Counted from the stretch's first letter, positions 1 to 64,000 are shown. The stretch: 64,000 bases of DNA from Acidobacteria bacterium Mor1 (GCA_001664505.1 CP011806.1:3758814-3822813); one strand, 5' to 3'. Program-made: numbers and translations. Notes: generated from the sequence alone by a model not told the origin.

Positions 1-600
1 GTCGTCGACTCGGTCCTGCTTTCCGGGGACTACGAGATCCGCCATGTGATCGACCTGGGTCAGGGCAACTACGAAACCACCTATCTGACCGCCAACGGCG
101 ACGATGAACTCGAGCCCCGGATCGTGATCGAATCCGATGGCACGGTGCGCATCGTCTACTGGCGGGACCTCACGACCCCTGACGCACTCGTCGTCTCCTA
201 CGACCCGGTCGCCGAGAGCTGGTCCGCCGAGCGCACGCTGAACGGCAGCGCCGGCGGCAAGGCCCCGGAGCTGGCCTACGACGGGACCGATAGCTGGTTC
301 GTGTTCGAGACCGGGGAGTCGGCGGGATCGTCGGTGGATGTCGGAATCATCGCGGAGGAGCCGGACCCGATCAATACGGTGCGCCTCGGAACCAACGACG
401 GTTCCACCGCGGCGGACCCGATCATCGTGGCCGAGAGCGGATCGCTGTGGGTCACCTGGGTCGACGACGGCACCTACGTCGCCTGGTCGGAGTACGACTC
501 GGCCAACGACAGCTGGTCCACGGCCCAACTGGAAGACTACTCCGCCGATGACGTGAGCTCGGCACGCGCCCGGATTCGAGACGACGTTCTGGGGCTCTAG
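1..600 (+). CDS. C-terminal end of an exported repeat (sialidase/BNR-like) protein, 5' truncated by the window
   Basis: The frame is open from base 1 and ends at TAG 598-600, so this is the last about 199 residues of a longer protein. The visible part is rich in short beta-strand repeats with Asp/Gly turns and 'DGT..IVYW', 'DGTDSWFVFET' and 'GSLWVTWVDDGTYVAW' segments. These resemble the blades of BNR/sialidase-type beta-propellers, and repeat proteins of this style are normally exported. No catalytic signature can be assigned. A GTG at 46 is in frame but there is no reason to treat it as the start, because the frame continues upstream in the same style. The function is unknown; it may be a surface or secreted protein. 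Confidence 0.6.
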   Translation, partial: VVDSVLLSGDYEIRHVIDLGQGNYETTYLTANGDDELEPRIVIESDGTVRIVYWRDLTTPDALVVSYDPVAESWSAERTLNGSAGGKAPELAYDGTDSWFVFETGESAGSSVDVGIIAEEPDPINTVRLGTNDGSTAADPIIVAESGSLWVTWVDDGTYVAWSEYDSANDSWSTAQLEDYSADDVSSARARIRDDVLGL

Positions 601-835
601 CTCCGACGAACACGGTGGGCCGTCCGGCGCGGGAAACCGTCGCCGGGCGGCCTGCCGGCCTGCGACGGAGGCCACGAAGCACCCGGACATGGCGGAGCCC
701 CCAATCCCAGTGCGCGACACGTGGCCTGTCGCGCCGAACCACAGAAATAACGCTAGCCGGGACGACCGCTACGGGACGCCCCAGCCACCGCCTGCGGGAT
801 CCTCTCGCAGAAATCTTATTTGGGAACATACCGAC

Positions 836-864
836 TTGTAATCACGCTGTCAACCCGGTACCTT
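836..864 (+). promoter_or_regulatory. Sigma-70-type promoter of the XRE-TPR gene (leaderless)
   Basis: TTGTAA at 836-841, a 17-nt spacer, then TACCTT at 859-864. The predicted transcription start falls at about 871, which is the A of the ATG, and there is no Shine-Dalgarno between the -10 and the ATG. This suggests a leaderless mRNA (inference). Confidence 0.45.
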
Positions 865-870
865 CTAGAC

Positions 871-2067
871 ATGGCTCAAGCGGCGCTTCGTCCCTCCAAG
901 AACCTGGGTTGGCTACTACGGGCCCTGCGCAAGGCCCGGGGCTGGACCCTGCGAGAGGTCTCGGAGCGGGTCGCGGCTCGCGGCGAACCGTTGCCGCAAT
1001 CCACTCTGGTCCAGATCGAGCAGGGCAAGCTGGAACCGGGGGTGCGCCGTTTTCAGATGTTGATGCGCTTGTTCGACGCATCTCCCGAGATCGCGGCGCA
1101 TCTGGTCGACTGCGAAGTGCGCGGGGTTCTGCTGCCCGAGTCATCCGAGGTCATCGGCATGGGGTTCGAGGCGGCCTGCGAACAGGTCAACGACACCTGG
1201 AAGGCCGGGGAGTTCTACCCGGGGTTCGCGACCTACATGGTCATGCGGCACACCTCGGTCTGGGATGAGGCCCCGCAACTGCAGGCGCAACGGATGACCC
1301 TTCAGCTCGCGACCGCCGCGCGCAACGCGGGCTTCCTGGACCTGGCCCGGTTCACCTTTGAGCAGGTGATGCGCGATGACCTGCATCCCGATCTGACCTG
1401 GCGGGCTCTGGTCCTCGGATCGATGATCTGGCGCGCTCTGGCGTCTCCCGAGATCGCCCTGGCCCTGGTCGAACGGGCTTCGAATCATCTGAAGCCGGAC
1501 GATCACACCGGATTCTCCGTGGTGCTCCATCAGGAAGCGGTGATGCTCCTGGAACTGGGCGAGGCGCGACGAGCCACCGCGCGACTCAAGCACGCCTTGA
1601 GGCACTACGAGGAAACCGGGAACGAACGTGGCCGAGCCCTGGCTTCGATCCTGCTGGCCAGGGCGCTGTTGGGTCAGCGCAAGTTCAGCAAGGCCCGTGA
1701 GGCCGCGGCCGCGGCCGTCGAACTAGCGGCAGCCCTGGACAACGAGCACACCCGGCTCTCGGCCGAGGTGCGGCTAGGCGAGGTTCTGGTGGAGTCAGGC
1801 AAGCCCCTCGATGCGTTGCCCCATCTCCTCGAGGCACTCTCCGGCGCGACCCGGCTGGAAGACGAGTCGCTCCAGTTCGATGCGCACTACCAGTTGTGGC
1901 GGGCGTACGACGGCGCCGGGCAGCCGGCCAAGGCGCTACGCTCGCTGGAGAAAGCACAATTCCACGCCGAGTTCGGCGAGGTGCAGTCCAGGGCGGTGGA
2001 CGAGGTTCGCGCCGCCTTCGAGCAACTGGATGACCTCGATCCCAAACGGGGCAGAGGCCGCAAGTAG
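871..2067 (+). CDS. XRE-family helix-turn-helix regulator with TPR-like C-terminal part
   Basis: This is a probable DNA-binding regulator of 398 residues. Residues about 10-65 form an XRE/Cro-type helix-turn-helix ('LGWLLRALRKARGWTLREVS' ... 'STLVQIEQGKLEPG'). The remaining about 330 residues are alpha-helical repeats rich in Leu/Ala/Arg, like the TPR sensor domains of Rgg/PlcR-like regulators, which often bind peptides or partner proteins. I chose ATG 871 because the helix-turn-helix begins soon after it and a promoter sits directly upstream. The frame is open back to 820, but that part overlaps the promoter. It is a single gene, convergent with the peroxiredoxin-like gene. A second XRE-TPR regulator lies at 22014. 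The ligand and targets are unknown. Confidence 0.8.
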   Translation: MAQAALRPSKNLGWLLRALRKARGWTLREVSERVAARGEPLPQSTLVQIEQGKLEPGVRRFQMLMRLFDASPEIAAHLVDCEVRGVLLPESSEVIGMGFEAACEQVNDTWKAGEFYPGFATYMVMRHTSVWDEAPQLQAQRMTLQLATAARNAGFLDLARFTFEQVMRDDLHPDLTWRALVLGSMIWRALASPEIALALVERASNHLKPDDHTGFSVVLHQEAVMLLELGEARRATARLKHALRHYEETGNERGRALASILLARALLGQRKFSKAREAAAAAVELAAALDNEHTRLSAEVRLGEVLVESGKPLDALPHLLEALSGATRLEDESLQFDAHYQLWRAYDGAGQPAKALRSLEKAQFHAEFGEVQSRAVDEVRAAFEQLDDLDPKRGRGRK

Positions 2068-2079
2068 GCCGGGACTCCC

Positions 2080-2598
2080 CTACCGCTCTACCTCTCCCCG
2101 CGCCGGGTAGTCGTTCTCGATCACGAACTGTAGAAAGCTCAGCAGGTTCTTGGCCGGCGGCCGGGCGAAGGGCATGGTCTGCACCGATGACGCGTACAGC
2201 GTGCCGTCGGGCCGCACGAAAAAGAGCCCGGGCTCGGTGAACCGCTCCGGCTCGGTGTCCTTGACCGCCGCCGAGACGAACAGGCCCCAGCGATCGGCAT
2301 CCTCCAGGCTCAGCCCGTAGCCGACGGTCAGCCCCTTCAGTTCCCACTCTTCCACGCTGCGCTCGGCCAGCTCCCGGGTGTTGGCGCTGACGGCCACCGG
2401 CTCGATGCCGGCGGCCCGGAAGTCCGGCAGCATCGACTCCAGTTCTTGAAGTTGCTTGCGGCAGAGGGGGCAGTGGAGTCCGCGGTAGAACACCAGCATG
2501 GTGAAGTGCTGAGGCTTCCGCTCTGCGAGGACGAAGCGGCCGCCGCCGACGGTCTCGACGGAGAGTTCGGGCGTCGCGGCCTTGGGAGTCGGTCTCAT
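2080..2598 (-). CDS. Peroxiredoxin-like (AhpC/TSA family) protein
   Basis: A 172-residue thioredoxin-fold protein of the AhpC/TSA-like family. The segment '[18 protein letters not shown]' (residues about 36-53) places a CPLC pair where peroxiredoxin-like proteins carry their peroxidatic or resolving cysteine, followed by a typical '[20 protein letters not shown]' strand-helix unit and '[12 protein letters not shown]'. It probably reduces peroxides or acts as a thiol redox protein in the cytoplasm; there is no signal peptide. Its ATG overlaps the stop of the upstream quinone reductase gene (ATGA-type overlap, 2595-2598), so the two are translationally coupled. It fits an electrophile/oxidative-stress operon controlled by the divergent HxlR regulator. 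Confidence 0.8.
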
Positions 2599-3218
2599 GA
2601 GGTCACCTCGTGGTTCGCCGGCGCATCGACGGCGGGAAACAGACGGTTCAGGTGAGCGTCGAAGCGCTCGAAGTCGTTCTCGATGTCCGGGTTCTTCATC
2701 ACGTCATGGCAGGCGAAGGTCTCGAGCGGCTGCATGTCGAAGAAGCGGAAGTTCAGATGAGCGGGGAGCATCAGATCGTCGACGCTCTTGCCGGCGAAGA
2801 ACGCTTGGGAAGGGTCGTCGAAGGCGTCCTTCGGAGCGTTGAAGGTCAGTGACAGCATGTAGCTGGTGTCGCCCAGGGTGCCGCCGGAGCCGTACTGTTT
2901 CGACCCGTCGCTTCGACTGCGGCCGTCGCCGTCGCACAGCCGTCCGTCCATGCCGGCGGAGTAGACGTGATCCATGTAGCGCTTGAACGACCAGGGCACG
3001 CCCATCCAGTTGACCGGCATCTGCACGATGACGGCATCGGCCCAGCGGTGGTTCTCGATCTCGGTGTCGACGTCATGCTCGTCGACCATGGTGGTGTGGC
3101 GCACCTCGTAGCCGCGCTCGGTCAGCAGGCGGGTTGCGCGCTCGACCAGCGCTCCGTTGAGCTTTCCCTGGGAGAAGGGGTAGGGCTGGTGTGCATTGAT
3201 GATGAAGACCTTGCGCAT
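2595..3218 (-). CDS. MdaB-type NAD(P)H:quinone oxidoreductase (flavodoxin-like fold)
   Basis: A 207-residue flavodoxin-like quinone reductase. It starts '[20 protein letters not shown]', the FMN/FAD phosphate-loop region of the MdaB/DT-diaphorase family, and carries '[20 protein letters not shown]' and a '[16 protein letters not shown]' region like MdaB. This family reduces quinones by two electrons and so limits redox cycling. I chose ATG 3218 over the open frame upstream (to 3248) because of the Shine-Dalgarno GAGGA just before it and the MdaB-like N-terminus. It is the first gene of an operon with the peroxiredoxin-like gene and is divergent from the HxlR regulator, the usual arrangement for quinone-responsive HxlR control. 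Confidence 0.85.
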
Positions 3219-3296
3219 CGGTTCCTCACGGGGGGTTGGGCACCTCAATCGGTTGCCGTCAGGTAAGGTATCGGGTGTAGTTTCGCTTGTAAACCA

Positions 3297-3312
3297 GTAT
3301 ACTTTTCTATAC
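3297..3312. promoter_or_regulatory. Inverted-repeat operator between quinone reductase and HxlR regulator
   Basis: GTATA (3297-3301), 6-nt spacer CTTTTC, TATAC (3308-3312): perfect 5-bp arms in the AT-rich part of the 116-bp divergent intergenic region. HxlR-type dimers usually bind such short dyads over promoters, and a TTGTAA (3287-3292) lies just upstream. That HxlR binds here is inference. Confidence 0.5.
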
Positions 3313-3334
3313 CTTCAACGCCTGGGAGGCATCG

Positions 3335-3715
3335 ATGCCGAGAGCGACGGCGAAGACCAGACGCGCCGCCAGGCCGAGAGCGGCGGCGAAGCAGAAGGCT
3401 CCGGGGGAGGTCTGCCTCGAGCCCTGCCCGATCGAGCGGGGGATGAGGGTCATCGGCGGCAAGTGGAAGGGCTCGATCCTCTGGCACCTAAAAGACGGCC
3501 CGGTCCGGTTCAACGAGTTGACCCGCCTGCTCGGCGGTGCGACCCGTAAGATCGTCAACGAGCGGCTGAAGGAGATGGAGAGCCAGGGGCTCGTGGTGCG
3601 GCGGGTCCTGAGCGAGCGCCCGATCGCCGTGACCTATGAGATCTCCGACTTCGGACGCTCGACACTGGGGATCCTCGACCAGCTACAGCTATGGGCCGAG
3701 GAACACGGCATCTAG
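3335..3715 (+). CDS. HxlR-family winged-helix transcriptional regulator
   Basis: A 126-residue protein with the HxlR domain at residues about 30-120: 'CPIERGMRVIGGKWKGSILW', 'GPVRFNELTRLLGGATRKIV', 'RLKEMESQGLVVRRV' and 'VTYEISDFGRSTLGILDQL'. A basic, Ala/Arg-rich N-terminal tail of about 26 residues precedes it. Cys27 and Cys31 near the N-terminus of the domain correspond in position to the redox-sensing cysteine of YodB/HypR/QorR-type members (established for those proteins; inferred here). The start is supported by GGGAGG upstream of ATG 3335. It is divergent from the mdaB-like/peroxiredoxin operon, so its likely job is quinone/electrophile-responsive repression of that operon. Confidence 0.88.
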   Translation: MPRATAKTRRAARPRAAAKQKAPGEVCLEPCPIERGMRVIGGKWKGSILWHLKDGPVRFNELTRLLGGATRKIVNERLKEMESQGLVVRRVLSERPIAVTYEISDFGRSTLGILDQLQLWAEEHGI

Positions 3716-3761
3716 AAGCCGCCTCCCATCCAAACCACGACGATCATCAGCAGGGCCACCG

Positions 3762-4343
3762 TCAGCGTAGCCGCAGCACGGTTTCGGCGACCCGGCGGCC
3801 GTAGATCTCGGCGGTTTCCAGGTCTCCCCTGGAGGGACCCTCATCGGGGCCGACCTCGAAGCTCGACGCCATCGGGCCGGCGAAGGAGCCCGACCGGTTG
3901 TGGGCGTCAGGCCCGGGACCCTGGATCGTCTTGACCGCAACCCGGTCGTTTGCCGACGGCAGCATGCCCAGCCCGACCCAGATCATGCCGTGCTGCATGG
4001 CGAACAGGAACAGACCGGTAAGGGTGTTCAGCTTGTCTCCCGACAGGGAGCCGGAGTTGGTGAACCCGCCGCCGATCTTGTCCTTCCACGCCTGCACCGC
4101 CCACTTGCGTGCGGCGACCTCGAGGAACTTCTTCATCTCGGCGCTCATGCTGCCCATGTAGGTCGGGCTGCCGAGCACGATGGCGTCCGCCTCGTCGAGT
4201 TCGTCGAGGCGCGCCGTCGCCTCGTCGGTGTCGAGCAGCAAAGCATCGATTCCGTCGACGGCAGCGGCGCCTTGTTGAATGGCCTCGGCTTGCCGGGTGG
4301 TGTGGCCGAAACCCGAGTGATAGACGACGTAGACCTTCTTCAT
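3762..4343 (-). CDS. WrbA-like flavodoxin / NAD(P)H:quinone oxidoreductase
   Basis: A 193-residue flavodoxin-fold protein. 'VYVVYHSGFGHTTRQAEAIQ' is the FMN phosphate-binding loop, and 'DAIVLGSPTYMGSMSAEMKKFL' and 'GGGFTNSGSLSGDK' are typical of the WrbA/flavodoxin family. The C-terminus ('ETAEIYGRRVAETVLRLR') matches the last helix of the family. It is expected to be a cytoplasmic quinone reductase. It lies 50 nt downstream of the pirin gene on the same strand and is probably cotranscribed from the sigma-54 promoter at 5135-5150, which would put it under the divergent V4R activator. It is a second quinone reductase alongside the MdaB-type gene. Confidence 0.85.
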   Translation of the reverse strand: MKKVYVVYHSGFGHTTRQAEAIQQGAAAVDGIDALLLDTDEATARLDELDEADAIVLGSPTYMGSMSAEMKKFLEVAARKWAVQAWKDKIGGGFTNSGSLSGDKLNTLTGLFLFAMQHGMIWVGLGMLPSANDRVAVKTIQGPGPDAHNRSGSFAGPMASSFEVGPDEGPSRGDLETAEIYGRRVAETVLRLR

Positions 4344-4393
4344 GATTGCTCTCCATGTCGCCGGTCACGGGGGATCCGGCAAGGGGACCGGCC

Positions 4394-5092
4394 TCAGGCC
4401 AGGTCGAACAACAGCACCTCTGCCTTGGCGTTGGCTTCGAGTTCTACCGCGGCCTCTTCACTCAGCGCGGCGCCATCGCCGCCGCTCAGCCGCTCACCGT
4501 TGATGGTGACGTCACCATCGACGACCTGTGCCCACACGTGACGCCCGGGTCGAAGCTCGAGGCTGGCCGACTCCCCTTCCCCGAGCCGGGCGGAGTAGAG
4601 CTCGACATCCTGATGGATGCGCATGGCGCCCTCGCGCTCACGGCCGGAGGCGATCAAACGCAGGTTGCCCTCGCTCGAGGCATCGTCGAGGTGCGCCTCT
4701 TCGTAGCCCGGCGCCAGACCCTGCTGGGCCGGCTCGATCCAGATCTGGAGGAAGTGCACCGGCTCATCCAGCGACGGGTTCATCTCGGAGTGCTGCACAC
4801 CGGTGCCCGCGGTCATCCGCTGCAGGTCACCGGCAGAGAGCACCGAGCCGTTTCCCATGCTGTCCTTGTGGGCCAGGCTGCCCGACAGCACGTAGGACAG
4901 GATCTCCATGTCCCGATGGCCGTGAGTCCCGAAGCCGCCGCCGGGCCGGACCTTGTCCTCGTTGATCACCCGCAGGGTGCGGAAGCCCATGTGCTGCGGG
5001 TCGTAGTAGCTGCCGAAGGAGAAGGTGTGCCGGGAGTCGAGCCAGCCGAAGTCGGCCTTGCCCCGGTCGTCGGAACGTCGAACCTGGATCAT
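4394..5092 (-). CDS. Pirin-family bicupin protein
   Basis: A 232-residue pirin (YhhW-type). N-terminal cupin residues include 'DFGWLDSRHTFSFGSYYDP', 'GFGTHGHRDMEILSYVLSG' (metal ligands His and His, in the HGHRDMEI motif), 'MTAGTGVQHSEMNPS' (third His and Glu) and 'FLQIWIEP'. Pirins bind a non-haem iron; some members are quercetin dioxygenases, others act as redox-linked regulators. The start is strongly supported by the Shine-Dalgarno AAAGGAGG. It is first gene of a pirin-WrbA operon with a sigma-54-type promoter and divergent from an aromatic-sensing-type activator, which suggests induction by an aromatic or quinone-like compound. Confidence 0.92.
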   Translation of the reverse strand: MIQVRRSDDRGKADFGWLDSRHTFSFGSYYDPQHMGFRTLRVINEDKVRPGGGFGTHGHRDMEILSYVLSGSLAHKDSMGNGSVLSAGDLQRMTAGTGVQHSEMNPSLDEPVHFLQIWIEPAQQGLAPGYEEAHLDDASSEGNLRLIASGREREGAMRIHQDVELYSARLGEGESASLELRPGRHVWAQVVDGDVTINGERLSGGDGAALSEEAAVELEANAKAEVLLFDLA

Positions 5093-5134
5093 CTCGAAAC
5101 CTCCTTTGGAACGTCAGGTACGCCACTCCCCTAC

Positions 5135-5150
5135 TCCAAGCTCCGTGCCA
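5135..5150 (-). promoter_or_regulatory. Sigma-54-type promoter of the pirin-WrbA operon
   Basis: Read on the minus strand, TGGCACG (5150-5144), 4 nt, TTGGA (5139-5135). The consensus is TGGCACG-N4-TTGCA, so only one of the 12 key positions differs, and the -24 GG is intact. The predicted start is about 5124, roughly 30 nt before the pirin ATG. The deviation at the -12 C lowers confidence. Confidence 0.6.
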
Positions 5151-5243
5151 GGCGTCGGTGACGTCGACTCTCTCGGGCATAAGTTATTACTCCACAGTGA
5201 TTTGTGGTTCTTTGGGTGAGGGTGTCTGCGATTGTGAGGAGAT

Positions 5244-5291
5244 GTTTCAGTGTTTCACTTGAAACGAAGTGCGTTCCAGTGCAACGTTTCA
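5244..5291. promoter_or_regulatory. Enhancer-like GTTTCA boxes (candidate binding sites of the sigma-54 activator)
   Basis: GTTTCA occurs at 5244-5249, 5252-5257 and 5286-5291, and the middle copy forms a dyad with TGAAAC at 5260-5265 (6-bp arms, 2-nt spacer). They lie about 100-160 bp upstream of the sigma-54 promoter at 5135-5150 and just before the activator's own start codon, the usual position of upstream activating sequences. Confidence 0.5.
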
Positions 5292-5308
5292 GATGGAAGG
5301 AGGCACTC

Positions 5309-6997
5309 GTGAGCGGAGCCAAACCGTCGGACCTGGCCGACCTGCTGGAGTTCGCGCCCGATCAGGGCCGCATCCTGCTCAAGGACTACCGCATGGTCAT
5401 GCTCTCGGCGGTCGCCCTGGGCTGCCTGCGCCAGGAGCTGATCGAGACGCTGGGGCTGGATAAGGCCCGGGGCTTGATGAAGCGCTTCGGCCACGCCGCT
5501 GGCCTCGCCGACGGCAAGGCCCTGGCGGAACGCTTCCCCGCAGCCAGCCCCGACCAGCACATGGACTACGGTCCGGCGCTGCATGCCCTGGAAGGGGTTG
5601 CCCGTGTGGTGCGGGACGCGCGCAAGTCCGAGATCGACCTGGCCGCCGGCCGTTATCACGTCGAAGCCTACTGGGAGAACTCCTACGAGGCGGAGCAGCA
5701 CCTGGAGCTGTTCGGACCCGGCGACGTTCCGGTCTGCTGGACGCTGGCGGGATACGCCACCGGTCATTCCACGTCGGCCGCCGGCAAGCGCACGGTGGTC
5801 GTCGAGACCGAGTGCGTCGCCATGGGGCACGACCGCTGCCGCTTCGTCATCGGCTTTGCCGACGAGATGCACGAAGCGGCGCAACGCGAGCTGCCCGACT
5901 ACGAACGGGAAAACCTGCCCGAGGTGATGGATCAACTCCTCGGCACCATCCGCAAGCAGAAGCGCACCCTGCGCAACAAGGACCGGGCCATCGACCGGCT
6001 GCGGACCCAGGTCGAGGAGCAGGAACAGCCGGGGGGCATGCTCGGTCAGAGCGAAGCACTGAAGCGCGCCGCCGATCTGGCGCGACGGGTCGCGCCGGTG
6101 GACACCACGGTGTTGGTGTTGGGAGAGAGCGGCACCGGCAAGGAGCTCCTGGCCCGCACGATCCACGAACACTCGTTGCGCTCCAATCGCCCCTTCGTCG
6201 CCGTCAACTGCAGTGCGCTGCCCGAGAACCTGCAGGAGGCGGAGCTGTTCGGCTTTCGCAAGGGAGCGTTCACCGGCGCCGTCGAGGACAGCCGCGGGCT
6301 GTTCGAGGCCGCCGCCGGGGGCACGCTGTTCCTCGATGAGATCGGCGATCTCTCACTACCGGCTCAGACCAAGATCCTGCGCGCGCTGCAGGAAGGGGAG
6401 ATCAAGCGGCTGGGCGATCCGGAGGTACGCAAGGTCGACGTGCGTGTCCTGGCCGCGACCCATCGCGACCTCGAGGCGATGATCCGGGAGCGCACCTTCC
6501 GTGACGATCTGTTCTACCGCCTGTCCGTGGTGCAGGTCACGCTGCCGCCGTTGCGCGAACGAGGGAACGATTCGCTGCTGTTGGCTCGCCACTTCGCGGA
6601 GGTCTACCGCCGCAAGTTCGACAAGGAACTCGGCGGTCTGTCCCGAGCGGCCCAGTGCGCCATCGTCGCCCACGACTGGCCGGGCAACGTGCGCGAGCTA
6701 CAGAACGCGATCCAGCGCGGAGTGATCCTGGCCCGGGGTGATCAGGTGGAGCTGGAGGACCTGCCCGAGTCGGTGGTGCGCGGCGCCCGCCGCAGCGATC
6801 GGGCACTGGATCTGACGGGGCAGGGGAGCGTTGGAGTTGCCGACGACCCACCGCTCCACGCCGTTGCCGATGAGGCGGCTCGTATTCGCCGGGCGCTGGA
6901 ACTGGCCGACGGCAAGCGGGACCGGGCCGCCGCCATGCTCGGCATCAGCCGCACCACCCTCTGGCGCCGGATGAAGGAACTCGGAGTCGGCCGCTGA
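5309..6997 (+). CDS. Sigma-54-dependent activator, XylR_N + V4R + AAA+ + Fis-type HTH
   Basis: A 562-residue enhancer-binding protein of the XylR/DmpR type. Residues about 10-110 match the XylR N-terminal domain ('[20 protein letters not shown]', '[20 protein letters not shown]'). Residues about 125-195 are a V4R effector domain ending '[15 protein letters not shown]'. The AAA+ core follows, with Walker A GESGTGKE (about 272), GAFTGA loop (about 319) and '[12 protein letters not shown]' (Walker B). A Fis-type HTH is at the C-terminus ('[19 protein letters not shown]'). In this family the V4R part binds small aromatics and releases repression of the ATPase. I chose GTG 5309 because AAGGAGG precedes it; an open frame to 5204 would run over the GTTTCA boxes. 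It is divergent from pirin-WrbA, its likely target. Confidence 0.92.
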
Positions 6998-7081
6998 AAA
7001 CGAGACCGGATCCGGGGCTCGGCCGGCGCCGTCGCTTGGTAGGCTAGGCACGAACCGGCGATGCCGGAGCGGAGACCCACC

Positions 7082-7894
7082 ATGCCCAAGCGCCATCGCG
7101 TGTTCGTCAGCTACAGCCACAAGGACCGCCGCTGGCTCGAGCGGCTGCAGGTTCATCTCAAGGAGCTCAACCGCCGGCAGTTGATCGATCTGTGGGACGA
7201 CACGCGGATCCAGGCGGGGGATTCCTGGAACGACGAGATCGAGAGCGCCATCGACGGCGCCGCGGCGGCGATCTTGATGATCAGCGCCGACTTCCTCGCC
7301 TCGGACTACATCGTCGACAAGGAGGTACCGCCGCTCCTCGCCGCCCGGGAAGAAGGAGCGCTGGTCATCCCGGTGATCGTCGGCCCCTGCCGCTTCGACC
7401 GGCACCCGGAGTTGTCCCGCTTTCAGGCGATCAACCAACCTGGCGAGCCGCTGAGCGGCATGTCTCAACACGATTCCGAGGCGGTGCTGGTCCGCCTGGC
7501 CAATCGGGTCGAAGACGCGGTCCACCTGGCGGATAGCGGTGCGGGCACCCGTTCCGACAGGCAGCCAACGCCCCGCTCATCCAGCGGTCCACAGCCGATT
7601 TCCCTGGAACACGCCGTGGCGATGCTCCACGTGCTGCAGTCTGCGGCGACGCCGGAACGGGCCCAGGGGGCGACGGTCAGCGACTACCACCAGGAGCTCG
7701 CCATCGGTTCGCGCAAACTGGTCGTCGAGGCGATCGACTGCCTCACCGCGGCCGGCCAGGTCCAACGCGAGCGCCGGGACGGCCAGACCCTGTGGTCGAT
7801 CACCGGTGAAGGCCGCCGGGAACTGGAACGGCTGCGTGGGTTGGCCGGCCCGTCGCTGGTGCTCGAACGCTCCGACGATCCCGAGGGATCCTGA
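7082..7894 (+). CDS. TIR-domain protein with C-terminal winged-helix-like domain
   Basis: A 270-residue protein. Residues 6-130 form a TIR domain: 'RVFVSYSHKDRRWLERLQVH' (box 1), 'LWDDTRIQAGDSWNDEIESA' and 'LMISADFLASDYIVDKEV', where Glu81 sits at the position of the catalytic Glu of NAD-cleaving TIR domains. After a low-complexity linker (about 155-175), residues 180-260 look like a winged helix ('AIGSRKLVVEAIDCLTAAGQ' ... 'TLWSITGEGRRELERL'). ATG 7082 is preferred over 7061 because GCGGAGA precedes it. Bacterial TIRs often signal or deplete NAD in phage defence, but here there is no adjacent sensor or effector gene. It could also be a signalling scaffold. Confidence 0.8.
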   Translation: MPKRHRVFVSYSHKDRRWLERLQVHLKELNRRQLIDLWDDTRIQAGDSWNDEIESAIDGAAAAILMISADFLASDYIVDKEVPPLLAAREEGALVIPVIVGPCRFDRHPELSRFQAINQPGEPLSGMSQHDSEAVLVRLANRVEDAVHLADSGAGTRSDRQPTPRSSSGPQPISLEHAVAMLHVLQSAATPERAQGATVSDYHQELAIGSRKLVVEAIDCLTAAGQVQRERRDGQTLWSITGEGRRELERLRGLAGPSLVLERSDDPEGS

Positions 7895-8482
7895 GCGCGG
7901 CGATCTCGAGCTGCGAGGGGCACGAGGCGGACATGGAGCCCTGGGGGGGATCCCCCGGGTCGGGCCGCCTACTCCGGTTTCACGTCTGGAGCGTGACGAC
8001 GACGGCCCGCCTGGGGATCTCCCTCAGCGGCTCGTGGTTACCGCGACATGCGCCATCGGCGCCGTCTGCAATCGTCCACGAGAGGCTCAAGGGCGCGAGG
8101 CTTGTTTTCGGTCCGTACCGCATCTCAGCACTCCTTTCGCTTGTCCGTCGCTTGGGGCCGGTGACCGGCCGTTTCGGGTGTCGGTGGCTCGGATCGAGGC
8201 ACCTTGTGGTTCACACGCGTCTAACAGCAATCATGGTGCCAACGTTCAGCGTCCTCTATCGGCGTCTCCTGGTCCCGCTTGAATCCCGCGGTGACGGGCT
8301 TTTCGGCGGAAGTACGTTTTCGTAACGCGCCTCAGGCCTGTTTCCGATGGTGGACGCCTCCGTCGCCATGTTGAGACACCGCACCCGTCGATCCGTTCCC
8401 GAAACCCTCAACTTTTGTTGCGGCGCTGGGATGCCCCGGGTGGCGAGGGCCTCTTCTTGCAGAGCTGAGACATACTGTCGCC
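7895..8482. other. 588-bp intergenic stretch without a convincing gene
   Basis: An open frame 7933-8325 (+, 130 codons) crosses it, but it has no family resemblance, no good Shine-Dalgarno, and a composition like read-through of noncoding DNA. No terminator with a U-tract is visible after the TIR gene. Near the end, TACTGT (8473-8478) lies four nt before the oxygenase ATG and could be a -10 element, but no matching -35 is at the right distance. Confidence 0.4.
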
Positions 8483-9547
8483 ATGGACTTCACCCTGGAT
8501 AGCCACGGCGACCTTCCCGGCCCGCTGGGCGGGGATCCGGTCTGGGATGCCCCGTCCCTGGTCGAGCGCCCCGAATGGAACCATCAGCTCGACGGGACCG
8601 AGCAGGCGGAGCTGCGCGCTCTCGCTTCCGCGCTCGACTCCCGGGAAGGGGAGCCGTCGGTCGAGGGCAAGCCGATGAGCGAGCTCACCGTCGCCGAGCT
8701 GCCGCTGCCCACCCTCGGCGCCAGGCTCGAGGAGATCGGTCGGCAACTGGAACATGGCGCCGGCGCCGTGCGGCTACGGGGCTTCCCTATCGAGGGGCTC
8801 GGCGAGACCGAGGCGCGCCTGCTCTACTGGGCGATGGCGATCCGCATGGGCACTCCCGTCTCACAGAGCGCCGGCGGCGAACGGATCTTCAGCGTGCGCG
8901 ACGCCGGCTTCGGCAACGACGATCCGCGTTCCCGGGGGCCGAACACCGCCAAGCGGCTGACCTTTCACACCGACCGGGCCGACGTGGTCGGATTCCTTTG
9001 CCTTCAGCCCGCAAAGGAAGGGGGCGAGAACGAGATCGCATCGTCCAAGACGGTGTACAACGCCATCCTGGCGAAGCGGCCCGATCTGCTCACGGCGTTG
9101 ATGGAGCCCTTCTACTACCTGCGCCACACCGTGGACTCGGGGAACGACCGTCCGTGGTGCCGTCTTCCGGTGTTCTCGTTCCGCGAGGGGCACTTCGCCT
9201 GCTGCTTGCTGCGGGTGTTGATCGAACGGGCTCACGCTCACCCCGATCTTCCCGATCTCACGCCGCGGCAGATCGAAGCCCTCGACATGGTCGAGTCCCT
9301 GGCAGCGGACCCGCGGCACAACGTGCGCTTCATGCAGAAGAGCGGCGATCTGATCTGGCTCAACAACTGGGTGATCCTGCACAAGCGTCAGGCCTTCGTC
9401 GATTGGCCCGAACTCGATCGGCGCCGGCACATCCTGCGGCTGTGGCTTTCCATGCCCGAGAGCCGCCCGTTGGACCCGTTGTTCGCCGATCACTTCGGCA
9501 CCGCCGAGGCGGGTGCTCTACGGGGAGGCATGCGCGCCCGGAGCTGA
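8483..9547 (+). CDS. TauD/TfdA-like Fe(II)/2-oxoglutarate-dependent oxygenase
   Basis: A 354-residue cytoplasmic oxygenase of the TauD/TfdA (clavaminate synthase-like) superfamily. The facial triad is visible: 'LTFHTDRADVVGFLCL' gives His162 and Asp164, and 'WVILHKRQAF' gives His300. The 2-oxoglutarate-binding Arg is in 'RRRHILRLWLSM' (about 316). 'GAVRLRGFPIEG' near residue 95 is the typical entry of the family. Members hydroxylate small molecules such as taurine, carnitine precursors or natural-product intermediates; the substrate here cannot be read. It is an isolated gene with OmpW downstream. Confidence 0.85.
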   Translation: MDFTLDSHGDLPGPLGGDPVWDAPSLVERPEWNHQLDGTEQAELRALASALDSREGEPSVEGKPMSELTVAELPLPTLGARLEEIGRQLEHGAGAVRLRGFPIEGLGETEARLLYWAMAIRMGTPVSQSAGGERIFSVRDAGFGNDDPRSRGPNTAKRLTFHTDRADVVGFLCLQPAKEGGENEIASSKTVYNAILAKRPDLLTALMEPFYYLRHTVDSGNDRPWCRLPVFSFREGHFACCLLRVLIERAHAHPDLPDLTPRQIEALDMVESLAADPRHNVRFMQKSGDLIWLNNWVILHKRQAFVDWPELDRRRHILRLWLSMPESRPLDPLFADHFGTAEAGALRGGMRARS

Positions 9548-9680
9548 CCGCCCGAGCAGATTCGCGCCCTTCTCACAACGGAAAATCGTGACCGAAGCGG
9601 TCTCCTGTCCGCTGGCGGCGTGCCCGCGAGACGCGCTCGAATGCGCTCTACGCCAGTAGGCATCGCAAAGGGAGACACGC

Positions 9681-10307
9681 ATGAGCAAGTCGAGATTCAC
9701 CATCACCGTCCTGAGCCTGATCCTGGCTTTCAGCATCCTGGCGCCGGTCGTTTCGGCCGACGCCGGCGACTGGGTCGTCCGCACCCGGTTGATCTTCATC
9801 GAACCCGATGACGGCGCCACCGGCGTGCTCGAAACCGACCTCAACGCCGGCGTCGAGAGTGACGTGACCGTCGAGTTCGACGCGACCTACTTCTTCACCG
9901 ATCGCTTCGCCATCGAGGGCATCCTGGCCACCGCGTCCCAGGAAGTAGTGGTCAACGACGGGAGCGGCGAGACCAGCCTCGGCAGCGTGCTTCACGCTCC
10001 GGCGACCTTCCTGGCCCAGTACCACTTCGGCGGCGACGGCAAGTTCCATCCCTACGTCGGCCTGGGCATCAACTACACGATCTTCTACGACGAATCCGGC
10101 GACCTCACGACCCTCGACCTGGATAGCGGCAGCTTCGGACCCGCCGCTCAGTTCGGCGTCGACGTCGACCTCAGCGAGAACAAGGTCTTCAACTTCGACC
10201 TCAAGTACGCCGAGATCGAAACCGACGTCGCCTCCATGGGCACCAACCTCGGCACCGTCGAGGTCAACCCGCTGATCGTCGGCTTCGGTTTCGGATTCCG
10301 CTTCTGA
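9681..10307 (+). CDS. OmpW-family outer-membrane beta-barrel protein
   Basis: A 208-residue protein with a clear signal peptide (residues 1-26, 'FTITVLSLILAFSILAPVVS' then ADA). Its alternating strands are typical of OmpW: 'WVVRTRLIFIEPDD', 'FTDRFAIEGILATASQEV', 'APATFLAQYHFGGDGKFHPY', 'GLGINYTIFYDE', and the end 'NPLIVGFGFGFRF' with the terminal aromatic Phe used for barrel insertion. OmpW proteins are 8-stranded barrels that pass small hydrophobic molecules. It implies a diderm cell. The start is supported by AAGGGAGA upstream. It is convergent with modC. Confidence 0.88.
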   Translation: MSKSRFTITVLSLILAFSILAPVVSADAGDWVVRTRLIFIEPDDGATGVLETDLNAGVESDVTVEFDATYFFTDRFAIEGILATASQEVVVNDGSGETSLGSVLHAPATFLAQYHFGGDGKFHPYVGLGINYTIFYDESGDLTTLDLDSGSFGPAAQFGVDVDLSENKVFNFDLKYAEIETDVASMGTNLGTVEVNPLIVGFGFGFRF

Positions 10308-10329
10308 CGCCGAGTCCGTAGGGACGGGC

Positions 10330-11466
10330 TCAGTCGGAGTCCAGTCCGGCGGTCTTGATCAGAGCGAAAACATCGGCGCCCGGTTGTAGCTCGAGTTCCT
10401 CTGCCGAGGCTCGAGTCAGCCGGGCGCGGATCGTTTTGCCGCCGACGGACAGGCTGACCGAGGTGAAGGCACTTCCCTCCTCGGGTTCCACCGCCGCGAC
10501 CCGGGCCGGCAGCACGTTGCGGATGCTGATTCCCCGCGGCCGCTCCAGGGCGATCACCACATCCCGGGCCAGGATGCGCACCCGCACTGGATCTCCCACC
10601 GCCGGTCCCTGGACCCGAGGCACGACCAGGTGTTGATCTCCCTGGTGTTGGCCACCCGGGGTTTCGTCAACGAGGCTTGCGTCATCGAGGGCGATGCGGC
10701 TCAGCCCCAAGCGCTCGTCGTGACCGTCGAGTCTGCCGTCGATCAGCGAGCTAGCGCCGAAGCGGCCGGTCCAGCTGTCGAGATCGAGCCGCTGCAGGAT
10801 CTCCGACGGATCGCCGTGAGCCTGGACCCTGCCGTCGGCGAGCAGCAGCACCCGTCCCGCCAATCGCACCACCTCCTCGATGGAGTGGCTGACGTAGATC
10901 GCCGGCAGTCCGAAGCGTTCGGGTAGGCGTTCGAGGTAGGGCAGGATCTCCTGCTTCCGTTCGTGGTCCAGCGCCGCCAGCGGTTCATCCAGCATCAACA
11001 GCCGCGGCCTGCTCAGAAGGGTGCGTCCCAGGGCGACCCGCTGCCGTTCCCCGCCGGACAATCCGTCGACCCGTCGATTCAACAGCGGCCCCAGGTCGAG
11101 GGCGTCGACGACCTCCCGGCGTGCGGGCTGCGTCCCACGCTTGCGGCTGCGGGTCTCGGCGAAGTCCAGGTTGCCGGCGACATCGAGGTGGGTGAACAGC
11201 CGCGCATCCTGGAACATCAAGCCAGCCGGCCGGTGATGGGCCGCGAGATCGATCCCCCGCGCTTCGTCGAACCAGACCTCGTCGCCGATGGCGACCCGTC
11301 CGCGGCGTGGTTGCTCCAGCCCGGCGATGGTGCGCAGCAGCGTGCTCTTGCCGCCGCCGCTGGGGCCGAACAGCACCGTCACTCCGTCGAGGGCCACCCG
11401 CTCGTCGACGGCCAGTTCGAAGCCGGGGTATCCCAGCTCGACGTTGAGCTGCAGCTCAGCGCACAT
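10330..11466 (-). CDS. modC: Molybdate ABC transporter ATP-binding protein ModC
   Basis: A 378-residue ATPase of the molybdate importer. Walker A GPSGGGKST is at 34-42, the signature is 'LSGGERQRVALGR', Walker B is 'RLLMLDEPLAALDHE', and the H-loop is 'IYVSHSIEEV'. The C-terminal about 130 residues end in a TOBE/Mop-like domain ('LPARVAAVEPEEGSAFTSVS' and 'IRARLTRASAEELELQPG'), which distinguishes ModC from other importers. ATG 11466 is chosen; the longer open frame merely runs inside modB. It overlaps the modB stop by 11 nt, so it is translationally coupled as the third gene of modABC. Confidence 0.92.
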   Translation of the reverse strand: MCAELQLNVELGYPGFELAVDERVALDGVTVLFGPSGGGKSTLLRTIAGLEQPRRGRVAIGDEVWFDEARGIDLAAHHRPAGLMFQDARLFTHLDVAGNLDFAETRSRKRGTQPARREVVDALDLGPLLNRRVDGLSGGERQRVALGRTLLSRPRLLMLDEPLAALDHERKQEILPYLERLPERFGLPAIYVSHSIEEVVRLAGRVLLLADGRVQAHGDPSEILQRLDLDSWTGRFGASSLIDGRLDGHDERLGLSRIALDDASLVDETPGGQHQGDQHLVVPRVQGPAVGDPVRVRILARDVVIALERPRGISIRNVLPARVAAVEPEEGSAFTSVSLSVGGKTIRARLTRASAEELELQPGADVFALIKTAGLDSD

Positions 11467-12133
11467 GAAAGCGGGCCCGGCGGTTGAGGGCGTAGACGGA
11501 GAGCAACACGGCGAATGAGAAGAGCAGCAACCCGGCGGAGAGCACGTGGGCTTCGCTGTAGCGCAGGGTCTCGACATGCTCGTAGATCGCGATGGAGAGC
11601 ACCCGGGTGCGGCCGGGGATGTTGCCGCCGACCATCAGCACCACGCCGAACTCGCCTATGGTGTGGGCGAAACTCAGCACCGCCGCGGTGACGAAACCAC
11701 GCAGCGATGCGGGGATGACCACCGAGCGAAAGGTGTCGAAGGGGGCGGCGCCGAGGGTCGCCGCTGCTTCCAGCGGGCCCCGCCCCAACCCTTCGAAGGC
11801 GCCCTGGAGTGGCTGCACGGCAAAGGGCAGCGAGTAGAGCAACGAGGCCACGACCAGTCCCGCAAAGGAGAAGGTCAGGGTGTTGCCGGTGAGCCGAACC
11901 CAGAAGCTCCCGATGGGTGCCTCGGGGTTGAGCATTACCAGCAAGTAGAACCCCAGCACCGTCGGCGGCAGCACCAGCGGAAGGGCGGTGATCGCCTCGA
12001 TCACAGGGCGTAGCCGGGAGCGGGTGGTGGCGAGCCACCAGGCCAGGGGAGTCCCCAGGAGCAACAGCAGCAGGGTGGTCACCGTCGCCAGCAGCAGCGT
12101 CAGGCGAATCGGCGCCAGGTCGGGCCAGCTCAC
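11456..12133 (-). CDS. modB: Molybdate ABC transporter permease ModB
   Basis: A 225-residue inner-membrane permease with about five transmembrane segments ('LLLATVTTLLLLLLGTPLAW', 'LPLVLPPTVLGFYLLVML', and so on) and the EAA loop 'EAAATLGAAPFDTFRSVVIP', followed by 'FAHTIGEFGVVLMVGGNIPG', the ModB-typical segment. It starts with GTG at 12133, overlapping the modA stop (GTGA), and overlaps modC by 11 nt. It forms the membrane channel of the molybdate importer with ModC. Confidence 0.92.
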   Translation of the reverse strand: MSWPDLAPIRLTLLLATVTTLLLLLLGTPLAWWLATTRSRLRPVIEAITALPLVLPPTVLGFYLLVMLNPEAPIGSFWVRLTGNTLTFSFAGLVVASLLYSLPFAVQPLQGAFEGLGRGPLEAAATLGAAPFDTFRSVVIPASLRGFVTAAVLSFAHTIGEFGVVLMVGGNIPGRTRVLSIAIYEHVETLRYSEAHVLSAGLLLFSFAVLLSVYALNRRARFHVR

Positions 12134-12963
12134 GGGAGGTCGTACCCCAGCGCGGCGATCCTGGAGCGCGCTTCCTCGCTGCGCAGGAACACGAGGAAGG
12201 CGGCGGCGGCCTCTGCATCGGTGGCGCGCTTCAGCAGGACCGCGTCCTGGCGGATCGGCTGGTGGAGTGCAGCGGGGACCGGCCAGCGAGTCCCACCGGC
12301 GCCGCTACGGCCGAGTCCGCCGTCGCCCTGGCCGAGCTGGGCCTGAGCGACGAAACCGAGTTCGGCGTTGCCCGAGGCGACCAGGGCGTAGGCCTGGGCG
12401 ATGTTCTCTCCGCGCACCAGCCTGGGACGCAGGCTCTCGAGTACGCCCAGGGATTGCATCGTCTCCTCGGCGGCGCGGCCGTAGGGGGCCAGCTCCGGAT
12501 GGGCGATGGCCAGTTTGCGGAAGCGACCGGCTTCGAGCCAGGCCGAACCCTGCTGGTCGCCTGTCCCACTGTCTGTCGGGGCACCGCTGCGGTACCACAA
12601 CACCAGCCGCCCCAGCGCGTAGGTGAATCGAGAGCCGTCGACGGCCAGCCCATCCTGCTCGAGCCGCTCGGGCCGCGCGGCGTCGGCGGCCAGCAGTACG
12701 TCGTAAGGGGCGCCGTGGCGAATCTGGGCGTAGAGCTTTCCGGTGGAACCGGTGACGAGCGTCAGTCGATGGCCGCTCCGGGTCTCGAAGTCATCGCGAA
12801 GTTGTTCCAGGGCGCCGCTGAAGTTGGAGGCCACCGCCACGCGGACTTCACCGGCGGTCAGCGGCGTGAGCATCACCCACACGGCAAACAACGTGCGAAG
12901 GATCACGAACTTCGAGGCTCCTGTCGGCCTGGGTTGCGGGGCGATCGACCCGAATCGTTCCAC
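12130..12963 (-). CDS. modA: Molybdate-binding periplasmic protein ModA
   Basis: A 277-residue substrate-binding protein. 'VRVAVASNFSGALEQLRDDF' is the ModA entry with the oxyanion-binding Ser; 'TLVTGSTGKLYAQIRHGAPY' supplies the second oxyanion loop, and 'DVLLAADAARPERLEQDGLA' and 'GENIAQAYALVASGNAELGF' are family features. The hydrophobic segment 'FVILRTLFAVWVMLTPLTAG' is the signal peptide. Start: GTG 12963 puts 18 residues before it; an in-frame GTG at 12906 would begin right at the hydrophobic core. TAGGCT on the minus strand (12975-12970) lies 6 nt before GTG 12963 with no Shine-Dalgarno, so this could be another leaderless start. It lies 39 nt after the BNR-type gene on the same strand. 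Confidence 0.9.
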   Translation of the reverse strand: MERFGSIAPQPRPTGASKFVILRTLFAVWVMLTPLTAGEVRVAVASNFSGALEQLRDDFETRSGHRLTLVTGSTGKLYAQIRHGAPYDVLLAADAARPERLEQDGLAVDGSRFTYALGRLVLWYRSGAPTDSGTGDQQGSAWLEAGRFRKLAIAHPELAPYGRAAEETMQSLGVLESLRPRLVRGENIAQAYALVASGNAELGFVAQAQLGQGDGGLGRSGAGGTRWPVPAALHQPIRQDAVLLKRATDAEAAAAFLVFLRSEEARSRIAALGYDLP

Positions 12964-13002
12964 GCGAGGAGCCTATCACTCGCCCAGGGGCGCCGGCAGC
13001 CG

Positions 13003-15153
13003 CTAGGGACAGATCGAGGTGGAGATCGCGACCCGGCACGCTTCGATGCCGGCGGCTCGCTCGGCACCTGCCGAATCCTGCCCGAGGGAGCCGCTCTCAT
13101 CGCCGTCGTAGGGGGCGACCAGGAAGTACCGGTCCCCGGCCGCGGGCAGGATCACCTCGACCCGGTCCGCTCCGTCGTCAAAGCAGTCGACGGCGGTGTG
13201 GCTCGCGAAACTGCCCAGGGTGCCCTCGTAGATCCCGTAGCCGAGGGCCCCGTCTAGACAGGCGGCATTCCAGGAGAGGGTTACGGATCCGTCGCCGTTG
13301 TGCGCCAGCGCGAGGCCGTCGACCGCACCGGGGCCGGCGTCCGAGCGCAGCAGGGCCTCCAGTCGCGGGTGCGAGGCCTGGTGGGCGTGCTCCCGGGAGG
13401 CGAAGTGCACGATGTGGCCGCTGCCGTTCTGCGCCGAGACGATGCGGAGGGACAGCAAGCCGTCCAGGGCCGCTTCGCTGCGGACTGCGGAGGTGATGTC
13501 GAAGACCACCGGCAACTCGTCGACGAATCCGGTGTGGCTCGCGATGACCGTGCCCGCCACGGTGGGACGGTTGCTCCAGTTCATCGCCGCCTCGTCCCAG
13601 CCGTCGTCGTCGATGCGCTCCAGGTGAACTTCGGTGGTCGCCGCGTCGGCCCCCACGGCGATCGGGGTTAGCGTCAGCGAGACCGATTCGGCCTCGCCCA
13701 GGCCGGCGACGTTCAGCCGCAGGTAGCTCTCCCGATTGAAGTCTTCCCGGTCGTCCTTGACCAGCAGGCGGTCGTCGCTCCCGTAATTGTCCAGAGCGTA
13801 GATGCCGTCGCGAACGTAGGTGTCGAAGCGCGCGCCGCGAATATCGGTCGCCGGGTCCGCCGGGGGCAGGAAGGCGACGGGGTCCCACTCCAGCACGTTG
13901 ACGCTGCCGTCGATCCGGTGCTGGTAGAAGATGTTGACCAGACCGTCCCCCAACTCGAAGCGCCGCCGGTCGAAGGTCGGATCGTTCCCCTTGAACTCGT
14001 CGGCCAGATCGACGAAGTCCCACACCGCGCGGTCGGGGTCGCTGGAGTACGCCAGCCGCAGCTTTCGCGACTCGACGTAGAAGATCAACACCCGGTCGTA
14101 GCGGTCGACCAGCACCAGCGGCCGGGTCCAGCCGATGGCCTCGGTCACCACCGAGTCCCGCCATGTGCTGCCGTCGAACCAGGTCAGCATGATGCGGCGG
14201 CCGTCGCCGGGGTCGTAGTACTGGGCGATCATCGGCCGGTCGAACCGATCCACCGCCATGTGGCATTGGTTGGCGATGTAGGAGTCGGTCGGGATGGTGC
14301 GCACGATCTCGGCGGTGTCCTCGGTGATCGGCATCCCGTAGGGGCTGCCGTCGCCTCGCTCCCAGCTGGCCGCCAGGTCCGGCGAGCGGGCGTAGAGCTG
14401 GTCCTTGTTGGCGTCGGGCCCTCCCGCCTCTTCCCTCCAGGTCCATGTCCAGTGCAGGCGCCCCTGGCCGTCGAGCACCATGCCGTTGGGGTAGGCGTTG
14501 ACGGTGTCTCCGGGGCGGCGGCCGAACAGCGCCGGATCGTGGAGCAGCGTCCAGGTCTGGGTGCTGCGTTCGTAGTGCTGGATATAGGTGTCCCCGTTTC
14601 CCGATGAGCCGAGCCGGTAGGTGAACAGCAGATTGCCGTCGGGCAGATGAAAGAACTCGGGATAGGTGACCCTCGAGGTGGTCAGGTCGACGCCGGGGAG
14701 CGGCAGCCGGTCGGTCAGGGTCAAGGCGCCCGGCGCCGTGCTGCGCACGTAGTTCAAGGGTTCGTTGTGCATGCCCCAGGACAGGTGCAGGTAGCCGTCG
14801 CCGTCCACGGCCAGGCTGGCCACCCGGTGGGCATCGCTGATTCCGGCGGTGAGCCCGGTGTTGATCGTGGTCCACACGCTGCTGCCCAGTGTGCGCTTGC
14901 CCAGGATCAGGTCTTCGTTGGGATCGTAGAAGGCGACGAACTGCTGGTCGCCGAAGGTCGCCAGCGGGTCGGTGCGGAAGCTGGTCACGTTGACGTTGCT
15001 GCCGTCGTAGCCGGTCTCGCTGCCGACCGGCACGATCCGCGGTTCCGAGGCGCCCAGGCCGGCCGATGTCAGCAACACGAGGGCGCAAAGGGCCCCCAAC
15101 GGCCGCCACCGGCGGCGCACTGTGGTTCTTCCAAGCGCTTCCTGGCTCTGCAT
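13003..15153 (-). CDS. Exported BNR_4-type protein with CBM96-like and FN3-like domains, candidate polysaccharide lyase
   Basis: A 716-residue exported protein. Signal peptide at about 1-36; residues about 40-420 form a BNR_4 (seven-bladed propeller) domain with 'DAHRVASLAVDGDGYLHLSW' and 'GMHNEPLNYVRS', the His-rich pattern also seen in ulvan-lyase-type (PL24/PL25-like) propellers. Residues about 440-600 look like a CBM96/DNRLRE carbohydrate-binding domain ('RFDTYVRDGIYALDNYGSDD' ... 'ESYLRLNVAG' ... 'MNWSNRPTVAGT'). The last about 90 residues are an FN3-like module ending '...STSICP', also found in the proteins at 57706 and 60653. Lyase activity is inference from fold and motif. The promoter at 15161-15190 leaves no leader. 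It is followed at 39 nt by modA. Confidence 0.75.
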   Translation of the reverse strand: MQSQEALGRTTVRRRWRPLGALCALVLLTSAGLGASEPRIVPVGSETGYDGSNVNVTSFRTDPLATFGDQQFVAFYDPNEDLILGKRTLGSSVWTTINTGLTAGISDAHRVASLAVDGDGYLHLSWGMHNEPLNYVRSTAPGALTLTDRLPLPGVDLTTSRVTYPEFFHLPDGNLLFTYRLGSSGNGDTYIQHYERSTQTWTLLHDPALFGRRPGDTVNAYPNGMVLDGQGRLHWTWTWREEAGGPDANKDQLYARSPDLAASWERGDGSPYGMPITEDTAEIVRTIPTDSYIANQCHMAVDRFDRPMIAQYYDPGDGRRIMLTWFDGSTWRDSVVTEAIGWTRPLVLVDRYDRVLIFYVESRKLRLAYSSDPDRAVWDFVDLADEFKGNDPTFDRRRFELGDGLVNIFYQHRIDGSVNVLEWDPVAFLPPADPATDIRGARFDTYVRDGIYALDNYGSDDRLLVKDDREDFNRESYLRLNVAGLGEAESVSLTLTPIAVGADAATTEVHLERIDDDGWDEAAMNWSNRPTVAGTVIASHTGFVDELPVVFDITSAVRSEAALDGLLSLRIVSAQNGSGHIVHFASREHAHQASHPRLEALLRSDAGPGAVDGLALAHNGDGSVTLSWNAACLDGALGYGIYEGTLGSFASHTAVDCFDDGADRVEVILPAAGDRYFLVAPYDGDESGSLGQDSAGAERAAGIEACRVAISTSICP

Positions 15154-15160
15154 CCCTCTT

Positions 15161-15190
15161 TATGTACCGCGACCGACGCCCACGGTCCAA
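15161..15190 (-). promoter_or_regulatory. Sigma-70-type promoter of the BNR_4 protein gene (leaderless)
   Basis: On the minus strand TTGGAC (15190-15185), 18-nt spacer, TACATA (15166-15161), then 7 nt to the ATG at 15153. The predicted transcription start coincides with the ATG; GAGGG directly abuts the ATG and is too close to act as a Shine-Dalgarno. Confidence 0.5.
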
Positions 15191-15235
15191 CCGCCCTGGA
15201 GTACCCTGTCCACCCGAACCCGGAGGAGACCGACG

Positions 15236-16126
15236 ATGAATCTCGAGAAGACCCTGGAAAAGTCCCAGGAGTTGTTCGACGTCCACCTGATCACCATCGG
15301 CGGCACCAAGGTCACCGCGTGGACGGTGGTGATCTTCCTGGCGATTCTGCTATTCACCCTGATGATCTCCTGGTTCCTCCGCCGGGCGGTCACCCGTTTC
15401 CTCAAACTGCGCAAGGTCGAAGAACGGGGCACCATCGCCGTCACCCGGCGGCTGCTGCACTACATCGTGGTCGCCATCGGTTTCGGCGTGGCGCTTCACA
15501 CCATCGGCATCAACCTGACCGGCCTGTTCGCCGCCGGCGCGATCTTCGCCGTCGGCATCGGCTTCGCCATGCAGAACATCGCCGAGAACTTCGTCTCCGG
15601 CGTGATCCTGCTGGTCGAGCGCTCGATCACCCCCGGGGATGTGCTGCACGTCGACGGCAAGCTGGTGCGGGTCGAGGAGCTGGGCATCCGCGCCACCCGG
15701 GTCCGCACCCGGGACGATGAGGACCTGATCGTGCCCAACGCCAACCTGATCCAGTCGACGGTGACCAACCACACCCTGGAAGACAGCCTCTACCGCGTTC
15801 GCGCCGGGGTCGGCGTGGCCTACGAGACCGACATCGACCGTGCGATGAAGGTGCTGTTGGAGGCGGCCAATGCGATCGAGGGGCGTTCCATGCGCCGGGA
15901 TCCCACGGTAATGCTGCTGGATTTCGCCGACTCGGCGATCGTGCTCGAGGTCTCGGTCTGGGTCGAGGCGCCCTGGGAGTCGGCGGTGGGCCGGTCCGAC
16001 CTGAACCTGACCATCTGGCGGACTTTGAGAGACGCCGGAATCACCATCGCCTTCCCCCAACTCGATGTACATCTGGCACCCGAAGTCGAACAGGGGTTGA
16101 GCCGGAGCAGCAGCCCCGCGGCCTGA
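15236..16126 (+). CDS. MscS-family mechanosensitive channel
   Basis: A 296-residue small-conductance mechanosensitive channel. Transmembrane segments are visible at about 27-45 ('AWTVVIFLAILLFTLMISWF'), 75-92 and the pore helix TM3 about 95-125 ('GLFAAGAIFAVGIGFAMQNI'), followed by the beta domain 'ERSITPGDVLHVDGKLVRVE', 'RDDEDLIVPNANLIQSTVTN' and a C-terminal alpha/beta domain. It relieves hypo-osmotic pressure in the inner membrane. ATG 15236 is preceded by CGGAGGAG; a longer frame to 15122 has no such support. CorA follows 33 nt downstream, so the two are probably cotranscribed. Confidence 0.9.
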   Translation: MNLEKTLEKSQELFDVHLITIGGTKVTAWTVVIFLAILLFTLMISWFLRRAVTRFLKLRKVEERGTIAVTRRLLHYIVVAIGFGVALHTIGINLTGLFAAGAIFAVGIGFAMQNIAENFVSGVILLVERSITPGDVLHVDGKLVRVEELGIRATRVRTRDDEDLIVPNANLIQSTVTNHTLEDSLYRVRAGVGVAYETDIDRAMKVLLEAANAIEGRSMRRDPTVMLLDFADSAIVLEVSVWVEAPWESAVGRSDLNLTIWRTLRDAGITIAFPQLDVHLAPEVEQGLSRSSSPAA

Positions 16127-16159
16127 TCGGGCTCCCGATCCCGGTACGGAGAAGTAGGT

Positions 16160-17257
16160 ATGCCCAAGCGAAAGAGCGACCGGCCCCGCCGCCACCGGAT
16201 TCGGAATCCCCGCCGTATCGTCCCCGGCGCGGCTCCCGGCACCCTGCGTATCGACGAGAACGCGCCTCCCCCCAGGCTTCGGGTGACCGCCTACGACGAT
16301 CGGGGTGCCTTCTTCGATCAGGAGATTTCCCGGGTCGAAGAGCTGGTCGCGCTGCGCGAGAAGTACGCCACGGTCTGGATCGACGTGATCGGATTGGGGG
16401 ACGCGGCGCTGCTCCAGGCACTCGCGGCGGAGCTCGGATTGCACAAGCTGACCCTGGAAGACGTGGTCAATCTCGGACAGCGGCCGAAAGCCGAGGTCTA
16501 CCCGGACTACATCTACGTCGTCGCCCGGGCGGCGCCGGATCGGCCCGGCGAACACTTCGAGCAGATCAGTCTCGTGCTCGGCGAGGGTTGGGTACTCACG
16601 GTGCAGGAGCATCCGCAAAACCCCTTCGACCCCGTGCGTCGCCGGTTGGCGGAGAAAGAAAGCCCGATTCGCTCCCGGGGAGCCGACTACCTGCTCTACG
16701 CGCTGCTCGACTCGATCCTGGATCCATACTTCCCGCTGCTTGACGTCGTACGGGATCGACTCCAGGGGTTGGAGGACGAATCACTCGAACGTCCCGAACA
16801 GGCGACGCTGGGCCACATTCGATCGCTGCGCACCGATCTGTTGGAACTGCGCCGGGTCGTGGCGCCCCATCGCGAGGCGGTCCACACCCTTCTGCGAGGG
16901 GAGCTGCCGCGCATCGGCGATCAGGCACGCCTGTACCTGGCGGACACCTACGACCACGTCGTTCAGATCCTCGAACTGGTCGAGGCCTATCGGGAGCTCG
17001 GGTCCGATCTGATGAACGTCTACCTGACCAGCGTCAGCAACAAGATGAACGAGGTGATGAAGGTGTTGACCATCATCGCCACGATCTTCATCCCGCTCAG
17101 TTTCGTGGCGGGGATCTACGGCATGAACTTCGACACCGGTTCGCCGTGGAACATGCCTGAGTTGTCCTGGCGCTTCGGCTATCCGGCGGTGCTGGGGGGC
17201 ATGGCGGCCGCGCTGATCGGGCTGGTGCTGTACTTCCGGCGCAAGGGCTGGCTCTAG
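16160..17257 (+). CDS. corA: CorA-family magnesium/cobalt transporter
   Basis: A 365-residue metal-ion channel. A long cytoplasmic N-terminal domain includes 'ATVWIDVIGLGDAALLQALA' and 'LHKLTLEDVVNLGQRPKAEV'; the C-terminus has two transmembrane helices, the first ending in the signature YGMNF (GMN at 321-323) and the second 'FGYPAVLGGMAAALIGLVLY', followed by a basic end 'FRRKGWL'. This is standard for CorA pentamers. The N-terminus is unusually basic ('MPKRKSDRPRRHRIRNPRR'). GGAG lies before ATG. It is downstream of the MscS gene and convergent with xdhC, only 3 nt between stops. Confidence 0.92.
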   Translation: MPKRKSDRPRRHRIRNPRRIVPGAAPGTLRIDENAPPPRLRVTAYDDRGAFFDQEISRVEELVALREKYATVWIDVIGLGDAALLQALAAELGLHKLTLEDVVNLGQRPKAEVYPDYIYVVARAAPDRPGEHFEQISLVLGEGWVLTVQEHPQNPFDPVRRRLAEKESPIRSRGADYLLYALLDSILDPYFPLLDVVRDRLQGLEDESLERPEQATLGHIRSLRTDLLELRRVVAPHREAVHTLLRGELPRIGDQARLYLADTYDHVVQILELVEAYRELGSDLMNVYLTSVSNKMNEVMKVLTIIATIFIPLSFVAGIYGMNFDTGSPWNMPELSWRFGYPAVLGGMAAALIGLVLYFRRKGWL

Positions 17258-17260
17258 CGG

Positions 17261-18268
17261 CTAGCCCTCGACGCTGCGCCAGCGTTCGACCACTTCGGCC
17301 AAAATCGAGACGGCGATCTCCTCGGCGGTCAGCGCGCCGATGTCGAGACCCACCGGCCCGTGGATCCGATCGATCTCCGCCGGCGCGATACCCGCCGCCC
17401 GCAGCCGCGCCCGCCGGGCGCCCTGGTTCTTGCGGCTTCCCAGCGCACCGATGTAGAACACGTCGCTGCCCAGAGCCGTGCTCAGCGCCGGGTCATCGAT
17501 CTTGGCGTCATGAGACAGCACCACCACCGCCGTGCGGCGGTCGAGCATCAAACCCCGCAGTCCGACGTCGGGAAAATTGCCGATGATCGACGAGTGGGGG
17601 AAGCGTTCGGGGGTCGCGAAAGCCTCCCGTGGATCGATCACCGCGCTCTCGATTCCCGCCGCGGCCGCCAACGACGCCAGGCACTGACCGAGGTGGGTCG
17701 CTCCGACGATGGCGAGGCGCAGCGGCGGCCCCAGCAGCTCGACGAAACGCCGGCCGCCCTCCTGTTCGAGGATCTCGTGGACATCCTGGTAGCGATAGCG
17801 CTCGAAGAACTGACGCACCGCGGCTTCGCCGTCGTCACCCGGGGACTCGGGATCGACGGTGCGCTGGGCACCCCCCTCCAGGTCGGTGACCAGGCCGATC
17901 AGCCCGCGACTGCGATGGGCCTCGAGGATCGCCTCGAAGGTTTCGCCGTGCCCGGGACCGACGAACACCTCGATGGTGCCGCCGCAGGGTAGGCCGACCT
18001 CCCAGGCCATCTCACTGGTCACGCCGTATTTCAGGGTTCGGGGTTTGCCGTCCTGGAGAAACTCGCCGCATTCCTGGATTACCGCCGACTCGACGCAGCC
18101 TCCCGAGACCGAACCCTCGAAACGCCCATCGGCGTCGACGACCATGCGGCTACCCAGCGGGCGCGGAGAAGAGCGCCAGGTGCGTACCACCGTGGCGATG
18201 GCGGTCTTCCGCCCTTCGGCGTTCCAGCTCGCTGCGGTTTCGAGTACCGACGTTCCCCGTGTCGTCAC
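17261..18268 (-). CDS. XdhC/CoxI-family protein (molybdoenzyme maturation)
   Basis: A 335-residue XdhC/CoxI protein. The N-terminal XdhC/CoxI domain carries 'IATVVRTWRSSPRPLGSRMV' and 'GSVSGGCVESAVIQEC'; 'VGLPCGGTIEVFVGP' follows. The C-terminal Rossmann-like domain has 'LAIVGATHLGQCLASLAAAA', 'VVLSHDAKIDDPAL' and 'YIGALGSRKNQGARRARLR'. XdhC proteins bind molybdenum cofactor and insert sulfurated Moco into xanthine-dehydrogenase-type enzymes. No such enzyme is in the window, but modABC 4 kb away supplies molybdate. It starts with GTG 18268, with GGAG 8 nt upstream. Confidence 0.9.
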   Translation of the reverse strand: MTTRGTSVLETAASWNAEGRKTAIATVVRTWRSSPRPLGSRMVVDADGRFEGSVSGGCVESAVIQECGEFLQDGKPRTLKYGVTSEMAWEVGLPCGGTIEVFVGPGHGETFEAILEAHRSRGLIGLVTDLEGGAQRTVDPESPGDDGEAAVRQFFERYRYQDVHEILEQEGGRRFVELLGPPLRLAIVGATHLGQCLASLAAAAGIESAVIDPREAFATPERFPHSSIIGNFPDVGLRGLMLDRRTAVVVLSHDAKIDDPALSTALGSDVFYIGALGSRKNQGARRARLRAAGIAPAEIDRIHGPVGLDIGALTAEEIAVSILAEVVERWRSVEG

Positions 18269-18349
18269 GTTTGATTCTCCGCTGCCCGGCCGTTGGTTGG
18301 CCTGGCGAGAATCTACGCGAAACGACGCGGTGGCGTAAAGCTCCCCGGC

Positions 18350-19615
18350 TCAGTCCCGGGTTTCCGCGCCCAGTGCGTCGCGGCGCTCCCGGAAGAACCG
18401 GCGCTCCGCCTCGTTTTGGGTCAGCTCCTCGGCGCGGAGATACGCGTCGGAGGCGTCGTCGACCCGTCCCGAGCGGCGCAGCATGTCCGCCCGCGCCGCC
18501 CAGAACGGCGCGTAGCGCTGCAGGTCCTTGATTCCATCGAGTTGCTCCAGCATCGCCAGCCCCGCTTCGGGCCCTTCGGCAAAGGAGACCGCCACGATCT
18601 CGTTGAGCCGAACCACCGGCGACGGTTGGATCTCGAACAGCCGCCGGTAGAGCAGCACGATCTCCCGCCAGTCGGTGGCGTCATAGGTGGGCGCCGTGGC
18701 GTGAACCGCGCTGATCGCCGCCTGCAGTTGGTAGGGGCCCGGCCGCCCGAAGGCCAGGGCGTGGCGCAGCACCCGGTCCCCCTCGGCGATCTTCTCCCGG
18801 TCCCATACGCTGCGGTCCTGATCTTCGAGGGTGATCAGGTTTCCGTCGCCGTCCACCCGTGCGCCCCGCCGGGCGTCATGAAGCAGCATCAACGCCAGCA
18901 GCCCGGCGATCTCCGGTTGCCCGGGCGCCAGCTCGTGGAGGGTGCGCCCCAACCGGATGCCCTCTTCGCAGAGGTCCCCCCGGGTGACCCGGTCTCCCGA
19001 GGTCGCACCGTAGCCTTCATTGAAGACCAGGTAGATGACCGCCAGCACCGAGGGCAGCCGCTCGGCCCACAGCTCCGCCGGCGGCACCCGGTAGGGGATG
19101 CCCGCGTCCCGGATCTTGCGCTTGGCCCGCACCAACCGCTGGGCCAACGAGGTCTCGGGCACGAGGAAGGCCCGGGCGATCTCGGTGGTGGTCAGCCCGC
19201 CCAGGGTGCGCAGGGTCAACGCGACCCGGGACGGTTCGGACAGGGCCGGGTGGCAACAGGTGAAGATCAGCGAGAGGCGATGGTCGACCACGGGTTCCTC
19301 CGGTTCCCCCTCGGAGTCGCCGGCAGTGGCTTCGAGCCAGCGAGTGAGTTCGTCCTGGCGGTTGCGGGAGGTGTCCGCCCTGCGGAAGCGGTCGATCGCC
19401 TTGCGCCGGGCGGCCTGGAGCAGCCACGCATCGGGGTGCCGGGGAATCCCGCTGCGAGGCCAGTGTTCGAGGGCGGAGACGATGGCGTCCTGCAACACGT
19501 CCTCGGCCAGGTCGAAGTCCCGGGAGTGCTTGACCAGCACCGCCAGCACCCGGCCGTGGTGTTCCCGCACCGCCGCTTCCACGGCGCTGCGGGATGCCTC
19601 GTCTGCCGCCCCCAA
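18350..19615 (-). CDS. ECF42-type RNA polymerase sigma factor with C-terminal helical extension
   Basis: A 421-residue sigma factor, much longer than ordinary ECF sigmas (about 180-200). Region 2 is at about 10-85 ('FDLAEDVLQDAIVSALEHWP', 'AWLLQAARRKAIDRFRR') and region 4 at about 125-175 ('LTLRTLGGLTTTEIARAFLV', 'ETSLAQRLVRAKRKIRDAGI'). The rest is the ECF42-typical extension of TPR-like helices ('YLVFNEGYGATSG', 'IAGLLALMLLHDARRGARVD'). ECF42 sigmas are controlled through this extension and a partner DGPF protein rather than a classic anti-sigma factor; exactly such a gene lies upstream with 4 nt between. Third gene of an operon starting at 20520. Confidence 0.88.
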   Translation of the reverse strand: MGAADEASRSAVEAAVREHHGRVLAVLVKHSRDFDLAEDVLQDAIVSALEHWPRSGIPRHPDAWLLQAARRKAIDRFRRADTSRNRQDELTRWLEATAGDSEGEPEEPVVDHRLSLIFTCCHPALSEPSRVALTLRTLGGLTTTEIARAFLVPETSLAQRLVRAKRKIRDAGIPYRVPPAELWAERLPSVLAVIYLVFNEGYGATSGDRVTRGDLCEEGIRLGRTLHELAPGQPEIAGLLALMLLHDARRGARVDGDGNLITLEDQDRSVWDREKIAEGDRVLRHALAFGRPGPYQLQAAISAVHATAPTYDATDWREIVLLYRRLFEIQPSPVVRLNEIVAVSFAEGPEAGLAMLEQLDGIKDLQRYAPFWAARADMLRRSGRVDDASDAYLRAEELTQNEAERRFFRERRDALGAETRD

Positions 19616-19619
19616 ACCG

Positions 19620-19976
19620 CTACTCCTCGTCGAAGACCATCACCGGCCGGACTTCCACCGAGCCGAAGCGGCCCGACGGGATCTTCGCGGCGTAGGCGAT
19701 CGCCTCGTCGAGGTCCTTGCAGTCCAGCAGGTAGTAGCCTCCGAGCTGCTCTTTGGTTTCGGCGAAGGGGCCGTCGGTGGTCTGGACCTTACCGTCGCGG
19801 ACCCGCACGGTGGTGGCGCTCTGCACCGAATGCAGGGCGTTTCCGCCGAGCATCACGCCGGCCTTCTGGATCTCCTCGGTGTAGGTCCCGTACTCGGCGA
19901 AGTGCTGATTCCCCTCGGGGGTACCGGGCTTGGGCTCTTCCTGCTCGTTGGCGTAGATCAAACAAAGGTACTGCAT
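19620..19976 (-). CDS. DGPF-domain (YCII-related) protein, partner of the ECF42 sigma factor
   Basis: A 118-residue YCII-related protein that begins 'MQYLCLIYANEQEEPKPGTP' and carries 'RDGKVQTTDGPFAETKEQLG' with the eponymous DGPF motif, then 'GYYLLDCKDLDEAIAYAAKI' and the family-typical end 'GSVEVRPVMVFDEE'. DGPF proteins are encoded next to ECF42 sigmas in many phyla and are part of their regulon. It lies 4 nt before the sigma gene and 10 nt after the lipocalin-like gene. No signal peptide; cytoplasmic. Confidence 0.9.
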   Translation of the reverse strand: MQYLCLIYANEQEEPKPGTPEGNQHFAEYGTYTEEIQKAGVMLGGNALHSVQSATTVRVRDGKVQTTDGPFAETKEQLGGYYLLDCKDLDEAIAYAAKIPSGRFGSVEVRPVMVFDEE

Positions 19977-19986
19977 CGCGGTCTCC

Positions 19987-20520
19987 TTAAGAGTCGGCCC
20001 GGGTGAGCACGACCGTCGGTGTATGAGTGACTTTACCCCCTTCGATCAGCTGGGCGCTGTAGTGCAGCCGCCCCTGGTCGTCGAGGTGCATTTTCCAGCC
20101 ATGGACATGGTGATCGTCGTGGGATTCGGCGCCGCCCGGAATCCCGTCGCACTCGAAGCTCAGGGTGTTGTCCACCAGCTTCGGCGCGGCCTTGACCCGC
20201 GGACGGTTGCCCATCACGCAGTAGTGGGTCCCGAAGAGGCCGCCCTCTTCCAGGTGGTAGATGGTGAGCATCTCCATCGGGGTGCCGACCATCTCCCGCT
20301 CCTCGACGGCGTGGCCGCCGGCGGTTACGCGGAACTCGTAGCGCTGATCCCCCAGCTCCTCCCCCTCGAAAGAACCGAACCAGGCGCCGTCCAGCTGTTT
20401 CAAGAACTCGAGGCGCGGATCGGCCGGAACCTCGGGTGCGGAGTGCTGCTGGGCCCGGATACCGAACGCCGCGACCAAGACCAGGATCAACCCCGCGATC
20501 AGGATCATTCTTCGTGTCAT
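19987..20520 (-). CDS. Exported DUF1579-like (lipocalin-like) protein
   Basis: A 177-residue protein with an N-terminal signal peptide ('MILIAGLILVLVAAFGIRAQ'). The mature part has 'LDGAWFGSFEGEELGDQRYE', 'EEREMVGTPMEMLTIYHLEE', and ends with beta-strand-rich sequence, similar to DUF1579/lipocalin-like beta-barrels that bind small molecules. The assignment is tentative. It is the first gene of the ECF42 operon, directly behind an ECF42-type promoter, with GGAGG before the ATG. It is probably a stress-related periplasmic protein. Confidence 0.65.
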   Translation of the reverse strand: MTRRMILIAGLILVLVAAFGIRAQQHSAPEVPADPRLEFLKQLDGAWFGSFEGEELGDQRYEFRVTAGGHAVEEREMVGTPMEMLTIYHLEEGGLFGTHYCVMGNRPRVKAAPKLVDNTLSFECDGIPGGAESHDDHHVHGWKMHLDDQGRLHYSAQLIEGGKVTHTPTVVLTRADS

Positions 20521-20563
20521 GCCGAACCTCCTTCTGCCCCCGTTTGCCGGGGTTCAGCGTGTA

Positions 20564-20589
20564 GACGGGCCCGACCGGCGGAATCGACA
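20564..20589 (-). promoter_or_regulatory. ECF42-type promoter of the DUF1579-DGPF-sigma operon
   Basis: Minus strand TGTCGA (20589-20584), 16-nt spacer, CGTC (20567-20564). As I recall the family, ECF42 promoters carry TGTCGA at -35 and CG(A/T)C at -10; both match. It lies 44 nt before the ATG at 20520, implying autoregulation. Confidence 0.6.
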
Positions 20590-20677
20590 TCCCGGGTCAA
20601 AAAAACTAACCTGAAACGCGGATTCGCCTGTGGGGCCGACGATCTCGGCCCGTGGGCGGGCCGGGAGGCAGCCAGGC

Positions 20678-21328
20678 GTGAGCGCGGAAGACACCCGAAA
20701 CGGATCCACCGGCGTCTACGCCACGAGGATTCTCGTGGTGGTGCTGGTGCTGGGCATGTTGGTAGCGGCCCTCGCCTTGTTGCTCTTGCGGGATCAACTG
20801 GTCGGCGAGTTCGAGCCGGTGGCCCAACTCTACGAGGTCGACGCGACCGGACGGCAGCTCCCGATCGAGGCCGCGACCCTTCCGGAAGGGGAGGTGCTGC
20901 TGGCGCTCGAGATTCGGCTCAATCGACCCGGTTTCGTCTACGTCTTCCGCAACGATGCTCAGGGTGAAGAGACGCTGCTGTTCCCCCTACCCGGAACCGC
21001 GCCGCAGAACCCATTGAAGGCGGGCAGCTACGCGCTCCCCGGAGACGACCCCGCGACCTGGACGGTGTTGGATAGCGGTCCGGGGGAAACGGTGCTGGTC
21101 GTGGCCTCGGCCGGAAAGCTCTCTCTGATCGAGAACCGGCTTCACGCGCTGCCGGCCGAGGGACCGGGCATCCCGGTGGTCATCTCGGAGCCGACCATCG
21201 CGCACCGCATGCGCGAGATCGGCGGCTTACCGCTTCAGGCCCCGGCGGATGGTGCCGGCCACCGGCCGGCGCTGCGCCAGGCGGCCAACAAGGGCGTGCA
21301 CCTCTGGGAGCTGCGCAGGGGTTCCTGA
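20678..21328 (+). CDS. Membrane-anchored DUF4384-like protein
   Basis: A 216-residue protein with one N-terminal transmembrane helix ('ILVVVLVLGMLVAALALLLL', about 16-35) and an extracytoplasmic beta-rich domain: 'RPGFVYVFRNDAQGEETLLF', 'NPLKAGSYALPGD', 'PGETVLVVAS'. This order is typical of DUF4384 domains, which occur in Acidobacteriota and proteobacterial proteins, often fused to kinases or caspases. GTG 20678 is preferred (GGGAGG about 10 nt upstream) over GTG 20630. Function unknown. It is divergent from the ECF42 operon. Confidence 0.65.
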   Translation: MSAEDTRNGSTGVYATRILVVVLVLGMLVAALALLLLRDQLVGEFEPVAQLYEVDATGRQLPIEAATLPEGEVLLALEIRLNRPGFVYVFRNDAQGEETLLFPLPGTAPQNPLKAGSYALPGDDPATWTVLDSGPGETVLVVASAGKLSLIENRLHALPAEGPGIPVVISEPTIAHRMREIGGLPLQAPADGAGHRPALRQAANKGVHLWELRRGS

Positions 21329-21370
21329 GGAGCGTCCTGAGGCGGGAAATCCCGGGGCTGAACATAAAGG

Positions 21371-21423
21371 CAGGCCGGAGTGCCGCCGTTTTGGTCTTGG
21401 GGGGACTTGGGCACTCCGGCCTG
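21371..21423. repeat. Perfect 14-bp inverted repeat, possible bidirectional terminator
   Basis: CAGGCCGGAGTGCC (21371-21384) is perfectly repeated in inverse orientation at 21410-21423, with a 25-nt loop. It lies between the converging DUF4384 and small XRE genes. There is no U-tract on either side, so termination is only one possibility. Confidence 0.4.
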
Positions 21424-21490
21424 TAGTCAGAGGGGACGTCTTGGGTTGGGAGCCCTCCGGCTCCCGGATGTCAGTCAATCACGGCCTCCC

Positions 21491-21730
21491 TCAGGAGGCG
21501 ATCTGGCTGGCCTGGGTCACCTGCGGACTCAGCAGGTCAGCCACCTCGCAGCCCAGCGCCTGGGCAATGTGGGCCAGGGTCGTGATCCGAACCGGTCCGC
21601 CGTACTCGGCCCGTTGGATCGTACGCATGGTGTAGCCCGCCCGGTCGGCCAGGGCACCCTGGTCCCAACCTCTCAGGAATCGCTGCTTTCTGATGGCGGC
21701 TCCGTTCGTTTCCACACCCCTCGGCATCAT
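21491..21730 (-). CDS. Small XRE-family helix-turn-helix protein
   Basis: A 79-residue stand-alone XRE/Cro-type DNA-binding protein. 'AAIRKQRFLRGWDQGALADR', 'AGYTMRTIQRAEYGGPVRIT' and 'LAHIAQALGCEVADLL' make the five-helix domain. ATG 21730 (or the adjacent ATG 21727) follows GGAGGTGG; an open frame to 21997 crosses the operator region and has no family resemblance. It is divergent from the XRE-TPR gene at 22014, with a shared dyad between them, suggesting mutual or joint control. Confidence 0.82.
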   Translation of the reverse strand: MMPRGVETNGAAIRKQRFLRGWDQGALADRAGYTMRTIQRAEYGGPVRITTLAHIAQALGCEVADLLSPQVTQASQIAS

Positions 21731-21862
21731 GGTTCCACCTCCGTTCTTGGCCCGGCTCGGGCTGTCTTCGTCCCGGGAAACCGGCTTCTCCCGAGGGACA
21801 AGTGGGTTTTTACGGTGATTCCCGGAATCGTGAAGAATCTTCCGGGTGAAAGCGGTCACATT

Positions 21863-21883
21863 GCTTACGGCCGATCCGTAAGC
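21863..21883. promoter_or_regulatory. Dyad operator between divergent XRE regulators
   Basis: GCTTACGG (21863-21870), 5-nt spacer, CCGTAAGC (21876-21883): a perfect 8-bp inverted repeat. A third half-site GCTTACGG lies at 21935-21942, immediately overlapping the -35 of the 22014 promoter; the 10-mer TTGCTTACGG occurs at both 21861 and 21933. Confidence 0.6.
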
Positions 21884-21932
21884 GTTGTGACGGTTTCGGA
21901 CGCTGGAACCGCAGGACCCCCCGCCCGTCAGT

Positions 21933-21960
21933 TTGCTTACGGCTTGTTTCGCCGTATGCT
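21933..21960 (+). promoter_or_regulatory. Sigma-70-type promoter of the XRE-TPR/small acidic protein operon
   Basis: TTGCTT (21933-21938), 16-nt spacer, TATGCT (21955-21960). The -35 overlaps an operator half-site GCTTACGG. The predicted start near 21967 leaves a leader of about 47 nt with a strong Shine-Dalgarno before ATG 22014. Confidence 0.6.
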
Positions 21961-22013
21961 CCCTGCAACACAAAGACTCCGGGTACCTTTCCGCCAACCC
22001 GAACGGAGGGGGT

Positions 22014-23201
22014 ATGGATTACACACCGAGCCAAGCCACGAGCCGGGACACCGTGGCCGAATTCATTGGATCGCGGCTCCGCGTGCAGCGCGCGGCCCTG
22101 GGACTCAGCCAGGAACAGCTGGCCCGCAGGACCTCGCCCCGTGTCACCCGCGCCGCCATCAGCCAGATCGAGAATGGCCTCAATTGTCCCAAGGTCATGG
22201 TGCTCGAGGCCCTGACCCGAGCGCTGCATCTCGACGCGACCGAGATCCTCGAGGATCTGCGCCAGTTCATCGAGCAGGATCACCACGCCCCGGCAGACCC
22301 CGAGCGGCTGCGGGTCGAGGCCAAGCTGCACTTCGATCAGGGCAACTACCTCGAGGCGGTGTCGGCCTATCAGCAGGCGGTCTACACCCTGCGCAGCCAG
22401 GTCGAATCCGACCCGGACGCGTTGGATCTGTTGCTGCGGACCCAGATCAACCTGAGCGTTGCATTGCGCCGCTCGGGTGCCCTGCGTGCCGCGCGCAAGA
22501 TCGCCGAAGAGACCATCGAGCAGACCGAGCGGCGGCCGATCCTGGCCCGGGCGTACATCGCGCTCGCCGCCGCCCTGGAAAAGATGAACCAGCTCAAGCT
22601 GGGTCTCGTCGCCACCCAACAGGCGGTGGCGTTGACCGACGACTCTGATCGGGCGTTGCGAGCCCAGGCGTTGAACCAGCAGGGCACCGCGCTGTTCATG
22701 TTGTGTCGCTTCGACGAGGCCCACGACGTCTACCGCGCGGCGTTGATCGACGCCCGGGAATCCGGCGACCTACCCCACGAGATCAAGATCCTGGGCAACC
22801 ACGGATTGGTTCTCGCCCGGCGTGGAAACACCAACCACGCCATCGAATTGATCGAGCAGGCGGTGTCGCTGGCGGCGCGCCACCGCAAGCACGGTGCCCA
22901 GGCGTGGCATCTGGCCACCCTGGCTCACGTACTGCTTCGTGCTGAGCGGTTGCACGAAGCTGACGACCGGGCCCGCGAAGCACTCGACCTTCATCCCGCG
23001 GAGCCGATCACGGCGTTCCGCGCCGAGTGGACCCGTTTCCGGGTCGACCAGTTGGAAAACATCGCTCCGAGGAATACTCGCAGACTCGATCGGCTGACCC
23101 GGTACTACCGCCGGGTGCTGCCGGTTCATGCTGCGCCCGAGATCGAGGAGTTCCGGGCATTCACCGGCCTATGCGGTTCGGCCGGTGCTGGAGGCAACTG
23201 A
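22014..23201 (+). CDS. XRE-family regulator with C-terminal TPR domain
   Basis: A 395-residue regulator. HTH at about 14-75: 'FIGSRLRVQRAALGLSQEQL', 'TRAAISQIENGLNCPKVMVL', 'ALTRALHLDATEIL'. From about 95 on there are consecutive TPR-like helical pairs ('AKLHFDQGNYLEAVSAYQQA', 'ALNQQGTALFMLCRFDEAHD', 'LGNHGLVLARRGNTNHAIEL'). This resembles Rgg/PlcR/NprR-type peptide-sensing regulators. ATG 22014 is chosen because GGAGGGGG precedes it and the promoter lies upstream. The stop overlaps the ATG of the next gene (TGATG), so that a small exported acidic protein is translationally coupled; a regulator-peptide pairing is possible but unproven. Confidence 0.85.
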   Translation: MDYTPSQATSRDTVAEFIGSRLRVQRAALGLSQEQLARRTSPRVTRAAISQIENGLNCPKVMVLEALTRALHLDATEILEDLRQFIEQDHHAPADPERLRVEAKLHFDQGNYLEAVSAYQQAVYTLRSQVESDPDALDLLLRTQINLSVALRRSGALRAARKIAEETIEQTERRPILARAYIALAAALEKMNQLKLGLVATQQAVALTDDSDRALRAQALNQQGTALFMLCRFDEAHDVYRAALIDARESGDLPHEIKILGNHGLVLARRGNTNHAIELIEQAVSLAARHRKHGAQAWHLATLAHVLLRAERLHEADDRAREALDLHPAEPITAFRAEWTRFRVDQLENIAPRNTRRLDRLTRYYRRVLPVHAAPEIEEFRAFTGLCGSAGAGGN

Positions 23202-23536
23202 TGCGCTACCTCACCCTGATCACGTTCGCGGCGGCCTTGCTCCTGGCGGGGCCCGCCTTTGCCGAGGACACGACCCTCAACAAACACAAGGAAAACACCT
23301 TGAGGGATGGCCAGGGCCAATCCATCGGGGATGACTCCGATCCGATCTCCCGTTGGCTGTCGATGGGACCGATCAACCCGGACAAGTTGTTCGTGCCGAT
23401 CGGTGATTTCTGGCACGAGCTGCTCGAAGAGCTCGGCCGGAGACAGGAAGAAGAGGAAGAGGATGAGGATGAGCCCGAGAGCTTCGGCTTCGTGGGCAAC
23501 GGCAAGGGCAACGGTGGCGGCCGCACCGTCATCTGA
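23201..23536 (+). CDS. Small exported acidic protein with poly-Glu segment
   Basis: A 111-residue protein with a signal peptide ('YLTLITFAAALLLAGPAFAE', cleavage after AFA, about residue 21). The mature chain contains 'DPISRWLSMGPINPDKLFVP' and 'GDFWHELLEELG', a run of Glu/Asp (about 82-95), and a Gly/Asn-rich end 'VGNGKGNGGGRTVI'. No family recognised. It is coupled to the XRE-TPR regulator (1-nt overlap of stop and start) and followed by a terminator, so the two form a unit. It could be an extracytoplasmic partner or signal precursor of the regulator; this is speculative. Confidence 0.7.
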   Translation: MRYLTLITFAAALLLAGPAFAEDTTLNKHKENTLRDGQGQSIGDDSDPISRWLSMGPINPDKLFVPIGDFWHELLEELGRRQEEEEEDEDEPESFGFVGNGKGNGGGRTVI

Positions 23537-23559
23537 TTCTGCCTGAACTACGGGCAAAA

Positions 23560-23583
23560 AACGGGGCCGATGGCGGCCCCGTT
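23560..23583 (+). terminator. Intrinsic terminator after the XRE-TPR/acidic protein operon
   Basis: AACGGGGCC (23560-23568), 6-nt loop, GGCCCCGTT (23575-23583), preceded by an A-run and followed by a short T stretch (GTTT). A 9-bp perfect stem; the U-tract is short. Confidence 0.65.
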
Positions 23584-23613
23584 TCCGTAGACTCCGAGGG
23601 CCCCTGCCGGGGC

Positions 23614-23640
23614 TAAAGTCCGAAAGATCCCTACCGATAG
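23614..23640 (+). promoter_or_regulatory. Sigma-28 (FliA/SigD)-type promoter of the hybrid sensor kinase
   Basis: TAAAGTCC (23614-23621), exactly 11 nt, ACCGATAG (23633-23640); the sigma-28 consensus is TAAAGTTT-N11-GCCGATAA. The predicted start, about 23647, lies inside the 5' arm of the following terminator hairpin, so this transcript could not form the hairpin. Confidence 0.55.
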
Positions 23641-23668
23641 GCCTTCCGGAAATAGGAAGGCTTTTTTT
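23641..23668 (+). terminator. Intrinsic terminator with seven-T tract abutting the kinase start codon
   Basis: GCCTTCC (23641-23647), 7-nt loop, GGAAGGC (23655-23661), then seven T (23662-23668). It would stop read-through from upstream. The 3' arm holds GGAAGG, the only Shine-Dalgarno for the TTG start at 23667, so folded read-through RNA would also hide the ribosome site. Confidence 0.75.
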
Positions 23669-26600
23669 GCGCCTACTCACCCCGATCGTCGCGCTCGTGT
23701 TGATGTGTGCCCCGGCCCTGGCTGGAGTGCGGGTGGTCGATACCCGGTTCCAGGAGCTGGGCCTCGAGTTGTCCCAGAACTCGGTTCAGGCGATGCTCCA
23801 GGACCACCAGGGCTTTCTCTGGATCGGTACGCAAGACGGGCTGAACCGCTACGACGGTTACGATCTTGAAGTCTTCCCCTCCCGCGGTGAGGACCCGACC
23901 ACCCTGCCTCACGGGTACGTCGAGACCATGCTCGAGGACTCTCAACGCCGGTTGTGGGTCGCGACCATCGGCGGCGTGGCGCTCTATGACCGGGACCTCG
24001 GACGTTTCAAGCGTATCCAGCCCACCACGGGAACCGCTCCCCGGGATATCCGCACCACCGCCCTGCTGGAAGGGTCCGACGGCAGGATCTGGGTCGGCAC
24101 CCCGACCGGCGGCCTGCACTGGATCGGCCCCGACGAGACGATTCGCCCCGCGGTCCTGGCCGACGATCCGGCAGGAGTGATCACCGAAGGCGATGTCATC
24201 GGCCTGGCTCCCGCGGGCCCCGGTTCCTTCTGGATCGGATCGTCCCTCGGCCTGTTCCGGGTGTATCCCGAGGACGGCCGGGTCGAGAAGTTGCCCGGCA
24301 TCGACGAGGTCTCGAGAATCGGTCGCTTCGGCGACGATCTCTGGGTCGGTACGCCGGCCGACGGTGTCTATCATCTGGATCCCGACGGCACGCAGCGCGA
24401 CTATCTCCCCTTCGGTCCGGACTCGGTGACCGGCATGGTCCAGGGGTTCGAACACGATCCCCAGGGGGCCCTCTGGATCGCCACCAACAACGGCCTGCTG
24501 CGCTACATCCCCCACACCAAACAGTTGACCCGTTTCACCCGGGAGCTCACCGACCGCATGGGTCTGCCGACCAAGCAGATTCAATCGCTGTTGCGCGACA
24601 GGTCGGGAGTGCTGTGGGTCGGCACCGGCTACTCCAGCCTCTACAAGCTGGACCTCGGCCTGGGCCGTTTTCCCAGCTACCGTCTGCTGCCGGCGGCGGG
24701 CAGCGAGAGCGACCCCTCGTCGATTCGCTGTTTCCTCGAGGGGAAGCCCGGCGAGCTCTGGGTTTGTAGCGACGCCGGCGGTCTGGTGCGCTGGAACCGT
24801 CACACCAACGAGACTCAGCTGTTCGCCCCCGAAGGGGGGGACGTCCGGATTCGATCCTGGAGCGTCCGTTCTCTGTTGCGCGACCGGCGCGGGCAGATCT
24901 GGATGGGTGTCGATGGCGAAGGGGTCGATGTCTACGATCCCGAAACCGGCGCCATGCGGCAGTACGAGGTCGACCCGGATACTCCCGGCAAGCTGACCCA
25001 CGGCAGCGTGCGCGCGATGCTCGAAGCTCCCGACGGACGAATCTGGATCGCGACCCTCGGAGGCGGCCTGCACCGCTACGATCCGGAGACCGATTCCTTC
25101 ACCGTTTTCCGCGCCGATCGCAACGATCCCACGAGCCTGAGTCACGACTTCGTCTACACCTTGCTCCTCGACCGCAACGGACTGTTGTGGGTCGGCACCG
25201 ACGGCGGGGGCATCAGCCTGTTCCTCTCCGACGAAGAGGGCTTTGTTCACTATCGCCGGGACTCCGCCCGCAGCGAGTCGCTGATCAACGACTTCGTGCT
25301 CTGCCTCACCGAGGCGGCCGACGGGACGATCTGGATCGGCACCGACGGCGGGTTGAGCGCCTTCGACCGGCGCACGGGAACCTTCCGGCGCTACTCCGAG
25401 GTGGACGGGCTGCCCAACCGGGTGGTCTACGCGGTCATCGAAGATGAAGAGCAGCGCCTGTGGCTGACGACCAACCGCGGGATCAGCCGCTTCGATCCGG
25501 CCACCGACGAGTTCTTCAACATCGGTACCTCCCGGGGGATCCAGGCCTACGAGTTCAACGGCGGCGCTTACCTGCGGGCTCGGGATGGAGAGATCCTGGT
25601 CGGCGGGGTCACCGGATTCAACGCCTTCTACCCCGACCGTATCTCGCCGGACCCGATCGCGCCTCCGGTGGCGCTGACCGAGCTGCGTGTCTTCGACGAG
25701 CCGGTCGTCCCCGGAGGGGGTGAGGACTCGATCCTCGACCGGGTCATCGGGCAGGCAGAGTCGATCCGCGTCCGCGCCGATCAGAACTCGCTGTCCTTCG
25801 AGTTCGCGGCGCTGCACTTCCGTTCGCCCCACGACAACACCTTCCAGTACCGGATGTCGGGATTCGAGGAGAGCTGGCACGAGGCGGGGAACCGCCGGTA
25901 CGCCACCTACACCAACCTTCCGGCCGGCGACTACACCTTCGAAGTGCGGGCGGCCAATCCCGAAGGGGTCTGGAGCGAGGCAGCTGCGTCGATCGAGATC
26001 GCGGTCGACCCGCCCTACTGGCAAACGGCCTGGTTCCGCGCCGGCGTGCTCCTGTCCGCGGTCTTCCTGATCTGGTGTGTGGTCACCTGGCGCCTGCGGG
26101 CCGTGCGGCGCAAGACCGCCGAGCTCGAGGCGGCGGTGCAGGAGCGGACCGCCGATCTGGAACTGGAGATCCGCGAGCACAAACGCACCGAGGCGGCGCT
26201 GGTCGAGGCGCGAGAGGCTGCTGAAGTGGCCAACACCGCCAAGACCCATTTCCTGGCCAACATGAGTCACGAGATCCGCACGCCGATGAACGGGGTGATC
26301 GGTCTGACCCAGCTCCTGCTCGACACGCCGCTCGACGACGAGCAGCGCGATCTGACCGAGACGATTCGCGACAGCGGCGACCACCTGATGGATGTACTCA
26401 ACGACATCCTGGACATCTCGAAGATCGAGTCCGGCAGGATGGAGCTGGAGATCGAGCCCTTCGACGTCGAGCACTGCCTGCGTAGCTGCCTCGATCTGTT
26501 CCGCGCCAAGGCCGGCGCCAAGAACCTGTCCCTGGGTCTCGAGATTCCCGACGATCTCCCCCAGCGTCTCACCGGTGACGCGGTCCGCATGCGTCAGGTC

Positions 26601-27359
26601 ATGACCAACCTGCTCAACAACGCCATCAAGTTCACCTCCGAGGGGGGCGTCGACCTCAAGGTCACCCTCGAACCGGTGGGCGAGAAGTATTGCCGGCTGC
26701 AGATCGCCGTGAAGGACACCGGCATCGGGATCCCCGACGATCGGATCGAGCAGCTGTTCGACTCCTTCGTCCAGGCGGACGTCTCGACCACCCGCCGCTA
26801 CGGAGGCACCGGGTTGGGGCTCGCCATCAGCCGGCGGCTCTGCGAGGCGATGGACGGCACGATCGAGGTCTCCTCGGTACTCGGCGAGGGCTCGACGTTT
26901 ACTGCGGTGGTCGTGCTCGGCAATCCGTCGACGCAACAGATCGCCGAGACCCCGATTGCCCAGAAGCAGGACGCGCTCCCGTCGGCCCGGGTGCTCAAGG
27001 TGCTGGTCGCCGAGGACAACCCGATCAACCAGAAGGTCATCTCGTCGATCCTGGCCAAGCTGGGCCACGAGGTCGAGTTGGCCCACAACGGCAAGGAAGC
27101 CGTGGACAACGTGCGCGACCGGACCTACGACGTGATCTTGATGGACGTGCAGATGCCGGTGATGGACGGCCTCGAGGCTTCGCGGCAGATCTCCGCGAAG
27201 CCGGAGCGGCCGCGGATCATCGCGCTGACCGCCAACGCGATCAAGGGAGATCGCGAGCGCTGCCTCGACGCGGGCATGGACGACTACCTGTCGAAGCCGG
27301 TCAACCTGGAGCAGCTCGTCGAGGCATTGGACCGCGTGCCGGACGACGCCGTGGCGTAG
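23667..27359 (+). CDS. Hybrid two-component sensor kinase: Reg_prop beta-propeller, Y_Y_Y, HisKA-HATPase, receiver
   Basis: A 1230-residue hybrid kinase. Signal peptide at about 1-19 ('[18 protein letters not shown]'); about 20-700 consists of many 'two-component regulator propeller' repeats ('[20 protein letters not shown]', '[18 protein letters not shown]'); Y_Y_Y domain about 705-775; one transmembrane helix about 789-808; HisKA with '[20 protein letters not shown]' (His about 868); HATPase with '[10 protein letters not shown]' and '[13 protein letters not shown]'; and a C-terminal receiver with '[11 protein letters not shown]' and phospho-Asp in '[14 protein letters not shown]'. Such propellers sense ligands, often polysaccharide fragments, in the periplasm. 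The TTG start is needed to keep the signal peptide and uses GGAAGG as Shine-Dalgarno. No DNA-binding output domain is present, so another protein must relay the signal. Confidence 0.92.
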
Positions 27360-27389
27360 CGCTCCCCGTCAGCCGCCAAGAGCGCTCCC

Positions 27390-28100
27390 TCAGGAGCCGT
27401 TGCCGAAGTACTTGCGCAGCAGCTCGGTGGTGCGGGCCAGCGGATCCTCGCGGATGCGCTCCTCTTCCTTGCCCAGTTCCTTCCACAATCCGCCGAGGGC
27501 CTCGCCGGTGACGTAGTCCGGCAGGTCGAAGACCGGCTTGTCGACGAAGGGCAACGAGTTGGCCCGGTCGACCAGCTCGTTGAAGTCCTTGGTCGCTCCC
27601 ACCGAGTCCAGCTCCCGGGAGACGATCGGCCGGAAGCGTTCGACCAGTACCGGCTCGGCATGAGTTCGCAGATAGTCGGTGGCCTCGTGTCCCTTGCCCT
27701 TGATGATGGTCATCGCGTCTTCGATGGTCATCTCGCGGATCGCGTTCCAGAACACCTCCCGGGCCAACGGGGCGGCGGACTCGGCCGCGCGGTTGAGGCT
27801 GGTTTCGAACTCCTCGACGACATCGCCGGCACCCAGGGTGCGCAGCGCCTTGGCCAGTTTCTCCAGGTCGTCGGGCACGCCGATCTTGAGTTCGGGAGAG
27901 GCCAGGTAGCCGTCGGTCCTGCCCAGGGAGTCGACCGCGCGCTCGGTGCCGACACGCAACGCTTCCCGCAGCCCGTCGGCCGGAGTCGAACCTTCCGACG
28001 GATCGATGGCGGTCTTGATGTTCTGGAGCATCTGGTCATCGAGGCAGCCGCTGCACAGCAGCATCAGCCCCAGGGCGAGCAGGGTCGGCAGGCGTCTCAT
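27390..28100 (-). CDS. DUF4197 lipoprotein
   Basis: A 236-residue exported protein matching DUF4197. The lipobox 'LLALGLMLLCSGC' puts the acylated Cys near residue 18. The mature part shows DUF4197-type segments: 'GLREALRVGTERAVDSLGRT', 'ELKIGVPDDLEKLAKALRTL', 'FETSLNRAAESAAPLAREVF', 'TDYLRTHAEPVLVERFRPIV' and 'GLWKELGKEEERIREDPLAR'. The role of the family is unknown. ATG 28100 follows GGAGGAACCC; the frame is open to 28112, but the upstream part is unsupported. It is convergent with the hybrid kinase gene. Confidence 0.88.
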   Translation of the reverse strand: MRRLPTLLALGLMLLCSGCLDDQMLQNIKTAIDPSEGSTPADGLREALRVGTERAVDSLGRTDGYLASPELKIGVPDDLEKLAKALRTLGAGDVVEEFETSLNRAAESAAPLAREVFWNAIREMTIEDAMTIIKGKGHEATDYLRTHAEPVLVERFRPIVSRELDSVGATKDFNELVDRANSLPFVDKPVFDLPDYVTGEALGGLWKELGKEEERIREDPLARTTELLRKYFGNGS

Positions 28101-28224
28101 GGGTTCCTCCACGCCGAGCTTACCAGTTATCGCGAGCCGCTGCGCTTCACCGGTTCTTCCCGGCGGGACCGGTGCCTGCGGTGCTACGCTGCTGCTTCTC
28201 GCAACGAGATAGAGGTTCGGGCGG

Positions 28225-29025
28225 TTGAAGCGAAAACATCTGCTGGAACTCCACGAGCAACCCTGGATGCCGTCGCTCTTGCGCGATGCGGCGACCGGCT
28301 ACCTCGAGGTGCTCTCACGGCTGCTGGGGCTCCATCGCCACCTGGCGCCGGTGGTGCGCGAGACTCTCGAGCGGAGCGGCGCCCGCCGCATCGTCGACCT
28401 CTGTTCCGGCGGCGGCGGACCCATGCCTTGGATCCATCGAGAGCTCGGAGAGCTCGGCGGCCAGGTCGATCTGCTGCTCACCGATCTGTTCCCCAACCGG
28501 GAAGCATTCGCCTGTCGTGAGAATTGCGACGGGATCCAGGTGCGGATGGAACCGGTCGACGCCCGGGCGGTGCCGGAGGATCTGACCGGCATGCGGACCA
28601 TGGCCAACGCCTTTCATCACTTCCGGCCGGAAGAGGCCCGGCAGATCCTGGCCGACGCCGCGCAGAAGTCTGCGCCGCTACTGGTGATGGAGATCACCGA
28701 CCGCAGCTGGCACACCGTCTTGACCTCACCGCTGATCTTCCTGCTGGCGCTGATCTTCATGCCGATGGTCCGGCCGCTGCGGATCGGGTACCTGGTCTTC
28801 ACCTACCTGATACCGCTGGTGCCCGCGATTCTGTTCATCGACGGGCTGGTGTCCCATCTGCGCAGCTATCGGGTCGACGAGCTCCGGGCGATGGCCGAGA
28901 GTGTCGCGGTCGAGGGTTACCGCTGGGAGGTGCGGCGCCTGCCTTTGCAACCGGGGCTCAGCGCGACGCTCCTCTGCGGCATGCCGGAGAACCCGGAGAG
29001 CTCTGGCGGCTCGGCCGCCGGCTAG
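28225..29025 (+). CDS. Methyltransferase-like protein with an inserted transmembrane hairpin
   Basis: A 266-residue protein starting with TTG 28225 (AGAGG about 10 nt upstream; confidence in the start is moderate). 'GARRIVDLCSGGGGPMPWIH' is a class I SAM-binding motif, and 'GIQVRMEPVDARAVPEDLTG', 'TMANAFHHFRPEEARQILAD' and 'APLLVMEITD' follow the Rossmann methyltransferase pattern. Then two hydrophobic segments (about 166-185 'LTSPLIFLLALIFMPMVRPL' and about 190-208 'YLVFTYLIPLVPAILFIDG') interrupt the fold before the last strand 'YRWEVRRLPLQPGLSATLLC'. It may modify a membrane-associated lipid or quinone. No substrate can be named. Confidence 0.7.
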   Translation: MKRKHLLELHEQPWMPSLLRDAATGYLEVLSRLLGLHRHLAPVVRETLERSGARRIVDLCSGGGGPMPWIHRELGELGGQVDLLLTDLFPNREAFACRENCDGIQVRMEPVDARAVPEDLTGMRTMANAFHHFRPEEARQILADAAQKSAPLLVMEITDRSWHTVLTSPLIFLLALIFMPMVRPLRIGYLVFTYLIPLVPAILFIDGLVSHLRSYRVDELRAMAESVAVEGYRWEVRRLPLQPGLSATLLCGMPENPESSGGSAAG

Positions 29026-29034
29026 CGTGGGCGC

Positions 29035-30117
29035 CTAGCGCGAGACGGCCGTCTGGCGCGAGGCGCGTTCGTCGGCCAGCGCGCTGTACTCGGCCTCGAG
29101 CCGGGCCAGGGAGTCGGGCACCAGCTTCACCGGGATGCGGCCCCGATACTCCCGGGCTCGTTCGATTCCCTGAAGCGCCGCAGTCCGGTCTCCGGCCGCC
29201 TGCTGTCCCGAGCGCACCCGGCGGGACTGGGCCCGCAGCAGCAGTTCCCGGGCTCCGTGGTGATCGAAGCGTTCGGGGGTCTGTTCCAGCCGGCTCGCCT
29301 TCTCCAGGTGCCAGATCGACGATTCGTACTCACCCAGCACCAGCATGGCCGCGCCGATGTTTTCATAGAGCCGCGCGGCGACCCGGCGGTTGATCCGCGC
29401 CGAGTCCTCTTCCAGACGCCGCTGGCCCAGGGCCTGTTCCCAGCGACCGATGGCGTCGAGCAGGCGTTGACGGCCGGCGACGGCATCGCCGTTCCGCAGT
29501 GCGCCGTAGCCCAGAACGGCGAGGCGCGAGGCGTCGTTGAGCTCTCCATAGTCGTGGGTCCGGTCGTCGAAGCGGTTGCACGGCACCTGTTCGGTTCCGC
29601 TCTCGGCGAACATCGCCCGATCGATCACCTCGTGGGCCGTTTTCACGTAGTGGTTGCCGGCAGCTTCCCGCAGGCTTCGGGTCCAGGACTCGCGCTGGTC
29701 CTGGTAGGCCGAGCGGAGGATCGCGGGGTCGTTGAAGGCGCAGCCGTCGAGTCCGAAACGCTCGGTGGTGCGCATGTCTTCGATGCGGGCGGCGTGGAGC
29801 GCCGCGCCGGTGGCATCGCGGACGACCAGGACGCCGCCGCTCACCTCGACGGGGATCTCGTAGTAGTAGGCGCCGTCGCCCGAGGATCCGCTTCCGGGAC
29901 AGGTTCCCGCATGACGCCTCTGCACCGGCTCACCCAGGTGAACCCGGCCGAAGGCGACCTGAGCCTCGAGGCTCGGGTAGTCCAGTCGCTCGGTCGCGAC
30001 CAAGGGGAGTTCCAGGTAGGGGACGTCGATGAGTTGACGCTCGATCTCGACGGCGCTCGCCGGAGTGAGGACGAGGACGGCCAGCAGCAGCATCGGTGCG
30101 ATCCGCGGAGACGCCAT
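29035..30117 (-). CDS. Exported protein with helical (TPR-like) C-terminal half
   Basis: A 360-residue protein with a signal peptide ('APMLLLAVLVLTPASAVE', about 1-23). The N-terminal half is beta-rich ('GDGAYYYEIPVEVSGGVLVV' and 'IEDMRTTERFGLDGCAF') and contains a few Cys that may form disulfides; the C-terminal half is helical ('LYENIGAAMLVLGEYESSIW' has TPR character). No family recognised. It is convergent with the methyltransferase-like gene (9 nt apart). Confidence 0.6.
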   Translation of the reverse strand: MASPRIAPMLLLAVLVLTPASAVEIERQLIDVPYLELPLVATERLDYPSLEAQVAFGRVHLGEPVQRRHAGTCPGSGSSGDGAYYYEIPVEVSGGVLVVRDATGAALHAARIEDMRTTERFGLDGCAFNDPAILRSAYQDQRESWTRSLREAAGNHYVKTAHEVIDRAMFAESGTEQVPCNRFDDRTHDYGELNDASRLAVLGYGALRNGDAVAGRQRLLDAIGRWEQALGQRRLEEDSARINRRVAARLYENIGAAMLVLGEYESSIWHLEKASRLEQTPERFDHHGARELLLRAQSRRVRSGQQAAGDRTAALQGIERAREYRGRIPVKLVPDSLARLEAEYSALADERASRQTAVSR

Positions 30118-30295
30118 GCGTCACCTCCGACCCCCCGACCGGTCCCTCAGGCAGCGCAGAGGACCACGCACCTGTCATAAGAATTTAGGTTGCCCCGGTG
30201 GGGCGGGCAAGGCGAGAAAAGCCGGCGAATTGAAGGTTTTTCGGGATGGGAAGGAGCGTGAAAGGCGGGCTGATGCGGTGGACCGGGGGGTGATG

Positions 30296-30325
30296 CCGCG
30301 GCCGCTCCGGGAGGAACGGCCGCGG
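30296..30325 (-). terminator. GC-rich hairpin after the cysteine-rich protein gene
   Basis: CCGCGGCCG (30296-30304) and CGGCCGCGG (30317-30325) form a perfect 9-bp stem with a 12-nt loop, 12 nt past the stop codon of the gene at 30338-30790. There is no U-tract, so Rho-independent termination is uncertain. Confidence 0.4.
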
Positions 30326-30337
30326 AGAGTGTCTCGT

Positions 30338-30790
30338 CTACTCGACCGGGTCGCAGACCTGCTGGGTGCAGGAGGAACCCATCGGCGCGCAGGTGCCGCA
30401 GGAGGCGTTACAGCAGTACTCCCCCTTGCCGCAGACGTTCCCGCCACAGGTGCCCGGATCGGGCAGCGGGAACGGGATCGGAGTCGGGAACAGCGAGGTC
30501 TGCCAGGGCAGCTCGATCTCTTCCGGGACGACCTCTTCGTCTTCGGTCAGGTTGCAGGACTCCTGGGTGCAGGACCAGCCGAACGGCACGCAGATGCCGC
30601 AGGAAGGGTTGCAGCAGTATTCCTTCTTGCCGCAGATGTTCCCGCCGCAGAAGCCGAACTCCTGAGACGACTCAGGGATCACCGTCTCTTCGGGGGTCGG
30701 GGCAGGTGCCTCTTCCTGGGTGGTGGCGAAGGCTGCGGTACCGAAGCCGGTGAGCAACACGAGGCAAGCGATCACAAGCAATTTGCGCAT
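30338..30790 (-). CDS. Exported small protein with two copies of a CCN-type cysteine module
   Basis: A 150-residue exported protein: signal peptide about 1-22 ('KLLVIACLVLLTGFGTAAFA'). Two copies of a 31-residue module follow, with pattern CGGNxCGKxEYCCNxSCGxC then xPxGxSCTQxxC, at about 48-78 and 113-143, eight cysteines each, separated by an acidic/Pro-rich linker. The even, conserved cysteines imply disulfide-bonded mini-domains outside the cytoplasm. ATG 30790 follows AAGGAG; the open frame to 30970 is unsupported. Such modules occur in exported proteins of Gram-negative soil bacteria, but I know of no function. Confidence 0.75.
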   Translation of the reverse strand: MRKLLVIACLVLLTGFGTAAFATTQEEAPAPTPEETVIPESSQEFGFCGGNICGKKEYCCNPSCGICVPFGWSCTQESCNLTEDEEVVPEEIELPWQTSLFPTPIPFPLPDPGTCGGNVCGKGEYCCNASCGTCAPMGSSCTQQVCDPVE

Positions 30791-30837
30791 GAAGCGATCT
30801 CCTTCCGTGGATGGCGGCGGGGGTTGCCGCCGATTGA

Positions 30838-30859
30838 TCCCCTGCTGAGAGTCAGGGGA
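30838..30859. repeat. 7-bp inverted repeat upstream of the cysteine-rich protein gene
   Basis: TCCCCTG (30838-30844), 8-nt spacer, CAGGGGA (30853-30859). Situated 48-69 nt upstream of the ATG at 30790, so either an operator or a leader hairpin. Confidence 0.35.
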
Positions 30860-30911
30860 GCCCCTCAATGGAATCGTACGGGGAGATCGAAGCCCTTCAC
30901 TCCGGGTTTGC

Positions 30912-30937
30912 CGTTGCAGCGTTGCAGGTACGCAACG
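30912..30937. promoter_or_regulatory. CGTTGCAG tandem with inverted half-site, candidate operator
   Basis: CGTTGCAG is repeated head to tail (30912-30919, 30920-30927), and the second copy forms a dyad with GCAACG (30932-30937; arms CGTTGC/GCAACG, 6-nt spacer). It lies in the 238-bp divergent region between the cysteine-rich protein gene and the HerA-like ATPase gene. No regulator can be named. Confidence 0.35.
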
Positions 30938-31028
30938 CGATTGCGGGGAGGCACCCCGTTTTCCTATCATCGGTCATCCGTCCCGCGTCGCCGGAGCGTG
31001 CCGGCGCGCCAATTCGAGAGCGAGAGCG

Positions 31029-33554
31029 ATGAGCGATACCCGCACTTTCGAGAAACTGGGTGCCTTTTTCCTCGGCCGCCGTTACGACATGGACCGTGGC
31101 GAGATCACTCCCGAGGACATCCTCTACGACGCCAAGGATCTGACGACCCACGGCCTGATCGTGGGCATGACCGGTAGCGGCAAAACCGGCCTGGGCATCG
31201 GCCTCCTGGAGGAGGCCGCCATCGACGGCATCCCGGTGATCGCCATCGACCCCAAGGGGGACCTGGGGAACGCGCTTTTGACCTTCCCGAGCCTCCAGGG
31301 GAAGGACTTCTTGCCCTGGGTCGACGAGGGGGAGGCGCTACGCAAGGGACGCACGCCCGAAGAGCACGCCAAGTTCCTGGCGGACCTGTGGCGCAAGGGA
31401 CTCGCCGACTGGGGCCAGGGTCCCGACCGGATTCGCCGCTACGAGGAATCGGCGGAGCGGGTGATCTTCACGCCGGGCAGCAGTGCCGGAGTGCCGATCA
31501 AGATCCTCGAATCCTTCGCGGCTCCCGCGAAGGCGGTGCTCGAAGACGGCGATGCGTTGCGGGAGCGCATCCTCACCGCCGTCTCCGGCCTGCTGGCGCT
31601 GCTCGGCATCGATGCCGATCCGGTGCGCAGCCGCGAGCACATCCTGCTGTCGACGATTCTGGACAAGGCCTGGAAGGCGGGGCGCAGTCTCGAGATCGCG
31701 GAGCTGATCCGCGAGGTGCAGGCGCCCTCCTTCGAACAGGTCGGCGTGTTCGATCTCGAGGCGTTCTACCCGTCGAAGGAACGCTTCGAGCTGGCCATGA
31801 TGCTGAACAACCTGCTGGCGTCCCCCGGCTTTGCCGCATGGACCAAGGGCATGCCCCTCGACGCCCAGAAGCTGCTCTACACCGACGAGGGCAAGCCGCG
31901 GATGTCGATCCTCTCGATCGCGCACCTTTCCGACAACGAGCGGATGTTCTTCGTCACGGCGCTACTCAACGAGGTGTTGAGTTGGACCCGCTCGCAGCCC
32001 GGTTCCCGTTCGCTGCGGGCGATCCTCTACATGGATGAGGTCTTCGGCTACTTCCCGCCGAGCGCGAACCCGCCGTCGAAGACGCCGATGCTGACCCTGC
32101 TGAAGCAGGCTCGCGCCTACGGCCTGGGCGTGGTGCTGGCGACCCAGAACCCGGTCGACCTGGACTACAAGGGGCTCTCCAACATCGGCAGCTGGTTCCT
32201 CGGCCGCCTGCAGACCGAGCGGGACAAGGCGCGGGTGATGGAAGGGCTCGAAGGCGCCGCCGCCGCCAGCGGTTCCGGCTTCGACAAGGCGAAGATGGAA
32301 CAGGTGCTGGCCGGACTGGACAGCCGGGTGTTCCTGTTGAACAACGTCCATGAAGACGACCCGGTGTTGTTCCACACTCGCTGGGTGTTGTCGTATCTCG
32401 GCGGCCCGATGACCCGGCAGCAGATCGAGCGGCTGAGCGTCGAGGCCAAGAAGACCCTGGGTGCGCCGCAGAAGGCGGTGCCGGCCGAGAAGGCGGATGC
32501 CGCCACCCGCAAGGCGGCCAAGGCGTCTGCAGTCGCTACCGGCTCCGCGGCCGCGACCGCTGCCGGCGTGGCGCCCGCCGCAGCGGCCCAGGTACCGGAG
32601 CGTCCGATGCTGCCGCCGGGAATCGAGGAGCGTTTCCTCGCCGCCGATGCCGACGATGCTTCGGGCCGGCTGATCTACCGCCCGGCGTTGATGGCCCGGG
32701 CGACCCTGCATTACGCCAAGTCCACCGCAAAGGTCGACACCTGGCAGGAGACCACGCTGTTCGTGCCGCTCAAGGGCAAGATCAGCGGATCCCCGTGGAA
32801 GCAGGCTCGGGAGCTCGGCGCCGAGGCACCCCGCACCCGGGTCGAACCGGCCGCCGGCGCCGCCTTTGCCGATCTGCCCAAGTCGGCGGCGGATCCGAAG
32901 AAGTACAAGCAGTGGGAGAAGATGCTCAAGAGCTGGCTCTACAGCTCCCGGCCGCTGACCGTCTGGCAGTGCAAGGCGTTGAAGGCGGTCTCGATACCCG
33001 GCGAGAGCGAAGGGGACTTCACCGCCCGGCTCCGCGATCTCTGTCGCGAACACCGGGATCTGCAGGTCGAGAAACTGCGCAGCAAGTACGCGCCCAAGCT
33101 GGCCCGGATCAAGGAGCAGATCGACACCGCCGAGGCGCGAGTCGAACGGGAGAAGGAGCAGGTCAGCCAGAAGAAGATGGGCACCATGCTCTCGATCGGC
33201 ACCACCGTGCTCGGTGCGCTCTTCGGCCGCAAGCTGGCCAGCGCCACCAACGTCCGCCGTGCCGGCTCGTCGCTGCGCAGCGCCAGCGCCATCTCCAAGG
33301 AGAAGGGGGATGTGCGTCGCGCCGAGGAGAAGGTCGACGCGCTGATGGACAAGCTCAAGGACATGGAGCAGGAGTTCGAAGGCAAGGTCAAGGAGCTGGA
33401 AGACACCCTGACCGTGGATCAGCTCGAACGCACCGAGGTGCGCATCGCGCCGCGCAAGGGGGACATGGCGATCACGGAATTCGGTCTGGCCTGGGCGCCC
33501 TGGCGGGTCGACGACGACGGTATCGCCGAGCCGGTGTTCAAGAGCGGAAGCTGA
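31029..33554 (+). CDS. HerA/VirB4-like ATPase with C-terminal coiled coil
   Basis: An 841-residue ATPase. Walker A GMTGSGKT is at about 46-53 ('LIVGMTGSGKTGLGIGLLEE'), followed by 'VIAIDPKGDLGNALLTFP', a DUF87/HerA-type signature, and Walker B 'RAILYMDEVFGYFPPSANPP' (about 334-353), then 'LLKQARAYGLGVVLATQNPV' (sensor Gln/Asn). An Ala-rich linker (about 485-525) leads to a second part with a long coiled coil (about 690-800, 'EQIDTAEARVEREKEQV' and 'AEEKVDALMDKLKDMEQEFE'). FtsK/HerA ATPases move DNA or peptides through hexameric rings. It is a single gene, so whether it serves DNA processing, defence or secretion cannot be read. Confidence 0.78.
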   Translation: MSDTRTFEKLGAFFLGRRYDMDRGEITPEDILYDAKDLTTHGLIVGMTGSGKTGLGIGLLEEAAIDGIPVIAIDPKGDLGNALLTFPSLQGKDFLPWVDEGEALRKGRTPEEHAKFLADLWRKGLADWGQGPDRIRRYEESAERVIFTPGSSAGVPIKILESFAAPAKAVLEDGDALRERILTAVSGLLALLGIDADPVRSREHILLSTILDKAWKAGRSLEIAELIREVQAPSFEQVGVFDLEAFYPSKERFELAMMLNNLLASPGFAAWTKGMPLDAQKLLYTDEGKPRMSILSIAHLSDNERMFFVTALLNEVLSWTRSQPGSRSLRAILYMDEVFGYFPPSANPPSKTPMLTLLKQARAYGLGVVLATQNPVDLDYKGLSNIGSWFLGRLQTERDKARVMEGLEGAAAASGSGFDKAKMEQVLAGLDSRVFLLNNVHEDDPVLFHTRWVLSYLGGPMTRQQIERLSVEAKKTLGAPQKAVPAEKADAATRKAAKASAVATGSAAATAAGVAPAAAAQVPERPMLPPGIEERFLAADADDASGRLIYRPALMARATLHYAKSTAKVDTWQETTLFVPLKGKISGSPWKQARELGAEAPRTRVEPAAGAAFADLPKSAADPKKYKQWEKMLKSWLYSSRPLTVWQCKALKAVSIPGESEGDFTARLRDLCREHRDLQVEKLRSKYAPKLARIKEQIDTAEARVEREKEQVSQKKMGTMLSIGTTVLGALFGRKLASATNVRRAGSSLRSASAISKEKGDVRRAEEKVDALMDKLKDMEQEFEGKVKELEDTLTVDQLERTEVRIAPRKGDMAITEFGLAWAPWRVDDDGIAEPVFKSGS

Positions 33555-33577
33555 ACGCGGAGTGGTTGCTCCGTGAT

Positions 33578-35278
33578 CTAGAACGCGGTGGCCCGGGTCA
33601 CGACCCGTTCACCCTGCTGGACCTCGGCGGTGGCCAGGGGCAGGGGATAGCCGGTGACGAACACCTTGTAGGTGCCCGGCGCCAATCGCTCCAGCAGCAG
33701 CTTGCCCTCGGCATCGGAGCGCAACCACTCGGGGAGTGCCGGCAGGAGTTGCCGTAGCTGCCGCGGTTGGTCCCCTTCCAGTCGGATCTGAACCCCTTCG
33801 GCAGGGTTACCCTGGTCGTCGGCGAACTCGACCTGCAGCGCTCCGCCGCTGTCCAGCGACCAGCTCAGCGTGGGATCGCCGGCGGGTAGCCGCTCCAACG
33901 ATTCCCACAGGGGAGCCCAGTTCTGGGAGACGATGGTGACCCGGTGGGGCCGGTCGGGGAGTGCGATCTCGAGCACGCCGTCTTCGCCGGTGACCCCGCT
34001 GATGCAGTGTTTGAACGGCGCGCCGGTGCTTGTCAGGTAGACGATCGCGCCGTCCACCGGTTCATCGCCGCCGCGGACCTCGAGCCGGGTGGGCCGTCCC
34101 TGTTCCAGGTTGAAGTTGACCCGCCGGTTCTCCGACCTGGCCCTGACGAAGGTCTCCAGCTGACACTGGGGCACCAGATCGTCGTGGGTGGCGAACAGGT
34201 TGTAGACCCCCTGGGACAGTCCGCCGAGTTCGAACCCGCCGTTGGGGCCGGTGACCGCTTCGGCGACTGGTCCCGCGTCGGCGGGTGCGCCCATGGTGCG
34301 GGCAAAGACCCGGGCGCCGGCCACCGCCCGGCCGCCGGGCCCGGTGACCACCCCCGAGAGTTGGCCGGTGGCGAACAGCTCGAAGTTGCGTTGAATCAGC
34401 GGCGTGCCCGGTGGAATCTCCAGATCGAACAGCAGCGGCAACTCCTGGTCCGGCGTTTCGATGAATACCCGGTAGTAGCCGTGGTCCATCATCGCGACCT
34501 CGTACACGCCGTTGTCGCCGGTGGTACCGATGCTGACTCGAGGGTCCTTCATGTGCGGTTCGTCGTAGCGGAAACCGATGGTGGCGCCGGCCAGGGGACG
34601 GCCCCGTCGTAAGACCCAGCCCTGGACCACGACCAGGTCGCGCTCGTCGAAATCGAGGGTGACCTCGTCGCCGCTGGCGGTGAACTGTGCCGGCCGGCTG
34701 ACCTCGTAGCCCTCGCTGGATCGGTAGGAGACGACGTACGAGCCGCTGACCCGGCCACCGAGGCGGTACTTGCCCTCTTCGTCGGTGCGTAGCTCCTGGG
34801 TCTGTTCCGGTCCCTCGACCTGGACCGCGACGTTCGTCCGCGGGTTCCCCGAGAGATCTCGCACGCGGCCCTCTAGGGCGTTACCCGGATCGAGTTCAAT
34901 CTCGACGATCTGGGGTTCGTCGCTGGTGAGAACCGCCACATTTTGTTCGATATCGATGAACTCTGGATGGTGCACGTGGATGAGATAGAAACCGGGTGTG
35001 TGTCGGCCGAGGGTTGCATGGCCCGACGTGTTCGACCGCGTCGAGCGAAGCGTCGTGTTCAGAACATGGCCCGCTCCCTGAACGCGCACGATGGACACCA
35101 ATGCACCCTCTACGGGGATCTCCTCACCCTCCTCGGGATAGAAGATCCGCGCCTGGACCTCGGTGTCGACTGCTGCGGCCGGCAGGCTCGCAGCGAACAG
35201 CAGCACGATTCCGGCGATTAGTAGTCGCGGGCTTTCTGAGTCATTCCGGCACAGTCTTCGACGTAGATGTCCCGCCAT
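33578..35278 (-). CDS. Exported protein with repeated carboxypeptidase-regulatory-like domains
   Basis: A 566-residue exported protein. Signal sequence at about 18-37 ('LLIAGIVLLFAASLPAAAV'). The mature part has several CarboxypepD_reg/SdrD_B-like beta-sandwiches, each with the 'G.V.....P..GA.V......T...G.Y...' pattern, for example 'LEGRVRDLSGNPRTNVAVQV', 'TDEEGKYRLGGRVSGSYVV', 'VVTGPGGRAVAGARVFART' and 'LRSDAEGKLLLERLAPGTYK'. Such repeats form rigid stalks on the cell surface or in the periplasm. ATG 35278 follows GGAGAG; the frame is open to 35341 but that part would overlap the divergent permease gene. Function otherwise unknown. Confidence 0.78.
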   Translation of the reverse strand: MAGHLRRRLCRNDSESPRLLIAGIVLLFAASLPAAAVDTEVQARIFYPEEGEEIPVEGALVSIVRVQGAGHVLNTTLRSTRSNTSGHATLGRHTPGFYLIHVHHPEFIDIEQNVAVLTSDEPQIVEIELDPGNALEGRVRDLSGNPRTNVAVQVEGPEQTQELRTDEEGKYRLGGRVSGSYVVSYRSSEGYEVSRPAQFTASGDEVTLDFDERDLVVVQGWVLRRGRPLAGATIGFRYDEPHMKDPRVSIGTTGDNGVYEVAMMDHGYYRVFIETPDQELPLLFDLEIPPGTPLIQRNFELFATGQLSGVVTGPGGRAVAGARVFARTMGAPADAGPVAEAVTGPNGGFELGGLSQGVYNLFATHDDLVPQCQLETFVRARSENRRVNFNLEQGRPTRLEVRGGDEPVDGAIVYLTSTGAPFKHCISGVTGEDGVLEIALPDRPHRVTIVSQNWAPLWESLERLPAGDPTLSWSLDSGGALQVEFADDQGNPAEGVQIRLEGDQPRQLRQLLPALPEWLRSDAEGKLLLERLAPGTYKVFVTGYPLPLATAEVQQGERVVTRATAF

Positions 35279-35300
35279 GGCGCTCTCCGGTGATTGCGGG

Positions 35301-35328
35301 TTCGATCTTCGACGATACGCCGTAGACT
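35301..35328 (+). promoter_or_regulatory. Possible promoter of the APC permease (leaderless)
   Basis: TTCGAT (35301-35306), 16-nt spacer, TAGACT (35323-35328), then 6 nt to ATG 35335 with no Shine-Dalgarno. The -35 is weak; the -10 position fits a leaderless start. Confidence 0.35.
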
Positions 35329-35334
35329 CGGGAC

Positions 35335-36609
35335 ATGGCAAGCGCGGAACAGGGCCTGCGCCGGGCGGTATCCCGCTGGCAGATCGTCGGCCTGGCCCTC
35401 AACGACGTGATCGGCAGCGGTGTCTACCTGCTGCCTGCGGCGGCGGCGGCGTTGCTCGGCGGCGCCAGCATCGGCGCCGTGTTGCTTGCGGGGCTCGCGG
35501 TGCTGCTGCTGGTGCTCTGTTTCGCCGAAGCGGCCAGCTATTTCGACGAGCCGGGGAGCGCGTACCTCTACGCGCGTAGCGCCTTCGGCGACCTTGTCGG
35601 CTTCCAGGTCGGCTGGATGACCTGGCTTGCCCGGGTCGCTTCCGTGGCGTCGCTCTCGGTCGGCTTTGCCCAGGCGCTGAGCTATGCCTGGGAGGGGGCT
35701 GCCGAGGGGCCGGGCCGCACTGCGGCGATCGTGCTGCCGCTCTTGGCCCTGGCGGCGCTCAACATCGTCGGCGTGCGCTCGGGAGCGGGCACCGCGGTGC
35801 TGCTGGTGATCGCCAAGCTGGTGCCGCTGCTGATCTTCGTCGGCGCCGGGGTGTTCTTCATCTCCGTCGAGACCATTCGCGCTCAGCCTGCGGGTAGTGG
35901 TGACCTGGGGGCGGCGGCCCTGCTGTTGCTCTTCGCCTACGCCGGTTTCGAGAACACCGCCGCTCCCGCCGGCGAGTACAAGAACCCACGCCGGGATATC
36001 CCGTTCGCGCTGCTGGTCCACATCGGTGTGGTTACCCTGCTGTACCTCGCGGTGCAGGTCATCGTCCTCGGCACGTTGGAACAGGCCGGCGCCTCGGAGA
36101 CCCCCCTGGCCGACGCCGCCGGCCAGTTCCTCGGGCCCGCCTTCGGCGTGTTGCTGACCTTCGGCGGCGCCATGTCGATCCTCGGCACCAACAGCAACAC
36201 GGTGTTGGCCGGGCCACGCTACCTGTTCGCCCTGGCCCGGGACGGCTACGGCCCGGAGTTCCTCGGCCGGGTGCATCCCCGCTATCGGACACCGGCGGCG
36301 GCGATCGCGCTGCAGGTCGCCGTGGCGCTGCCGCTCGCGTTGATCGGAGGCTTCGCCGAGTTGGCCGCGCTGTCGGTGGTGGCGCGGTTGGCCACCTATT
36401 TCGGGACGGCGGCGGCGCTTCCGGTGCTGCGCCGCAAGTTCGCCGGCGCCGAGGGGGCGTTCCGCCTGCCCGGTGGCTGGTTGATTCCTCTCGCGGCCTG
36501 CGGGATCACCGTGGTGTTGGCGCTCAGCGCCGAGAGCAAGAACCTGATCGCCGCGGGCATCGCGGCGCTTTTGGGGATGCTGCTGTTCGCGGCGCGCCGG
36601 AAGCGCTAG
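35335..36609 (+). CDS. APC-superfamily amino-acid permease
   Basis: A 424-residue integral membrane protein with about 12 transmembrane helices. The entry 'WQIVGLALNDVIGSGVYLLP' carries the GSG-type substrate-binding loop of TM1 seen in APC/LAT transporters; TM6 shows 'LLLLFAYAGFENTAAPAGEY' and the loop 'NPRRDIPFALLVHIGVVTLL'. 'GTNSNTVLAGPRYLFALARD' is typical of the family near TM8. It probably takes up or exchanges amino acids or amines in the inner membrane; the substrate is not identifiable. It is divergent from the regulatory-like domain protein. Confidence 0.9.
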   Translation: MASAEQGLRRAVSRWQIVGLALNDVIGSGVYLLPAAAAALLGGASIGAVLLAGLAVLLLVLCFAEAASYFDEPGSAYLYARSAFGDLVGFQVGWMTWLARVASVASLSVGFAQALSYAWEGAAEGPGRTAAIVLPLLALAALNIVGVRSGAGTAVLLVIAKLVPLLIFVGAGVFFISVETIRAQPAGSGDLGAAALLLLFAYAGFENTAAPAGEYKNPRRDIPFALLVHIGVVTLLYLAVQVIVLGTLEQAGASETPLADAAGQFLGPAFGVLLTFGGAMSILGTNSNTVLAGPRYLFALARDGYGPEFLGRVHPRYRTPAAAIALQVAVALPLALIGGFAELAALSVVARLATYFGTAAALPVLRRKFAGAEGAFRLPGGWLIPLAACGITVVLALSAESKNLIAAGIAALLGMLLFAARRKR

Positions 36610-36620
36610 CGCTGGCTCTC

Positions 36621-36661
36621 GCCGGGCACTAGCCCTGGTTCTTGCCGGGCACTAGCCCTGG
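36621..36661. repeat. Two 18-bp direct repeats at the 3' end of the kinase gene
   Basis: GCCGGGCACTAGCCCTGG occurs at 36621-36638 and 36644-36661 (period 23). The second copy contains the stop codon of the Ser/Thr kinase (TAG on the minus strand at 36652-36654), so the gene's last bases were duplicated beyond the stop. Confidence 0.8.
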
Positions 36662-39636
36662 CCGAGGGCCTGTCGGGCTTCGGCGAGTTCCGGCTGTCCG
36701 GCGTCGGCGTCGTTCCACAGTTCGAGGAAGCGCCGGTACTCCACCTTCGCCGCGTCCGACCGGCCTTGCCGGTCGAGCAGTCTGGCCAGGGCCAGCACGT
36801 GCCGGGGTTCCAGAATTGCCGACGCGGCACCGGTGCGGGTCGGCGAAGTCAGGCGCTGGTAGATCGCGATCGCCTCGTCGTAGCGCTCGTTGGCGGCCAG
36901 CACCCGGGCGCGAATGTCCCGCCCTGGAAAGTTCATGATGTAGGGATAGCCGAAGAAGTTGTCGAGCATCAGGCTGATCTCGAAGCTCACCTCCGGCGCT
37001 ACGTCGAGGGCGCCTGCGATGTCCCCCTCGGCCAGCAGAATCTCGGCGTTGACCATGCCCTTCCAGCTGTCCAACCAGTAGTCGGCGATGTTGGGCATGT
37101 CACCGACCATGCCCAGCTGGCGTCGCGCGTCCTCGGTGCGTCCGTTGATGGCGTAGAGGTTCGCGGTGACCAGGCGGGCGCCCTGGACCATGTCCTGTTT
37201 GACGCTGTGGTCGGTCACCGCGTTGAGCCCTTGCTCGATGGCGCCGAGCATACGGTACGCGGTCTCGTTGTCTCCCCGTTCGCTGGCGATGAAGGCGTGG
37301 AGCAGCGCGACCTGCCCATCGTCCTCGGGGGAACTTGATTCGAGAGCGATCTGCTGGGCCTGGGCCAGCGCGGCGTCGGCATCTCGCTGGCGGCCGAGCC
37401 GCGACAGGTAGAAGGCCTCGATGAACGCACCCAGGGCGGGTTGTCCGTTTTGCACTTCGGCCAACCGCCCCAGTTCGCGGCCTTCGGTCAACGCCTCGCC
37501 GTAGCGTCCCAGCACCGCAAGGCAGTGCATCCGGCCGCTGCGGGACGCCAGGAAGTTCGGCTCCCGGTCGATGGCCTGATCGTAGAATTGGATCGCTTCG
37601 TCGTAGCGGCCCAGCTTCATGCTGATCTCGCCCATGCTGTCGAAGGGGTTGGGCTCGTTGGGGTAGAGGTCCCCGTAGATCCGCAGTTGCTCCAGCGCCT
37701 CTTCGCCGCGTCCGGCGCCGTAGAGCGCGTAGCCGTACTGATTGCGCAGCGCACCCGAGCGAGGCACCGCCGAGACCCCCTTTTCCAGGATCTCGAGGAA
37801 CGCGTCGTAGTTCTTGGTGCGGTTGTAGAGCTGGGAGAGGCGCACGTAGGCGTCCTCTTCGTCGGGGTACTTCTCGATCAGTTCGCTGAGGTATTCCTTG
37901 CCGGCGACGCCGTCGTGTTCCGCCTCGATGGCAAACACACCCTGCAGGAACAACCGCTCCCGTTCGGGGAGACGATCCTTCTGCCGCATCGCCGTTTCGT
38001 AGTGCGAGCGGGACTCCTCGCCCTGGGTCAGCGCCGCGAGCTCGAAGTGGGCCATGGCGAACCCGGGATCGACGGCGATCGCCTTGGTGAAGGCGACGCG
38101 GGCATCGCCCCGCCGCAGGTTGCGCCGCGCCTCGAGCCCTTCGTTGTAGAAGCGGTAGGCCTCGAGATTGTTGGTGCGCATGTCGGCGATGCCGCGATCG
38201 GCGGAGACGCTGACCTCGAGGCCGATCTGGATCCGCTGGGTCAGCTGATCGACCAGGGGAAAAACGTCGGGGCCGGTCACCGTGTCGCTGAAGATCAGCC
38301 GGCCGTTCTCCACATCTTCCACCCGCACGTCGATGCGCACGTCGTCGCCGGCCTGATAGATGTCGCCGACGACCACCGCGCCGGCACCCGCCCGCCGGGC
38401 CACCTCGCCGACGACGCTCGGGTCGATCTCATCGCTCTCCGAGCCGAGCTGGCGGGAGACCTCGCTGACCCGCTGACTGGAGACGATGTCGAGATCCGGC
38501 GACTGGGCCAGCCCGGTAAGCAACATGCTGGGCAGGCCGTTGGAGAGCCAGGCGAGTTCGGGCACCGCGCTGTGATCGCGGAAGTCGAGGACCGCGACCG
38601 CCGGGCGTCCCGAGGCACCGATACCGACTGCGTCGTCACCCGCCGGCGTGGAGCCGAACCAACCCTGGGACCAGCCGAACAGCCCCAGCAGGCCGGCGAG
38701 CACCACCGCGGCGGCACCCAGGCCGAAGCGGCGCCCGCTCCCGCCGGCGCTGCCGAAGCTCTGGAACACGCCGGAGTCCGCTTCCTGCTTGAGCCGGCTG
38801 AGTTCGTTTTGCAGACCCACCGCCGACTGGAAGCGGTTCTCCGGGTCCTTCTCCAGACAGCGCAGGATCACCCGGCCCAGCGCCCGGGGGATGCGCTTGT
38901 TGACGTCGGTGACCGAGACCGGGGCGTCCTTGAGGATCGAGGAGATGATCGAGATGCCGCTGTCCCCCTCGAAGGGGCGCTTCCCGGTGGCCATCTCGTA
39001 GAGCAGGATGCCCAGGGAGAAGATGTCGCTGCGGACATCCACCGCCTTGCCCTGAGCTTGCTCCGGCGACATGTAGGCGACGGTGCCGATGATGCGGCCG
39101 TCCTGGGTGATCGAAGCGGTCGGCGCCTGGGAGTCGGAGACGGTCTTGTCGACCTGCAGCACCGCCTGGGTCTGCTTGGCCAATCCGAAGTCCAGCACCT
39201 TGAGCCGGCCGTCGTCGCTGACCATCACGTTCTCGGGCTTGAGATCCCGGTGGGTCACCCCCTGGCGGTGGGCGGCGGCCACGGCGTCGACCAGCGGCAG
39301 CGCCAGATCGAGAAACTCCCGCAGGGGCAGCCCGTCTTCGGGGATGCTTTGACCCAGGGAACTCCCGAGCACCCGCTCCATGGCGATGAAGGCCACCCCG
39401 TCGGTTTCCTCGACGGCGTGAATCGTGACGATGTTGGGGTGGTTGAGGGCGGCGACGGTGCGGGCCTCACGCTCGAAGCGCTGGCGCCGCTCGCTGTCCG
39501 CCATCATCTCTGCAGGGAGGATCTTCAGCGCCACTTCCCGGTCGAGTTTTTGGTCCTGGGCCAGGTACACCTTGCCCATTCCCCCCTCGCCGAGGACGCT
39601 CACGATCTTGTAGTGCAGGATTTGATCGCGATCCAT
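36652..39636 (-). CDS. Membrane Ser/Thr protein kinase with TolB-like and TPR domains
   Basis: A 994-residue PknB-type kinase. Kinase domain at about 9-275: glycine loop 'VLGEGGMGKVYLAQ', Lys in 'REVALKIL', 'GVTHRDLKPENVMV', 'VLDFGLAKQ', 'GTVAYMSPEQAQG'. One transmembrane helix at about 309-330 ('LGAAAVVLAGLLGLFGWSQG'). Next, 'AVLDFRDHSAVPELAWLSNG' starts a TolB/FlgO-like domain often found with such kinases, and TPR repeats fill about 480-985. This architecture is common in Acidobacteriota and myxobacteria. ATG 39636 follows GGGGAG; the ORF is open to 39666, unsupported. All catalytic residues are present. Confidence 0.92.
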   Translation of the reverse strand: MDRDQILHYKIVSVLGEGGMGKVYLAQDQKLDREVALKILPAEMMADSERRQRFEREARTVAALNHPNIVTIHAVEETDGVAFIAMERVLGSSLGQSIPEDGLPLREFLDLALPLVDAVAAAHRQGVTHRDLKPENVMVSDDGRLKVLDFGLAKQTQAVLQVDKTVSDSQAPTASITQDGRIIGTVAYMSPEQAQGKAVDVRSDIFSLGILLYEMATGKRPFEGDSGISIISSILKDAPVSVTDVNKRIPRALGRVILRCLEKDPENRFQSAVGLQNELSRLKQEADSGVFQSFGSAGGSGRRFGLGAAAVVLAGLLGLFGWSQGWFGSTPAGDDAVGIGASGRPAVAVLDFRDHSAVPELAWLSNGLPSMLLTGLAQSPDLDIVSSQRVSEVSRQLGSESDEIDPSVVGEVARRAGAGAVVVGDIYQAGDDVRIDVRVEDVENGRLIFSDTVTGPDVFPLVDQLTQRIQIGLEVSVSADRGIADMRTNNLEAYRFYNEGLEARRNLRRGDARVAFTKAIAVDPGFAMAHFELAALTQGEESRSHYETAMRQKDRLPERERLFLQGVFAIEAEHDGVAGKEYLSELIEKYPDEEDAYVRLSQLYNRTKNYDAFLEILEKGVSAVPRSGALRNQYGYALYGAGRGEEALEQLRIYGDLYPNEPNPFDSMGEISMKLGRYDEAIQFYDQAIDREPNFLASRSGRMHCLAVLGRYGEALTEGRELGRLAEVQNGQPALGAFIEAFYLSRLGRQRDADAALAQAQQIALESSSPEDDGQVALLHAFIASERGDNETAYRMLGAIEQGLNAVTDHSVKQDMVQGARLVTANLYAINGRTEDARRQLGMVGDMPNIADYWLDSWKGMVNAEILLAEGDIAGALDVAPEVSFEISLMLDNFFGYPYIMNFPGRDIRARVLAANERYDEAIAIYQRLTSPTRTGAASAILEPRHVLALARLLDRQGRSDAAKVEYRRFLELWNDADAGQPELAEARQALGQG

Positions 39637-39773
39637 CGAGGCTCCCCTGCCGACACGTTCCTCCATGATACCGGGTTCATCGAATAGACGCTCCGAAAGG
39701 CGATGGGGTATTTCGTCAACAAACGTAAATGGGCGGGGGAGCCGCGAGGCGGCTGTTCAAGCCGATTCGAGCC

Positions 39774-40466
39774 TCAATCGCCGCCGATGGTCCAGTGGTG
39801 GCGGATCTTCGGCTGTTCCCGGATCCGCTCGTGGACCGAGATACGCCGGGCCGCCACGGGGAGCTCGGGAGGCGGGTGCAAGGCGCTACGGATGGCTCGC
39901 AGCACCATGGCGACAAAGGCGACCCCGAGGAGGGGCGCGAGGAAGTACACGGAGAGGAAGAGCTGGCCGCCCGGACCCCACATGTAAACCAGGGTCATCG
40001 CCGCGAGACCGCTCAGCAACAGGATCAGCTTTTGCCCGGCCGAGAGGTGGTGATGCCCCGGAGTCGCCTTGGCTCTCTTGCGGCGTTCGATGAAAGCCGA
40101 GCCGTAGGGGCCGTTCTCCCTGGCGACCAGGATGACGCAAAGGGGCAGCGCGCCGTGACTGAATCCTCGAGCCCAGATGGCACCATGCTGACCCGGCCCG
40201 GCCTCGAGCATGTCCCACGCGATGTTGGTGTACTCCCCCACGGCCGCCGCGAGGATCAGGTGCCCGCCCGCCAGGATCATCATCGGGAATTTGGCCGGCG
40301 GAATGGCGGCGACGAGGACGCCGGCCAGGACGCTCACAGCCAGATGAACTTCATCACCCCAGGGCATCTCTGCGCGGCGGCGAACGATCTCGCAGAGCAC
40401 AACGGCGTATCCGCCGACGATTCCACGTTCCAGCGCCGAGTAGATGCTCTGACGTAGTGGAGTCAT
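39774..40466 (-). CDS. Membrane protein of a three-member paralogous tandem (copy 3)
   Basis: A 230-residue membrane protein, last of three related genes. It begins 'MTPLRQSIYSALERGIVGGY' and has about five hydrophobic segments ('VSVLAGVLVAAIPPAKFPMM', 'ILAGGHLILAAAVG', 'LILLLSGLAAMTLVYMWG', 'FLAPLLGVAFVAMVLRAI'), a conserved loop 'ENGPYGSAFIERRKRAKATP', and a basic tail 'PVAARRISVHERIREQPKIR'. The start and tail are almost the same in copy 2. No family recognised. 7 nt downstream of copy 2, so surely in one operon. Confidence 0.72.
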   Translation of the reverse strand: MTPLRQSIYSALERGIVGGYAVVLCEIVRRRAEMPWGDEVHLAVSVLAGVLVAAIPPAKFPMMILAGGHLILAAAVGEYTNIAWDMLEAGPGQHGAIWARGFSHGALPLCVILVARENGPYGSAFIERRKRAKATPGHHHLSAGQKLILLLSGLAAMTLVYMWGPGGQLFLSVYFLAPLLGVAFVAMVLRAIRSALHPPPELPVAARRISVHERIREQPKIRHHWTIGGD

Positions 40467-40473
40467 GTCGGCC

Positions 40474-41187
40474 TCAATCGCCGCCGACGCGGTATTGATG
40501 GCGGATGTTGGGCTGGTCACGAATGCGGTCCTGGACCGAGATCCGTCGGGCTGCCATCGGTAGCTCGCGCTTGGGCTTCCAGGCATCCCGGACCGCCTTC
40601 ACCAACAACACAGCGAGGAAGATCAAGATGATCGCCAAGGCACCGACCGCCGCCATGACCAGGTAGAACCCATCGTTCCCGCTCAGGAGGAGCAACAGCA
40701 GTGGCGCTCCCGCGCAAAGAGTCAGCAGCAACTTCCCATCATTCGACAACCTTCGATGGCCCGGTACGGCCTGAGAGGCTTTGCGCCTTTCGACCAGCGC
40801 CGCGCCGTAGGGGCCGTTCTGTTTTGCGATCAGGGCGACGAGGAGCGGCAGCAATCCGTGAGCGACGGCCTGGGTCCAGACGGTCCAGACCTCGCCGGGT
40901 TCGGCATCGCTCAGCGCCCGCACCAGTCCGGTGAATCCGCCGACCACCGCGGTGACCAGCAAGTGTCCGCCAGCCAGCAGCATCATCGGAAACTTGGCAA
41001 TCGGAGTCAGCAGTACCAGGAACAGCACCACGGGAGTGGCAACAGTGAGAGTCCACTCGGCTTGAATCGGGTCGACCCGGCTCGCCTCGACGTAGCGACG
41101 CAATACCTCGCAAAGCACTACTACGGAGTACCCGCCCACGACGCCTCGCTCAACGCCGGAGTAGACACTTTGTCGTAGTGGAGTCAT
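40474..41187 (-). CDS. Membrane protein of a three-member paralogous tandem (copy 2)
   Basis: A 237-residue paralogue of copy 3: 'MTPLRQSVYSGVERGVVGGY', hydrophobic segments 'VATPVVLFLVLLTPIAKFPM', 'LLAGGHLLVTAVVGGFTGLV', 'LLLTLCAGAPLLLLLLSG' and 'VMAAVGALAIILIFLAVLLV', the loop 'KQNGPYGAALVERRKASQAV' and tail 'PMAARRISVQDRIRDQPNIR'. ATG 41187 matches the N-terminus of copy 3; the open frame upstream runs through the intergenic 37 nt and is unsupported. Function unknown; the positively charged C-terminal tail should face the cytoplasm. Confidence 0.72.
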   Translation of the reverse strand: MTPLRQSVYSGVERGVVGGYSVVVLCEVLRRYVEASRVDPIQAEWTLTVATPVVLFLVLLTPIAKFPMMLLAGGHLLVTAVVGGFTGLVRALSDAEPGEVWTVWTQAVAHGLLPLLVALIAKQNGPYGAALVERRKASQAVPGHRRLSNDGKLLLTLCAGAPLLLLLLSGNDGFYLVMAAVGALAIILIFLAVLLVKAVRDAWKPKRELPMAARRISVQDRIRDQPNIRHQYRVGGD

Positions 41188-41224
41188 GGTCGACCTTCTG
41201 TTTCCGGAGCCCGTCACTGCCGGG

Positions 41225-41701
41225 TCAGTTGTAGAGGGTCCAGCGAGGCCCTCCCTTGGGTTTCTCCGGTTCGTCCTTCTCGTAGGAGACCCGGCGCGCG
41301 ACAAGCGGTATCTCCGGCGCCGGCTTCGGCCCCAGAGCGCTGCCGAAGGGGCCGGTCTGCTTGCAGATGTAGATCACCGCGATCGGCAGCAGCACGTTGG
41401 CCGCGACGATCACGCTCAGGTACAAAAGCGATCCCCCGCCCGCCTGGCGCAGCCAGTCCAGGGTCATCCAGGCGCCGAGCATGATGTAGAACACCAGGTG
41501 CACCCCGGCGGCGATCAGCAGCAGGAACTTGGCCGGGTCGAACCACAGGGTGAAGGCGACGAGCGCGGCGGTCATGAGCGCGGGCCAGGGCATCCAGGTG
41601 CCGAGGCCGAATTCCATGATCAGCGGCCGGGCCAGTTCGAGGAGCAGCAGCAGGTAAGCCGCCACGATGCCGCGTTCGATGCGCTCTGCGTGATTGCTCA
41701 T
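41225..41701 (-). CDS. Membrane protein of a three-member paralogous tandem (copy 1, short form)
   Basis: A 158-residue, shorter paralogue: 'MSNHAERIERGIVAAYLLLL' aligns with the 'ERGVVGGY' entry of the other copies. The segments 'WPALMTAALVAFTLWFDPAK' and 'FLLLIAAGVHLVFYIMLGAW' and the loop 'CKQTGPFGSALGPK' parallel theirs, and the end 'IPLVARRVSYEKDEPEKPKG' corresponds to their 'ARRIS' tail. It lacks the two extra C-terminal transmembrane segments. The start is supported by AAAAGGAGGAG. First gene of the operon, divergent from the Rieske-GltB gene. Confidence 0.75.
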   Translation of the reverse strand: MSNHAERIERGIVAAYLLLLLELARPLIMEFGLGTWMPWPALMTAALVAFTLWFDPAKFLLLIAAGVHLVFYIMLGAWMTLDWLRQAGGGSLLYLSVIVAANVLLPIAVIYICKQTGPFGSALGPKPAPEIPLVARRVSYEKDEPEKPKGGPRWTLYN

Positions 41702-41829
41702 GCTCTCCTCCTTTTGCGCGTGGAACGAGGGTTTTCCCCGGGCGGTTCCAGGAATCGACAACCGACGTAACGTTCCGCTGTTTCGCCGCAGATAACCCTT
41801 CTGGGAGTGCCTCGAACCGTGGCACCATG

Positions 41830-41864
41830 GCGGGCTTACGGCCCGCGGGGGGCTGGTTTCCAGC
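41830..41864. promoter_or_regulatory. Two short dyads upstream of the Rieske-GltB gene
   Basis: GCGGGC (41830-41835), TTACG, GCCCGC (41841-41846); then GCTGG (41852-41856), TTT, CCAGC (41860-41864). Both lie in the 181-bp divergent region before the strong Shine-Dalgarno GGGAGGAAGG. The first core, GGCTTACGGCC, resembles the XRE operator core at 21863. They may be operators or leader hairpins. Confidence 0.35.
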
Positions 41865-41882
41865 GTTTTCGGGAGGAAGGCG

Positions 41883-43517
41883 ATGTCTGGACAGGATGCG
41901 TCGCGGCCGGTGGAGGTCGCCCGGTGGTCGGAGCTTGCGGATCGCAAGCCCGCATACGCCCTGGTTTCGGCGGTGGATCTGGTGGTGGTGCGCTACGGCG
42001 ATGAAGTCTCGGTGCTCTACGGCCGTTGCTTGCACCGCGGGGCGCTGATGGCCGACGGCCACGTCGACGGTGACAACCTGATCTGCGGCGTGCACAACTG
42101 GGACTACCGGATCGACACCGGCGTCAGCGAGTACAACAACGCCGAAGTGCTGCACAAGTTCAACGCCTGGATCGACGACGACAAGGACGCGGTGATGGTC
42201 GACGCCGACGAGGTGGCGGCCTGGGCTAGCGAGCATCCGCAGCCTTTCGACCGGGACGCCTACCTGGGGCTCTACCAGGACCCGACAGGTACGGCGGCGG
42301 AGCCCTACAACAACCACATCCAGGCGCTGGCCCGGGACGGGCTGTCCAAGACCGGCCACCACGGCCCGGTTTCGGCCATGGGCGTGGCGCTCAACGAACT
42401 TCCCCGCTGGGAAGACATCCAGGTGCTGACCGCCCAGCTTCACCGGTTCCCGCTGCTCGACGATGCGCCGGTAGAAACGAAAGTCACCATCGGCCCCAAC
42501 GCGAAGAAGCCGCTTCATCTCGACATCCCGCTGTTCGTCAGCGACATGAGCTTCGGTGCGCTGTCGGAAGAAGCCAAGGTCGCGCTGGCGCGCGGCGCCG
42601 AGATGGCCGGCACCGGCATCTGTTCCGGTGAAGGGGGCATGCTGCCCGAGGAGCAAGCGGAGAACAGCCGCTACTTCTACGAGCTCGCCTCGGGGCGCTT
42701 CGGTTGGAGCCTGGACAAGGTCAAGCGCTGTCAGGCGTTCCACTTCAAGGGTGGCCAGGGCGCCAAGACCGGCACCGGCGGTCATCTTCCAGGTGAGAAG
42801 GTCCAGGGCAAGATCGCCGACGTGCGCGGCCTCGAACCGGGAACCCCCGCGATCAGTCCGCCGAAGTTCCCCGACTTCACCGGCCTCGATGACTTCAAGA
42901 AGGTCGCCGCGGAAGTGCGGGAGGTGACCGGCGGTATCCCCATCGGCTTCAAGCTTTCAGCCCAGCACATCGAAGCGGATCTGGACGCCGCCCTCGAGAT
43001 CGGCGTCGACTACGTGATCCTCGACGGTCGCGGAGGTGGCACCGGCGCCGCGCCGAACCTGTTCAAGCAGAACATCTCGGTGCCGACGATTCCGGCGCTG
43101 GCCCGGGCGCGCCGTCATCTCGACGCCCGCAAGCGGGGCGGCGTATCTCTCGTGATCACCGGCGGGCTGCGCACCGAGGCGGACTTCGTCAAGGCCCTCT
43201 GCCTGGGAGCCGACGCCATTGCCGTGTCGAACTCGGCGCTCCAGGCCATCGGCTGCCTCGGCATGCGCGCCTGCCACACCAACAACTGTCCGGTGGGGAT
43301 CGCGACCCAGAAGAACCATCTGCGGGCGCGGCTCAAGATTCAGAACTCCGCAGAACGCCTCGACCGCTACTTCCGCGCCACCGTCGATCTGATGAAGATC
43401 CTGGCCCGGGCCTGCGGTCATCACAGTTTCTCCGGCTTCAACCAGGGGGACCTGACCACCTGGAGCCGGGAGATGGCCGACCTGACCGGCCTGCCCTACG
43501 GCGGCGTCGGCCGCTAG
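41883..43517 (+). CDS. Rieske [2Fe-2S] domain fused to glutamate-synthase-like (GltB2-type) FMN/[3Fe-4S] domain
   Basis: A 544-residue fusion. Residues about 10-105 are a Rieske domain with Cys49-x-His51 and Cys68-x2-His71 (CLHRG/CGVHNW; the usual Pro after Cys is absent). Residues about 150-530 match the FMN-binding central and Fe-S parts of glutamate synthase: 'IPLFVSDMSFGALSEEAKVA', 'GTGICSGEGGMLPEE', 'QGAKTGTGGHLPGEKV', 'VDYVILDGRGGGTGAAP', and the [3Fe-4S] cysteines C-x5-C-x4-C in 'CLGMRACHTNNCPVGIATQ'. No glutaminase domain, so it is not a complete GOGAT. It is followed at 26 nt by a second Rieske-fused enzyme. Electrons could pass Rieske to FMN; the substrate is unknown. Confidence 0.85.
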   Translation: MSGQDASRPVEVARWSELADRKPAYALVSAVDLVVVRYGDEVSVLYGRCLHRGALMADGHVDGDNLICGVHNWDYRIDTGVSEYNNAEVLHKFNAWIDDDKDAVMVDADEVAAWASEHPQPFDRDAYLGLYQDPTGTAAEPYNNHIQALARDGLSKTGHHGPVSAMGVALNELPRWEDIQVLTAQLHRFPLLDDAPVETKVTIGPNAKKPLHLDIPLFVSDMSFGALSEEAKVALARGAEMAGTGICSGEGGMLPEEQAENSRYFYELASGRFGWSLDKVKRCQAFHFKGGQGAKTGTGGHLPGEKVQGKIADVRGLEPGTPAISPPKFPDFTGLDDFKKVAAEVREVTGGIPIGFKLSAQHIEADLDAALEIGVDYVILDGRGGGTGAAPNLFKQNISVPTIPALARARRHLDARKRGGVSLVITGGLRTEADFVKALCLGADAIAVSNSALQAIGCLGMRACHTNNCPVGIATQKNHLRARLKIQNSAERLDRYFRATVDLMKILARACGHHSFSGFNQGDLTTWSREMADLTGLPYGGVGR

Positions 43518-43543
43518 ACCAAGACCCTGCTTAGGAGTCCGTG

Positions 43544-45514
43544 ATGTCCGACAAGCTGAACATCGTCTGGGAGAAGGCGCTCGACAAAGACGAGCTGCCC
43601 GAAGGCCGCGTCAAGTCGGTGACCTGTCACCGGGTCAACATCTGCATGAGTCACTTCGAGGGGAAGTACGCGGCGTTGGACAACGCCTGTCCCCACCAGG
43701 GCGGACCCCTGGGTGAAGGGTCGATCGAGAACGGCTGGATCCGTTGTCCGTGGCACGGTTGGGATTTTCATCCGACCACCGGCAACTCTCCCGGTGGTCA
43801 CGACGACGGCGTCGACACTTTCCCGGTTGAGGTGCGTGACGACGGCGTCTACGTCGGCTTCCCCGCCGAGGAAGAGCACGTCCGTTCGGTCACCGACGTG
43901 ATGGCCGAGACCATGACCAACTGGGGTGTCCGCTGGGTCTTCGGCATGGTCGGCCACTCGAACCTGGGTCTGGCCGATGCCCTGCGGCGGCAGACCTCGG
44001 CGGGCAAGCTGGGCTACGTGGCGATTCGTCACGAGGGTGCGGCGGCCTTCGCCTGTTCGGCCTACGGCAAGTTGACCGGCCGTCCCGCCGCGTGCCTCGG
44101 CATCGCCGGCCCCGGTGCGACGAACCTGTTGACCGGCCTGTGGGACGCCAACGTCGATCGCTCACCGGTGCTGGCGTTGACCGGGCAGGTCGACACCCAG
44201 GTGATGGGGCCGGGCGCCTTCCAGGAGATCGATCTGCAGGCCGCCTTCGGCAAGGTGGCCCAGTTCACCCAGACCACGCTCCATACCAGCAAGCACGCGG
44301 AACTGGTCAACCTGGCCTGCAAGAGCGCGATCCTCAACCGGGGCGTGTCTCATCTGATCTTCCCCGACGAGGTGCAGGTGCTGCCCGCGGCGGAGGGCGC
44401 CAAGGCGGGCAAACCCGAGGGCCGGATCACCGCCCGGGAGATCGCGCCGCCGGAAGATTCCGTCGAGGACGCGGTCAAGCTGCTCAAGGGCGCCAAGCGC
44501 CCGGTGATCATCGTCGGCCACGGTTCGCGCTTCCACATGGATGAGGTAACGGCGCTGGCGGAGATGTTGAACGCTCCGGTGATCACCACCTTCAAGGGCA
44601 AGGGGTTGATCAGCGATCATCATCCGCTGGGTTGCGGCGTGCTCGGCCGCAGCGGCACGCCGATCGCCAGCTGGTTCATGAACGAGGCGGACTGCCTGCT
44701 GGTCATGGGTGCCAGCTTCTCCAACCACACCGGCATCACCCCGAAAAAACCGACGATCCAGGTGGACTACGATGCATTGGCGCTGGGACGCTTCCACGCC
44801 GTCGACGTGCTCTGCTGGGGCGAGGTCGGCGTCACCGCGCGGATCCTCAAGGAGCGCCTGGCTTCCGGCACCGCCGCGATCGATCAGCGGGGGGAGGTCG
44901 CCGACCGCTGGAAGATCTGGCGCAGCGAGAAGCAGCGCCGCGAGGCCGAGGAACGGGGCCACGGCATCCATTCGGCGACACTGTTCGCGGCAATGACCCG
45001 ACAGGTGGACAAGAACGCGATCATGGCCGTCGACGTGGGCAACAACACCTACTCCTTCGGCCGCTACTTCGAGTGCACCGATCAGGCGGTGCTGATGTCC
45101 GGTTACCTGGGCTCCATCGGCTTCTCGCTACCGGCGGCGCTTGGCGCCTGGTGCGCCACCCAGGAAGAGGACCCGCTGTTCAAGGGGCGCCAGGTGGTCT
45201 CGGTCAGCGGCGACGGCGGCTTCGGCCAGTACCTGGGCGACTGGACCACGACGGTGCGCCACAACATGAACATCACCCACGTGCTCTTGAACAACTGCGA
45301 GCTCGGAAAGATCAGCAAGGAGCAGCGTTCGGCCCACTTCGATGTGTGGGAGACCTCGCTGCACAACCCGAGTTTCTCGGGCTACGCCGAGCTGTGCGGG
45401 TCGAAGGGGATCCGGGTCACCGACGCGGCGAAGCTGGACGACGCGCTCCGCGAGGCGCTGGACCACGACGGCCCGGCGCTGGTCGAGGTGATGACCGACG
45501 CGAGCCTGATCTAG
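43544..45514 (+). CDS. Rieske [2Fe-2S] domain fused to thiamine-diphosphate-dependent oxidase/decarboxylase-like enzyme
   Basis: A 656-residue fusion. Residues about 8-107 are a canonical Rieske domain (Cys49-Pro-His51, Cys68-Pro-Trp-His71). Residues about 112-280 form the ThDP PYR domain, with Glu164 in 'IRHEGAAAFACSAYGKLTG' and 'GIAGPGATNLLTGLWDANVD'; about 300-430 is the central domain ('RPVIIVGHGSRFHMDEV'); about 480-640 is the PP domain with the ThDP motif from GDG (about 556-558) to NN ('THVLLNNCELGKISKEQRS'). It is similar to acetolactate synthase/pyruvate oxidase (PoxB)-type enzymes, which cleave 2-oxo acids. The Rieske domain suggests electrons are passed on rather than to O2. ATG 43544 follows AGGAG. 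Confidence 0.88.
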   Translation: MSDKLNIVWEKALDKDELPEGRVKSVTCHRVNICMSHFEGKYAALDNACPHQGGPLGEGSIENGWIRCPWHGWDFHPTTGNSPGGHDDGVDTFPVEVRDDGVYVGFPAEEEHVRSVTDVMAETMTNWGVRWVFGMVGHSNLGLADALRRQTSAGKLGYVAIRHEGAAAFACSAYGKLTGRPAACLGIAGPGATNLLTGLWDANVDRSPVLALTGQVDTQVMGPGAFQEIDLQAAFGKVAQFTQTTLHTSKHAELVNLACKSAILNRGVSHLIFPDEVQVLPAAEGAKAGKPEGRITAREIAPPEDSVEDAVKLLKGAKRPVIIVGHGSRFHMDEVTALAEMLNAPVITTFKGKGLISDHHPLGCGVLGRSGTPIASWFMNEADCLLVMGASFSNHTGITPKKPTIQVDYDALALGRFHAVDVLCWGEVGVTARILKERLASGTAAIDQRGEVADRWKIWRSEKQRREAEERGHGIHSATLFAAMTRQVDKNAIMAVDVGNNTYSFGRYFECTDQAVLMSGYLGSIGFSLPAALGAWCATQEEDPLFKGRQVVSVSGDGGFGQYLGDWTTTVRHNMNITHVLLNNCELGKISKEQRSAHFDVWETSLHNPSFSGYAELCGSKGIRVTDAAKLDDALREALDHDGPALVEVMTDASLI

Positions 45515-45582
45515 GCTTGCGTGGGATCCAGGCCGCACGTACGGCGGCGGCTAACGGGACTGGCGCTGCCAAACCGGGTGCG

Positions 45583-45777
45583 CTAGTCGATCTGGCCAAT
45601 TCGGGAGCCGTTGGAGTCCACGCCAACCGGGTCTGGGTCCTCCGCGATGCCCTGCAGTTTGCTGTCCGCTACCGAGCATTCCGACGGGGTGCATCGCGGA
45701 ACGAGGCCGTGTTGATGCGCAGCGATTTGATGGATCAGCAGGCCTAGCAATAGCAAGATGACGTCTGGTCTAAGCAT
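45583..45777 (-). CDS. Small exported peptide (64 aa) downstream of the TPR gene
   Basis: A 64-residue peptide with a signal-like N-terminus ('MLRPDVILLLLGLLIHQIAA', predicted cut before HQHG), then a short chain with two cysteines ('RCTPSECSV') and an acidic end. It is likely real: it overlaps the TPR gene's end by 8 nt, and GGGGAG stands 7 nt before its ATG, so it is translationally coupled as third gene of the sigma-like/TPR operon. No family recognised; a secreted signal, toxin or effector peptide are options. Confidence 0.5.
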   Translation of the reverse strand: MLRPDVILLLLGLLIHQIAAHQHGLVPRCTPSECSVADSKLQGIAEDPDPVGVDSNGSRIGQID

Positions 45778-47008
45778 ATGAACGCTCCCCGCCGAGGTAC
45801 CTTTTCAGCGATTCAGTCGGCAGCCCTTTCTCTTCGTAGCCTCTCTTGAGCATGCGCATCCGAGAACGAGCGAATCTTTCCTTGGTCTCGTTGCCTTCCT
45901 TCTGAGCGATTCTCCAGTCGTAGTAGCTGTTGTGAAGATGGATCTGGAGATCCGCGGTGCGCGCAGTCGACTCTGAGAAACACGCTCGAGCCCGTCCGTA
46001 GTCGCCTTTCTTGTAGAAAGCTTCCCCCAAGTTCGCCAAGGCGACTCCAGCCAGCCGACGTTTTCCTCCTTGTTCCGCTTCGTTCAGCACGCCCCTGAGG
46101 CGTACGATTCCGTCGTTGATTCTGCCGAGGTTCACCTGGCAGAGGCCGATGTGCAACTGAACACGTGGAATTTCTTCGGTGCACTGACACCGAACGTAGA
46201 GGCGCAGTGCCCGTTTGGCGATTCGAAGTGCTTCGCCAAACCTGCCTGATTGCCACAATGTGTTGCTTTCCACGTGACAGCCCATTGCCATCAATCGAAC
46301 GGACCTCAAGGAACGAGCCAGCCCTTGCGCCACGCGTGCAACCCCAGACGCCATTCCGCTCTCACCCTCCGCTCGGAGCAGTGCCGCAAGGCTCAGGGTG
46401 GCTCGCGTCAAGATCTTGCGATCATGGGTGCACAGCAATACTTCGGCAAGGGTGCTGCGGGCGATCATGAGCTCGCCACTCCGAAGGTATGCCGACACTG
46501 TCGACAACTTCGCGTCGAGCTCTGTTTCCTGCGAGTGGCTTCGCGCGATTCTTGCCGCTTTGTTGAAATAGAGGATAGCATCGCGATCATTCTCGGATGC
46601 CAAACAAAGACGGCCTTCTCGAAGGTTTGTCTGCGCCTCTCCAGGCGTTCGGCCGGAGATACTTGGGCTGTCTACGCAATTGGTCCGCACCCTCGGCGGA
46701 TGTGTATCAGCGGCGGTGGTGGCTTCGATGCACGCTCCAGGTACCAGGCCGGCCAGCCAGCGATAGTCACCGAGCGGGTCCTGCTCCGCGGCGTCGATGA
46801 TTCGTTCGGTTTCTCGGTGCGTGTCCGCGCCCATTCCTCGCGACATGATCTTGCTGATCAACTCGAGCCGGTCCCTGCTCTCTTGTTCGCAATGGCGCCT
46901 CGTTCCGGATGACGAGCGCCCCCCGTGCTTCAGCTCAGCCGAGGATGCGGCTTCCAGCTGCCCCGTGATCATTCGTTCCAAGTGTTCGATCGTTTGGTTC
47001 CTAGTCAT
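45770..47008 (-). CDS. TPR-like protein, partner of a sigma-like protein
   Basis: A 412-residue helical protein. The N-terminal about 100 residues have a short polar/helical section; from about 125 on there are TPR pairs ('AQTNLREGRLCLASENDRDA', 'LSTVSAYLRSGELMIARSTL', 'ALANLGEAFYKKGDYGRARA'). It lacks a signal peptide. ATG overlaps the stop of the sigma-like gene by 4 nt (ATGA) and its stop overlaps the small exported peptide. GC is about 58% in sampled lines here, lower than neighbours at about 67-70%, which suggests transfer. Regulatory adaptor is a reasonable guess. Confidence 0.7.
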   Translation of the reverse strand: MTRNQTIEHLERMITGQLEAASSAELKHGGRSSSGTRRHCEQESRDRLELISKIMSRGMGADTHRETERIIDAAEQDPLGDYRWLAGLVPGACIEATTAADTHPPRVRTNCVDSPSISGRTPGEAQTNLREGRLCLASENDRDAILYFNKAARIARSHSQETELDAKLSTVSAYLRSGELMIARSTLAEVLLCTHDRKILTRATLSLAALLRAEGESGMASGVARVAQGLARSLRSVRLMAMGCHVESNTLWQSGRFGEALRIAKRALRLYVRCQCTEEIPRVQLHIGLCQVNLGRINDGIVRLRGVLNEAEQGGKRRLAGVALANLGEAFYKKGDYGRARACFSESTARTADLQIHLHNSYYDWRIAQKEGNETKERFARSRMRMLKRGYEEKGLPTESLKRYLGGERSYA

Positions 47009-47661
47009 AGTTCTTGTCCGTGCCGGCCGAATTTCCGGCGAGCCCGCCGCATGATCCGTTTGCGCCGCTTGTAGACCTCGCGGGCGGGAAGGTCCTGAAG
47101 TCGAGCAGACTCTCTTGCGGGCAGATTCTCCAGCATGTGAAGAAGCGTTGGTAGTAGCTCCTCAGGAAGCGTCTCGTGTAGGTAGCTCAAGACACGAACC
47201 AATTTTCGCTCCCACTGCTCGAACGCCTCTTCTTCCTGCTCCAACGTGCGCAGAGTCTGTGGCGCAGGGATTCGATCCATCCAGAGGTCGTCAATCGGTC
47301 GGACGTTCCGACCGGAGATGCGCCACTTGTTGGAAAGCTTGCTGTCAACGACTCCCTTGAGAAACTTGAGCACATCATTGCAGTTACGCGTATCCCATTG
47401 ACGAACCGGAGCCGCCTTTCCCGGCTTCTTCTGTTCCGGCGAGATGACGCTGAGGATTGACTCCCCCACCACGTCATGCGGCTCGTCCGTGAAGGCCCGC
47501 CCACCGTAGAACACGGTCATTCTGAACTTCGTGTAGGCCTTCAACGTTTCCATAAGATCCCACCACTGCCCCGCTGTCATGGATTCGAGCTGTTGCTCGG
47601 CGGCGGGGTCGAGTTGGTCCGAGAATCGGCACTGCGCCTGATTTCGAAATCCCTCTCCCAT
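47005..47661 (-). CDS. Divergent sigma-70-like protein
   Basis: A 218-residue protein with distant ECF-sigma character. 'AYTKFRMTVFYGGRAFTDEP', 'DVVGESILSVIS' and 'RQWDTRNCNDVLKFLKGVVD' resemble sigma region 2 (the 'EDLVQEAL...R.W......FL..V..S' pattern); the C-terminal 'LPARESARLQDLPAREVYKR' and 'RRKRIMRRARRKFG' resemble region 4 with a basic recognition helix. The match is by eye only. First gene of an operon with the TPR protein and a small exported peptide. GC is low for the window. Alternatively it is an unrelated HTH regulator. Confidence 0.5.
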   Translation of the reverse strand: MGEGFRNQAQCRFSDQLDPAAEQQLESMTAGQWWDLMETLKAYTKFRMTVFYGGRAFTDEPHDVVGESILSVISPEQKKPGKAAPVRQWDTRNCNDVLKFLKGVVDSKLSNKWRISGRNVRPIDDLWMDRIPAPQTLRTLEQEEEAFEQWERKLVRVLSYLHETLPEELLPTLLHMLENLPARESARLQDLPAREVYKRRKRIMRRARRKFGRHGQEL

Positions 47662-47682
47662 CCTTGGCCCCCTTTGGGTTCT

Positions 47683-47699
47683 GCATACACAACTTATGC
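47683..47699. promoter_or_regulatory. Dyad upstream of the sigma-like operon
   Basis: GCATA (47683-47687), 7-nt spacer, TATGC (47695-47699), 22-38 nt upstream of the ATG at 47661 on the minus strand, where the promoter should be. Candidate operator. Confidence 0.4.
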
Positions 47700-47978
47700 C
47701 GAACGGTCGGGGTTTTGGACCGTCGGTATTGCTGAATGCCGAAACGAATGTCGACAGCGTTTCCGGGCGAGCGCGCGCGTCGACGACAAAAGCCCGAGAA
47801 ACGCCGACTTAGGCCGAAGTGAGGTGCCCGGTTCTCGACGACCGGCGCAGCAGTTCGCAATACGGAACTTGCGGGCGAACAGACCGCAGGGACGGCGGAG
47901 GGCTGGCTGCCAGCGTAGGCGCCGCGGTGAGCGGCCAAAACACGGATAGCTCAGCATGGCATAGCGGAACGCGTTTGC

Positions 47979-47992
47979 GAGTGACGTCACTC
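47979..47992. promoter_or_regulatory. Perfect 14-bp palindrome upstream of the exported cysteine-rich peptide
   Basis: GAGTGACGTCACTC, a perfect palindrome without spacer, 73 nt before ATG 48065. TGACGTCA is the core of many dimeric-regulator sites. Candidate operator. Confidence 0.5.
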
Positions 47993-48064
47993 CCACGGTT
48001 CGTAGTGGTCAACACACCCCGTCGGTCGCTCTTGGGGGCGCCTCGGGAGGCCTGGGAGTTATTC

Positions 48065-48316
48065 ATGCAGAAAAGAAGCTTGTGTGGTCTTGGTGTCGTG
48101 AGTGCCTGTTTGCTGGGGTTGCTTGTGATCGCAGGAGAGGTCGAGCATCCGCAGGCAGCCGTTTCCGATGAGATTCAGTGCTCGATCTGTGTTCCGCAGT
48201 GCACGGATTGCGCGCCGGAGGTCGGGTTGGTTCTCTTCGGGACTCCGTTGGTTTGCCGGTACGACTCGTGCTCTGGTGGTTACTGCGTCTACCGGTGCTT
48301 CCCCGTGGCCGAGTAA
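48065..48316 (+). CDS. Exported small cysteine-rich peptide (83 aa)
   Basis: An 83-residue peptide with signal peptide about 1-31 ('LGVVSACLLGLLVIAGEVEH') and a mature part with eight cysteines: 'IQCSICVPQCTDCAPEVGLV' and 'LVCRYDSCSGGYCVYRCFPV'. The even number suggests four disulfides. ATG 48065 follows GGGAG at about 7 nt; the open frame upstream to 47819 has no support. It is encoded divergently from the sigma-like/TPR/peptide operon in a low-GC stretch, suggesting they form one system. No family recognised. Confidence 0.68.
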   Translation: MQKRSLCGLGVVSACLLGLLVIAGEVEHPQAAVSDEIQCSICVPQCTDCAPEVGLVLFGTPLVCRYDSCSGGYCVYRCFPVAE

Positions 48317-48465
48317 CTCGAAATGCGGGAAGTAGTGCAGTCGCCGAAAGCTCCGGGTGTCTCTCCCACGAGATCGGATTCTTGCCGGCGGGAGAGTAGC
48401 GCTGAGCTGGCGCCGGGCTCTCCGGCGACTCTCTACTTCCCGCTGTCGATGGTCAGGTGCCTACG

Positions 48466-50115
48466 CTAGGCGTCGGGCTCGGTCAGGAATCGGTGGACCG
48501 CCGAGATCACCACGGACCCCTCGCCGACGGCCGAGGCGACACGTTTGACCGACCCGGCCCGAATGTCACCGACGGCGAAGACACCGGGCAGGCTGGTTTC
48601 ATAGGTCGATGACCGGGGGCTCGCATCGGCACCGGTCCGGATGAAGCCCTTGTCGTCGAGGGCGAGTTGGCCGTCGAGCCATCCGGTGTTTGGGGCGGCG
48701 CCCGCCATGATGAACAGCGCTCGACAGTCGAGGCTCGTTTCCTCGCCGGTCTGGTTGTTGCGCAACACCACCCGTTCCAGTTCAGGGTCTCCCTCGAGCC
48801 GGTTCACCTCGGTACGGGTCCACAGGCGAATCCGTTCGTCGCTTTCGATGCGCCGGGTCAGGTAGCTGGACATCGTGGCGGCGAGCCCCGATCCGCGGAC
48901 GGCGATGTGGGTGCAGCGGGCGTGCCGCGACAGGAACATCGCCGCCTGCCCCGCCGAGTTGCCGCCGCCGACGATCACCGCCTGGGTGCCCGAGCAGTAG
49001 CGAGCCTCGAGGTCGGTGGCGGCGTAGTACACGCCGCGGCCCTCGTAGTCGGCGATTCCCTCGATGGGCAGGCGGCGGTACTGGACACCGTTTGCCAGCA
49101 CCACCGAGCGGCCCTTGACCTCGGATCCGTCGTCCAGTTCGAGGCCGAACCCGCCGGATACTTCGCACAGCTTCGTGGCCCGCCGCGGCGTGGTCACCCG
49201 GGCGCCGAACTTCACCGCCTGAACCTCACCCAGGTAGGCCAGCTCGGCGCCGGAGATGCCCCGGGGAAAGCCGAGATAGTTCTCGATACGCGAGGAGGTG
49301 CCCGCCTGGCCGCCGATCGCCGTGTCCTCGATGGCCAGCACCGACAGCCCTTCCGAAGCCGCGTAGACGCTGGCCGCCAGGCCCGCCGGCCCCGCACCGA
49401 CCACCAACACGTCGAAGGTCGTGCCGCAGTCGGCGACCAGGTCCAGGCCCATGGCTTCGGCCAGCTCTCTGGGTTTCGGTGAGGCGAGGATTTTCGAGTT
49501 GCCGACGATGGCCGCCGGTCCCTCGGCCGGCAGATCGCCGAGCTCGGCGAGTTCCGCCATCTCGTTCGTCGCCGAGCGTTCGACCCAGCGGTGGGGGATC
49601 TGGCTGCGGTGAGCGAACTCTCGCAGCCGCAGCGCCCGGGGATCGGTGTCGTCTCCAAGCAGGATCAACCCGCCTTCGCCCCATTCCATCAATAGCCTGC
49701 GCCGGGCGGCAAAGGCGGGTACGACGACATCGCCCACCTCGGGGATCTTGCGAACCAGTTCCCGCAGGCGGGCCTGGGGCACCACGACGGCGCGGGTTTG
49801 CTCGCGCGCACGCCCTGCGAGAAAGGCCCGTTGACCCATCAGCATGCCGAGTTCGCCGAGGAAGTGTCCCGCATCGATCCGAACCACCGTGTGGCCGTCG
49901 GAGCGGTCGATGATGTCGACGGAGCCACTCTCCAGGTAGAACAGGTCGTAGCCGTCTTGTCCGACGTCGAAGAGCAGGGCTCCCGCGTCGAAGGTCTTCT
50001 CGGTTCCGTGCCGGCGGATCGCCTGACGGAACCCGTCATCCAGGTCGGGCCAGGCAGCTTGTTCGAGACTGGTCTTGGCGAGAGAGCGTTGCGGCCGGCG
50101 AGGGTCGGGACTCAT
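48466..50115 (-). CDS. Cyclic-nucleotide-binding domain fused to thioredoxin-reductase-like FAD oxidoreductase
   Basis: A 549-residue fusion. Residues about 25-135 are a cNMP-binding domain ('FDAGALLFDVGQDGYDLFYL', 'GSVDIIDRSDGHTVV', 'DAGHFLGELGMLMGQRAFLA'). Residues about 235-545 are a thioredoxin-reductase-like flavoprotein: 'DVLVVGAGPAGLAASVYAAS', 'GGQAGTSSRIENYLGFPRGI', NADPH loop 'AVIVGGGNSAGQAAMFLSRH', and 'LPGVFAVGDIRAGSVKRVAS'. The redox CxxC of true thioredoxin reductases is missing: where it should be the sequence reads 'ATDLEARYCSGTQ', a single Cys. So it reduces something other than thioredoxin. Between the two parts is an about 80-residue thioredoxin-like linker region (about 145-225). 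Confidence 0.88.
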   Translation of the reverse strand: MSPDPRRPQRSLAKTSLEQAAWPDLDDGFRQAIRRHGTEKTFDAGALLFDVGQDGYDLFYLESGSVDIIDRSDGHTVVRIDAGHFLGELGMLMGQRAFLAGRAREQTRAVVVPQARLRELVRKIPEVGDVVVPAFAARRRLLMEWGEGGLILLGDDTDPRALRLREFAHRSQIPHRWVERSATNEMAELAELGDLPAEGPAAIVGNSKILASPKPRELAEAMGLDLVADCGTTFDVLVVGAGPAGLAASVYAASEGLSVLAIEDTAIGGQAGTSSRIENYLGFPRGISGAELAYLGEVQAVKFGARVTTPRRATKLCEVSGGFGLELDDGSEVKGRSVVLANGVQYRRLPIEGIADYEGRGVYYAATDLEARYCSGTQAVIVGGGNSAGQAAMFLSRHARCTHIAVRGSGLAATMSSYLTRRIESDERIRLWTRTEVNRLEGDPELERVVLRNNQTGEETSLDCRALFIMAGAAPNTGWLDGQLALDDKGFIRTGADASPRSSTYETSLPGVFAVGDIRAGSVKRVASAVGEGSVVISAVHRFLTEPDA

Positions 50116-50260
50116 CGATGTCTCCGCGTGGTGTCGTTGGGTTCTCCGCAGGGGCGATCCGTGGGATCGATCGGAGCGTCGTCACAGCATAGCCTGCGCC
50201 GTCCAGTCGGGCCGCGCCCTCAGGTGCAACTCGATTCGAGCACGGAGGGCTGGGGAACCC

Positions 50261-50890
50261 TCACCCGGACACTTCGGCAGGCGGCAGGCCCAACAGGGCA
50301 AGCGCCACCAGGGAGTCTCCTGAAACGCCCTCTTCCCGCTCGAGCTGATCGACCAGCGCGTCCTCCAACCCCTCCGGGTCCGGTTCGACCCGCAGCGCTT
50401 CGGTTTCCTCGGAGCTGCAGGGCGTGAAGCAGTGGCGGCAGGCTGGGAGGGGTTCGTCGCCGACCCGGGTCGGTGGGCCGAAGGTGCGGCAGGTCCAGGG
50501 GCGGTGGGCGTAGACGGTGCAGCGGCCGCTTTCGGGATCGAGAGCGGGGCAGGGCAGCGTTTGGTGGGCGTCGCAGAAATCCTGAACGTCCAGATTGTCG
50601 TCGCTCAACAGCCCGGTTTCGACATCGCCGGGGAACTCCCCGCGCAGCCGCTCGACCGCTTGCCGAGCGCGGTCAACCACGGCGGCGGCGCGCTCCGGAT
50701 CCTCGCGTTGCAACTCACGCAGCCCCGCCTGCAGGCGCCGGGCGTCGAGCAGGTTGATCGGGAACGGTCCCATGCAGCAGTCGGTGCGGCCGGGCCCGCA
50801 GCCCCAGCGTTCGCCGGCGCGGCGGGCGGCCTCGTCCATCGCCGCGTCGATGGTGGCCAGAAGTTTGCGGTCGTGATCGAGAACGCTCAT
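50261..50890 (-). CDS. YkgJ-family cysteine-cluster protein
   Basis: A 209-residue protein with the YkgJ/CxxCxxCC-type cluster: 'WGCGPGRTDCCMGPFPINLL' at about 29-48 and 'PCPALDPESGRCTVYAHRPW' then 'TCRTFGPPTRVGDEPLPACR' at about 113-155. The cysteines are spaced to bind a metal or Fe-S cluster, as known for this family, whose function is poorly defined. Cytoplasmic. It is divergent from the 220-residue membrane-associated protein at 50979. Confidence 0.85.
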   Translation of the reverse strand: MSVLDHDRKLLATIDAAMDEAARRAGERWGCGPGRTDCCMGPFPINLLDARRLQAGLRELQREDPERAAAVVDRARQAVERLRGEFPGDVETGLLSDDNLDVQDFCDAHQTLPCPALDPESGRCTVYAHRPWTCRTFGPPTRVGDEPLPACRHCFTPCSSEETEALRVEPDPEGLEDALVDQLEREEGVSGDSLVALALLGLPPAEVSG

Positions 50891-50939
50891 GAGGCGGTCA
50901 CTATACCTCTGGGGGCAGGTGGTTTCGCCGTCTCGCCGG

Positions 50940-50969
50940 TTGTCGCTGTCGTCAGCTTGTGGCTACACT
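50940..50969 (+). promoter_or_regulatory. Sigma-70-type promoter of the gene at 50979 (leaderless)
   Basis: TTGTCG (50940-50945), 18-nt spacer, TACACT (50964-50969), 9 nt before ATG 50979; no Shine-Dalgarno precedes the ATG. The predicted start lies 1-3 nt upstream of the ATG or at it. Confidence 0.5.
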
Positions 50970-50978
50970 CGGCCGGTA

Positions 50979-51641
50979 ATGGACGAGCCGCGGAACAGCT
51001 TCTACTGGCCGGTCTACGCCGACGCGACCTTCGCCGGCCTGGCGGTACTGATCCCGATACCGCTGCTGGACATGCTGCTGGAGTGGATCTTTCGCAACCG
51101 GATGCCCGCCGCCATCGCCGGCAGCCGGGGCAAGCCGCTGGACCGCCGGATCATCCGCGAACTCAACCGGGTCGAGTGGACGCTGGCCGGCTGCCTGCTG
51201 TTACCGCTGAAACTGGTGCTGGTCTTCCTCAAGCGCCTCTACCGCACCATCCTCTACTTTCTGACGATCAAGGACGCGACCGACAAGCTGAGCCTCTACT
51301 GGCATCGGGCGTTCCTGATCGATCACGCGTTGCGCCGCGGCGACCTGATCGAACTGGACCGCTGTCACGCCTCGGCCCGCACGATTCAGCGCCTGCTGGA
51401 AGAGACCCGGACCAGCCCCGTCAACCAGCTCGCGGGTCACGTGGTCTCCGGCGCACACCACGTGCTGCGCGCGGCGTTCCGCCGGCTGCGGCGGGGGACC
51501 GAAGACGAGGTAAGCCAGGCGGCTAACGAGCAGATGGGCCGGGGCTGGACCGACCTCCGCGGCTACTTCGACGACCTGGCGGTGAAGTACGACGAGTTAC
51601 TGCGGGAAGTTCGCGTCATGAAGCGACCGGGCCAGCAGTAG
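50979..51641 (+). CDS. Unrecognised membrane-associated protein
   Basis: A 220-residue protein. 'ATFAGLAVLIPIPLLDMLLE' (about 16-35) and 'LAGCLLLPLKLVLVFLKRLY' (about 69-88) are hydrophobic; the rest is helical and charged ('RLLEETRTSPVNQLAGHVVS', 'GYFDDLAVKYDELLREVRV'). No family recognised. I chose ATG 50979 because the promoter at 50940-50969 lies right before it. The 3' end overlaps the convergent lytic transglycosylase gene by 45 nt. Confidence 0.65.
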   Translation: MDEPRNSFYWPVYADATFAGLAVLIPIPLLDMLLEWIFRNRMPAAIAGSRGKPLDRRIIRELNRVEWTLAGCLLLPLKLVLVFLKRLYRTILYFLTIKDATDKLSLYWHRAFLIDHALRRGDLIELDRCHASARTIQRLLEETRTSPVNQLAGHVVSGAHHVLRAAFRRLRRGTEDEVSQAANEQMGRGWTDLRGYFDDLAVKYDELLREVRVMKRPGQQ

Positions 51642-52886
51642 CGGCTCCGCATCGTCGACACACTGGGATACGTAGCGGCTCACCAGATGAGCCGGGATCT
51701 CCAGCTCCTGGCCGGCGTCGACCCGTTTGATCCCGCTGCGCCGCGGGTTGAGATTGCGCAGCGTGCGATACCACCCGTTGCGATAGCCCGAATGGCCCAG
51801 GCAGATGGTCAGCTCGCCCAGGGCCATCTCGTCGACGAGTTCGATGGTGGTGGCGCCGTTCTCGAAGCTGGGGAAATCCAGCCCGTACTCCTGCTCGTGG
51901 AGAAAGAGCCACGCCGCGGCCAGCACCTTGGGCACGTAGTCCCGAGTCTCCTTGGGCAGCGCGCCGTACATCGCGGGATCCCAGAACTCGACCCCCTTGA
52001 GTTTGCGGTCCAGCCGGCGCACCCGGGTCTCCCCGGCGTTGTAGGCGGCGAGCACCTTCTCCAGGTCGTCGTTGAGTAGCTGAAACTGATCGTTGAGGTA
52101 GGCCACGCTGGCCCGGGTCGCGGCTTCGGGGTCGTAGCGCATGTCGAAGCCGTCGACGTAGTGCAGGCCGTAGCGATGACCGGTCTGACGCATGAACTGC
52201 ATCGGGCCCGCCGCACCGGCGCGTGAGTACGCGTGGACCTTGGCGCCTGTCTCGGTGGCCATCACGGCGAACAGCAGCGCCTCGGGCAGGTTGGCTTCTT
52301 CGTAGATCGGTGCGATCCGGCGGCGCAGGAACTGGTAGTTCTCGTAGGCGTCCATCAGGCCGGGACGATCCCAGGTCAGCCAGTCGTACATCGCGGCCTT
52401 GACCGGTCCGTTGGGTTCGATCAGTTCGCGCAGGTCGGTGCCCTTGAGCAGGTTCACCGCCCGGCCGATCTGGGGCATGGCATCGACCATCTGCGACGAG
52501 GCCTCTTCGGATCTCGCCGCCTCGGCCTGGCGCCTCCGGCGCTCCGGCGTGCGCAACGCCGCGCTGCGTTGGCGGTAGACACGGCCCAGGGCGTTGGTGA
52601 ACAGCTCCATGTCGCAGCCCCGGGTCTGGGCGCAGGTCTCGGCCAGCACCCGCATCCGTTCCGACGAGGCGGTCAGCAGGTTCTCGCCGAGGACCCGGTC
52701 GCCGTCGACCAGCAGCTCGATGGCGCTCTCGAAGTCCCGCCGGCACTCCTCGATCTTGCCGTGGAGCGTCTCGAGGTTTGCCGGGACCCGATCGCGGGTG
52801 GCCGAGGGTTGCGGGAAGCAACCCGGCGTCGCGATGAGCGCCGCGAGGACAAGTGCACAACCGGACAGGCGGACGAAGGATCTCAT
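51597..52886 (-). CDS. Lipoprotein lytic transglycosylase (SLT/MltD-like)
   Basis: A 429-residue exported murein hydrolase. Lipobox 'LIATPGC' (about 17-23). A helical section precedes the SLT domain, about 195-320: 'LFAVMATETGAKVHAYSRAG' with the catalytic Glu of the ETG motif, then 'AAGPMQFMRQTGHRYGL' and 'KVLAAYNAGETRVRRLDRK', all SLT signatures. The C-terminal part ('LTICLGHSGYRNGWYRTLRN' and 'DAGQELEIPAHLVSRYVSQC') resembles a LysM. It cleaves peptidoglycan glycan strands with 1,6-anhydro products. Overlaps the convergent gene at 50979 by 45 nt. Confidence 0.9.
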   Translation of the reverse strand: MRSFVRLSGCALVLAALIATPGCFPQPSATRDRVPANLETLHGKIEECRRDFESAIELLVDGDRVLGENLLTASSERMRVLAETCAQTRGCDMELFTNALGRVYRQRSAALRTPERRRRQAEAARSEEASSQMVDAMPQIGRAVNLLKGTDLRELIEPNGPVKAAMYDWLTWDRPGLMDAYENYQFLRRRIAPIYEEANLPEALLFAVMATETGAKVHAYSRAGAAGPMQFMRQTGHRYGLHYVDGFDMRYDPEAATRASVAYLNDQFQLLNDDLEKVLAAYNAGETRVRRLDRKLKGVEFWDPAMYGALPKETRDYVPKVLAAAWLFLHEQEYGLDFPSFENGATTIELVDEMALGELTICLGHSGYRNGWYRTLRNLNPRRSGIKRVDAGQELEIPAHLVSRYVSQCVDDAEPLLLARSLHDANFPQ

Positions 52887-53090
52887 GGGAGCTCTCCCGA
52901 GCGGCCGCCTCTTGCAGACGGCCTTCCCGCCGAAATCTAGGCGCCGGTCCGGGGCGAAGGCAAAGCTTACGAAAGCGGTGAGCGGTCATTCGAATTCGTT
53001 ACCGGCGATTGGCGGTTGGGCGAACGCATGCGGCAAAGCGCGGAACGGGTCTTGCTGAAGTCCTGCCTGTCTCCTCGGAGGGAGGAATCC

Positions 53091-54542
53091 GTGATTTCGA
53101 TGCATTCAATGCCCGACGTACCCGTTGGCGCCTCTGCATGGGCCGAAGGCTGGACCCGTGTGCTGAGTTTCCAGCAGCAGCTCGTCGGCGGGTTGTTCGA
53201 ACCCGGCGGTGTGGCGACGGCGGTCAAGGTCGTGTTGCTTCTGCTGCCGGTGCTGCTGTTCAGCGTGGCCGCCTGGACCAGCGCGCTTACCCTGGTGACG
53301 GTGCCTTTCCGCGGTGACCGCCGCACGGTACTGGTCGCGATGCTCGCCGGATGGTGGGATGCGGCCCGGGCGGTGTGGAACTACCAGATCGCCATGCTGC
53401 GCTTCGTCGTCGTCGGTGCGCTGGGGTTGTTGGTTACCGCGCGGCTTGCCGCCAGCCTGGCCATGGAGCTGTTGCGCCAGCTTTTGATCACCCCGCTCCG
53501 CATCTCCACCACCCTCGGCCGCAGCTACTTCGGGGGTGGGCTGCCCTGGTTGGCGGCAGCGCTGCTGTCGTCCTGGGCGCTGATGGAGTCCGCGGTCTTC
53601 ACCCACCTGCTGTACCCGTCGGTCTCGAAACTGCTCGAAGACGGCGTCGGCGTGCAGGCGCCCCTGGGAACCGGGCCGCTGTTGTTCGCGGCGTTGACCG
53701 TGGCGATCCACGGCAGCTTCGCAGCCCTTCACGGCTTCCGTCGCGCGGTGAGCGCTCGCCGGCCGCTGGGCCTGTTGCGTAGCGGCATGATGACCGGACT
53801 GATCGCCTGCTTCGAGATCTTCTGCGTCTACGGCATTCTCGCGGCCCTGGCCGAACCGGTGCTGAGCCGCCGTTTCGCGCTGCATCCCGGACCGTGGACC
53901 GGCCTGCTGCTGGTGGCCTTCGTCTGGGCGGCGGTGCGCGGCACCGGCTGGGCTCTGTTCGGGCGCCACGGTGCCGAAGCCTGGTCGGCGCTGCTTGCCC
54001 GCCGGCGCATCGAGGCCCCTCGAGAAGTGGAGGCTCCGTCGACGACCGCCCGCGACTGGGCCTCGGCGGGGCGCGTCGCCCGGGACGAGCTGGCCTGGCT
54101 GCGCCGCCACGCCCGCGCCGAGTTGATCACCTTGACCGTGCCGGTCACCGGACTCGCCGCGGCGGCCCTCAACTTCGCCCTGGTGCCGGTGCTGGGACGC
54201 CCCTGGTTCCGCCTGCCCCTGGATTCTCTGGGGGACGTACAGGACGGACAGGCGATCCTGGCTGAACTGGAACGCACGGTCACGGCGTCGTTCGAAGAAC
54301 CACGCAGGGAACTCGACGTCGAACCTGAAGCCGTCGCTGAAGCGGACTCTCCGGCCGAGGCCGACACCCGGCCGAACGCAGAAATCCAGGTCACCGACGC
54401 TACGGAGCCGATGGCTTCCGACGAGGAGTCGGCCGCCGCCGACGAGGCGGCGCGAGCGGAGGTCCTCACCGGACCCGAGCAACCGGGGACCGGCTGGCCG
54501 TTCCCCCGAGAGGTGCGTCATGCACGACCTGAAGCTGGTTGA
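53091..54542 (+). CDS. Polytopic membrane protein of unknown family
   Basis: A 483-residue protein with at least seven hydrophobic segments in the first 300 residues ('AVKVVLLLLPVLLFSVAAWT', 'FVVVGALGLLVTARLAASLA', 'GLPWLAAALLSSWALMESAV', 'LLFAALTVAIHGSFAALHGF', 'MTGLIACFEIFCVYGILAAL'), one more near 375 ('LITLTVPVTGLAAAALNFAL'), and a Glu/Ala/Asp-rich, probably disordered C-terminal tail (about 400-475). GTG 53091 fits GGAGGA 4-5 nt upstream. The stop overlaps the downstream PaaK-like gene by 23 nt. Function unknown. Confidence 0.7.
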   Translation: MISMHSMPDVPVGASAWAEGWTRVLSFQQQLVGGLFEPGGVATAVKVVLLLLPVLLFSVAAWTSALTLVTVPFRGDRRTVLVAMLAGWWDAARAVWNYQIAMLRFVVVGALGLLVTARLAASLAMELLRQLLITPLRISTTLGRSYFGGGLPWLAAALLSSWALMESAVFTHLLYPSVSKLLEDGVGVQAPLGTGPLLFAALTVAIHGSFAALHGFRRAVSARRPLGLLRSGMMTGLIACFEIFCVYGILAALAEPVLSRRFALHPGPWTGLLLVAFVWAAVRGTGWALFGRHGAEAWSALLARRRIEAPREVEAPSTTARDWASAGRVARDELAWLRRHARAELITLTVPVTGLAAAALNFALVPVLGRPWFRLPLDSLGDVQDGQAILAELERTVTASFEEPRRELDVEPEAVAEADSPAEADTRPNAEIQVTDATEPMASDEESAAADEAARAEVLTGPEQPGTGWPFPREVRHARPEAG

Positions 54543-55515
54543 GCCCTGCCAGATTCGCGCGCGCCAGGAGCGGGCCTTCGCCGAACTGATGCGCCGGGTG
54601 CTGGAGACCAACGGGTTCTATCGCGAGAAGTACGATCGTGCCGACGTGCCGCTACAACGCCAGGTCGGGATTAGCGACCTGACGCAGCTGCCGTTCACCA
54701 CCATCGACGAGTTGACCCGAGACCTCACGGAGAACGGGCCCGACGGCACCAACCTGACCCATCCGCGGACCCGCTACATTCGGCGCTACCGTGCCGCCGA
54801 GGGAGCGGCCGTCGCCTGTTCCTTCGATACGGCCGAGAGCTCGGCCTGGTGGGTCGATTGCTGGTCGTCGGCGATCGAGGCCGCCGCGATCGAGCGCGGG
54901 CACCGGGTCTATCTCCCATTGTCCACCGCCGGTCTCGCCGCCTGGGCCGCTCAGGAGGCGGTCCAGCAGTCGGGCGGCCTGGTGGAGGTCGCCGTCGACC
55001 GATCCGCCGAGGAACATGTCCGGGCGATGGTGTCCAGCGGCACCGACGTGTTGATCGCCGATCTCGAGCGGGTCGAAGCGATGATCGAGGCGTCCCGCGG
55101 GATGGGCCTCGAGATCGAGGCGATGCCCTCCAAGGTGCTCGTTCACGGTCTCCCCGTGGGGATCTCGCTGGGTGCGCCGCTACGCCGCCGCTTCAAGCGC
55201 TGGCAGTCCGCCTGCTTCCCGGTGGCGTTGGACCACCACATCGGCGCCTGGGCCCACGGTTGTGGGCGCAGCACCGGAATGCACCTGCAGGAAGCGGAGT
55301 TCATCTTCGAGGTGATCGACCCCGGAGACGGTTCGGCTGCCGAGCCGGACAAGAACGGCGCCCAGCGTGGCGAACTGGTGGTGACCAACCTGGGACGGCC
55401 GGGCAATCCGGTGATTCGCCTGCGCACCGGCGTTCGGGTCGTCGTCGGCCGCGAGGCCTGCCGTTGCGGCGCCGTGACCCGGCGGCTGGAAGCCTGGTCC
55501 GGAGAGGATGGCTAG
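54520..55515 (+). CDS. Degenerate phenylacetate-CoA-ligase-like protein (likely pseudoenzyme)
   Basis: A 331-residue protein, about 100 shorter than PaaK-type AMP-forming ligases. The N-terminus 'RQERAFAELMRRVLETNGFY' and 'DLTQLPFTTIDELTRDL' follow the PaaK pattern. But the P-loop (normally SSGTTGxP) reads 'RAAEGAAVACSFDTAE', the 'RTGD' motif reads 'IRLRTGVRVVVG' (the nucleotide-binding Asp is lost), and the C-terminal lid domain is missing after 'ACRCGAVTRRLEAW'. It is probably an inactive or repurposed relative. Translationally coupled to the preceding membrane protein gene (23-nt overlap, GAGAGG before the ATG). Confidence 0.7.
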   Translation: MHDLKLVEPCQIRARQERAFAELMRRVLETNGFYREKYDRADVPLQRQVGISDLTQLPFTTIDELTRDLTENGPDGTNLTHPRTRYIRRYRAAEGAAVACSFDTAESSAWWVDCWSSAIEAAAIERGHRVYLPLSTAGLAAWAAQEAVQQSGGLVEVAVDRSAEEHVRAMVSSGTDVLIADLERVEAMIEASRGMGLEIEAMPSKVLVHGLPVGISLGAPLRRRFKRWQSACFPVALDHHIGAWAHGCGRSTGMHLQEAEFIFEVIDPGDGSAAEPDKNGAQRGELVVTNLGRPGNPVIRLRTGVRVVVGREACRCGAVTRRLEAWSGEDG

Positions 55516-55537
55516 CGTCCCGCACGGGACACCAGAA

Positions 55538-56392
55538 CTACTCCACCACCACCAGCCGGCCGAGCATGCTCGACATCTCTACCGAGATCGTCGGACCATC
55601 CCGTTCGTTCTGCTGGACGAGTCCGGGCCTGGAGGGGACGCCGGTAACCCGCACCCCTTCGGGCAACCAGATCGCTCCTCCGGAAAACCCTGCGTCCAGT
55701 TCGATGCTCGCGTCGCGGACCCACGCTCCGCGCAGGTCCAGGTCGAGCACGCCGAGATCCTGGCTCAGCGTGACCCTCCGCGGACTGGCGTGTCCCAGTC
55801 CCGAAAGATCCAGCGAGCCCTTCTTGCCGAGGATCGTCAGGCTCTCCAACGGAGCCGCCGCCGGTTCGGCCAGGGACACCTTGATCCCGCCGTCCTTCAG
55901 TTCGACGTCGACGTTGCGTGCCCGCAGCCCACCCAGTTCCAGCGCCACGATGCCCTTGTCGATGTCTCCCGCCAGATCGAAGACCACCTCGGGAGGAACC
56001 CGCAGCCGCAGCACCGCCATGGTCTCGCTCAGCTTGGCCCGGAACAGCGCCCAGGTTCTGGAGCCGGCAGGCACCAGCGAGACCCGTACGACTTCGAGCG
56101 GCCCTTCCTGCCGGCTATCCCGCTCGTAGCGGTAGAGCGCCGGATCGAAGTGTGCTTCGACCTCCAGGGCCTCTCCCTCGCCGGCGGGCAGCAGCACCAG
56201 CTGGGCGATCGCCAGCTCCACTTCCAGACGCACGGTCTCCGCTGCGCCGGCCAGGGCGACCGGCTCCGCGCGGTTCTCCGGTTTCGCGTTGCGCCCCTCG
56301 CGCACCGCGAGGAACGAGGCCAGGGCGGCAACCAGGATCACCAGCACCAGCACACCGAGCCCGATCAAGCATCCCGACCGTCTCTTGCTCAT
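55538..56392 (-). CDS. Membrane-anchored LiaF/toastrack-like protein
   Basis: A 284-residue protein with one N-terminal transmembrane helix ('CLIGLGVLVLVILVAALASF', about 8-27) and a beta-rich extracytoplasmic part ('ETVRLEVELAIAQLVLLPAG', 'KLSETMAVLRLRVPPEVVFD', 'LSGLGHASPRRVTLSQDLGV', 'LDLDLRGAWVRDASIELDAG') that resembles the LiaF/DUF4097 'toastrack' fold of adhesion- and stress-linked proteins. Family assignment is tentative. The start ATG overlaps the stop of the hydrolase gene (ATGA at 56389-56392), so it is translationally coupled. Confidence 0.55.
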   Translation of the reverse strand: MSKRRSGCLIGLGVLVLVILVAALASFLAVREGRNAKPENRAEPVALAGAAETVRLEVELAIAQLVLLPAGEGEALEVEAHFDPALYRYERDSRQEGPLEVVRVSLVPAGSRTWALFRAKLSETMAVLRLRVPPEVVFDLAGDIDKGIVALELGGLRARNVDVELKDGGIKVSLAEPAAAPLESLTILGKKGSLDLSGLGHASPRRVTLSQDLGVLDLDLRGAWVRDASIELDAGFSGGAIWLPEGVRVTGVPSRPGLVQQNERDGPTISVEMSSMLGRLVVVE

Positions 56393-57282
56393 CGCACCGC
56401 CGCGGCGTCGATCTGTTCGAGGATCGCCGCCGACACTCGCTGCGGAGCTTCCACCTGCGGGTAGTGACCGATGCCCGCAAGTTCGACCACGTCGGCCCGG
56501 GGCACGAGTTCACGGAACGCCGTGACCACGTGGCCGCCGGAGATCGGGTCTTCGGGCCCGTTGACCAGCCGCAGCGGCACGCCGGGCCGCCGCAGCACCC
56601 CGACCCAGCGGGCTTCCTGTTCCTTCCGCTCGCGCATGTAGCGGATCAGGCGATGGAATACCCGCCGGCCCCCGTTGTATTCGATCAGGGCCCAGAAATC
56701 GTCCAGCTCCTGCTCGGTCGGCCGGGTATCGGCGCCGAAGATGTCGTCGAAGCTGCGGCGCAGGGTGCCCTTGTTCACCAGGCGCCCGATCAGGAAGCCG
56801 ACCGGCGACATCAACAGCTTCTGTACAAGCAGCGGGCGGTGGCTGCCGGGGATGATCCCGCCGTTGAGCAGGCAGCAGGTTTCGATCCTCGCCGCGGCGT
56901 CGCCGTCGACCCGGTCGTCGATCTGGTCGACGACCTGCCGGGCCAGCAGCTCCTGGGCCACGCTGTCGCCGTAGTCGTGAGCCACCAGGTGGTATCGCTC
57001 CACCCCGAGTTCAGCCAGGAGCGATTCGATCAGCGTCGCCTGGTCCAGCAGGCTGTAGGGGTAGTCCGGAGGCTTGGCCGAAAAGCCGAAGCCGATCATG
57101 TCCGGCGCGATCACGTCGAACCGTGCCGTCAACGCGTCCCAGATCCGGTACCAGTCCCAGGAGGCGGTGGGGAAGCCGTGGATCAGCAACAGCGGCGTAC
57201 CCCGCCCCTCACGGCGGTAGAAGATCCGGTGACCCCGGTAGTCGAAGTCGAGCCCGGCGGCCTGCCACTGGGCGAGGGTCAC
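56389..57282 (-). CDS. MEST-like alpha/beta hydrolase
   Basis: A 297-residue alpha/beta hydrolase. 'LLIHGFPTASWDWYRIWDAL' carries the oxyanion loop; 'YHLVAHDYGDSVAQELLARQ' has the nucleophile Asp of the HDYGD type, as in haloalkane dehalogenases/epoxide hydrolases and in eukaryotic MEST. 'CLLNGGIIPGSHRPLLVQKL' and 'EARWVGVLRRPGVPLRLVNG' are close to the MEST pattern, and the catalytic His is in 'GIGHYPQVEAP'. Natural substrate unknown. The start is taken as GTG 57282 (8 nt after the preceding stop), since the longer frame runs inside the upstream gene. Coupled downstream to the LiaF-like gene. Confidence 0.82.
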   Translation of the reverse strand: MTLAQWQAAGLDFDYRGHRIFYRREGRGTPLLLIHGFPTASWDWYRIWDALTARFDVIAPDMIGFGFSAKPPDYPYSLLDQATLIESLLAELGVERYHLVAHDYGDSVAQELLARQVVDQIDDRVDGDAAARIETCCLLNGGIIPGSHRPLLVQKLLMSPVGFLIGRLVNKGTLRRSFDDIFGADTRPTEQELDDFWALIEYNGGRRVFHRLIRYMRERKEQEARWVGVLRRPGVPLRLVNGPEDPISGGHVVTAFRELVPRADVVELAGIGHYPQVEAPQRVSAAILEQIDAAAVR

Positions 57283-57289
57283 CGGGCCG

Positions 57290-57691
57290 TCACTTCTTGG
57301 GCGCGATGCGTTTCTTGGCCGCGGCCTTCGTCTTCGGCGCAGCCTTCGGCTTCGCCGCCGCTCCGCCGGCGGCCAGGCCGTAGCTCTCGTCGAGCCAGGC
57401 CTTCCACAGTTTGGCCGGCATCGGTTCGTCGGCGCTGAAGCGGGCGGTGACCCAGCTGTTCTTGCCCACCTCGAAACGGTCGGGCTGTTCCTCGGCAAGC
57501 CGGGACGCCTCGGGGATCGACGCCTCGAGCTTGAACATCGCCTTGAAGCGGCCCCCCTGGGGCCCGGCGAACAGGAACGCTTTCTTCCTGGCCTTGAACG
57601 AACTCTGGGTGCAGGCGGTCCCGGCATCCACGTCGGGATATTCGCTGGCCACGAGGCGCATGGCCTCGGTCGGGTCCTTCTCGCCGGACAT
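57290..57691 (-). CDS. MmcQ/YjbR-family protein with basic Lys/Ala tail
   Basis: A 133-residue MmcQ/YjbR-like protein ('MRLVASEYPDVDAGTACTQS', 'FKARKKAFLFAGPQGGRFKA', 'RFEVGKNSWVTARFSADEPM'), with a C-terminal tail of Lys/Ala/Pro repeats ('KPKAAPKTKAAAKKRIAPKK', about 112-133) like those of histone-like or DNA-binding proteins. The family has a DNA-binding-like fold; the role is unknown. ATG 57691 follows GGAGGA. It lies 8 nt upstream of the MEST-like gene and 14 nt after the GH10-like gene, so all four may be cotranscribed. Confidence 0.78.
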   Translation of the reverse strand: MSGEKDPTEAMRLVASEYPDVDAGTACTQSSFKARKKAFLFAGPQGGRFKAMFKLEASIPEASRLAEEQPDRFEVGKNSWVTARFSADEPMPAKLWKAWLDESYGLAAGGAAAKPKAAPKTKAAAKKRIAPKK

Positions 57692-57705
57692 CGCGGTCCT
57701 CCGAC

Positions 57706-60513
57706 TCAGGGGCAGGCCAAAGCGGTCTGCGGATGGCAGGGGCGACTCGACACCGCCCGCGGCGTGCCGCCGGAGTCGAAGCCGTAGCCCCCTTCCTGGT
57801 TGGTATCGGTCGCCACCACCAGGAAGTAATGGTCTCCCGGAGCATCCGGGATGATCTCCATGGTAGCGCCACCGGTACTGCAACTCACCGGTTGATGGTC
57901 GTCGTTCCACCCGCCGGACGTGGCCAGGGTACCGCGATAGATCGCGTAGTCGGTGGCCAGCGCCGAGGTGTGGCAGGTGTCCCCCCAGCTGAGTTCCAGT
58001 TGTCCGGCGCCCGCCTTGGCCAGGGTCAGCATGTTGCCGGGGACCTGAAGCCCATCGGGTGTTTCGCCGACGCCTCCGGGAAGGGTCGTGCCGAGCCCCA
58101 GCGCGGGAAGGAAGATCTCACCGACGTCCTGATCGAAGTTGAACATGATGTATCCGCCGGTGCCGAGCTCCCGCGTGATCAGCACCTGGGCGACGGCCAT
58201 GTCCGGGGTCATGCGGGTCGCGTCGTTGGTGATGCCGATGCCGGGATAGGTCGGAACCCGCCCGGCCGAGAGCGCCAGCTGCTCGTTGACCAGCTCGCGG
58301 AAGCGATCGTAATCCGGCGTGGTCGACATCGGATGCAGGTGATCCACGATACCCCGGTCGATCCAGTCGACCCAGTCCTGGCCGACGTTGCCGTAGGCCT
58401 GGTCGTAGTCCCCGAACACCGCGGCGCTGATCTCGATATCCGGGTTGTGGGCCTTGGCGCTGGTATGGACCGCCTCGACGAGTTCGGTGATCTGGGCCCG
58501 GCGCCAGTCGAGGAAGGCGCTCTCCAGCGGGCCGCCGCTGCGCACGTCCGCCGGCCAGTCGGTCACGGTGTTTCCGGTCTCGGCCTGGAAGCGGGCATGG
58601 CAACCGTCGTCGTAGCAGTAGTCCGGCCCGGGGTAGCGGATGTAGTCGAAGTGGATGCCGTCCACGTCGTAGTTCTGCACCACTTCCATCATCGAGTCAT
58701 GTTCCAGCGCCAGGTTGTCCGGGTGCGAGGGGCAGAGCCAGTCGATGTGCTTCCCCGTCGCCGAGACCTGGGTGCGGCCCTCGGCCCGCATCTGGTCGAT
58801 GAAGTCCTGAGGCGCCCGTCCGAGATTCCAGTTCAGCTTCCAGACGTGAACTTCGATGCCCCTGGCCCGGGCGGCATCGACGACGGCAGTGATCTGATCG
58901 CCGTGGGTGTTGAACAGGGAGGAGTGGGGCAACAGGTCGCTGTCGTAGTGGGCCAGGCCGGCCCGCAGGCTATTGGGGTAGACCGCGTTGTAGCCGTTGT
59001 CCGCCAGTTGATCGATGGCCCGCGCCCAGTCTCCCGGGTAGGGACCCGAGCCCGCGTGCTCCCAGACCGCGCGGAACTCGGGGAGCGCCGCGGACTGGCT
59101 CAGGTAGTAGGCCTGCTGCAGATGCTCCCGGGCGTCCATGGCGGTAAAGGTCGCGTCGGCGTGCTGTCCGGCTCCCTGTTCGGCCAGCGCCTGGTTGCGG
59201 GTGTTCTCGGCGTCGAGCAGGGCGGCGTCGATCTCCGCCTGGCGCGGGGTCGACGGTGCGCGGCCCTGGATGTCGGCGACCGCCTCGGCGTAGTTGGCAT
59301 ACTCGGCGATCTGTCCGATGCGCTCGATGGCCCGTGCGGCGGTCGTCGGCCAGATCTCGGGCAGGTCGTGGCCGATCAGCGACAGGAGCATCCGCTGCTT
59401 TTGCACCCGGTCGCTCAGATGAATGATGTGGGACTTGTAGCTCCCGTTGTCGCTGGCGAACCAGGCGCCCTTGCCGGTCTTGACGCCGGCGCTGTCCTCC
59501 CATTCGGCGATCATCCGCGCGTTGAGGATCGGAAGGGCCGCCACCTCGGTCAACGTCCACGAGTTCTGCCGCACCTGGCCGGGCAGGTGCGGGATGGTTG
59601 CGTCGTCGAAGGTGTAGCTCTTGTAGTCACCCACGTCGGAGCCGGTGGCGGTCAACCCCAGCAGGTTTCCGATCCGCGTCGGCAGCCGGTAGAACGCCAT
59701 CAACTTGCCGCCGTTGCCCACGAACTGTTCGATGGTCGTCAGCTGCGGGTCGGTCAGCACATCGTTGTAGGGCAGGATCAGGAACTTGCTGTACTGCAGG
59801 TAGCCGTTGTCCAGGGCGCTGTTGTCGAACACGCCCAGGGAGATGTCGTACTCGCTCAGCATGAACTGAACCAGGTCTGCCGAACGGTCGGCCAGCGCGC
59901 TCTCGGTGGTCAGCTTGTCGTGAAGGACGAACACGTCGGGCTGGAACGCCCGCAGCTCGCGTACGGCGATCTCGGTGTCCTCTTCGGATTCGCGCCAGGG
60001 GGACAGCCGGATCGTGTCGATCTGATCCCAGCCTCCCGGGGTTCCCGATTCGGAGAAGTCGGTGACGGTGAAGGTCAGGGTTTGCCAGCCCGCCTGGGTG
60101 ATCGGCCAGGACTGGCTGTACCAGCCGCCGCCCGAGCGGAAGTAGAGGGTGAACTGGGAGACCGCCGCCGGATCGGGAACGTAGAGCTCCAGGGCGAACA
60201 TCGAGTAGGCCGACAGGTCGAAGGTATCCAGCCGGTCCCAGTAACCCCGGTCGGGGAGGGCGCTGAAGTTACACGGCAGGGTCATGACCCGCTCGGTGCC
60301 CCAGGGGCCGGAGTCAGCCATGGTCACCTTGGGGGAGATGCCCCGGTTGAGCCAGGCGGCCCGGGCTGCGGTGTCGTCGGCGTAGTCGAAGGCGTCGAGG
60401 ATCAGGGTGTCGGCCGCAGCGGGCACGACCCAGAGCGCGACGATCAACAGAACGCCTGGGAACACTCCCGGGCGAATCGGGACGATAGAGAAGCTACGGC
60501 GCCAACCCCCCAT
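57706..60513 (-). CDS. Exported GHL10 (DUF187)-family glycoside hydrolase-like protein
   Basis: A 935-residue exported protein. Signal segment about 13-34 ('PGVFPGVLLIVALWVVPAAA'). A beta-sandwich (about 40-180, 'STFTVTDFSESGTPGGWDQI'-like, CBM character) is followed by a GATase-like region, and about 500-800 is the GHL10 (DUF187) barrel: 'EFRAVWEHAGSGPYPGDWAR', 'AARARGIEVHVWKLNWNLGR', 'IDWLCPSHPDNLALEHDSMM', 'YDVDGIHFDYIRYPGP' (probable catalytic Asp) and 'DIEISAAVFGDYDQAYG'. The C-terminus is the shared FN3-like module ending '...TALACP'. It likely acts on glycans outside the cytoplasm. ATG 60513 follows AAAGGAGG. Polarity fits an operon with the three downstream genes. Confidence 0.82.
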   Translation of the reverse strand: MGGWRRSFSIVPIRPGVFPGVLLIVALWVVPAAADTLILDAFDYADDTAARAAWLNRGISPKVTMADSGPWGTERVMTLPCNFSALPDRGYWDRLDTFDLSAYSMFALELYVPDPAAVSQFTLYFRSGGGWYSQSWPITQAGWQTLTFTVTDFSESGTPGGWDQIDTIRLSPWRESEEDTEIAVRELRAFQPDVFVLHDKLTTESALADRSADLVQFMLSEYDISLGVFDNSALDNGYLQYSKFLILPYNDVLTDPQLTTIEQFVGNGGKLMAFYRLPTRIGNLLGLTATGSDVGDYKSYTFDDATIPHLPGQVRQNSWTLTEVAALPILNARMIAEWEDSAGVKTGKGAWFASDNGSYKSHIIHLSDRVQKQRMLLSLIGHDLPEIWPTTAARAIERIGQIAEYANYAEAVADIQGRAPSTPRQAEIDAALLDAENTRNQALAEQGAGQHADATFTAMDAREHLQQAYYLSQSAALPEFRAVWEHAGSGPYPGDWARAIDQLADNGYNAVYPNSLRAGLAHYDSDLLPHSSLFNTHGDQITAVVDAARARGIEVHVWKLNWNLGRAPQDFIDQMRAEGRTQVSATGKHIDWLCPSHPDNLALEHDSMMEVVQNYDVDGIHFDYIRYPGPDYCYDDGCHARFQAETGNTVTDWPADVRSGGPLESAFLDWRRAQITELVEAVHTSAKAHNPDIEISAAVFGDYDQAYGNVGQDWVDWIDRGIVDHLHPMSTTPDYDRFRELVNEQLALSAGRVPTYPGIGITNDATRMTPDMAVAQVLITRELGTGGYIMFNFDQDVGEIFLPALGLGTTLPGGVGETPDGLQVPGNMLTLAKAGAGQLELSWGDTCHTSALATDYAIYRGTLATSGGWNDDHQPVSCSTGGATMEIIPDAPGDHYFLVVATDTNQEGGYGFDSGGTPRAVSSRPCHPQTALACP

Positions 60514-60652
60514 GGCGGCCTCCTTTCTGACTGGGTCCCGAAAGTATACCGCCACGCCACATTTAGTAGGCGCAGGCTGAGGAATCCCTCTCGCCATCAG
60601 CGTCTCATCCTGTACCTCCAACTAAAGCCCCGACGACCATCGAGGGAGGCGC

Positions 60653-61198
60653 ATGAACATCCGGCGAACCATCGGCCTCTGGACTTTGACGCTGCTGGCG
60701 TCATTGAATCCGGCGGCGGCGCAGAGCAGCGCGAGCTACCGACTGGAGGAGTCGACCTTCCGCAACGGAGGCTCGACACCCGCGGCAGCCCCGGCCTCAC
60801 CCGGCTACCGGTTGAGTCTGTCGGCGATCGGTGGGTTCGGACGGCGCGGCCTGTCCAGCAGCTCGTTCCGCGCCGACGGTTGTTTTACATGTGCCTACGG
60901 CCCGCCGGGAGAGGTCGCGTTCCTGGACTTCGCCGACGGGACGACCCTTAGTTGGACCGCCGAGCCCTCGGCAGGTCGCTACAACCTCTACCGGGACCGG
61001 CTCTCGACCCTGTCCTCCCTGAGCTACGGCAACTGCTTCCAGCAGCAGTTGAGCGGAACCACCTTCGTCGACGCCGATCCGGTGCCCGCCACCGACGGCT
61101 TCTTCTATCTGGTCACCGTCGAGAACCGTCTTGCCGAGGAAGGCCCCAAGGGCGCCGACGGCAGCGGCACGGCCCGTGGAGGCACCGCATGTCCATGA
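60653..61198 (+). CDS. Small exported protein ending in the shared FN3-like module
   Basis: A 181-residue exported protein: signal peptide about 1-22 ('TIGLWTLTLLASLNPAAAQS'). The first half is Ser/Gly-rich ('LSAIGGFGRRGLSSSSFRAD') with 'GCFTCAYGPP'; the second half is the same FN3-like module as in the proteins at 13003 and 57706: 'SAGRYNLYRDRLSTLSSLSY', a Cys, 'FFYLVTVENRLAEEGPKGAD' and the end 'TARGGTACP'. It is immediately upstream of, and probably cotranscribed with, the Vgr-like gene (65 nt to its ATG). GGGAGG precedes the ATG. It may be a surface or secreted partner. Confidence 0.7.
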   Translation: MNIRRTIGLWTLTLLASLNPAAAQSSASYRLEESTFRNGGSTPAAAPASPGYRLSLSAIGGFGRRGLSSSSFRADGCFTCAYGPPGEVAFLDFADGTTLSWTAEPSAGRYNLYRDRLSTLSSLSYGNCFQQQLSGTTFVDADPVPATDGFFYLVTVENRLAEEGPKGADGSGTARGGTACP

Positions 61199-61263
61199 CC
61201 CGGCGCTCCGTCCCCGACAGATCAACGCCCGAGAGATTCACGACCCCTACCGAGAGGATCGAG

Positions 61264-64000
61264 ATGTTCCACCGTCGATTCCGTCCCTTCGCCTTCGTTC
61301 TGATCCTGGCGCTCTGCCTACCGGCGCTCCAGGCCGCGACACCTCCGGATCTCCTGCACTACGAGGGGGTGCTGCGCGACGCTTCCGGCGCGCCGGAGGA
61401 CGGCAACTTCGACATGATCTTCCGCTTCTTCGACGCCGAGGCGGGTGGAGACGAGGTGCTGGTCGACCAACATCTCGCCGCCGGCACCGGCGCGGTCGCC
61501 GTCTCGGATGGACTGTTCGACGTGGCCCTCGGAAGCGGTGCGGTGTCCGACGGGAGCGGCCCCGGTTTCTACAACGCCTTGAGCCAGCTGTTCGCCGACT
61601 TCTCGGAGGTGTGGCTCGAGATCGATCTGCGCGCCGTCGGCGCCGGAAGTTTCGAAACCCTCAGTCCGCGGGTGCGGGTGCAGTCCTCGCCCTACGCCTT
61701 CAACTCCACACGGCTCGATGGCCGCGAGGCATCGGAGTTCCTCGACACCTCGCCGGACACCCAGATCAAGGCGGGGCGGCTGGCGATTCAAGGAACTCTG
61801 GCCGCCAACGGCGGCTTCTCGGTCAGCACCGGCTCTCCCGGAGAGGGCAAGGTCCTGACCTCCGACGCCAGCGGGAACGCGACCTGGCGTACTCCGGCGA
61901 CGGTGACCCAGAGCACCTTGCGCCCCCTGGCCGACCGGCTCGGCGTGGAGAACCCCGGCGACCTGCCCTTCGCCGAGCTGCGCCCCTTTGACTGCTCCGG
62001 CGGAAACACCGCCCAGCTCACTCTCGAGGTCGGCGGTGTGCCGTTGGCCGGCACCGTAACCGGATTCGTCGGCCGCGATGAGATCTCTCAACTCTCACGC
62101 TACCTGGTGACAGTCGAGGCAGCCGGGACGCTGAGCAACAGCGTCGGCGACCAGGCGGTCTTGACCCTGACCCGCAACGGCTCGTCGGTGACCTTCTCGG
62201 GGATCGTCACCGAGTTCGGGTTGGCCGGCGTCAACGGGGGAACCCGGACCTACGTCTACCGCGTCGAGCCTCGCCTCGCGGAAGGGGAGCGCTTCGCCCG
62301 CCATCGCGCCTTCTTCGATTCGAGCACCAGCGACATTCTCAGCCAGGTGTTCGCCGATCTCGGTGTGCCCTCGATCAACAACAGTGTCGGCAGCAGCTCA
62401 CTCGAGTGGGAGGTGCAGTACAACGAGACCGACCTGTCGTTCATTCAGCGCATCACCGGCCGCGAGGGAGCCCATTTCCATTTCCAGGAGATCGCCTCTG
62501 GCGATCGGATCGTGACCGGCGACAGCAACGTCGCGTTCACCGCGATTCCCGGCAGCTTCGGCTACTACGGCGACCAGGTCGACCCGGGCACCGGCGAGGA
62601 GTTCATCGCGACCTTCCACTCCCGCGACCAGCAGGCCAGTCAGACCTTCCGTATCGGGACGTACAACGAGGACCTCAAGACGTTGTTCGTCCGCAGCGAC
62701 ACGCTGACGGGTTCGGTGATCGGCCAGGTCGACCGCTTCGACGGTGCCGCGGCCGGCGACGTCGATCTCGCGCAGATTCGCGCGGAGGCCGCCGCCAACC
62801 GGGAGGACACGCGCCGTTCACTGCACCGGGGGACCGGCACCGTCGCTTCGATGAAGGCGGGTCACACCTTCGTGCTCAACGACGTCAACGGCAACGACTT
62901 CGACGGCACCTACACGGTGACCGGTGTCCGGCACTACGCCCTGGCCGACAGCGCCGGCAGCTGCGTGTCCTACGGCAACGCCTTTTCGGCGCTCCCGTCC
63001 ACGGTCACCTACGCGCCGCTCCGGGTGCCGGTGGAGCCCCGAATCGAGGGCTTCATCCAGGGGACGGTGCTGGAAAACAATGACGGCGACGGCCTGGGCC
63101 GGGTCCGGGTCGCCCTGTTCTCCGATCTCGACCAGGACGACTCCTCGGGCTGGATGCGGGTGGCCACGCCGCCGGGGCGCAACGGTAAATCCGGCGTGCC
63201 CGGGCCGAGCAGCGCCGGCAACGGCGACTGGCAAGGCGGCTACTTCACCCCAGAGGTCGACACCGAGGTGCTGGTCGGCTTCATCGACGGCAAGCCCAAC
63301 GCGCCGGTGGTGATCGGTTCGCTCTACAACGGAGTCGATCTGCCGCCGGCCAACGACACACCGAGCCACGAGGGTCTGCGCCTGGGGCCGTTCAGCGCCG
63401 ACAACGGAGATTCATCGATCTTCTTCAAGGACAGCGCCGACCCTCTCGAGGAGTTCCTGACCTTCGAGGATGTCGAAAACCGATTCCGTCTCTCTCAGAG
63501 CCTGGTGCTGGGGACGTCGTCGACGATCACCGAGACCCTTTCGTTCGGCGCCGGCGGCAACATCAACGGCGGTTCCGGGGCTACCTCGATCATTGCGGGC
63601 AACTCGCTTACCGACGACTTGATCCTGCGTGGAGGTTTCGGGTCGACGAGCCACGGGTCGATCTTCATCAACGGTTCTTCCAGCATGGTCTTTCGCCCGG
63701 GGAACGGACTGTACGACTTCCGCAACTCGGTGAACTCCCAGATCGCGACCCTCGACGGATCGGGCAACCTGTCGCTCAGCGGAACCGCCGCGGCGACGTC
63801 GGTGAACGCTTCCAGCGCGTCGATCACCGGCACCGCGACGGTGGACGGGCTTCTGGATCTGAACGGGAACGTTCAGTTCAACCCGGGAGCCGCCATCAAC
63901 ACCAACGGGCAACTCACCTTCGGCGGGAGCAGTCTCGTGGTGCGGCTCGGGGATACCACCGCTGACGATACCGTGATCGTCGGCGACCTGATCCTCGGCG
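61264..64000 (+). CDS. Exported Vgr-like protein with signal peptide, incomplete at right edge
   Basis: An open frame that runs off the window after 912 residues. It starts with a signal peptide ('FAFVLILALCLPALQAATPP', about 8-27). Residues about 28-195 are an unknown N-terminal domain ('LLHYEGVLRDASGAPEDGNF', 'EVWLEIDLRAVGAG', 'SSPYAFNSTRLDG'). About 235-590 match Vgr/gp27-like domains ('YLVTVEAAGTLSNSVGDQAV', 'DILSQVFADLGVPS', 'NETDLSFIQRITGREGAHFH'), and about 590-690 the gp5-type OB fold ('NDGDGLGRVRVALFSDLDQD', 'GGYFTPEVDTEVLVGFIDGK', 'APVVIGSLYNGVD'). A glycine-rich, beta-repetitive tail follows. No T6SS or phage genes are nearby. ATG 61264 has GAGAGGA upstream; ATG 61189 and 61195, in frame, are alternatives. 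Confidence 0.78.
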   Translation, partial: MFHRRFRPFAFVLILALCLPALQAATPPDLLHYEGVLRDASGAPEDGNFDMIFRFFDAEAGGDEVLVDQHLAAGTGAVAVSDGLFDVALGSGAVSDGSGPGFYNALSQLFADFSEVWLEIDLRAVGAGSFETLSPRVRVQSSPYAFNSTRLDGREASEFLDTSPDTQIKAGRLAIQGTLAANGGFSVSTGSPGEGKVLTSDASGNATWRTPATVTQSTLRPLADRLGVENPGDLPFAELRPFDCSGGNTAQLTLEVGGVPLAGTVTGFVGRDEISQLSRYLVTVEAAGTLSNSVGDQAVLTLTRNGSSVTFSGIVTEFGLAGVNGGTRTYVYRVEPRLAEGERFARHRAFFDSSTSDILSQVFADLGVPSINNSVGSSSLEWEVQYNETDLSFIQRITGREGAHFHFQEIASGDRIVTGDSNVAFTAIPGSFGYYGDQVDPGTGEEFIATFHSRDQQASQTFRIGTYNEDLKTLFVRSDTLTGSVIGQVDRFDGAAAGDVDLAQIRAEAAANREDTRRSLHRGTGTVASMKAGHTFVLNDVNGNDFDGTYTVTGVRHYALADSAGSCVSYGNAFSALPSTVTYAPLRVPVEPRIEGFIQGTVLENNDGDGLGRVRVALFSDLDQDDSSGWMRVATPPGRNGKSGVPGPSSAGNGDWQGGYFTPEVDTEVLVGFIDGKPNAPVVIGSLYNGVDLPPANDTPSHEGLRLGPFSADNGDSSIFFKDSADPLEEFLTFEDVENRFRLSQSLVLGTSSTITETLSFGAGGNINGGSGATSIIAGNSLTDDLILRGGFGSTSHGSIFINGSSSMVFRPGNGLYDFRNSVNSQIATLDGSGNLSLSGTAAATSVNASSASITGTATVDGLLDLNGNVQFNPGAAINTNGQLTFGGSSLVVRLGDTTADDTVIVGDLILG

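Follow-up and report, generated by a model that had tools for sequence, protein, structure and literature searches.

A recurrent gene pair for a glutamate-synthase-like flavoprotein and a PoxB-like ThDP enzyme, each with an N-terminal Rieske domain, and its association with a Rieske-tailed membrane cytochrome

PoxB of E. coli and CgPQO of C. glutamicum, both pyruvate:quinone oxidoreductases, and LpPOX are FAD/ThDP oxidases, and the C-terminal tail of PoxB serves for membrane binding (cf. the title of 3eya/3ey9). The large subunit of glutamate synthase carries a Glu_synthase domain, the cysteines of a [3Fe-4S] cluster, and an active-site stretch of lysine and arginine residues. MsrQ and other ferric-reductase-like proteins contain the domain Ferric_reduct (PF01794). 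In type 5 CDGSH proteins, tandem CDGSH domains are fused to the FMN domain of Glu_synthase (PMC3174974). The locus described here is built from parts that are each of a known kind; to our knowledge, their combination, its spread, and its association with a Rieske-tailed cytochrome are undescribed in the literature searched, in line with an earlier reading made from the sequence alone (the sequence-only reading), which knew of no described system of this composition. The literature searched contained no mention of DUF5996, nor of Rieske together with "FMN-binding glutamate synthase", and the papers on Rieske and pyruvate oxidase were off-topic as judged from their titles and abstracts.

The window is the whole stretch of 64,000 nucleotides that was analysed, from Acidobacteria bacterium Mor1, whose genome consists of a single 5.985-Mb contig and contains seven Rieske matches. 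The gene at positions 41883..43517 (plus strand) encodes a protein of 544 aa, here called GltB2-R, in which a Rieske domain (PF00355, residues 10-81, E = 2.7e-11) precedes a Glu_synthase domain (PF01645, residues 202-512, E = 6.9e-89); this assignment is based on Pfam, motifs, ligand conservation, and a fold match to glutamate synthase. It is followed on the same strand by the gene for ThDP-R (656 aa, 43544..45514), in which a Rieske domain (residues 9-81, E = 9.9e-16) is followed by TPP_enzyme_N, _M, and _C across residues 115-649 (each E ≤ 1e-30); by Pfam, NCBIfam, PDB matches, and AlphaFold2, it is of the PoxB/PQO type without the C-terminal membrane tail. Pfam and motifs therefore agree with the earlier description of two consecutive enzymes with N-terminal Rieske domains, one GltB-like and one ThDP-dependent. 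The two genes probably form one operon, because the gap between them is 26 bp and Shine-Dalgarno-like sequences (GGAGG and AGGAG) lie ahead of both. In annotated plasmid records, homologues carry the ordinary labels "thiamine pyrophosphate-binding" (ThDP-R) and "glutamate synthase-related" (GltB2-R).

The Rieske ligands of both proteins follow the pattern C-x-H...C-xx-H within a Rieske domain match, as seen in Pfam, alignments, and predicted structures. The motif Cys49-x-His51...Cys68-xx-His71 is encoded at 42027..42095 in GltB2-R and at 43688..43756 in ThDP-R, both on the plus strand. The identical residue numbers, which had been pointed out before, are reproduced by the motif scan given that ThDP-R starts at ATG 43544; a start at GTG 43541 would give Cys50. 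All four ligands are invariant in 50/50 homologues of GltB2-R and in 97/97 homologues of ThDP-R. Six homologues were initially scored as lacking the motif, and on alignment all of them had the four ligands; the three that were examined differed only in a longer spacer. This invariance, together with the recurrence of the pair in many phyla, indicates that the shared Rieske architecture is not due to chance. In a domain tree, the Rieske domains of the ThDP enzyme, the flavoprotein, and the cytochrome described below form three separate, well supported groups, with long branches and an unsure deeper order. Such separation rules out that the equal numbering arose by recent copying of one Rieske module.

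The best sequence and fold matches of ThDP-R are PoxB, CgPQO, LpPOX, and acetolactate synthases, and its AlphaFold2 model (mean pLDDT of 90.5) gives a TM-score of 0.90 against PoxB by target length. Like PoxB/PQO, ThDP-R has the ThDP fold over residues 113-654, three TPP domains, Glu164 as the ThDP glutamate, and Glu593 in the C-terminal active-site motif; the motif scan also found GDG-x26-NN. Glu164 is invariant across the 97 homologues, as is the segment Lys589-x-x-Lys592-Glu593-Gln594 (45308..45325, plus strand) at its four named residues in the alignments. Motifs and conservation thus support an intact catalytic part. The differences from PoxB/PQO are the extra N-terminal Rieske domain, the tail, and the pocket. 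All 97 homologues stop at the alignment position of residue 656, whereas PoxB (572 aa) and CgPQO extend about 40 residues further, and this absence of the tail may reflect a changed electron exit. In the pocket, the invariant Lys589 aligns with Phe in PoxB and LpPOX and with Met in CgPQO, while Glu593 is kept. Because Lys589 sits where PoxB has Phe, a substrate with an anionic side chain is suggested rather than pyruvate. The fold matches to FAD enzymes suggest that ThDP-R binds FAD, and its PoxB-type fold is compatible with 2-oxo-acid oxidation. Among the 25 best NCBIfam matches listed, ThDP-R reaches no cut-off; its best score is 377.6 bits against 742 for the PoxB/PQO equivalog.

In sequence and fold, the core of GltB2-R corresponds to the FMN/[3Fe-4S] portion of glutamate synthases, with a weaker predicted structure (mean pLDDT of 79, loops poor). 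The [3Fe-4S] motif C458-x5-C464-x4-C469 (43254..43289, plus strand) is invariant in 50/50 homologues, and K289, K295, H301, and R315 are also invariant among the 50 flavoproteins aligned, which supports an intact catalytic part in this enzyme as well; on both enzymes, motifs and conservation bear out the sequence-only reading. GltB2-R shares with the large subunit of glutamate synthase the Glu_synthase domain, the [3Fe-4S] cysteines, and the active-site stretch, where Lys289, Lys295, and Arg315 are retained at positions that we take to bind 2-oxoglutarate in glutamate synthase. It differs in its length of 544 aa, in which no glutaminase domain was found by Pfam, in its N-terminal Rieske domain, and in His301, which replaces the Gln of GGQLPG. 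Its score of 151 bits is below the NCBIfam cut-off of 1047 for glutamate synthase. It may work in the direction of either oxidation or reductive amination.

A scan of named genomes with the ThDP-R alignment gave at least 550 relatives, of which the 80 best, 64-75% identical, were evaluated. Relatives of ThDP-R occur in Acidobacteriota, Gemmatimonadota, Myxococcota, Planctomycetota, Nitrospirota, Nitrospinota, Pseudomonadota, Cyanobacteriota, Calditrichota, and others, and plasmid-borne copies are found in haloarchaea (65% identical) and in a Mycobacteroides (53%). Both genes lie close together in 45 of these 80 best-scoring loci, on the same strand in 43 and in the Mor1 order in 38; the gap is below 200 bp in 28 loci, 200-1500 bp in 16, and larger in one. 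The pair as a whole is therefore conserved together in many phyla, a point on which the sequence-only reading had made its proposal depend. In the other 35 genomes, no flavoprotein lies in the fetched flank; 25 of them have the core elsewhere, 20 matching the Rieske domain and the core in full, and GltB2-R was absent from Xenococcus and some others among these 35, absences that are weak because the genomes are mostly MAGs. On haloarchaeal plasmids, ThDP-R has no adjacent flavoprotein, or the flavoprotein lies 1.4-4 kb away. A quick tree of ThDP-R requires 26 changes of phylum label, where 14 would be the minimum; this is compatible with movement of ThDP-R between phyla but does not prove it.

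A candidate partner was found in FRD-R, a ferric-reductase-like cytochrome b in which Pfam detects Ferric_reduct (PF01794) and a C-terminal Rieske domain (PF00355). FRD-R adjoins the pair, upstream or downstream, or one of its members in several genomes and families. It has six helices, conserved histidines, and a positive-inside pattern, and hydropathy and charge give a rough prediction that its Rieske end is cytosolic. It resembles MsrQ in the Ferric_reduct domain and a weak MsrQ match, and differs from it in the C-terminal Rieske domain, which is of the dioxygenase-ferredoxin type, and in its usual neighbour, a one-helix protein with a conserved D-x-K-C...H..C...C motif. In Mor1, FRD-R (60% identical to the FRD-R of locus L017) and the one-helix partner are encoded at 4.55 Mb, about 0.75 Mb from the pair. 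The expected membrane acceptor thus has a candidate with a Rieske domain of its own, at a place other than the adjacent membrane triplet to which the earlier reading had pointed. At one further locus (L118), an apparent Rosetta-stone fusion of cytochrome and flavoprotein was rejected; a stop codon lies between them, the flavoprotein core carries no Rieske domain of its own, and the gene for the cytochrome's partner is truncated at its start, so that the arrangement could just as well stem from a deletion join or from a chimeric MAG contig.

Among 297 genomes of the phylum, 16 carry ThDP-R, 12 the Rieske-bearing flavoprotein, and 31 FRD-R; in one of the 12 (G194), the flavoprotein is a contig-end fragment beside ThDP-R in which the Rieske part was not seen. 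ThDP-R co-occurs with FRD-R in 15 of its 16 genomes (Fisher 7e-16) and with the flavoprotein in 9 genomes (Fisher 5e-11), and FRD-R is present in 9 of the 12 flavoprotein genomes (Fisher 8e-8), where the genome sets were compiled by hand from match tables and the tests ignore shared ancestry. After removal of the over-sampled genus g87, all three values are below 1e-9. In g87, seven genomes combine ThDP-R with FRD-R but lack the flavoprotein, and genome G004, without ThDP-R, has an operon-like run of the flavoprotein, a small membrane protein, a 154-aa protein, FRD-R, and its partner. These arrangements suggest that FRD-R is a common hub and not the terminus of a linear chain.

In six genomes of the same sample, a GltB2 core that is 63-70% identical gives a match beginning near residue 133, and in 4/4 of those inspected, tandem CDGSH lies upstream of the core in place of the Rieske domain. 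Such fusions are of the type 5 CDGSH kind. Like GltB2-R, they carry a [2Fe-2S] module ahead of this flavoprotein core, but the module comprises two CDGSH clusters (3Cys-1His) instead of the Rieske cluster (2Cys-2His), so the tandem-CDGSH motif is absent from GltB2-R. The Rieske-type core occurs with ThDP-R and FRD-R, whereas neither was found in the six genomes with the non-Rieske core (0.009 against the Rieske type for FRD-R). The [2Fe-2S] module of the core therefore appears from sequence to be swapped and to track the partner. The core carries either of two unrelated [2Fe-2S] modules at one position, which speaks for the N-terminal module as an electron port; the loss of the PoxB tail in ThDP-R suggests the same for its cluster.

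We propose that the two proteins are cytosolic redox enzymes whose N-terminal Rieske domains serve as electron ports sharing FRD-R, a proposal to which we give an even chance of being right as a whole. ThDP-R would most likely decarboxylate a 2-oxo acid on ThDP and oxidise the bound intermediate, probably via FAD as in PoxB; the electrons would leave through the Rieske cluster, which would substitute for the docking of the PoxB tail on the membrane. GltB2-R would be a flavoenzyme acting on a 2-oxo acid or an amino acid and wired in the order FMN, [3Fe-4S], Rieske. Both enzymes would exchange electrons with FRD-R, possibly in a complex, at its Rieske domain, which is predicted to face the cytosol. 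In a broader and more tentative reading, which we hold to be slightly less likely than not, the genes would belong to a horizontally mobile module in which unrelated soluble dehydrogenases plug into a Rieske cytochrome b and feed or draw on the quinone pool without NADH.

The enzymes may instead be independent of each other, with Rieske domains that serve soluble general partners such as ferredoxin or flavin reductases. In that case, co-occurrence with FRD-R would reflect a lifestyle with many redox genes. Among 41 further ThDP-R genomes, mostly from other phyla, FRD-R is present in only 9 and missing from 32, so it is not a universal partner and other partners must serve there; in two cyanobacteria, ThDP-R has a gene for an NADPH-dependent FMN reductase next to it, and on the mycobacterial plasmid it adjoins a flavodoxin-family gene. 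However, the strong association with FRD-R within the phylum, the position of its gene next to the pair, or next to one of the two, in several families, and the CDGSH variant of the same core without that association argue against independence, which we consider somewhat unlikely.

A metabolic link between the two enzymes is a further alternative, in which GltB2-R interconverts an amino acid and a 2-oxo acid, ThDP-R decarboxylates the latter in a two-step 2-oxoglutarate/dicarboxylate pathway, and the Rieske domains balance electrons between the two. The common operon, the retained active-site residues Lys289, Lys295, and Arg315, the invariant Lys589, which suits an anionic side chain, and three loci in which a class-III aminotransferase lies close by are in its favour, but each gene is also found without the other and the GGQLPG Gln is His301, and this pathway appears unlikely. 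The electrons might also pass along a single line from ThDP-R, by way of its Rieske cluster and then the FMN protein, into the neighbouring membrane triplet, three paralogous membrane proteins encoded at 39774-41947 on the minus strand, as the gene order at the Mor1 locus would allow. The triplet gave no Pfam hit, and homologues are absent from all fetched loci around the pair, which largely rules it out as a partner; g87, with ThDP-R and FRD-R but without GltB2-R, and the flavoprotein-FRD-R operon of G004 speak against an obligatory chain from ThDP to FMN. This chain, which the sequence-only reading had suggested as possible, is accordingly very hard to sustain.

If the proposed wiring through Rieske ports and FRD-R is correct, it would connect central 2-oxo-acid/amino-acid metabolism with the membrane by an NADH-independent route present in haloarchaea as well as in many bacterial phyla. 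It would also mean that one flavoprotein core can trade a CDGSH [2Fe-2S] plug for a Rieske one, with the partner changing too. DUF5996, a domain of unknown function, would gain a testable context. Its gene often sits between the genes of the pair, and the family is present in 33 loci, where it takes either a canonical (PF19459, E = 1e-56) or a divergent form. It was rejected as an obligatory third component, since just 4 of the 16 genomes with ThDP-R in the phylum sample have it. The wiring model does not account for the recurrent neighbours DUF5996, Na+/H+ exchanger, carbonic anhydrase, and class-III aminotransferase, and a role in anti-phage defence was set aside as PADLOC gave no hit. Mor1 itself has two DUF5996 genes elsewhere in its genome.

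At L107, an operon-like run (8567-12909, plus strand) consists of the genes for GltB2-R (a Rieske domain fused to a Glu_synthase flavoprotein), a small membrane protein, a 154-aa protein, FRD-R (a ferric-reductase-like cytochrome b with a C-terminal Rieske domain) and a Cys-rich one-helix protein, and ThDP-R, the Rieske-bearing PoxB-type ThDP enzyme, is absent from it. In the genome from which the window comes, the FRD-R unit (L098:8605-10776, minus strand) comprises a small membrane protein, the ferric-reductase-like Rieske protein and a one-helix protein, which carries the motif D-x-K-C...H..C...C.

In a Phycisphaeraceae MAG (L118:2982-5366, minus strand), a TGA closes the Rieske cytochrome, and a GltB2 core, which has no Rieske domain of its own, continues downstream in the same frame; the beginning of the cytochrome's partner gene is detectable in a different frame. 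This arrangement may be a deletion join or an assembly chimera.

Beside the GltB2-R/ThDP-R pair, there are three adjacent membrane-protein paralogues (window 39774-41947, minus strand), two of which are 45% identical to each other and the third approximately 31-34%. Pfam and NCBIfam searches of these proteins gave no match, and no homologues were found in the loci surrounding the pair. Elsewhere in the window (48469-50115, minus strand), Pfam assigned a cyclic-nucleotide-binding domain and a pyridine-nucleotide-disulphide oxidoreductase to one fusion protein.

An alpha-carbonic anhydrase gene lies immediately 3' of ThDP-R at Nitrospirales-type loci (L022, L032, L034, L039), and a Na+/H+ exchanger gene lies close to it at mostly gammaproteobacterial loci, Thiodiazotropha symbionts among them (L014, L018, L027-L029, L033, L046, L055, L065). 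ThDP-R is plasmid-borne in haloarchaea and one Mycobacteroides abscessus (L090-L094), where it lies close to merA or to genes for DsrE, TauE/SafE or a cation antiporter.
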